Shown here: piece by piece, positions 1 through 23,733 of the stretch
Layout of the letters: each line of letters opens with the position of its first letter
Numbering within the stretch: position 1 is the first letter of the stretch
Source: a virus
Direction: 5' to 3' (one strand)
Length of the DNA stretch: 23,733 bases
IMG/VR virus record: IMGVR_UViG_3300047318_000615
Location: 1-23,733 of that record
Program-made: the position numbers and the translations under genes
Notes under the pieces: model-generated
Seen by the model: only the letters and a program-made list of their open reading frames with translations
Told to the model about the DNA's origin: nothing
Database searches by the model: none

Positions 1-492
1 ATGGCAGGGATGGGACCTCCTCCCAAGCCGGCCGGGCAGCGGCGGCGGAGCAACGCCACCATCGCGATGACCCAGCTGCCGGCCGAGGGCAGGACGAATC
101 CGGCCCCCAGGTACCCGCTGCCGCCGGTCGTCGTGAGCGATGACGATGGCGGCTCCGAGATGGCCCGGGAACGCGAGGCCGAGCTGTGGGAATCCCTCTG
201 GGAGACGCCGCAGGCGGTCATGTGGGAGCGGACGCACGCCGTGCTGACCGTGGCCCGCTTCGTCCGCTTCTCGGTGCTGGCCGAGACGGGCAACGTCAAG
301 GCCGCTACCGAGGCCAGGCAGTTGGAGGACCGGCTCGGGTTGAACCCGCAGGCCATGCTACGGCTGCGCTGGGAGGTGGCGGCTGACGAGGTGGCTGACC
401 AGCGTCTAGAGCGAGCGGATCGGGCTGGCAAGGCGCGCACTCCGCGGCAGCGGCTCAGAGTGGTCGACGCCGAAGCGGCGGGGGGGCAGTGA
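1..492 (+). CDS. Terminase small subunit (phage DNA packaging)
   Basis: This is a 163-residue protein lying immediately before the large terminase. In tailed phages the small subunit recognises the packaging site and hands DNA to the large subunit. The N-terminus is basic and proline-rich (MAGMGPPPKPAGQRRRSN), a style common in actinophage small terminases. A helical central part (about residues 50-140) includes a stretch on ATEARQLEDRLGLNPQAMLRL that resembles the small-terminase pattern of a short helical core. The C-terminus is again basic (TPRQRLRV). The ATG is the first base of the window, so an upstream start and ribosome site cannot be checked. The stop overlaps the ATG of the next small gene by one base. 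The call rests on gene order plus protein style; moderately high confidence. Confidence 0.8.
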   Translation: MAGMGPPPKPAGQRRRSNATIAMTQLPAEGRTNPAPRYPLPPVVVSDDDGGSEMAREREAELWESLWETPQAVMWERTHAVLTVARFVRFSVLAETGNVKAATEARQLEDRLGLNPQAMLRLRWEVAADEVADQRLERADRAGKARTPRQRLRVVDAEAAGGQ

Positions 493-659
493 TGGCGCGG
501 GTCTATCCAGATCGCGAGCGGGCGCTGCGTCATCTTCGGTACAAGCAGGCCGTGTACCGCTTCGGCCGCTTCCCGCAGCGGTATGTGCTCGGCATTGATC
601 AGTCGTTTAGCGACGGCGGCCTGCGTCAGGTTCCCTCGGATGCCCTGGCGCGGCCCTGA
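492..659 (+). CDS. Small overlapping protein between the terminase subunits, function unknown
   Basis: A 55-residue open frame (starts MARVYPDRERALRHLRYK, ends SDALARP). Its ATG shares one base with the small-terminase stop (TGATG at 490-494), an arrangement typical of translational coupling. Its 3' end overlaps the start of the large terminase (ATG at 640) by 20 bases in another frame. The protein is rich in Arg, Tyr and Phe and has no motif I recognise. It may be a genuine small protein, or may serve mainly to carry ribosomes to the terminase start, because no strong ribosome site precedes position 640. If the large terminase really begins at 583, most of this gene's second half would be overlapped. 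Moderate confidence that it is translated; no functional claim. Confidence 0.5.
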   Translation: MARVYPDRERALRHLRYKQAVYRFGRFPQRYVLGIDQSFSDGGLRQVPSDALARP

Positions 660-2211
660 CCACCCTGGCGAGTTCCCCACGCTCGGCTGGATGGTCGGCG
701 AGTGGATCGAGGCGCACTGCGTCATCCCCGACGGTGACCAGATCGGCGATCCGTACCTACTGACCGACGAGATGTGGACCTTCCTAGCCTGGCACTACCG
801 GCTCCGGCTGGATGCCACCGAGGAAGGCTGGCGCTCGTCCTGGTCTTACCGCCGCTCGCAGCTGGTTCGGCCTCAGAAGTGGGGCAAGGGTCCACTGACG
901 TGCGCGATGGTGTGCGCAGAGGCGGCCGGCCCGGTGCGGTTCGCCGGCTGGGACGCTGCTGGGGAGCCCGTCGGAAGGGCCTGGGAGACGCCGTGGATTC
1001 AGATCGCGGCAACCTCCGAGGACCAGACCGACAACGTGTACCGGGCGCTGGTCCCGATGATCGACGAGGGGCCGCTCGCCAACTTCATCCCGGATACGGG
1101 CGAGACGCGGATCAACGTCCCTGGCGGGGGCCGCATCGAGCCGGTCACCAGCTCTGGCCGGGCCAGGCTTGGTCAGCGCATTACCTTCGCCGTCCAGGAT
1201 GAGACGCATAGCTGGCTGGAGGCGAACGGCGGGTGGAAGCTCGCTGAGACCCAGCGCCGCAACCTCTCCGGCACCGGCGGCCGCGCGGTCGAGACGACCA
1301 ACGCCTGGGACCCGTCGGAGCAGTCGGTAGCCCAGCGAACCGCCGAGGCGTCCGTGAAGGACGTCTACCGAGACCACCGGGTGCCGGCGCCGGCGTCGCT
1401 CGCCAACAAGCGGGAGCGGCACAAGGCCCTGCGGGTCGCATACGGCGACTCCTCGGTGCTCGTTGGCGGCTGGGTCGATCTGGACCGCATCGACGGCGAG
1501 CTCGTCGAGATCGCCGAGAAGGATCCGGCGCAGGCGGAGCGGTTCTACCTGAACCGCATCGTGGCCGGCACGGGCGCCTACCTCGACGGCGACCGCTGGG
1601 ACCTCCTCCGCGAGGAGCGTGAGGTGCCGGCCGGGACCGCGGTGACGCTCGGCTTCGACGGCTCGGACATCGACGACTGGACTGGCATCCGCCTGGAGAC
1701 GCTGGACGGCTACCAGTTCACGCCGCTGTACGGGCCGGACCGATTGCCGACGGTCTGGAATCCGAAGGACTGGGGCGGGCAGGTGCCGCGCCTGGACGTG
1801 ATGGCCGCGTTCGATGAGGTCTTCGCGACGTACAGCGTGGTCCGCGCCTACCTGGACCCGCCGTACTGGGAGTCCGAGGTCGACTCGCTCGCCGAGAAAC
1901 ACGGCGAGAAGGTCGTCACCCGCTGGTACACGAACCGCATCGCGCAGATGCACGGCGCGGCGGAGCGGCTGGCCACCGACGTGTCGAAGAAGGACTCGAC
2001 GCTGCGGCACGACGGCTGCCAGTGGGCCGGTCAGCACCTGCGGAACATGCGCAAGGGGGCACGGCCGGCTGGCCGGTACGTCCTGAAGAAGGCTTCCGAG
2101 GCCCAGAAGATCGACCTCGGGATGTGCTCGATCCTCGCCCACGAAGCAGCCGGCGACGCCATCGCCGCCGGCCAGGCCAAGACGAAGAGGCGCCGCGCCC
2201 GCGGCTTCTGA
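640..2211 (+). CDS. terL: Terminase large subunit (packaging ATPase-nuclease)
   Basis: The motor that pumps DNA into the prohead and cuts it. With the start at ATG 640 the protein has 523 residues and opens MPWRGPDHPGEFPTLG, which I recall as the usual opening of actinophage terminases; an in-frame ATG at 583 would add 19 residues with a less typical sequence. A Walker A-like segment is seen at residues 77-85 (RPQKWGKGP, a variant P-loop with Lys before Gly-Lys-Gly). Walker B is at 181-188 (ITFAVQDE). The C-terminal nuclease shows acidic residues in the expected order: D340 (GFDGSD), D406 (YLDPPYW) and D492 (KIDLGMCSILAHEA). It ends in a basic tail (KTKRRRARGF). The portal gene follows after 15 bases. 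Very secure family call; the exact start is less so. Confidence 0.94.
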   Translation: MPWRGPDHPGEFPTLGWMVGEWIEAHCVIPDGDQIGDPYLLTDEMWTFLAWHYRLRLDATEEGWRSSWSYRRSQLVRPQKWGKGPLTCAMVCAEAAGPVRFAGWDAAGEPVGRAWETPWIQIAATSEDQTDNVYRALVPMIDEGPLANFIPDTGETRINVPGGGRIEPVTSSGRARLGQRITFAVQDETHSWLEANGGWKLAETQRRNLSGTGGRAVETTNAWDPSEQSVAQRTAEASVKDVYRDHRVPAPASLANKRERHKALRVAYGDSSVLVGGWVDLDRIDGELVEIAEKDPAQAERFYLNRIVAGTGAYLDGDRWDLLREEREVPAGTAVTLGFDGSDIDDWTGIRLETLDGYQFTPLYGPDRLPTVWNPKDWGGQVPRLDVMAAFDEVFATYSVVRAYLDPPYWESEVDSLAEKHGEKVVTRWYTNRIAQMHGAAERLATDVSKKDSTLRHDGCQWAGQHLRNMRKGARPAGRYVLKKASEAQKIDLGMCSILAHEAAGDAIAAGQAKTKRRRARGF

Positions 2212-2226
2212 CCGAAAGGGGGCCAA

Positions 2227-3597
2227 ATGCCGCAGCCCCCTGCCGTTCAGTCGCCGGAGTGGTGGCGCGACCGCCTGTACGCGGCGCTGTGCAAGCGGAC
2301 CGAGCGGACGAACGTCTTCGACCACTACTACGAGTGCGAGCATCCGCTGCCGTTCCTCCACGAGAAGGCCCGGGACCCCTTTAGGCGCCTCCTGAAGATG
2401 TCCCGGGCGAACTACATGGAGCTGGTGGTCGACGCTTTGGTCGGGCGCCTGGAGGTCGCTGGCTTCCAGGACGTCGACGGCGACTCGGACGATCAGGCAT
2501 GGGCTCTATGGCAGGACAACAACCTCGATGGCGGCTCCCAGCTCTGTTTCCTTGAGGCCGCGATCCGGGGTAGCTCTTACCTGCTCGTCTCGCCGGATGG
2601 CGATGGGTTTCGGATCACGCCAGAGCATCCGACGCAGGTCATCACGGAGGCTCTGCCGGGGTCCTCGGGGGAGCTTGCCGCTGCGCTGAAGCTGTGGATG
2701 GACGACTGGACTGGCCGGCTGTGCTGCACGCTGTACCTCCCCGGGAACATCTACAAGTTCGATGCTCCGGAGCCGATTTCGGGCGGGAAACCGGTCTGGG
2801 GGCGCCGTGAGGTAAAGGGCGAGGAGTGGGGCGGCAAGAACGCCCTCGGCGATGTGCCGTTCGGGGAGTTGTCGAACCGGCCGCGGATGCTCAAGCCCGG
2901 TGCTTCCGAGCTTCGTTCGGTGACGGGCATCCAGGACCGCATCAACAAGACGATCGCCGACCGGATGATGACCCAGGAGTTCGCGGCGTTCCCGCAGAAG
3001 TGGGTCACGGGGATGGAGATCCCGCAGGACGAGAACGGTCAGGACATCGAACCCTTCGATGTGGCCGTGAACAAGATCCTGATCGCGGAGGAGAACGGTG
3101 CCAAGTTCGGCCAGTTCGCGGCTGCGGATCTGACGGGCTATCTCAAGGGCAAAGAGGCTGACGTCCATGACATCGCGGCCATCACCTCGACCCCGCCGCA
3201 CTACCTCCTCGGCTCCATGGTCAACCTCAGCGCCGAGGCTCTCAAGGCGGCCGAGGCAGGCCTGATCCACAAGATCTATCAACGGCGCCGGTTCCTCGAG
3301 GAAGGGCTGGAGCGGACGATGCGGCTGGCGGGGATCGCATCGTCGCAGGCCCGCATCGTCTGGAAGAGCCCCGAATGGCGGACCGAGGGTGAGCTCGTCG
3401 ACGCACTCATGAAGATGAGCTCTCTCGGTGTCCCGCGGGAGGTGCTGTGGGAACGCTGGGGAGCCACGCCGCAGGAGATCGAGCGGTGGCGGCAGATGAA
3501 CGAAGAGTCGCTTCAGCGGGCCATGTCCGGCGATTTTGCCGCGGAGTACGGGCCGAAGCCGCCGGTTAACGAACCCCCCGCGCCGGTCGAGGCATGA
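2227..3597 (+). CDS. Portal protein (SPP1 gp6-like family)
   Basis: A 456-residue protein that forms the dodecameric ring through which DNA enters and leaves the head. A strong ribosome site (GAAAGGGGG, about 2216-2224) precedes the ATG. Features fitting the family are the N-terminal amphipathic region (EWWRDRLYAALCKR), an early loop ending in NYMELVVDALVGRLEV, a central beta-rich wing region with STYLL-type strands (SSYLLVSPDGDGFRITPEHP), and a helical C-terminal stem and crown with QDRINKTIADRM and LSAEALKAAEAGL, motifs that recur in gp6-like portals. It follows the large terminase directly and overlaps the MuF-like gene by four bases (ATGA), the canonical TerL-portal-MuF order. Confidence 0.92.
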   Translation: MPQPPAVQSPEWWRDRLYAALCKRTERTNVFDHYYECEHPLPFLHEKARDPFRRLLKMSRANYMELVVDALVGRLEVAGFQDVDGDSDDQAWALWQDNNLDGGSQLCFLEAAIRGSSYLLVSPDGDGFRITPEHPTQVITEALPGSSGELAAALKLWMDDWTGRLCCTLYLPGNIYKFDAPEPISGGKPVWGRREVKGEEWGGKNALGDVPFGELSNRPRMLKPGASELRSVTGIQDRINKTIADRMMTQEFAAFPQKWVTGMEIPQDENGQDIEPFDVAVNKILIAEENGAKFGQFAAADLTGYLKGKEADVHDIAAITSTPPHYLLGSMVNLSAEALKAAEAGLIHKIYQRRRFLEEGLERTMRLAGIASSQARIVWKSPEWRTEGELVDALMKMSSLGVPREVLWERWGATPQEIERWRQMNEESLQRAMSGDFAAEYGPKPPVNEPPAPVEA

Positions 3598-4607
3598 CCG
3601 GGTCTACGGAGGCGGAGCAGATTGCAGCCGCCCAGTATGTCCGTCAGCAGCGGGTCGTCCGGTCGTCGGCCGAACGGGCGCAGGCGTTCTGGAGGCGGCT
3701 TCGCCTTACAGACATCGAGGGTTCGTGGCAGGCAGTCGTAGCGCCAGGTCTGCTTACGACCGTTACCGCAGCCCAGCAGGAGGCGGCGTCCCACGCCGAC
3801 GCCTATGTCGCGGCGATCCTGACGGCCGACGGTCTCGACTCCGACCCGTCCGGGAAGCTGGCGGCAAGCCGCTTCGCAGGCGCGGCGGCGGATGGCCGTC
3901 CCCTGAAGTCGCTGTTCTACGAGTCTGTGCTGGAGACGCGATGGCTGGTGGAGGAGGCTGACGCAACGGACGTCGAGGCGATGATCGGCGGGCTGGAAAA
4001 GCTCCTGCGGGCCGTGTCAACGGAGGTTGCCGATGCTGGCCGTACCGCGACTGGCGTTTCGATCGCCGGCAATCGGACGATCAACGGCTACATCCGGGTG
4101 GTGAATCCTCCGGCTTGTTCCCGCTGTCTGATCTTGGCGGGCAAGGAGTTCGGATGGAACACCGGCTTTCAGCGCCATCCCAAATGCGACTGCATCCACC
4201 TGCCCGCCAAGCTCATCAAACGAGGCCGCGGCCATCCCGGGGTCACCGATGTTCGCGGCTATTTCAACGGGCTGTCGACGGCCGAGCAGGACCGCCTTTT
4301 CACCAAGGCGGGGGCCCAGGCAATCCGGGACGGCGCGAGCCCAGCCAGCGTCGTCAACGCGAGACGCGGCATGTACACGGCTGACGCCTACGGACGCCGG
4401 GTGCGCGCCACGCACGACTCCGTGACCCGCCGGGGCCTCTGGTTCCAGCAAGAACGCAGGCGTGCCATCCAGCGAGGCCTCGTTCCCCGCTCGGGACAAG
4501 GCTTTCGCCTCAAGAGCCCCCGGCTGCTGCCGGAGGAGATCTACCGTCTGGCCGGCAGCCGCAGCGAGGCAATCGCCATGCTGCACCGCTTCGGCTACAT
4601 GACCTGA
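3594..4607 (+). CDS. MuF-like minor capsid protein
   Basis: A 337-residue protein with its ATG inside the portal stop (ATGA). The position right after the portal is that of the MuF/SPP1 gp7-type minor head protein, which is carried inside the head and can act in assembly or be ejected with DNA. The N-terminal 150 residues are helical and Ala-rich. A Cys/His cluster follows: C175 and C178 (ACSRC), then H195, C198 and C200 (RHPKCDC), a pattern seen in many actinophage MuF-like proteins and suggestive of a bound metal. The C-terminal third is basic (ARRGMYTADAYGRR, WFQQERRRAIQRG). No protease catalytic set is evident, so a capsid protease is not claimed. Confidence 0.82.
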   Translation: MTGSTEAEQIAAAQYVRQQRVVRSSAERAQAFWRRLRLTDIEGSWQAVVAPGLLTTVTAAQQEAASHADAYVAAILTADGLDSDPSGKLAASRFAGAAADGRPLKSLFYESVLETRWLVEEADATDVEAMIGGLEKLLRAVSTEVADAGRTATGVSIAGNRTINGYIRVVNPPACSRCLILAGKEFGWNTGFQRHPKCDCIHLPAKLIKRGRGHPGVTDVRGYFNGLSTAEQDRLFTKAGAQAIRDGASPASVVNARRGMYTADAYGRRVRATHDSVTRRGLWFQQERRRAIQRGLVPRSGQGFRLKSPRLLPEEIYRLAGSRSEAIAMLHRFGYMT

Positions 4608-4656
4608 CCTCGGCGCAAGGCCGCTGGTCATCGATCCCGCAACGGGAGACATCACC

Positions 4657-5187
4657 ATGTCCGAAATCGCAACAGAACAGCCTGTGCCCGAGGTCGACTT
4701 GGCCGGCCCGCCCGAGTACGAAGCCGACGCGCCGCTCGGCCCAGCCGGCGAGAAGGCCCTCGACGAGTGGAAGCGGCGCGCAAAGGAAGCCGAGAAGGCC
4801 AGCCGGGACCAGGCGAAGCGCCTGCAGGCCATCGAGGACCGAGACAAGACCGAAGTTCAGAAGGCCTCTGAGCGAGCCGAGGCAGCCGAGAAGCGCGCCG
4901 CCGCAATGGCCCAGCGCACCGTCCGCGCCGAGGTGCGGGCTCTCGCGGCGGCCACGTTCGCTGACCCTTCCGACGCTGCGGCGTTCCTCGACCCCACGGC
5001 CTTCGTGGACGACGCCGGAGACGTCGACACCAAGGCGGTCGAGAAGGCTCTCGCTGACCTCCTCAAGCGCAAGCCGCATCTCGCCAAGGAGGCGGCGCCC
5101 CCGTCCTTCGACGGCGGCGCTCGGCGGACTGCGGACAAGCCCCCCTCCATGAACGACCTGATCCGCCAGAAGGCGGGTTTGGGCTGA
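4657..5187 (+). CDS. Head scaffolding protein
   Basis: A 176-residue acidic and highly charged protein immediately upstream of the major capsid gene, the normal place for the scaffold that guides prohead assembly and is then lost. Residues about 30-85 form an Ala/Glu/Lys/Arg-rich region of predicted long coiled coil (DEWKRRAKEAEKASRDQAKR, EAAEKRAAAMAQ). The centre (ADPSDAAAFLDP, about residues 105-118) and the C-terminal MNDLIRQKAGLG are typical of actinophage scaffolds; the basic C-terminal end would contact the capsid protein. The ribosome site GGGAG (4644-4648) lies partly in a small hairpin with arms TCCCG (4635-4639) and CGGGA (4643-4647). No protease gene is seen nearby, so maturation may not need cleavage by a separate enzyme. 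Confidence 0.88.
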   Translation: MSEIATEQPVPEVDLAGPPEYEADAPLGPAGEKALDEWKRRAKEAEKASRDQAKRLQAIEDRDKTEVQKASERAEAAEKRAAAMAQRTVRAEVRALAAATFADPSDAAAFLDPTAFVDDAGDVDTKAVEKALADLLKRKPHLAKEAAPPSFDGGARRTADKPPSMNDLIRQKAGLG

Positions 5188-5206
5188 TCAAGCTCCGGCG
5201 CGGCAC

Positions 5207-5242
5207 GGTCCGGCCGGTCTATCCAAGAACGGAGGCCGGACC
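5207..5242 (+). promoter_or_regulatory. Perfect inverted repeat abutting the major capsid start codon
   Basis: GGTCCGGCC at 5207-5215 is exactly complementary to GGCCGGACC at 5234-5242, separated by 18 bases. The second arm ends at the base before the capsid ATG (5243). The ribosome site GGAGG (5231-5235) sits at the loop-stem boundary, with its last two bases inside the stem. A folded RNA would therefore compete with ribosome loading. No T-run follows, so it is not an ordinary terminator. It could be a translational control hairpin, an RNA stabiliser, or a processing site. Confidence 0.7.
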
Positions 5243-6187
5243 ATGGCCTACAACAACCTCACCTCCCGGACGGACGCCGCGGCGCTCATCCCGGAAGAGG
5301 TCTACAACGACATGCTGGGCAAGGCGACGGAGGAGTCCGCCGTCCTCAACCTGTTCCGGCGGATCCCCGTCGGACGCGCGCAGGTCCGCATCCCGGTCCT
5401 GTCGGCTCTGCCGACGGCCTACTTCGTCACCGGCGACACGGGACTGAAGCAGACCACCGAGGTCAACTGGACGAACAAGTACCTCAACGTCGAAGAGATC
5501 GCGGCGATCATGCCGGTCCCGGACAACGTCGTCGCCGACGTCGAGCAGGACATCTGGGACACGGCCATGCCGCTCCTGGTCGAGGCGTTCTACCGCACGC
5601 TGGACTCGGCCGTGTTCTTCGGCACCAACGCCCCGTCGTCGTGGCCCACCAACCTGGCCTCTGCGGCGACGGCCGCCGGCAACGCCGTGACTGCGTCCTC
5701 CGCCGCGACGGCAGGCGCCTTCTTCGGCGACCTGGACAACGCCTACGAGAAGGTCGAGCAGGACGGCTACGAGGTCACTGGGTTCGTCGGCGCAACCTCG
5801 GTCAAGTCCCGGCTGCGCAAGTCTCGCGACAGCCAGGGCCGCAAGCTCGACGAGTCCCGTGTCGGCGGCAGCCTCACTTCGATCGACGGACTGCCGATCA
5901 TCTACCCGATGCGCGGCCTGTTCGGCACGAGCTCCGGCTCGCCCACCCTGTTCGCCGGCGATTTCTCGCAGTTCGTGGTGGGCGTCCGCCAGGACATCAC
6001 CATGAAGGTTCTCGACCAGGCGGTCATCCAGGACAACACCGGCGCGATCGTCTACAACCTCGCCCAGCAGGACATGACGGCCATACGCCTCACCTTCCGG
6101 GTCGGTTGGCAGGTCGCCAACACGATCAACAACGAGCAGCCGACCGAAGCGAACCGTTACCCGGTCGCCCGCATTGACCTGCCGTAA
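5243..6187 (+). CDS. Major capsid protein (HK97 fold)
   Basis: The 314-residue shell protein. It follows the scaffold and opens with MAYNNLTSRTDAAALIPEEV; an early 'ALIPEEV' element followed by a short helix (DMLGKATEESAVLNLFRRI) and a beta-strand run (RVQIPVL-like, here QVRIPVLSALPTAYFV) is the standard start of this actinophage HK97-fold family, lacking a cleavable delta domain. The conserved middle includes the A-domain-like EEIAAIMPVPDNVVAD and DIWDTAMPLLVEAFYRTLD, then the E-loop and P-domain strands. The end reads NRYPVARIDLP. Length fits the family. A ribosome site (GGAGG, 5231-5235) lies in the inverted repeat described separately, so expression of this most abundant product may be tuned there. 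Confidence 0.93.
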   Translation: MAYNNLTSRTDAAALIPEEVYNDMLGKATEESAVLNLFRRIPVGRAQVRIPVLSALPTAYFVTGDTGLKQTTEVNWTNKYLNVEEIAAIMPVPDNVVADVEQDIWDTAMPLLVEAFYRTLDSAVFFGTNAPSSWPTNLASAATAAGNAVTASSAATAGAFFGDLDNAYEKVEQDGYEVTGFVGATSVKSRLRKSRDSQGRKLDESRVGGSLTSIDGLPIIYPMRGLFGTSSGSPTLFAGDFSQFVVGVRQDITMKVLDQAVIQDNTGAIVYNLAQQDMTAIRLTFRVGWQVANTINNEQPTEANRYPVARIDLP

Positions 6188-6216
6188 CCGACTCGTCAAG
6201 GAAAGAAAGGACCATC

Positions 6217-6624
6217 ATGGCTGACACCGCCCCCTACGTGCGGGTTATCGAAGCGGACGTGCCTGCCGTCTCCACGGCTGGCAACGACGACGACAGCGTC
6301 GTCGGTCAGGCGCCCTTCGACTGCACCGTGACCAGCGTCGTCTACATCCCGGAGAGCGCCATCACCGGCGCTGACACCAACTCCCGCACCGTGTCCCTGG
6401 TCAACAAGGGGCAGGCTGGGTCGGGGTCAACTTCGGTCGCATCGCTGGCGCTGACCAGCGGCGTGAACGCCTCGGCAAACGACGACAAGGCGATCACCCT
6501 GTCAGGCACTGCCGCGAACCTGGTGCTCGCTGCCGGCGACACCCTGCAGTGGCGCAGCATCCACGTCGGGACCGGCATCGCCGACCCCGGCGGGATGATC
6601 CGCATCACCGTCTCCCGGAACTGA
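6217..6624 (+). CDS. Probable head decoration protein
   Basis: A 135-residue Thr/Ser/Ala/Val-rich protein with a predicted all-beta fold, placed directly after the capsid gene with an AAAGGA ribosome site. The sequence includes TVTSVVYIPESAITGADTNS and a C-terminal strand pair around DTLQWRSIHVGTG and GMIRITVSRN, which reads like a compact beta-sandwich or jelly-roll. Decoration (capsid-cementing) proteins of siphophages usually sit exactly here and have this size and composition. It has no transmembrane segment or enzymatic motif. The functional call rests on position and composition rather than on a recognised signature; a short head fibre is the main alternative. Confidence 0.6.
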   Translation: MADTAPYVRVIEADVPAVSTAGNDDDSVVGQAPFDCTVTSVVYIPESAITGADTNSRTVSLVNKGQAGSGSTSVASLALTSGVNASANDDKAITLSGTAANLVLAAGDTLQWRSIHVGTGIADPGGMIRITVSRN

Positions 6625-6637
6625 GGAAGGAGCCGTC

Positions 6638-6871
6638 ATGGCTACCCGAAACGAGAAGCCCTCGGCCCCCAGCGACGCGGCGGTGGCCGAGGCGCAGCGG
6701 GTCGTGGACAAGGCCGAGGACCGCGGCTTCCTGGGCGTCGAGGTGGACCCCACCCCGAACGAGCACTACACCGTCGCGGGAGTGCTGGCAGGCAAGCCCA
6801 CGCCTGAATCCGATCTGGAGCACGCTCGGAAGATCCGGCAGCAGCTGGACGACGACGCGCGCCAGCGCTGA
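6638..6871 (+). CDS. Small charged head-region protein, function unknown
   Basis: A 77-residue hydrophilic protein (begins MATRNEKPSAPSDAAVAEAQ) between the decoration-type gene and the connector gene, with GGAAGGAG (about 6624-6631) as ribosome site. Two charged, probably helical stretches (DAAVAEAQRVVDKAEDRG and DLEHARKIRQQLDDDARQR) flank a central Pro/Gly-containing segment (PTPNEHYTVAGVLAGKPTPE). I recognise no family. Small acidic proteins at this point occur in many actinophages and their role is unknown; a head-assembly accessory role is only a guess from context. Confidence 0.7.
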   Translation: MATRNEKPSAPSDAAVAEAQRVVDKAEDRGFLGVEVDPTPNEHYTVAGVLAGKPTPESDLEHARKIRQQLDDDARQR

Positions 6872-6886
6872 CGAGAGGGGGTCGCC

Positions 6887-7471
6887 GTGGCGCTTCCACC
6901 GCTTGCTACGGCGGCCGACCTGGCTGCCGCCACGCAAAGGTCTGATCTGGATCCGGCTGCCGCGGATCTGGCGCTCGCCTCGGCATCCGCGGTGATCCGA
7001 TCGTGGACCAGGCAGTCGATCACCCGCGTCGAGGATGACGTCGTAATGCTTCGGGTTCTGACCCATGACGAGCTGGTCTTGCCGCAACGGCCGGTCATCT
7101 CGGTCTCACAAGTCAAGGTCAACAGCCTGGTCCTTGTCGACTGGGTGCTCTCGGGAGAGCGACTGCTGCGCACGGGCGGCTGGCGCCATCTGCCAGGAAC
7201 CACCACGTACCCGGATCCGGGGCTGGTCGAGGTCACGTACACGCACGGGTATGACGAAGTGCCCGACGAGGTCCGTGCTGTGTGCCTCGATTTGGCTGCC
7301 CTGTCGGTTACCAATCCAGGTCGGCTCCGTGAGAGCGAGCGGGCGATCGATGACTGGCACCAGCGTGACGTGTACGCGACGGAGACGCTGGGTCTCGGCG
7401 TCTTGTCGGCCGCTCACCGGCAGATGCTTGCCGGGTACCGGCGGCGCATAGGAACGGTAGGCATGCGATGA
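6887..7471 (+). CDS. Head-tail connector (adaptor) protein
   Basis: A 194-residue protein starting at GTG 6887 after a strong GAGAGGGGG ribosome site. The N-terminal ATAADLAAATQRSDLDPAAADLALASASAVIRSWTRQSI is the signature opening of gp6/gp15-type adaptors, which attach under the portal: a helical bundle that begins with a 'tAdLaa..g' style element and a helix ending in R-x-W. The middle holds the beta-hairpin region (LPQRPVISVSQVKVNS, LVEVTYTHGYDEVPDEVR) and the end is helical (ESERAIDDWHQRDVYATETLG). It overlaps the next gene by four bases (ATGA). It is the first protein of the neck: connector, stopper, gp10-like, terminator. Confidence 0.85.
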   Translation: MALPPLATAADLAAATQRSDLDPAAADLALASASAVIRSWTRQSITRVEDDVVMLRVLTHDELVLPQRPVISVSQVKVNSLVLVDWVLSGERLLRTGGWRHLPGTTTYPDPGLVEVTYTHGYDEVPDEVRAVCLDLAALSVTNPGRLRESERAIDDWHQRDVYATETLGLGVLSAAHRQMLAGYRRRIGTVGMR

Positions 7472-7875
7472 GCAGCCTCGATGCGGTTCTCGCCGCAGGC
7501 CGTCTGGCGGCGCTGGAGCTGCAGCGGGAGACGGTCACGCTGTACCGGCCGGGCGATGACGGCTTCGACTGGGATACCGGCACGGACACCCCCGCGGCGG
7601 CGACGGTCCTCTATTCGGGGCCGGCCCGCGTGAAGCCTGCGGCGCAGTCCCGTGGCGAGGAGATCGACGCTGGCGAGGCGAACGTCACGCTTCGCGAGTA
7701 CACGGTGTCGCTGCCATGGGACACGACGGTTGCTCAGCTTCCTGCCGTGGGCGACCTCATGGACGTCTTGGCGTCTCCGGACGCCCGGATGGTCGGCCTG
7801 CGCCTGTGGGTGACGGGCCTCCAGTACAGCTCGACCGCCACGGCCTGGCGCATCACTGCGGAGGACCGGTCATGA
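7468..7875 (+). CDS. Head-tail stopper / neck protein (DUF6093-like)
   Basis: A 135-residue protein whose start lies in the connector's stop (ATGA). It resembles the actinophage family that I recall as DUF6093: an N-terminal helix (SLDAVLAAGRLAALELQRETVTLYRP) followed by a small beta-barrel (TVLYSGPARVKPAAQ, REYTVSLPWDTT, LRLWVTGLQYSSTATAWRITAED). That helix-plus-barrel layout and this gene position correspond to stopper proteins that close the portal channel after packaging. The gene overlaps the next by four bases. The position supports the role strongly; the family name comes from memory. Confidence 0.75.
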   Translation: MSSLDAVLAAGRLAALELQRETVTLYRPGDDGFDWDTGTDTPAAATVLYSGPARVKPAAQSRGEEIDAGEANVTLREYTVSLPWDTTVAQLPAVGDLMDVLASPDARMVGLRLWVTGLQYSSTATAWRITAEDRS

Positions 7876-8258
7876 CGGCAGACATTCGCGAGCTGGTTCG
7901 GCTGGCCGTGGCTTTCGAGCGCAGCATTCCGGAGGCCGAGAGTGCCATGGTCGCGTCGGTCACCCGCGGGGCGTTCAACATCAAACGGGATTGGCGGGAC
8001 AACGCGCGTACCAGCGCCGGCCGGCATGCCCGCCTGTACCCGAACTCGATCAGCTACGACGTCACTCCCATTCCGGGTGGCGCCACAGCGGAGATCGGGC
8101 CCGACAAGGACAAGCCCCAAGGCGCCCTCGGAAACCTCCTCGAATTCGGTTCGGTGAACAACCAGCCTCACAACGACGGTGGCCGAGCCCTGCAGGCTGA
8201 GGAGCCGCGTTTCACGGCTCAGGTCGCGGCGATCACCGAGCGGCTGGGGGTGCTGTAG
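7872..8258 (+). CDS. HK97 gp10-like neck/tail component
   Basis: A 128-residue protein. The start chosen is ATG 7872 in the ATGA overlap with the stopper; the same frame is open further upstream but that region is the previous gene. The N-terminal helix (DIRELVRLAVAFERSIPEAE) and the motif VTRGAFNIKRDWRDNARTSA, followed by SISYDVTPIPGGATAEIGPD and the Leu-Glu-Phe-Gly element (NLLEFGSVNN), are characteristic of the gp10-like family of tail completion or neck proteins. The 'xxLEFGtxx.p..P.l' pattern is the usual hallmark, here with NQPHNDGG instead of a proline-rich stretch. The stop overlaps the next GTG start by one base (TAGTG). Confidence 0.82.
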   Translation: MTADIRELVRLAVAFERSIPEAESAMVASVTRGAFNIKRDWRDNARTSAGRHARLYPNSISYDVTPIPGGATAEIGPDKDKPQGALGNLLEFGSVNNQPHNDGGRALQAEEPRFTAQVAAITERLGVL

Positions 8259-8659
8259 TGGCGGCCCCGGATATCAAGCCTCATGTGGACGCTGTCACGG
8301 CTGCTCTTGTGGCGGCCGGCTTGGCGGTGGGGGACGGTGGAGCTCCGGCGTCCATTCCCTCGACCGGCGCCTACGCGGCCCTGTACTTCGACCCAGGCCA
8401 GTCCGTGCCCGAGTCTCTCGCCGATCAGCGGACTGACTTCGCGGTGTCCTTCCAGGTCACCGCGGTCGGCCCGACCGCCGAGAAATGCCGGTGGGCTGCA
8501 CAGCGGGCCCGGATAGCCCTGCACGCCCCGCTGACGGTGGCCGGTCGTACCGCGTGGCGGCCTGAGGAGCTTGGCGGCCCGCCGATGCAGCGCGACGACG
8601 ATGTCTCCCCGCCCCTCTACTACCTGCCGGTGCAGTACCGGCTGCAGTCCACGTCCTGA
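8258..8659 (+). CDS. Tail terminator protein
   Basis: A 133-residue protein starting at GTG 8258, one base inside the previous stop. The order connector, stopper, gp10-like, then this gene, followed by the tail tube, is that of the tail terminator, which caps the finished tail and joins it to the head. The alpha/beta pattern is consistent: N-terminal helix (DIKPHVDAVTAALVAAGLAV), a central strand (DFAVSFQVTAVGPTAEKCRW) then a helix (AAQRARIAL), and a final strand (YYLPVQYRLQST). The pattern 'ltv.G.t.e.a.waa.rvr.al' is often seen in actinophage terminators. No alternative is favoured. Confidence 0.75.
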   Translation: MAAPDIKPHVDAVTAALVAAGLAVGDGGAPASIPSTGAYAALYFDPGQSVPESLADQRTDFAVSFQVTAVGPTAEKCRWAAQRARIALHAPLTVAGRTAWRPEELGGPPMQRDDDVSPPLYYLPVQYRLQSTS

Positions 8660-8671
8660 TCGGAGATTCCC

Positions 8672-9004
8672 ATGGCGCTCCTCGCGCAGCAGGTCGTCGC
8701 ACTGAGCGGCCTGACCCCGACCTATTCGGCTGCCGCCGCGTCCACCACGGTGACGTGTGGCGAGCGGTCCTTCCTCCACGTCAAGAACACCAACGGCTCG
8801 TCGATGACGGTGACGCTGACGGCGACGGCACGGGTTCGCGGCCAGCTCGCGGCGGACGTGGTCGTCACGGTGCCTGCCACGACCGGCGACAAGATGATCG
8901 GCCCGATCACCGCCGACCTCTTCGCCAGCGCGGCCGACGGCATCAGCTGCTCGATCACGTACTCCAGCACCACCAGCGTCACCGTCGCCAGCCTGGTCAT
9001 CTGA
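8672..9004 (+). CDS. Small beta-rich virion protein, role uncertain
   Basis: A 110-residue Thr/Val/Ala/Ser-rich protein (begins MALLAQQVVALSGLTPTY) with features of a widespread small actinophage protein: an N-terminal strand, an FLHVKNTNGS element (a strand followed by Asn-Gly turn), then VVVTVPATTGDKMIGP and SITYSSTTSVTVASLVI. The pattern suggests a compact beta-sandwich like those found on decoration or fibre proteins. It sits between the tail terminator and the tail tube and is followed at once by an intrinsic terminator. It might decorate head or tail; a precise role cannot be read from the sequence. The ribosome site is GGAGA (8661-8665). Confidence 0.7.
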   Translation: MALLAQQVVALSGLTPTYSAAAASTTVTCGERSFLHVKNTNGSSMTVTLTATARVRGQLAADVVVTVPATTGDKMIGPITADLFASAADGISCSITYSSTTSVTVASLVI

Positions 9005-9023
9005 CCCCCACCGCGTCCTGCTC

Positions 9024-9047
9024 GCCCCGTCCAGACGGGGCCTTTTT
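9024..9047 (+). terminator. Intrinsic terminator before the tail tube gene
   Basis: GCCCCGT (9024-9030) pairs perfectly with ACGGGGC (9035-9041) across a CCAG loop and is followed by CTTTTT (9042-9047). This is a textbook rho-independent terminator. Only 22 bases then remain before the tail tube ATG at 9070, too few for a normal promoter, so it probably acts as a partial terminator, an attenuator, or a 3'-end stabiliser. Confidence 0.8.
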
Positions 9048-9069
9048 CATGCCCTGAGGAGGGCCCGCC

Positions 9070-9549
9070 ATGTCTGACCTGATCAGTGACGGCAAGACCC
9101 GGGTGGTCTGGGTGTCGTCCATCGCGAACATCAACGCTCCGACCACGACCGAGCTGAATGCCGGCAGTGACTTCACTGCGCGCATCACGCCTGACGGCCT
9201 CAAGCTCGACCCCAGCACCGCGGACGTCGACACGTCCTCCCTGGCCAGCACCTTCGACACGAAGACCGTGGGCCGGATCGGCTTCTCCGTCGAGCTCACG
9301 TTCAAGAGGGGCTCGACGGGCGGCGAAGACCTGCCGTACACCACCCTCAAGTACGGCGTGTCCGGCTACCTCGCGGTCCGCCGCGGCGTCGACTACGCCA
9401 CCGCCTGGGCTGCGGGCCAGAAGGCTGAGGTGTACCCGATCACCTGCGGCGAGCCGCAGAACAGCTCGCCGGCGGCCAATGAGGTCATGAAGTTCGTCTC
9501 GCAGATGATGGTCACCAGCCAGCCGGCAACGGCCGCGACGGTGGCCTGA
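9070..9549 (+). CDS. Major tail (tube) protein
   Basis: A 159-residue protein preceded by GAGGAGGG (about 9056-9063). Tail tube subunits stack as hexamers to form the siphovirus tail. The sequence fits in length and in pattern: an opening strand TRVVWVSSIANINAPT, T-A-E-L/D element (TELNAGSDFTARITPDGLKL), central VGRIGFSVELTFKRGSTGGED, then GVSGYLAVRRGVDYATAWAAG and the C-terminal EVMKFVSQMMVTSQP, which is the common end of the actinophage tail tube family. It lies directly before the tail assembly chaperone and shares one base with it (TGATG). The upstream hairpin-terminator may set its abundance. Confidence 0.85.
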   Translation: MSDLISDGKTRVVWVSSIANINAPTTTELNAGSDFTARITPDGLKLDPSTADVDTSSLASTFDTKTVGRIGFSVELTFKRGSTGGEDLPYTTLKYGVSGYLAVRRGVDYATAWAAGQKAEVYPITCGEPQNSSPAANEVMKFVSQMMVTSQPATAATVA

Positions 9550-10067
9550 TGCCCGACATCTCCGAGATCCTCAAGAAGGCCAAGAGGCGTCAGAAGTCAG
9601 TGTTCCTATGCCTGGCAGGCGAGGAGCTGGCCGAGTTGGAGCGGCTGGAGAAGGAACTGGCAAGCCTGGGCGACGCCTGGGCGCCGGGTAGCCTCGCCGA
9701 GACGGACCCAAGGAAGAAGCTCGCCGAGAAGGTGGCGGCGGCCCGCCAGGCCGTCCGTGAGTCGGAGACCGAATTCCGCTTCGAGGCCCTCGGCGCCAAG
9801 GCCTGGTCAGACCTACTCGCCGCTCACCCGCCGAAGAAGAAGGGCGACGGGTTCGACCCGGACACCTTCGCGCCTGCCCTGATCGCCGCCTGTGCTGTCG
9901 ATCCGGTGATGACCGTGGACCAGGTCAAGGAGCTCTTCGACGTCCTGAATCATGCCCAGCGTGATGTTCTCTGGCAGGGCGCTTTCGACGTCAACACGGA
10001 GGCCACGGGCATCCCTTTCGCATTGACAGCCTCCGGGATCCTGGACTCCCTCACCGCAGGGAAGTAG
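9549..10067 (+). CDS. Tail assembly chaperone, short (G-type) form
   Basis: A 172-residue protein that ends at TAG 10065. Siphophages make two tail assembly chaperones from one start: a short G form and a longer G-T form made by ribosomal frameshifting, and both help the tape measure fold and recruit tube subunits. The N-terminal half is charged and helical (ISEILKKAKRRQKSVFLCLAGEELAELERLEKELA), and the second half holds TFAPALIAACAVDPVMTVDQVKELFDVLNHAQRDVLWQGAFDVN, the usual 'aalia.c..dP.mt.e.v..l.d.ls..q...L..aa...n' pattern of these proteins in actinophages. It starts one base inside the tail tube stop and precedes the tape measure gene, the standard order. Confidence 0.85.
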   Translation: MPDISEILKKAKRRQKSVFLCLAGEELAELERLEKELASLGDAWAPGSLAETDPRKKLAEKVAAARQAVRESETEFRFEALGAKAWSDLLAAHPPKKKGDGFDPDTFAPALIAACAVDPVMTVDQVKELFDVLNHAQRDVLWQGAFDVNTEATGIPFALTASGILDSLTAGK

Positions 10068-10372
10068 AGACGGCCCGCGCCTGGGGAGTGCCCAGGTCGG
10101 TCTTCATGGGGCGGGCCGTCGCCCCGGGTGAACCGCTGTGGCTCGATGAGGACCGGGCTTGGGCCTTGGCCCTCGCCGAGGTCGAGCGAGACTCCTGCCC
10201 GGACTGCGGTCAGCCCTGGTCTGAGGCCAGCGCCCCCGAGAACGAATTCGACTACGACGTCGCCCTGTTGCGCTGTCATGCCTGTGCCGCCGGCGCCCGG
10301 AAAGCCCACGCCCACCAGGAAGCCGGCGGCGACGCCAAGGGACTCCACATCGCCATCACGAGACGGGGGTAG
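9549..10372 (+). CDS. Tail assembly chaperone, -1 frameshifted G-T form
   Basis: The predicted fusion reads the first 157 codons of the short form through the phenylalanine codon at 10017-10019, slips back one base, and continues to TAG 10370 for another 117 residues (274 in all). The -1 frame is open from 9965 (after a TGA at 9962) to 10372, so the overlap region is about 100 bases. The extension starts RIDSLRDPGLPHRREVE, continues TARAWGVPRSVFMGRAV, then has two CxxC pairs (SCPDCGQPW and LRCHACAAG), a zinc-ribbon-like signature seen in these G-T tails. The extension has no credible independent start: GTG 10088 lacks a spaced ribosome site. The tape measure follows four bases later. Confidence 0.85.
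10013..10019 (+). promoter_or_regulatory. Programmed -1 frameshift site CCCTTTC
   Basis: The heptamer C CCT TTC fits X XXY YYZ exactly in the reading frame of the short chaperone (CCT at 10014-10016, TTC at 10017-10019). Slipping back one base re-pairs both tRNAs at the first two codon positions. A short stem TCCCT (10047-10051) with AGGGA (10058-10062) lies about 28 bases downstream and could assist, but is weak. Confidence 0.85.
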
Positions 10373-10375
10373 CAC

Positions 10376-13300
10376 GTGGCCACTCGTACCGTGAACGTTG
10401 TCCTGACCGGCACGGCCACCCCTTACATCAACGCCACCCAGCAGGCGGCGCGGTCCACGCAGGTAGCGGCCCGCCAGATCGAGACGTCGATGCGGGCGGC
10501 GACGAACTCTTCGTCGGCTGCCCTGCAGAACATGGCGAGGTCGGCGGAGACGCAGGGCGCCCGTGCTGCGGCGAGTATGAACCGCACGGCCGCGGTGACC
10601 GAGTCGCAGATGCGTCGTGTGGGAGCGAGCGGCCGAGCCTCCCTGAATCAGGTGGGTACGGGCGCCGCCCAGGCGGCGTCGAGCATGGGCGCAGTGAACC
10701 GGGCCGCCGGCCTCACTGGCTCTCAGCTGACGCAGCTGGGGGGCCGGGGAGCGGCAGGCGTCAACCAGTTGTCCGCGTCGCTGGGGCAGCTTTCGTCGCG
10801 CATGGGGGCTGTCAACTCCTCGGCTGCGGTGACCGGAGCCCAGCTGACGCGGCTGGGGACTGGCGGCGCAGCCGCGGTCAACCTGGTCGCCGGCTCGTCG
10901 GCGCAGACCGCAGCCAGCATGGCGGCGGTCTCTTCCGCGGCGACCGCGGCTGCTTCCAACGCCGGGCGGATCACGTCGGCGTGGTCGGCGGCTAGTGCGG
11001 CCATCGGTGGCGGCATGCGGTTCGCTGCGGTCACGGTCGGTACGAGCATGGTCGAGGTGGCGAACTCGTCCACCAAAGCCCTCAAGGCGACCCAGGCGGC
11101 GTCGCTCGGCCTGGTCGCCGTGTTCGGCCTCGCGGCTGCGGCTGCGGCGCGCTTCGAGAAGTCGATGTCGGAGGTGCGGGCTGTCACGGGCGGCAACGCC
11201 TCGGACATGAAGAAGCTGTCGCAGGCTGCTCTTGATGCCGGTCAGGCCACGGTCTATTCGGCGACGCAGGCGGCGAACGCGGAGGCAGAGCTGGCCCGCG
11301 CGGGCATCTCGACGGCGGACATCATCGGCGGCGCCCTGCGCGGCAGCCTCGACCTGGCAGCCTCGGGGCAGCTCGACCTCGGCGAATCTGCCGTAATCGC
11401 AGCCCAGGCGATGAATGCGTTCAAGCTCCAGGGCTCCGACGTGGGCCACATCGCTGACGTCATCTCTGCGGGCGCTGGCAAGTCGGCCACCAACGTGCAC
11501 GCGATGGGGCTGGCCTTCCGGCAGGCGGCGCTGCTGTCGTCACAGACCGGGCTGTCACTGGAGCAGACCGTCGGCACCCTGAGTCTGTTCGCCCAGAACG
11601 CTCTCGTGGGGTCTGACGCCGGCACGAGCCTCAAGGTGATGTTGCAGAGGCTCGTCCCGCAGTCCGACGAGGCTCGTGGTGCGATGGACGCCGTTGGCTT
11701 CTCGGCCTACGACGCGTCCGGGAATTTCATCGGCTTGAGCGCGCTGGCCGCGAACATGAAGGAGAGTTTTTCCAAGCTCACCCCTGAGGCCCGCAACGCG
11801 GCCATGGCGACGATCTTCGGTTCGGATGCTGTCCGCGCTGCGACCATCCTGTACGAGGCCGGATCCGAGGGCGTCGACCAGTGGGTGTCATCCGTCAACG
11901 ATGCCGGCTATGCCACCCGTGTCGCGGCCACGATGACGGACAACCTGGCCGGCGATCTCGAACGCCTCAAAGGCGCCTTCGAGACCGCCCTCATCAGCTC
12001 CGGGTCCTCGGCTAACAGTGTCCTGCGGGATATGGCCCAGGCGCTTACCAGCGTAGTTAACTGGTACGGCCAGCTTTCCCCGGGGGTGCAGAGCAGCGTC
12101 ACCGTCATGGCAGGTCTCGCCGGGATTATCGGCCTGGTCGGCTCCAGTCTGCTCTTGATGCTGCCGCGCATCATGGCGGTGCGCGCCGAGCTGGTCGCAC
12201 TGGGGGTCACAGCCAACACCGCCAAGGTGGCCCTGCTTGGCCTTGGCCGGGCCACGGTCGTTCTCGCTTTCCTTGCGGCCGTCTCGTATGCCATGGACAA
12301 GCTCGAAAACGCCATGAAGCCGGCCCCGGCCAACGTCAACAAGCTCACCGCGTCGCTGCTGGAGCTCGTTAATACGGGCAAGTCCACGGGGGAACTCTCC
12401 AAGCGGTTCGGTGCCGACCTCGATGAGATCGGCAAGGCCGCCAAGCGCATCACCGATGCGGGCGCCCTCGATTCATTCAGCGACAAGATGTACTCCATCA
12501 CGCACCTTGGCATGAGCGACTGGGGCCCCCTCGCTGAGGCCAAGGACAAGATGAAAGAACTCGACGAGACCCTCGTCAACATGGTCCACAACGGCGCGGT
12601 GGACGATGCGGCCCAGGCCTTCGATGCCCTCGCTGCTGCTGCAGCAAAGCAGGGCACATCGACGGAGAAGTTCCGGAGCCTGGTGCCGGGCTACACCGCG
12701 GCCCTCGAGGAGACCGGCGTCCAATCCAATTTGGCCGCGGCCTCCCAGAAGAAGCTCGGCGATTCCACTGCGATTACCGCCGACCAGCTGGCCGACACCC
12801 GCACCCAGGCTGAGCGGCTCAAGGACGCCCTCGGCGCTCTCAACGGGGTGGCAATCTCGTCAGCCGAGAGAGAGATCGCCTTCCGGGCCAGCCTGCAGGA
12901 GCTCTCCGACACGGTGAAAGAGACCGGGCACTCCCTCGACGTGACGACGGAAAACGGCCGCAAAGTCAAGGGATCTTTCCTTGATGCGGCACAGGCGGCC
13001 ATGGCGCACGCGCAGGCCGTCACCGAGCAGAAGAACAGCGTCGAGGCCGGCAACGCCGTCCTTGAGCAGGATATTGCGATCCTCAAGCGGCAGATGCTCG
13101 CTGCTGGCTTCTCGACTAGCGCCGTCAACGAGCTGATCAATACATATGCTCGGGTGCCCACTCAGGTCGTCACTGACATCAAGGCGGAGACCGCCAAGGC
13201 GGTCGCCGACCTGCAGAACGTCCAGGGCGAACTGAACAGGACCAAGGGCAAGTCGATCACCATCGACGCCCTGACCGCGCAGGCGGAAGCCAACCTGAAG

Positions 13301-13870
13301 GAACTCGGCTTCAAGGTCGTCAGGCTCCCCGACGGCCACGTCACGGTGTACATCCCGACGGGCCCGCCGAGCGCAGCTGTCGACGCGATCCAGGGCCGGA
13401 TCAACAGCATCCAAGGGCGCACGGTCGGTGTCGGCGTCTACCTCAAGGCGACCGCCTCCGACTCGGACGCCAACGGCATCCCCGACCTCATCCAGGCTCG
13501 CAAGGACGGCGGCTACGTCGGCTTTGCGGCTGGTGGACATGTCCGCGGCTACCCGACCGGCGGCGCGGTCCGCGGCCCCGGCTCGGGCACCTCGGACAGC
13601 ATCCTTGCCCGCATCAGCAACGGCGAGTTCGTGATCCGGGCGGCGTCCGTCCGCCAGTACGGGGTGCCGTTCCTCAACGAGTTGAACGCCGGGCGGCTCC
13701 AGAGTGCGGGCTACACGGCCCGTCCTGCTGCTCGGTTCGTGATCAGCGGCTCGGGCGGCCAGCCCGTCCAGGAGATCCACAAGCACAGCACGATCAATCT
13801 GTACGGCGCCAAGCAGAGCGGCGCCGAACAGGCAGCCGAGATCCAGCGACACCTCGACTTCGTGGGATGA
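10376..13870 (+). CDS. Tail tape measure protein (TP901 family core)
   Basis: The 1164-residue ruler that sets tail length; at the usual 1.5 angstrom per residue it predicts a tail near 175 nm. The start is GTG 10376, four bases after the chaperone stop, with a GGGGGT stretch (10365-10370) as ribosome site. Residues 1-230 are Ala/Ser/Thr-rich and contain a 39-residue tandem repeat. Residues 259-500 match the TP901-type core (FEKSMSEVRAVTGGNASDM, ATVYSATQAANAEAELARAG, NALVGSDAGTSLKVMLQRL, ARNAAMATIFGSDAVRAATIL). Hydrophobic segments at about 575-602 and 617-640 could cross the host membrane during DNA ejection. Helical region to about 1000, then the Gly-rich C-terminus (GGYVGFAAGGHVRGYPTGG, SDSILARISNGEFVIRAASV) usual for actinophage tape measures. 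The largest gene of the tail module. Confidence 0.95.
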   Translation: MATRTVNVVLTGTATPYINATQQAARSTQVAARQIETSMRAATNSSSAALQNMARSAETQGARAAASMNRTAAVTESQMRRVGASGRASLNQVGTGAAQAASSMGAVNRAAGLTGSQLTQLGGRGAAGVNQLSASLGQLSSRMGAVNSSAAVTGAQLTRLGTGGAAAVNLVAGSSAQTAASMAAVSSAATAAASNAGRITSAWSAASAAIGGGMRFAAVTVGTSMVEVANSSTKALKATQAASLGLVAVFGLAAAAAARFEKSMSEVRAVTGGNASDMKKLSQAALDAGQATVYSATQAANAEAELARAGISTADIIGGALRGSLDLAASGQLDLGESAVIAAQAMNAFKLQGSDVGHIADVISAGAGKSATNVHAMGLAFRQAALLSSQTGLSLEQTVGTLSLFAQNALVGSDAGTSLKVMLQRLVPQSDEARGAMDAVGFSAYDASGNFIGLSALAANMKESFSKLTPEARNAAMATIFGSDAVRAATILYEAGSEGVDQWVSSVNDAGYATRVAATMTDNLAGDLERLKGAFETALISSGSSANSVLRDMAQALTSVVNWYGQLSPGVQSSVTVMAGLAGIIGLVGSSLLLMLPRIMAVRAELVALGVTANTAKVALLGLGRATVVLAFLAAVSYAMDKLENAMKPAPANVNKLTASLLELVNTGKSTGELSKRFGADLDEIGKAAKRITDAGALDSFSDKMYSITHLGMSDWGPLAEAKDKMKELDETLVNMVHNGAVDDAAQAFDALAAAAAKQGTSTEKFRSLVPGYTAALEETGVQSNLAAASQKKLGDSTAITADQLADTRTQAERLKDALGALNGVAISSAEREIAFRASLQELSDTVKETGHSLDVTTENGRKVKGSFLDAAQAAMAHAQAVTEQKNSVEAGNAVLEQDIAILKRQMLAAGFSTSAVNELINTYARVPTQVVTDIKAETAKAVADLQNVQGELNRTKGKSITIDALTAQAEANLKELGFKVVRLPDGHVTVYIPTGPPSAAVDAIQGRINSIQGRTVGVGVYLKATASDSDANGIPDLIQARKDGGYVGFAAGGHVRGYPTGGAVRGPGSGTSDSILARISNGEFVIRAASVRQYGVPFLNELNAGRLQSAGYTARPAARFVISGSGGQPVQEIHKHSTINLYGAKQSGAEQAAEIQRHLDFVG
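10568..10942 (+). repeat. In-frame 39-residue tandem repeat in the tape measure N-terminus
   Basis: The short motif (A/G)-V/L-T-x-(S/A)-Q-(M/L)-x-x-(V/L)-G recurs at residues 73, 112 and 151 (AVTESQMRRVG, GLTGSQLTQLG, AVTGAQLTRLG), a spacing of exactly 39 residues or 117 bases, each followed by a Gly/Ala-(A/S)-(x)-VNQL-like segment and preceded by SM-x-x-VN. The first unit has three residues fewer near its start, and a fourth partial unit begins at about residue 181. The DNA is diverged, so this is an old duplication kept at the protein level. Confidence 0.75.
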
Positions 13871-13887
13871 GAGGCAGGTGATCGCCC

Positions 13888-14751
13888 GTGCCGTACATAC
13901 CCGGCGCTAGTCTCGGCGGCCGCCGGGTCGACCTCGGCAGCATCTCCCTGGGAATGGTGGATGCTGCCGGAGTCGCCTGGCACCTCACCGAGATGCAGGG
14001 GTGGGACAGCCCCGACCAGCGCGCCGAGTACACCCCCCGCGAAGCCGACCACGGCGCGTGGGCCGCCCCCGTCTACCTCAGCCAGAGACCGATCACCCTC
14101 GCAGGCAAGATCGAGACGTCAGGTCTGGCGGCACTCGACAGCGCCATGGACCAGCTGATCGCGGCCTGCGCCCTCACGGACACCACGCTCACGGTGTACG
14201 AGACGACGCCCAAGCAGGCGACGGTCCGACGCTCCGGCTCGCCGCTTCTGCGGCCGATCACGGATCGGATTGCCGAGTACTCCCTGCTCGTGACGGCCGC
14301 TGACCCGCGGCGCTACAGCACCACCCTGCTGTCTCAGTCCACTGCCCTGCCCAGCGTGACCGGCGGCTTGACTCTGCCGGTCACTCTGCCGGTCACGATC
14401 TCGGCGACCACCGTCGCAGGGTCGATCACTCTCACGAATTCGGGGTCGATGGCGACCCGGCCGACGCTGACTATCGCTGGGCCTGTCACTACGCCGACGA
14501 TCGTGGCCGCCCTGCCTGGCGGCTCGGTGACGCAGATCGCTTACGGCGCGACTTTGCAGGCGGGCGACGTACTGGTCATCGACAGTGCCGCCAGGACCGT
14601 CGTTCTCAACGGCACGGCCAGCAGGCGCCTGTACTTCTCCGGCACGTGGCCGGAGATCCCCGCCGGCTCGAGCGTGACCTACTCCTGGTCCTCGCCTGTC
14701 TATGACCCGTCCGCGCTGCTGACCGGCACCTGTCGGTCTGCCTGGCTTTGA
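13888..14751 (+). CDS. Distal tail protein (Dit-like)
   Basis: A 287-residue protein right after the tape measure, where the hub protein Dit sits at the tail tip and links tube to baseplate. It starts at GTG 13888 with GAGGCAGG (about 13871-13878) as ribosome site. The N-terminal half has the Dit-like shape: IPGASLGGRRVDLGSISLGMVDAAGVAWHLTEMQGWDS, then ITLAGKIETSGLAALDSAMDQLIAAC and a strand-rich PLLRPITDRIAEYSLLVTAADPRRY, as in phage_tail-type proteins that have a 'r.i.l.g.i' barrel. The second half is Thr/Val-rich beta sandwich (ITLTNSGSMATRPTLTIAGP), as expected of a carbohydrate-binding-like or galectin-like domain, followed by RLYFSGTWPEIPAGSSVTYSW. Confidence 0.8.
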   Translation: MPYIPGASLGGRRVDLGSISLGMVDAAGVAWHLTEMQGWDSPDQRAEYTPREADHGAWAAPVYLSQRPITLAGKIETSGLAALDSAMDQLIAACALTDTTLTVYETTPKQATVRRSGSPLLRPITDRIAEYSLLVTAADPRRYSTTLLSQSTALPSVTGGLTLPVTLPVTISATTVAGSITLTNSGSMATRPTLTIAGPVTTPTIVAALPGGSVTQIAYGATLQAGDVLVIDSAARTVVLNGTASRRLYFSGTWPEIPAGSSVTYSWSSPVYDPSALLTGTCRSAWL

Positions 14752-14760
14752 GGAGGCCGC

Positions 14761-15816
14761 ATGGCTGCCACCGATCCACTCTGGCTCCCGTCGCTCTCCT
14801 ACGACGAGACAGAGCTCCGCAAGATGGACAGTGCTTTCGTCATGGCCGACGGCACGGCACTTGGCTCGCGCGCTGGCATCCGGCCCGGAGACCCCGGCCT
14901 AGCCGTGAGCCTCTCGGGCACGACGGTCAACGTCACGGCTGGCACCGCCACCGTGACTCGCGCTAATCAGGGCGTGTACCGATCTCAGCTGGCCGCCACC
15001 AGCCCTGGCACGCTCGCAGCTGCCAACGCGAGCTTCTCTCGGATCGACCTGGTCTACCTACGAGTGTGGGACACCTCGGTCGACTCCTCGGGGCTCCAGA
15101 AGACCGACACGGTCTACCTCGCCGGTACCGCGTCGGCGTCGCCTGTCGCGCCGACGCCGGGCGCCACCGAGATCTACATCCCGCTGGCCACGATCACCGT
15201 GCCCTCGACGGGCGGCGGCGGTACTGGTGCGGCCACCGTCTCGAGCGCGGTCCGTCAGCTGACGGTTGCCCCGGGCGGGATCCTGCCCGTGTCCTCGGCC
15301 GCGGACATTGCCGCGTCCGGCCTGTACGCCGGGCAGGTCCGCTACAACACCGTCAGTGGCGGCCTCGAGATTTGGACCGGGTCGGCCTGGCAGGCGCAGG
15401 GCATCTGGACGTCGTTCACACCGTCTTGGACGGCGAGCACCACCAACCCCACGTTGGGCAACGGGACTCTGGTCTCGCGCTGGTGCCGCGTCGGCCGGAT
15501 GATCAACTGGATGGGGACGCTGACCCTCGGCTCCACCAGCAACGGCGGCACGGGGCTGTGGCGGATGTCCCTGCCGGTCACGGCGGCGTCCGGCGGCAGC
15601 ATGCCCACATGGCGCGGCGTCTTCTCGTACCTCAAGCCCGGCGATAACGATTACGTGGGGCAGTGCATCCTCGCCCCTGGCGGCACCGTGATCGATTTCA
15701 TCATCAAGTCTGGGGCGAACTCGTCGTCCACGCAGAACGTGAGCAATACGGCGCCCGTGGCGGCGACCAGCGGGAACGTCATCATGTGGTCGCTCACCTA
15801 TGAGACCGCCAGCTGA
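14761..15816 (+). CDS. Fibre-like minor tail protein (possible receptor binding)
   Basis: A 351-residue beta-rich protein between the Dit-like and Tal-like genes, with GAGGAGG (about 14750-14756) as ribosome site. Residues 1-150 include WLPSLSYDETELRKMDSAFVMADGTALGSRAG and SRIDLVYLRVWDTSVDSSG, a pattern recurring at the start of actinophage minor tail proteins. A Gly/Thr linker (PSTGGGGTGAATVSSAVRQL) joins a C-terminal domain from about 215, with WTSFTPSWTASTTNPTLGNG and RWCRVGRMINWMGTLTL, a beta-sandwich common at the ends of Streptomyces phage fibres and baseplate proteins. This is the best receptor-binding candidate in the window; the receptor is unknown. The stop shares one base with the next start (TGATG). 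Confidence 0.72.
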   Translation: MAATDPLWLPSLSYDETELRKMDSAFVMADGTALGSRAGIRPGDPGLAVSLSGTTVNVTAGTATVTRANQGVYRSQLAATSPGTLAAANASFSRIDLVYLRVWDTSVDSSGLQKTDTVYLAGTASASPVAPTPGATEIYIPLATITVPSTGGGGTGAATVSSAVRQLTVAPGGILPVSSAADIAASGLYAGQVRYNTVSGGLEIWTGSAWQAQGIWTSFTPSWTASTTNPTLGNGTLVSRWCRVGRMINWMGTLTLGSTSNGGTGLWRMSLPVTAASGGSMPTWRGVFSYLKPGDNDYVGQCILAPGGTVIDFIIKSGANSSSTQNVSNTAPVAATSGNVIMWSLTYETAS

Positions 15817-16898
15817 TGACCGCGGTCGAGATCGCCTGGCTGGCGTGCGACTTGAAGACCGGCCGGATCGCCGAGGAGCTGCCCGCGCTGCGGGCTACGG
15901 GGCCGCTGTCCAGGCGGATCGGGTCGGTCACCAATACCAGCCTGTCGCTTGACCTGTCGGGTGCGCCGCTGGAGTGGGAGGCGGCGACCGACCCGGCGCG
16001 GACCCTGCTTGTCGCCGTCGACACCGCGACGGCTATGCCGCTGTGGTCGGGCATTCCGCTGCCGCGAGTCGGCGGCTCGGCCAACCAGGTCACGTTCACG
16101 GCAGCCTCGAGCGAGTGCTACCTGGACCGCCGCTACGCCGACTACACCGGCACCGGCGCCGACCGGTCCGCGGTCATGGCCGGCGTGGCCGCGCCCCTGC
16201 TCACCGACGGCCCACCGTTCGTGATCGACGCCGTCGACACCGGCTCGGTGATGGACTACACGGTGGCCGACGAGGACGACAAGAGCGTCCTGTCTGCCCT
16301 GCAGGAGCTGGACGGGCAGGACGGTGCCCCCGAGTGGACCGTCGACACGGTATGGGCGGACACCGCGCAGACCAGCGTCGAGCTGTACCTGCGCATCCAT
16401 CCCAAGATCGGCATCCAGCCCGAGATCCCAGCCACAGTCTTCGACATGCCGGGCTGCGTCGCCGACTACACCCTCACCGAAAGCTACGAGAGCGGCAGGG
16501 GTGCGACCCGGGTCATCGCCCGCGGCGACAGTCAGGGCGGGGGCCGCGCATCCAGCGCCGTCCACACCGCGGACGACCTCCTTGCCGCCGGCTGGTGCTT
16601 GTGGGAGTACCGCTACAGCCCCGGCGCCGGCGTCACCGACACTGACCAGCTCGACGCGCACGCCGCCCAGAGCCTGGCCTTGATGCGGACCGGCTCCCGG
16701 GCCTGGACTCTGCAGGCCGCAGCGTCTGCCGCACCGCGCCTGGGCATCGACTGGGCGCTCGGCGACTCCATCACTCTGGCCGTCGCCGCCGGGGTCTCGC
16801 CGCGTCATCCGGCCGGAGTCCTCGTCACCGCCCGCGCCTGGGGCTGGGAGCTCGACCCCGCGGCCGACAAGCTCACCCCGATCCTGCTGGAGGACTGA
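15816..16898 (+). CDS. Tail hub / tail-associated (Tal-like, gp27-like) protein
   Basis: A 360-residue protein whose start overlaps the previous stop by one base. It resembles the actinophage minor tail proteins of the gp27/Gp37-like hub type: an N-terminal barrel (IAWLACDLKTGRIAEELPAL, SNTSLSLDLSG-like element), VGGSANQVTFTAASSECYLDRRYADYTGTGA (a hub motif 'leaYl.rR'), the central 'EWTVDTVW' region, and the late VIARGDSQGGGRASSAVH followed by LGIDWALGDSITLAVA and GWELDPAADKLTPILLED. The typical order is Dit then Tal; here a fibre-like gene is inserted between. No peptidase or lysozyme domain is seen, so no cell-wall-degrading role is claimed. Confidence 0.78.
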   Translation: MTAVEIAWLACDLKTGRIAEELPALRATGPLSRRIGSVTNTSLSLDLSGAPLEWEAATDPARTLLVAVDTATAMPLWSGIPLPRVGGSANQVTFTAASSECYLDRRYADYTGTGADRSAVMAGVAAPLLTDGPPFVIDAVDTGSVMDYTVADEDDKSVLSALQELDGQDGAPEWTVDTVWADTAQTSVELYLRIHPKIGIQPEIPATVFDMPGCVADYTLTESYESGRGATRVIARGDSQGGGRASSAVHTADDLLAAGWCLWEYRYSPGAGVTDTDQLDAHAAQSLALMRTGSRAWTLQAAASAAPRLGIDWALGDSITLAVAAGVSPRHPAGVLVTARAWGWELDPAADKLTPILLED

Positions 16899-16901
16899 GC
16901 C

Positions 16902-17480
16902 ATGCGCAGGCAGGACCAGTTCCCGGGCGAACTCCGCGACGTCGGACGCACCCTCGCGAAGGTACGCCGCGAGCTCGCCGAGCGCGCAGCCAACCTCGTA
17001 CCCCGGCTGCGGCGCGCGGACGGCACCACCGCGGCCACCCTCGGCAGCACCTGGGCGTGGCATGACCGTTCCGGTAACGAGATCTTCAGCGAGGACGCCG
17101 ACGCGTGGGGCCTCGGCCGGCCGTGGCTGCCCATCCCCATGACGCCCAGCACCAGCTTCACGAACGCCAGCTGGACGACGATCTACCGCGGCACCTGGCA
17201 GGCCCAGAACCCCGTCATTTTCGCCGAGTTCAGCCTGTCCGCGCCTGCGACGACGACCTGCCAGGCCCGACTGATGATCGAGGTGGACGGCGTCCAGACC
17301 CAACTCGACTCGACACTGACCGCGTCCGCCGCGGACGCCGTCGCATCCTTCACCGCCGACCCCATCGCCCACGGCCTCGCGTTCGGCCAGGTCGGCTCGC
17401 TGCTGCTGCAGGTCCAGCGCACGGCCGGCGCCGGGACGTGCACCGTCTGGGTCCAGGGCCTGTGGGGCAGCCAATCCTAG
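16902..17480 (+). CDS. Minor tail protein, helical N-terminus and beta C-terminus
   Basis: A 192-residue protein starting four bases after the hub gene. Residues 1-40 form a basic amphipathic helix or short coiled coil (FPGELRDVGRTLAKVRRELAERAANL), the type of oligomerisation segment used to trimerise tip proteins. The rest is beta-rich, with WAWHDRSGNEIFSEDADAWG and RPWLPIPM (a motif familiar from actinophage tail-tip proteins), then FTNASWTTIYRGTWQAQNPV and GTCTVWVQGLWGSQS. It is probably a tip or fibre accessory protein that contacts the cell surface. No enzyme motif is apparent. Family recognition is partial, and the tail assignment leans on position. Confidence 0.65.
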   Translation: MRRQDQFPGELRDVGRTLAKVRRELAERAANLVPRLRRADGTTAATLGSTWAWHDRSGNEIFSEDADAWGLGRPWLPIPMTPSTSFTNASWTTIYRGTWQAQNPVIFAEFSLSAPATTTCQARLMIEVDGVQTQLDSTLTASAADAVASFTADPIAHGLAFGQVGSLLLQVQRTAGAGTCTVWVQGLWGSQS

Positions 17481-17489
17481 GGAGACCCA

Positions 17490-17819
17490 GTGATCCTCGA
17501 CCCGAACCAGCCGTGGGGCCTGGCCCTCGACTACATGGGCCGCGCCGTAGAGCCGGTCGTCGAGCAGGGCCTCGAGGTCACCGTGTGGGTGGCCGACGCC
17601 GAACCGAACCGGCTCAACTCGCCCACGGTGAACGCGCAGATCGTCGTGATGTCGCCGGACTGGACCATGACCGCGCAGCTCGCCCTCGTCTCCCTGCCCG
17701 CGTACAGCGGCACCACGTGGACGCCGAAACCGCAGCTGGTAAAGCAAGCCGTCGAGCAGGCCGCCACGGACGCGATCGGCCACCTGACGTGGCTCGCCAC
17801 CCTCATCCCTGCCCCCTGA
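17490..17819 (+). CDS. Small tail-region protein, function unknown
   Basis: A 109-residue protein starting at GTG 17490, with GGAGA (17481-17485) as ribosome site, between the tail-tip gene and the lysis cassette. The sequence (LDPNQPWGLALDYMGRAVEP, VTVWVADAEPNRLNSPTVNA) is neutral to acidic, with a Val-rich strand region (IVVMSPDWTMTAQLALVSLPA) and a C-terminal helix (LVKQAVEQAATDAIGHLTWLATL). I recognise no family. It could be a tail-tip accessory or a chaperone for fibres. A hairpin with arms at 17828-17835 and 17846-17853 follows directly and may end its transcript. Confidence 0.7.
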   Translation: MILDPNQPWGLALDYMGRAVEPVVEQGLEVTVWVADAEPNRLNSPTVNAQIVVMSPDWTMTAQLALVSLPAYSGTTWTPKPQLVKQAVEQAATDAIGHLTWLATLIPAP

Positions 17820-17827
17820 CCCCACCC

Positions 17828-17853
17828 AGCCCCGGACCGAACCGGCCGGGGCT
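17828..17853 (+). terminator. GC-rich hairpin before the lysis cassette
   Basis: AGCCCCGG (17828-17835) pairs perfectly with CCGGGGCT (17846-17853) across a 10-base loop, nine bases after the upstream stop. No T-run follows (CCCTC), so it may be a weak or factor-assisted terminator, or an mRNA end stabiliser. It is followed by TCATGCCCTGGAGG and the endolysin ATG, closely matching the arrangement after the 9024-9047 terminator. Confidence 0.5.
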
Positions 17854-17874
17854 CCCTCATGCCCTGGAGGCCTC

Positions 17875-18504
17875 ATGGCCTGGTACCCCGGCGCGACACG
17901 GATGGAGCTCCAGCCGGAGAGCGACAACCAGCCCGCCATCATTCCGACACAGCTCGTTCTGCACTCCATCGCCGCCCCGTGGACCAAGGAGCGCACCTAC
18001 GAATACTGGCGCGACAGCACCAACCTGGAGTCGCACTTCGGGCAGTCCTTCGACGGCAGCATCGCCCAGTACATCGGCACCGAGACCCGCGCTGACGCCA
18101 CCTACCTGGCCAACCGGCGCCCAGACGGGACCGGCGCCGTGGCCATCGAGACCGCCTCGAACATGGATCACAGCGATCCGTGGACCGCTGCCCAGGTCGA
18201 AGGGCTCATCAGACTCGGCGTGTGGCTGCATCAGCGGCACGGGATTCCGCTGCGGATCTGCCGTACCGCGTCGGACCCCGGCTTCGGCTACCACCGTCTG
18301 CACGCCGACTGGGCGCTGGGCGGCACCAACTGCCCCGGCGACGCGCGCGTGAAGCAGTTCCGGGAGGTCATCTTCCCGGCCATCGTGGCCCGCGCCACCG
18401 GCGCCCAGGAGCCGACGACCCCGCCCGGACCGACAACGCCGCCCACCACCCCTACGCCCCCGCGCCGCCGTCGGCCGCGCGCTTACCGAGCGATCGGAGT
18501 CTGA
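17875..18504 (+). CDS. Endolysin: N-acetylmuramoyl-L-alanine amidase (Amidase_2/PGRP fold)
   Basis: A 209-residue lysis enzyme expected to cut the bond between muramic acid and the peptide stem. GGAGG (17866-17870) sits five bases before ATG. The zinc-binding pattern fits this fold: H30 (LVLHSI), H140 (FGYHRLHADW, with H143 also near) and C153 (TNCPGD). The intermediate helices (WTAAQVEGLIRLGVWLHQRHG) and strand TGAVAIETASN are as in PGRP-type amidases. No signal peptide is seen, so release would need a holin, and holin-type genes follow. The catalytic domain ends near residue 176; the rest is a Pro/Thr linker and an Arg-rich end (PRRRRPRAYRAIGV) instead of a recognised wall-binding domain. 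This is unusual and is linked to the next gene in the findings. Confidence 0.9.
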   Translation: MAWYPGATRMELQPESDNQPAIIPTQLVLHSIAAPWTKERTYEYWRDSTNLESHFGQSFDGSIAQYIGTETRADATYLANRRPDGTGAVAIETASNMDHSDPWTAAQVEGLIRLGVWLHQRHGIPLRICRTASDPGFGYHRLHADWALGGTNCPGDARVKQFREVIFPAIVARATGAQEPTTPPGPTTPPTTPTPPRRRRPRAYRAIGV

Positions 18505-18506
18505 CC

Positions 18507-18764
18507 ATGACGACCCCTCCCACCACGCCGCCGACCACTCCTCCGACGCCGGCCGTCCCGAAGCCCGCCGGGCTGATCCTCGTCAAGGGCCAGCCGCAGC
18601 AGGGCGACGGGACCGCGGTCTTTGGCATCTGGCCGACCGGCTTCACCCGTCAGATCACCGCCGCCGAGTACGTCCTCTGGGGCAACCCGCCCATCGACTA
18701 CGTGACGAAGACGGACGCTGAGTACAACCAGCTGTACTTCTACGACAAGGCCCTCCGGGGCTGA
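18507..18764 (+). CDS. Small protein with Pro/Thr leader in the lysis cassette
   Basis: An 85-residue protein starting at ATG 18507, two bases after the endolysin stop, although its frame (-1 relative to the endolysin) is open back to 18180. The first 20 residues are a low-complexity Pro/Thr run (MTTPPTTPPTTPPTPAVPKP) very like the linker at the end of the endolysin. The remainder (AGLILVKGQPQQGDGTAVFG to LYFYDKALRG) is a compact mixed module with IWPTGFTRQITAAEYVLWGN, resembling short modules found in actinophage wall-associated proteins. No transmembrane segment is visible. A role in wall binding for the lysin is an inference from the linker and position; it may also be an unrelated small protein. 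Confidence 0.7.
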   Translation: MTTPPTTPPTTPPTPAVPKPAGLILVKGQPQQGDGTAVFGIWPTGFTRQITAAEYVLWGNPPIDYVTKTDAEYNQLYFYDKALRG

Positions 18765-18774
18765 GAGGAACGCC

Positions 18775-19029
18775 ATGTCCGAGCTCTTCCCCAACGCCGA
18801 CACGGTTGTCAAGACGGCCGCCACCTACGGCCGCGACCTCGCCGAGCGCGTTGCCTCCACCTTCATTCAGAGCTTCATAGGCGCCGTGGTCGTCACCCAG
18901 CCGTTCGATCTCGGCATGTGGCGTACCGCTGGGCTGGCCGGAACGGCGGCAGGCGTGTCCCTCATCAAGGGCCTCGTTGCCCGCTGGCGTGACGTCTCCA
19001 ACTCGGCGTCCCTGGCCAAGGGCGTGTAG
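18775..19029 (+). CDS. Holin (phage r1t-like)
   Basis: An 84-residue membrane protein that would make holes allowing the endolysin to reach the wall. The sequence follows the r1t-holin pattern: a basic/acidic opening helix (ATYGRDLAERVASTFIQSFI), then a hydrophobic stretch GAVVVTQPFDLGM (first membrane segment, ending in a conserved-looking FDL turn), a second membrane segment (WRTAGLAGTAAGVSLIKGLVA) and a short polar tail (WRDVSNSASLAKGV). The Gly-rich second segment and LIKGLVA ending are typical. GAGAGGAA (about 18763-18770) is the ribosome site. It lies between the lysin genes and a larger membrane gene that starts on the base following its stop. Confidence 0.85.
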   Translation: MSELFPNADTVVKTAATYGRDLAERVASTFIQSFIGAVVVTQPFDLGMWRTAGLAGTAAGVSLIKGLVARWRDVSNSASLAKGV

Positions 19030-19464
19030 GTGCGGTGCCGTGCGGTCCGGCGGCTCAGGCGTCAGCTGGGCCGCCGCGGCACCATCCTCTCCTGCTACGG
19101 CATCGTGTGGCTGCTCGTCGGCTGGGGCCAGATCGTCCAGCCGCAACCCGACCAGCGCGGACTGAAGGTAGTGCTGGCCCTGATGCCTCTCACCGCGTGG
19201 GCATGGTGCTGGATCGTCGCTGGACTGATCGCATTGATAAGCGCATGGGCTCCGCCGGGCCGTGACGCTGCAGGCTTCGTCTCCCTGGTGCTCGTCGTAG
19301 TGCCGTGGATGGCGACCTACCTGACCTCCTGGCTCCTCGGGTACTACCCCCGAGGCTGGGCGGCAGCAGCGGTTTGGGCGGCAATCACCGTCCCAATCAT
19401 GGTGGTGCTTGGGTGGGCAGAGCCGCCCCGGCGGAAGCGAGCGGAGCCCCCTTATGAATGTTGA
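19030..19464 (+). CDS. Four-helix membrane protein of the lysis cassette
   Basis: A 144-residue integral membrane protein starting at GTG 19030, directly after the holin's TAG. Four hydrophobic segments are visible at about residues 17-36 (GTILSCYGIVWLLVGWGQIV), 47-73 (LALMPLTAWAWCWIVAGLIA), 80-104 (FVSLVLVVVPWMATYLTSWL) and 109-129 (WAAAAVWAAITVPIMVVLGW). Both ends are basic or polar (MRCRAVRRLRRQLGRRG; PPRRKRAEPPYEC), so both are probably cytoplasmic. Similar membrane genes follow the holin in many Streptomyces phages; they may act as a second holin, an antiholin or a membrane anchor. The stop (19462-19464) overlaps an ATG at 19454 that begins a frameshifted N-terminal fragment described separately. 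Confidence 0.75.
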   Translation: MRCRAVRRLRRQLGRRGTILSCYGIVWLLVGWGQIVQPQPDQRGLKVVLALMPLTAWAWCWIVAGLIALISAWAPPGRDAAGFVSLVLVVVPWMATYLTSWLLGYYPRGWAAAAVWAAITVPIMVVLGWAEPPRRKRAEPPYEC

Positions 19465-19510
19465 GACCTGGGCATCGGTGGGCGTATCGGTGACGACTTC
19501 ACCGTCGTGA
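19454..19510 (+). other. Short open frame, likely displaced N-terminus of the next protein
   Basis: ATG 19454 is well supplied with a ribosome site (GGAG at 19443-19446) and overlaps the upstream stop, but the frame closes after 18 codons (MNVETWASVGVSVTTSPS, TGA 19508-19510). Its first 14 residues look like a hydrophobic opening of a small membrane protein. One extra base around 19497-19498, or a -1 slip there, would continue it as TTFTVVTKEIRTS into the frame starting at 19507. Confidence 0.5.
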
Positions 19511-19737
19511 CCAAGGAGATCCGCACCTCCCTCGCCGACGTTAAGAAGGAACTGGCCGAGCAGAAGGCCGAGTCGACCCGGCAGGATGAGCGGCTCACGG
19601 ATCAGGCACTCGCTCTGGAGTGGCTCCAGCGGCGACTGCGGGACATCCTCGCCAGAGTCCGGCAGGCCGGCCTCGAAGTCCCGCCCGCCGAGCCGATCCC
19701 CGAACGCGCACGCAAGCACATCCACATCGACGTGTGA
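19507..19737 (+). CDS. Small coiled-coil protein at the end of the lysis cassette, start uncertain
   Basis: A 76-residue protein if read from GTG 19507. Residues 1-50 form a charged helix (IRTSLADVKKELAEQKAEST, WLQRRLRDILARVRQ) with heptad-like spacing, followed by a Pro-rich end (VPPAEPIPERARKHIHIDV). Small membrane-anchored coiled-coil proteins of about 90 residues commonly close actinophage lysis cassettes, and may be spanin-like or accessory lysis factors. The GTG has no good ribosome site, whereas ATG 19454 has one. Joining the two frames through one inserted base near 19497 gives a 94-residue protein with an N-terminal hydrophobic anchor. The annotated start is therefore provisional. 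A strong intrinsic terminator follows 17 bases after the stop. Confidence 0.65.
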   Translation: MTKEIRTSLADVKKELAEQKAESTRQDERLTDQALALEWLQRRLRDILARVRQAGLEVPPAEPIPERARKHIHIDV

Positions 19738-19754
19738 GAACTGGAGTGCGAGCA

Positions 19755-19783
19755 GCCCCACCGCTACGGCGGTGGGGCGTTTT
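19755..19783 (+). terminator. Strong intrinsic terminator closing the late operon
   Basis: GCCCCACCGC (19755-19764) pairs perfectly with GCGGTGGGGC (19769-19778) over a TACG tetraloop and is followed by GTTTT. This ten-pair stem with T-run marks the end of the rightward packaging-to-lysis operon and protects the converging leftward gene that ends at 19808. Confidence 0.9.
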
Positions 19784-19807
19784 GCTTTGCCCGGCCTGGC
19801 AGGGCGG

Positions 19808-20107
19808 TCAGGCGTTCCCCCGGGCGTGCTCACGGGCTGCGTCGGCGCAGGGCTCGCGGTCCATGTGGTAGACCGAGCGGACCACGCTGCCGGGCGTAGC
19901 CCCCGGGTGGGTGTCGGCGATGGAGTTCGCGTCCCGCATGAGCCTGCGGCAGTGGGAGCACGGAACGTCCCAGTAGTCCCGGCCGTCAGTGAGCGGGCGC
20001 AGGTATGCGACGTGGCGTCGCAGGCGATGGATGGAGACGAGGGCCCACAGAAGGGCCCAGAAGAGAGTTCCAGTGAGGGCGCCGCGCGCCAGGCCTTCAA
20101 AGTCCAT
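19808..20107 (-). CDS. Leftward membrane-anchored Cys/His protein (moron candidate)
   Basis: A 99-residue protein on the minus strand between the late-operon terminator and the integrase. ATG at 20107 is chosen because a perfect GAGGAGGG ribosome site lies six bases upstream; the frame is open further but without support. Residues 11-27 are hydrophobic (LTGTLFWALLWALVSIH), with basic residues after it (RLRRH), so it is probably a single-pass membrane protein whose larger part is in the cytosol. The soluble part has C50 and C53 (PCSHC) and later H81 and C87 (YHMDREPC), a probable zinc knuckle. No family is recognised. A lone gene with its own signals, opposite to the late operon and next to the integrase, is typical of prophage-expressed morons such as superinfection exclusion or host-altering proteins; that role is inferred. 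Confidence 0.8.
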   Translation of the reverse strand: MDFEGLARGALTGTLFWALLWALVSIHRLRRHVAYLRPLTDGRDYWDVPCSHCRRLMRDANSIADTHPGATPGSVVRSVYHMDREPCADAAREHARGNA

Positions 20108-20241
20108 GGACCCTCCTCGGGGTGCAGCTCCAGTGTCGCAGGGCAAGGGTGCACGCGCCCCGAACTGGCCCCGCGTACTGAAGCCTTGGCCTCGATAAGA
20201 TGCCATATCCGGCACAGAATAATGACCGTTATCCTGTAACC
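20108..20241. promoter_or_regulatory. Divergent promoter region between the moron candidate and integrase
   Basis: The 134 bases hold the ribosome site of the leftward gene at one end and, at 20192-20241, a patch clearly richer in A/T than the surroundings. A TATCCT (20230-20235) lies six bases before the integrase ATG at 20242, where it could serve as a -10 for a leaderless message; a matching -35 is not convincing. It lies in a small inverted repeat GTTA (20228-20231) / TAAC (20237-20240). Neither ATG 20200 nor 20242 has a ribosome site. Confidence 0.45.
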
Positions 20242-21273
20242 ATGGCTTCGCTTCCGGCAGTTCCCCAAACGACCTTCCTTGAACCGACCGCCCCGCCGCC
20301 GCTCACCCTCCGAGGGACCCCGCCCGCGTCATCCCCGAGCGACCTCCTCGACCTGCTCCGCACAGCAGCAGCCTCCCCGACCGTCGTCGAGGCGACCGCC
20401 ACCTGGCTCGCCCGCCGTAAGTCCGGGCATAGCCAGACCGCCTACGCCAAGGACGCCGGCTGGTGGCTGGCCTGGTGCGCTCACGGCACAGTCAACCCGG
20501 CCAACGCCCGCGCTCTGCACGCCGACCAGTACGCCACCGCCCTCGCCGCCGCCGGCCTCGCCAAGTCCACGCAGGCCCGCCGCCTCGCCGCCGTCTCCGC
20601 CTGGTACGCCTACCTGGCCCGCGCCGAAGCAGCCGACCGTAACCCGTTCCTCGACATGGACCGGCCCTCGGTCTCGGCTGACGATTCCCCGACCCAAGGC
20701 CTGACCCCTGCCCAGCTCGGCGCAGTCCTCAAGCATGCGCGCGAGAACGAGAGCGCCCGGACCTACGCCCTCCTCGCGGTCCTCGCCACAACGGCCGCCC
20801 GCATCGGCTCAGTCCTGGGTGCCACCATCGGCGCCCTCGGACACGACGAGGGGCACCGCGTCATACGACTCAAGACCAAGGGCGACCACTCCAAGCGGGT
20901 CGTCCTGGTGCCCCTCGCCGTACAGGCCGTCGAGGCATACCTGGCCGGACGCGAGAACACCGACCCCGCCGCACCCTTGTTCGCCACGAGCTCCGGCCGC
21001 CGCCTGGACGAACCGGCCGCCTTCCGCACCCTGCGCCGAGTGGCCAAAGCCGCAGGCATTCCGCACGCCGAACGGCTGTCGCCGCACTCGCTGCGCCACT
21101 CCTACGCCACCACGCTGCTGAACAAGGGGGTGCCGCTGGCAGACGTACAGGACGCGATGGGGCACGCGGACCCACGGACCACCCGCCGCTACGACCGCGC
21201 CGCCGGCGCCCTGCACCGCTCGCCGTCGTACAGGATGCAGGAGGAGTTGACCCGCGCCATGGACGCCGAGTAG
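20242..21273 (+). CDS. int: Tyrosine site-specific integrase
   Basis: A 343-residue (from ATG 20242) tyrosine recombinase that would insert the phage genome into, and with a helper excise it from, the host chromosome. Residues 48-130 form the SAM-like core-binding domain (ATATWLARRKSGHSQTAYAK, LAKSTQARRLAAVSAWYAYL). The catalytic domain carries the full set: R187 (AARIGSVLG), K213 (LKTKGDHSKR), H282 and R285 (SPHSLRHSYAT), H308 (AMGHADP) and Y317 (TTRRYDRAAG). No truncation is seen, so the enzyme should be active. An upstream ATG at 20200 would add 14 residues. There is no ribosome site, so leaderless translation is possible. No tRNA gene is next to it. Confidence 0.93.
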   Translation: MASLPAVPQTTFLEPTAPPPLTLRGTPPASSPSDLLDLLRTAAASPTVVEATATWLARRKSGHSQTAYAKDAGWWLAWCAHGTVNPANARALHADQYATALAAAGLAKSTQARRLAAVSAWYAYLARAEAADRNPFLDMDRPSVSADDSPTQGLTPAQLGAVLKHARENESARTYALLAVLATTAARIGSVLGATIGALGHDEGHRVIRLKTKGDHSKRVVLVPLAVQAVEAYLAGRENTDPAAPLFATSSGRRLDEPAAFRTLRRVAKAAGIPHAERLSPHSLRHSYATTLLNKGVPLADVQDAMGHADPRTTRRYDRAAGALHRSPSYRMQEELTRAMDAE

Positions 21274-21292
21274 CACCGAACCGAACGTCAGT

Positions 21293-21316
21293 CCGGCACG
21301 CCGAGCGTCGTGTCGG
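21293..21316 (+). terminator. Possible weak hairpin after the integrase
   Basis: CCGGCACG (21293-21300) can pair with CGTGTCGG (21309-21316) with one G-T pair, over an eight-base loop, about 20 bases after the integrase stop. No T-run follows. The stretch 21274-21360 otherwise holds no gene on the plus strand. Confidence 0.3.
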
Positions 21317-21360
21317 GTCGCGTGATCTTCACCCTTCCGAGTGACGCCCGTACCAACCCC

Positions 21361-21390
21361 TTGAACTTCGCCTCACTGTGAGGCAAAGTT
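21361..21390 (+). promoter_or_regulatory. Promoter with a palindromic operator in its spacer
   Basis: TTGAAC (21361-21366) could be a -35 box, and CAAAGT (21384-21389) a weak -10 with a 17-base spacer. Between and across them lies a palindrome: AACTT (21364-21368) and GCCTCA (21370-21375) mirrored by TGAGGC (21379-21384) and AAGTT (21386-21390) around CTG. This layout would let a dimeric repressor block polymerase. The transcript would start near 21396 and the ribosome site GAGGGAGGGG (about 21404-21413) precedes ATG 21418. Confidence 0.6.
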
Positions 21391-21417
21391 GTCGATGTCG
21401 AGAGGGAGGGGAACCCA

Positions 21418-22014
21418 ATGAACACCACCGCAGCAGCCGCCCAGGCCGGCGTCACCGTCGCCACCATCCGCGCCTGGGCCCGCCGCGGCGTCATCGCCGC
21501 CACCAAAACGGCCGGCCGCTGGATCCTCGACGCCGCCTCCCTCGCCCACCGCATCGCCATCGGCATCCTCAAGCGCCGCACCCAACGAGAGGCCCCCGTG
21601 ACCGAAGTAACCCCGGCCGCCGACCGCAAAGCGGTGCGCGCCGCCAACAAGGCAGCCGCCAACGAAGCCCGCACCCGCGTCCTCGCCGCCATCACCGCGG
21701 CCGGACTGCCGCTCCTCTCCGGCACCGACAAGCAGATTGCCTGGGCCGAAGACATCCGGAGCAACCTGATCGAGGCCGCGCTCCACAACCTCGCCGGCAC
21801 CCACCTCGGCGTTCACTACTCCCTCACCAACACGCTCACCGAGGACCCGCTGCGCACCTCCCGCATTCCCGGGCTGCGCCCCTGGGACACCGGCAGCGAA
21901 TACGCCTCCGAAGCCGACCTCCTCGCCGCACTCACGACCGCCGTCACCTACCAGGGCGCCGGTGCAGCGCACGAGGACCGCACGCAGGCCGCGTGGTGGA
22001 TCGAGCACCGATGA
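21418..22014 (+). CDS. Helix-turn-helix protein with a KQIAWAEDIR domain
   Basis: A 198-residue protein with a strong ribosome site. Residues 4-38 make a MerR/excisionase-like helix-turn-helix (AAAAQAGVTVATIRAWARRG followed by KTAGRWILDAASL with the usual wing strand), a type common in Streptomyces phages and integrative elements. A basic linker (LKRRTQREAP) and an Ala/Lys/Arg helix follow. At 101-114 is SGTDKQIAWAEDIR, a short motif I know from many bacterial and phage proteins of unknown function, here at the head of a helical C-terminal domain. It overlaps the next gene by four bases. It is a good candidate for a transcription regulator binding the palindrome at 21364-21390, or for an excision factor; both are inferences. 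Confidence 0.75.
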   Translation: MNTTAAAAQAGVTVATIRAWARRGVIAATKTAGRWILDAASLAHRIAIGILKRRTQREAPVTEVTPAADRKAVRAANKAAANEARTRVLAAITAAGLPLLSGTDKQIAWAEDIRSNLIEAALHNLAGTHLGVHYSLTNTLTEDPLRTSRIPGLRPWDTGSEYASEADLLAALTTAVTYQGAGAAHEDRTQAAWWIEHR

Positions 22015-22574
22015 GGGACGAAAAGAAGGAGTGGACCCTCGACGAGGTCGCCCAGTACCTCGGCTACACGGGGATCAACCGGGCAGGTAGCGCGCGCAAG
22101 CAGCTGTCCCGGTGGGGAGTCTCGGCGACAGGTCGCGCCCCGGGCCGAGGAGGCCTCAGCTACTACAGCGCCGAAGAAGTGAAGGCTGCACACGCCAGCC
22201 GGCCCGGACAGGGATACCGGAGCGACCTGAAGGACCTGGCCCAGGTGGACGGCATCACGAGCCGCACGACAATGATTATCGAGCATGCTCGGGAAGCCTG
22301 CGGGGGCGCCGCCCAGTTCGACTTCTACACCGCAGTGAACGGGGTCGAGCAGGCAGGCCAGCTGTACAGCGAGACGTACCTCGTTGCGAACGAGGCCCTG
22401 CCAGCGGTGCAGCCTGGCGACTCCCAGGAGGCACTCCGTGAGCGGGACCAGCGGGGGCGCGCACTGTGGACAGAGATCCTGCCCGAGCTTGAGCTGTATG
22501 CGGGCGCCTGCCGGGCCGCGGAATGGCGCGGCTGGAGCCGGGAATCCGGCGGCCCGGTCCACAGGATCGGCTGA
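22011..22574 (+). CDS. Winged-helix-type DNA-binding protein, target unknown
   Basis: A 187-residue protein with ATG 22011 inside the previous stop (ATGA). The first 60 residues read like a helix-turn-helix: WTLDEVAQYLGYTGINRAGS (helices), ARKQLSRWGVSATGRAPGRG (a recognition helix and wing) and SYYSAEEVKAAHASRPGQG, a pattern recurring in actinobacterial helix-turn-helix proteins that follow genes of the previous type. The remainder (about 70-187) is helical and acidic, with ELELYAGACRAAEWRGWSRE at the end, and I recognise no domain there. Translational coupling with the preceding gene suggests the two proteins work together. Regulation is the safest functional description. Confidence 0.7.
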   Translation: MRDEKKEWTLDEVAQYLGYTGINRAGSARKQLSRWGVSATGRAPGRGGLSYYSAEEVKAAHASRPGQGYRSDLKDLAQVDGITSRTTMIIEHAREACGGAAQFDFYTAVNGVEQAGQLYSETYLVANEALPAVQPGDSQEALRERDQRGRALWTEILPELELYAGACRAAEWRGWSRESGGPVHRIG

Positions 22575-22629
22575 CCGCCTGCCTCATCACCAACCACCTC
22601 TACCGAAACCACCAGAACGAGGACCGACC

Positions 22630-23106
22630 GTGCCTGCTGCACCCGAGATCCTGTGCAAGTTCTGCAAGCCAGCCATGCCGCCCGGGCGCGAATATGGGTA
22701 CGCCACGATCGGCGGCAGGTACCACCACCCCGGCCAGTGCCGGGAAGTCGACACGCCATGGATCACCATCAGCTACGACGGAACCGACGACCACGTCGAC
22801 CTGACCAGGGACTTCAACCCCTACGAACTCGCGGGCCTCGCCATGCGCGACGAGGTGTACGAGCCTGAGGGGCAGCCCCTGCCGGAGAACACGCCCGGAT
22901 ACAGGCGGTTGGACAACGGCTGCGTGGAGGCGATCGTCGTCATCGTCCGCGGCGAGACGCCGAAGGAAATCGAGCCCGGCCACCTGGAAGGGGACGCCGA
23001 CAGGAGCTGGGAAATCCACTACCGAGTACGGCCAGCCACCCCAGAAGAAGCCGCAGGCGTCCTGATCGACGAGGTAGAAGGCGCCTTCGACGGGCGGGTG
23101 AGCTGA
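22630..23106 (+). CDS. Small Cys/His protein, function unknown
   Basis: A 158-residue protein read from GTG 22630 with GAGG (about 22619-22622) as ribosome site. The frame is open upstream but that stretch is the previous gene. The N-terminus carries C9 and C12 (LCKFCKP) and then H32, H33 and C37 (RYHHPGQC), a probable zinc knuckle. The rest is acidic and mixed (WITISYDGTDDHVDLTRDFN, VEAIVVIVRGETPKEIEPGH, SWEIHYRVRPATPEEA). No family is recognised. A similar CxxC...YH...C order occurs in the leftward gene at 19808-20107. It is the last rightward gene before a long hairpin. Confidence 0.7.
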   Translation: MPAAPEILCKFCKPAMPPGREYGYATIGGRYHHPGQCREVDTPWITISYDGTDDHVDLTRDFNPYELAGLAMRDEVYEPEGQPLPENTPGYRRLDNGCVEAIVVIVRGETPKEIEPGHLEGDADRSWEIHYRVRPATPEEAAGVLIDEVEGAFDGRVS

Positions 23107-23112
23107 CCCCCA

Positions 23113-23160
23113 CATGCAAGCGATGCCCCGCCCAGGATCAGTGGGCGGGGTATCTGCATG
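23113..23160 (+). terminator. Long composite hairpin ending the rightward genes
   Basis: The inner stem CCCCGCCCA (23126-23134) pairs with TGGGCGGGG (23142-23150) over a seven-base loop, and an outer pair CATGCA (23113-23118) / TGCATG (23155-23160) extends it. It begins seven bases after the upstream stop. No T-run follows, as is common for strong GC-rich terminators of streptomycetes. Confidence 0.65.
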
Positions 23161-23176
23161 TCAGCGTACCGACCCG

Positions 23177-23199
23177 TTGTCAGTACCTGCCGCTAGCCT
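23177..23199 (+). promoter_or_regulatory. Near-consensus PafBC/RecA-NDp DNA-damage promoter motif
   Basis: TTGTCAGTA (23177-23185), eight bases, then TAGCCT (23194-23199). The published mycobacterial RecA-NDp motif is TTGTCRGTG-N8-TANNNT, bound by the PafBC activator in the LexA-independent damage response. The fit has one mismatch (A for the last G) and the right spacing. It faces rightward, toward the hairpin at 23253-23298 and the ends of two leftward genes; no good rightward gene follows. Confidence 0.5.
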
Positions 23200-23245
23200 G
23201 TTCGCATCCAGCAATCCAGCCGGATTTGAGGCGGGCTGCCTCGCT

Positions 23246-23298
23246 AAAAGGTTCCGCCCCACCGGACCCCCATGGGGGACAGCGACCGGCGGGGCGGA
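23246..23298 (-). terminator. Intrinsic terminator of the leftward gene pair
   Basis: On the minus strand TCCGCCCCGCCGG (23298-23286) pairs with CCGGTGGGGCGGA (23265-23253) with one mismatch, and TTTT follows at 23249-23246. It begins seven bases after the stop at 23305. The loop itself contains a perfect palindrome, CCCCCATGGGGG (23267-23278). Confidence 0.75.
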
Positions 23299-23304
23299 CG
23301 CACG

Positions 23305-23559
23305 TCAGGCCTCGGGTGGTGCCGGATGCAGGGCCTTCGTCACGACGTCCTTCTCGAGCTTGAACCGGTTCTCCAGGCCGTACTTCGCCGCATGCTCCGT
23401 GACCGCGTTATGGAAAGCGTTCGCCGCCTCCAGCCACGGCCGCCACCGCTCCGCCGAGTACGGACCCTGCTGCGCTTCGATACGCGCCTTCTCGCTGGTC
23501 AGCTTCAGCTCGACTAGTCGCTGCCGCGCCGTCGCTTCGTCTACCTGTTCGTCTACCAC
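23305..23559 (-). CDS. Small helical protein, function unknown
   Basis: An 84-residue protein on the minus strand, read from GTG 23559 with AGGA about six to nine bases upstream. It is helical and charged: VDEQVDEATARQRLVELKLT, SEKARIEAQQGPYSAERWRP, WLEAANAFHNAVTEHAAKYG, then FKLEKDVVTKALHPAPPEA. The third codon positions are strongly G/C, which argues that this strand is the real one. No family is recognised; the pair with the next gene resembles small conserved genes of Streptomyces phages and integrative elements. An intrinsic terminator follows. Confidence 0.75.
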   Translation of the reverse strand: MVDEQVDEATARQRLVELKLTSEKARIEAQQGPYSAERWRPWLEAANAFHNAVTEHAAKYGLENRFKLEKDVVTKALHPAPPEA

Positions 23560-23568
23560 GACCGGATC

Positions 23569-23733
23569 CTAGGCGGCGGGTGTGACAGCGGCCCGCATCG
23601 CCGCAGCCCACTCCTCGAGGAGCTCGCCGTACCGCGCCGTGTCCGCCCCGCCCGCGGCGACCAGCGCCCGAATCTCCGCGTTGATCTCCGCGAGCGGGCG
23701 CGCGGGGACAGGGCCGGCAGGGGTGGGGGACAT
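23569..23733 (-). CDS. Very small helical protein at the window edge, function unknown
   Basis: A 54-residue protein on the minus strand starting at ATG 23733, the last base of the window, and stopping at 23569, nine bases before the next leftward gene. The N-terminus is Pro-rich (MSPTPAGPVPARPLAEINAE) and the rest forms an Ala/Glu helix (IRALVAAGGADTARYGELLE, EWAAAMRAAVTPAA). Codon use is GC-biased, and similar short proteins are familiar from streptomycete mobile elements. The promoter lies outside the window. It is probably co-transcribed with the 23305-23559 gene. Confidence 0.65.
   Translation of the reverse strand: MSPTPAGPVPARPLAEINAEIRALVAAGGADTARYGELLEEWAAAMRAAVTPAA

Follow-up and report, generated by a model that had tools for sequence, protein, structure and literature searches.

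The right end of the phage record studied here raises the question of what a promoter of the kind found at actinobacterial DNA-repair genes does when it points into a stretch in which no credible rightward protein gene follows. The window, i.e., the whole stretch of DNA that was analysed, is a 23,733-base virus record whose rightward genes encode a portal, a capsid, a tape-measure protein, and an integrase; the gene at 583-2211 is terminase-like by its position and its matches to other phages, a family hit being absent. The presumed host, on the basis of plasmid, genome, and motif matches, is a Streptomyces. Two further rightward genes lie between the excisionase-like gene and the leftward pair gene1 and gene2, and the element under study (23173-23311, the unit) sits before this pair (Table 1). 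The initial annotation had proposed a DNA-damage promoter leading to a short RNA of about 95 bases or, alternatively, to antisense transcription through both leftward genes.

Table 1. Predicted features at the right end of the window.
Feature	Position	Strand	Remarks
Integrase	20200-21273	rightward	window right end
Excisionase-like/MerR-like DNA-binding gene	21418-22014	rightward	directly 3' of integrase; weak matches
Strong hairpin	23117-23158	+	z -5.8; between rightward operon and unit
RecA-NDp/PafBC-type promoter	23177-23199	+	-26 element TTGTCAGTA, N8 spacer, -10 TAGCCT; aligned with relatives
Predicted small RNA, ~93 nt	23206-23298	+	first base A, 7th position after -10; consensus of units
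Hairpin 1 region (approximate limits)	23211-23226	+	ATCC/GGAT pairing in minimum-energy fold; equivalent stem pairs by other sequences in relatives
Extra hairpin GAGGC-GGGCT-GCCTC (approximate limits)	23229-23245	+	common only to window and Streptomyces G076 unit
Terminator-like GC hairpin without U-tract	23253-23298	+	able to serve both strands; same position in other units
gene1, 84 aa	23305-23559	-	convergent with predicted RNA; no known family
gene2, 54 aa	23569-23733	-	no known family

The promoter, whose full sequence on the plus strand is TTGTCAGTACCTGCCGCTAGCCT, shows the single mismatch to TTGTCAGTG-N8-TAnnnT and the exact spacing originally reported. In particular, the -26 element agrees with TTGTCRGTG at eight of nine bases, A replacing G at motif position 9, and the 8-base spacer CCTGCCGC is followed by a -10 that fits TAnnnT. 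The chance expectation per window, obtained from shuffles, is 0.02 at up to one mismatch and 0.31 at up to two; a search for the motif elsewhere in the phage, as had been advised, returned this sole match even when two mismatches were allowed. The suggested transcription start near 23206 fits as well, since the seventh base after TAnnnT is an A in 62% of the related units described below, and host genes without a leader begin about as far from their -10.

In Streptomyces the exact motif occurs in 13-37 copies per genome, where the reversed control gives 0-1 (eight genomes: G001, G009, G011, G029, G046, G051, G069, and G076). An inspection of 30 sites placed it before recA, ung, dnaX, a rarA-like gene, dinG, and further helicase genes, the gene names being read from translations, without assignment by a tool; the start codon of recA lies 7 bases after the -10. 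RecA-NDp promoters were reported upstream of S. coelicolor recA and of a UV-inducible gene (PMC5087735), and mycobacterial PafBC works at a -26 element (PMC11804915). Since the motif precedes Streptomyces repair genes and agrees with the published RecA-NDp/PafBC sites, the element at 23177-23199 is, by sequence, a PafBC-type promoter, and this assignment of type is well supported. An initial search with the M. smegmatis PafBC motif is reported to have found no conservation in S. venezuelae (PMC9380542); despite that report, repair genes do stand behind the motif in the Streptomyces genomes considered here. This suggests that the genus has a repair regulon of PafBC type, a matter left open by that study.

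The limits of the unit emerge from comparison with other replicons. Positions 23173-23311 align with a locus of the Streptomyces genome G076 at 89% identity (117/132), with a score of 148 against at most 34 for shuffles; the homology covers the unit only, both flanks being unrelated, and the neighbour there is gene2, without gene1. The plasmid NZ_CP108555 carries gene1 and, adjoining it, the 23117-23158 hairpin, the unit being absent. Because G076 shares the unit only and the plasmid has the neighbours without it, the unit is, as judged from these alignments, a module bounded by its own edges. When the plasmid (L002, 2940-3010), which lacks the unit, is compared with window 23117-23311, a TTGTCAGT remnant is seen between the hairpin and the stop of gene1; a deletion could have been made possible by the GTCAG repeats that lie at either edge of the unit.

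The unit has its own promoter and terminator, is free of an open reading frame, and is conserved as a block, as expected of a small-RNA gene. The initial claim that no rightward protein gene is credible downstream agrees with the finding that both leftward genes have homologues, in synteny: where the gene order is visible in other phages, late genes and integrase are followed by the unit and by leftward gene1 and gene2. Pfam, PHROGs, and NCBIfam yielded no family for gene1 or gene2; gene1 reaches 82% DNA identity in Streptomyces plasmids, homologues of gene2 occur at 75 viral loci and in 59 of 81 Streptomyces genomes, and in the viral contigs searched neither gene1 nor the gene at 22630-23106 had a close relative. 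A partial PafBC-like element, CTGTCACAC-N8-TAGGAT (window 23566-23588, minus strand), lies 6 bases 5' of the GTG start of gene1, and suggests that gene1 may be a leaderless damage-responsive gene. The idea of a conserved peptide within the unit was given up, because start codons and reading frames vary among units.

About 100 related units, differing in version, were found mostly in phage contigs. When 2.9 million viral contigs were searched for the promoter together with a GCCCCG...CGGGGC hairpin, 96 stretches matched, and 2 did so once the -26 block had been scrambled. The 105 loci fetched by gene2 homology, independently of the motif, contained 63 motifs, where the reversed control had 0; most of these motifs belonged to window-like units, the remainder being leaderless promoters of gene2 or of other genes. 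Relatives found through the integrase have the same promoter, a conserved core, and the hairpin. A promoter-free search with one RNA core recovered four viral and two Streptomyces loci, each preceded by the promoter, whereas the remaining 11 genome matches had no promoter and were chance-like. The strict motif is present in 25 of 30 phage contigs (20-93 kb, chosen for holding a unit), in nearly all of those exactly once, at the unit. That the motif arose by chance in GC-rich intergenic DNA, for which its one mismatch to the consensus may speak, is hardly credible; it is refuted by the unit-bounded homology, and the 63:0 and 96:2 controls likewise exclude what had been termed unlikely from the outset. 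The same homology, the roughly 100 relatives, and the 96:2 ratio support the short RNA of about 95 bases, both in its direction and as the outcome of transcription.

Other searches returned little: the exact-core pattern matched only once in 296 Streptomyces genomes because this core is subgroup-specific, and BLAST of the DNA sequence of the RNA against phage and plasmid records gave chance matches only, so that the relatives either have diverged beyond the reach of BLAST or are missing from those records. Rfam had no match at gathering score for the window and, for eight related loci, only sub-threshold matches, all outside the units. At seven loci (L077, L082, L093, L102, L107, L118, and L140), gene2 homologues and some neighbours are leaderless behind PafBC-type promoters.

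As regards structure, the large hairpin at 23253-23298 folds as claimed, and the window RNA falls in the subgroup with the extra hairpin. Taken as a whole (100 nt), its stability is only modestly above that of shuffles (z -1.5), so that thermodynamics alone proves little; conservation decides. The 5' part of this RNA does not exceed shuffles in stability (z -0.18); the pre-terminator part of 47 units, not all of them independent, has a mean z of -0.98 (t -5.5 against dinucleotide shuffles). In hairpin 1, for which the window also allows the alternative pairing AATCC-AGCC-GGATT, the stems of relatives vary on both sides with pairing kept, from CAACA/TGTTG to GCATTC/GGATGC around the same inner loop; further compensated stems are CCGAC/GTCGG versus CCGGC/GCCGG and CAGC/GCTG versus CAAC/GTTG. 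In 35 of 97 units, against 1.9 in shuffles, stems of differing sequence enclose a UGGC(U) loop, and pair counting in one subgroup of seven sequences was only mildly above shuffles. The hairpin region was also aligned with MAFFT (A5), but this alignment ignores structure and was left out of the pair counting. From these comparisons the RNA body is hypervariable across the family, and its first hairpin folds and covaries.

These data bear on the proposal that the promoter is functional and the short RNA a by-product, the hairpin being a plain terminator of the leftward genes. The position of the hairpin directly 3' of the gene1 stop and the poor conservation of the RNA body across the family are in keeping with it; the covariation of hairpin 1, the conserved loop in relatives, and the movement of the unit as a block with its own edges among different neighbours make it improbable.

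The gene context differs among the units: the next gene is convergent in 44 of 104, as in the window, a same-strand gene with a ribosome-binding site lies downstream in 26, and 34 were not classed by the simple gene rule employed. In most resolved units of the convergent class the hairpin is kept just 5' of the convergent stop codon; in one set, 21 of 72 units have this codon 9 nt past the CGGGGC arm. The 3' tail beyond the hairpin (about CGCTGCTGTCA) is partly common to the convergent and same-strand contexts. At loci L006, L010, and L004, the TAG/TAA of the unit's -10 apparently also serves to stop translation of the gene before it, and the STRPGVVGG-like C-terminus of that gene overlaps the -26 element.

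Antisense transcription through gene1 and gene2 upon damage, the other outcome considered at the beginning, would suit the convergent arrangement of the genes and a hairpin that, without a U-tract, makes read-through possible; it is nevertheless less likely, because in most resolved units of this class the hairpin ends shortly before the stop codon of the convergent gene, and this gene varies among phages, being gene1, gene2, or another. This possibility appears highly improbable.

The main rival to a trans-acting RNA is a leader role in some phages, in which the unit would be a damage-inducible leader or attenuator whose hairpins control read-through, the downstream gene having been lost or replaced in the window. 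The 26 units in same-strand context, closely 5' of a ribosome-binding site and a gene that is often of the VDDLVQFLRxRLDEDE type, fit a leader better than a free RNA, and the hairpin and tail are kept in both gene contexts. On the other hand, the next gene is convergent in the window and in the 44 units, where attenuation would have no object; the downstream genes belong to several unrelated types, and a same-strand gene with a ribosome-binding site is not found directly downstream in the window. The leader reading is considered unlikely.

The induction of prophages is commonly linked with RecA and LexA. The favoured reading, with a probability of roughly 0.6, is that the unit is a phage RNA gene whose damage induction would be LexA-independent and whose product would be a trans-acting regulatory RNA at prophage induction. 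According to this model, 23173-23311 would be a self-contained RNA gene of a temperate Streptomyces phage: DNA damage would generate single-stranded DNA and activate host PafBC, which would let the housekeeping polymerase start at 23177-23199, as is established for mycobacteria. The resulting structured RNA of ~93 nt would begin near 23206, end at the 23253-23298 hairpin just before the gene1 stop, and act in trans during prophage induction, its target being a transcript of the phage or the host, or else a protein; in other phages, where the unit precedes a same-strand gene, it could also serve as an attenuating leader.

A trans regulatory RNA is the most likely product because the RNA body is hypervariable while the architecture and the damage promoter are fixed. 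This combination suggests either a partner that is not the same in every phage or selection that favours difference. Complementarity of the RNA to the phages' own genomes showed no excess across 19 records, in a test that a short seed would escape, and was mildly raised in two of them (G312 and G326), about the level of chance; no target is therefore proposed. A wider view, offered tentatively and with less confidence than the favoured reading, is that Streptomyces phages share an RNA module, open to exchange, that picks up the LexA-independent PafBC damage signal of the host and passes it to the phage by way of a hypervariable structured RNA; it may be standalone in some phages and a leader in others.

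Several known systems resemble parts of this arrangement. The RecA-NDp/PafBC promoters of actinobacterial repair genes such as recA and SCO6735 share the -26 TTGTCRGTG, the 8-base spacer, and TAnnnT (PMC5087735, PMC11804915), as well as a start about 7 bases past the -10, and stand before Streptomyces recA and repair genes; they drive host protein genes, whereas the window promoter heads a noncoding phage unit. The enterobacterial prophage small RNAs PreS, 24B_1, and IsrK (PMC12197685) are likewise short phage RNAs tied to induction or to phage-host balance; their hosts are enterobacterial and Hfq has a part in some of them, in contrast to the PafBC-type driver of the unit, and no sequence relation is claimed. 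The noncoding RNAs of extrachromosomal mycobacterial prophages (PMC7157519) are, like the RNA predicted for the window, actinophage RNAs, and are expressed in the prophage; they adjoin parABS and support replication, the deleted regions being 400-500 bases, whereas the window has an integrase. A PafBC-driven phage RNA was not described in the literature searched, which was covered in part; phage small RNAs and PafBC promoters are each known, and their union in a widespread module appears to be new.

In many actinophages, then, a PafBC-type promoter that is mostly the only one of its kind heads a predicted RNA and not a protein. If the reading is true, about 100 natural variants become available for target finding, and the second actinobacterial damage pathway becomes linked to phage biology.
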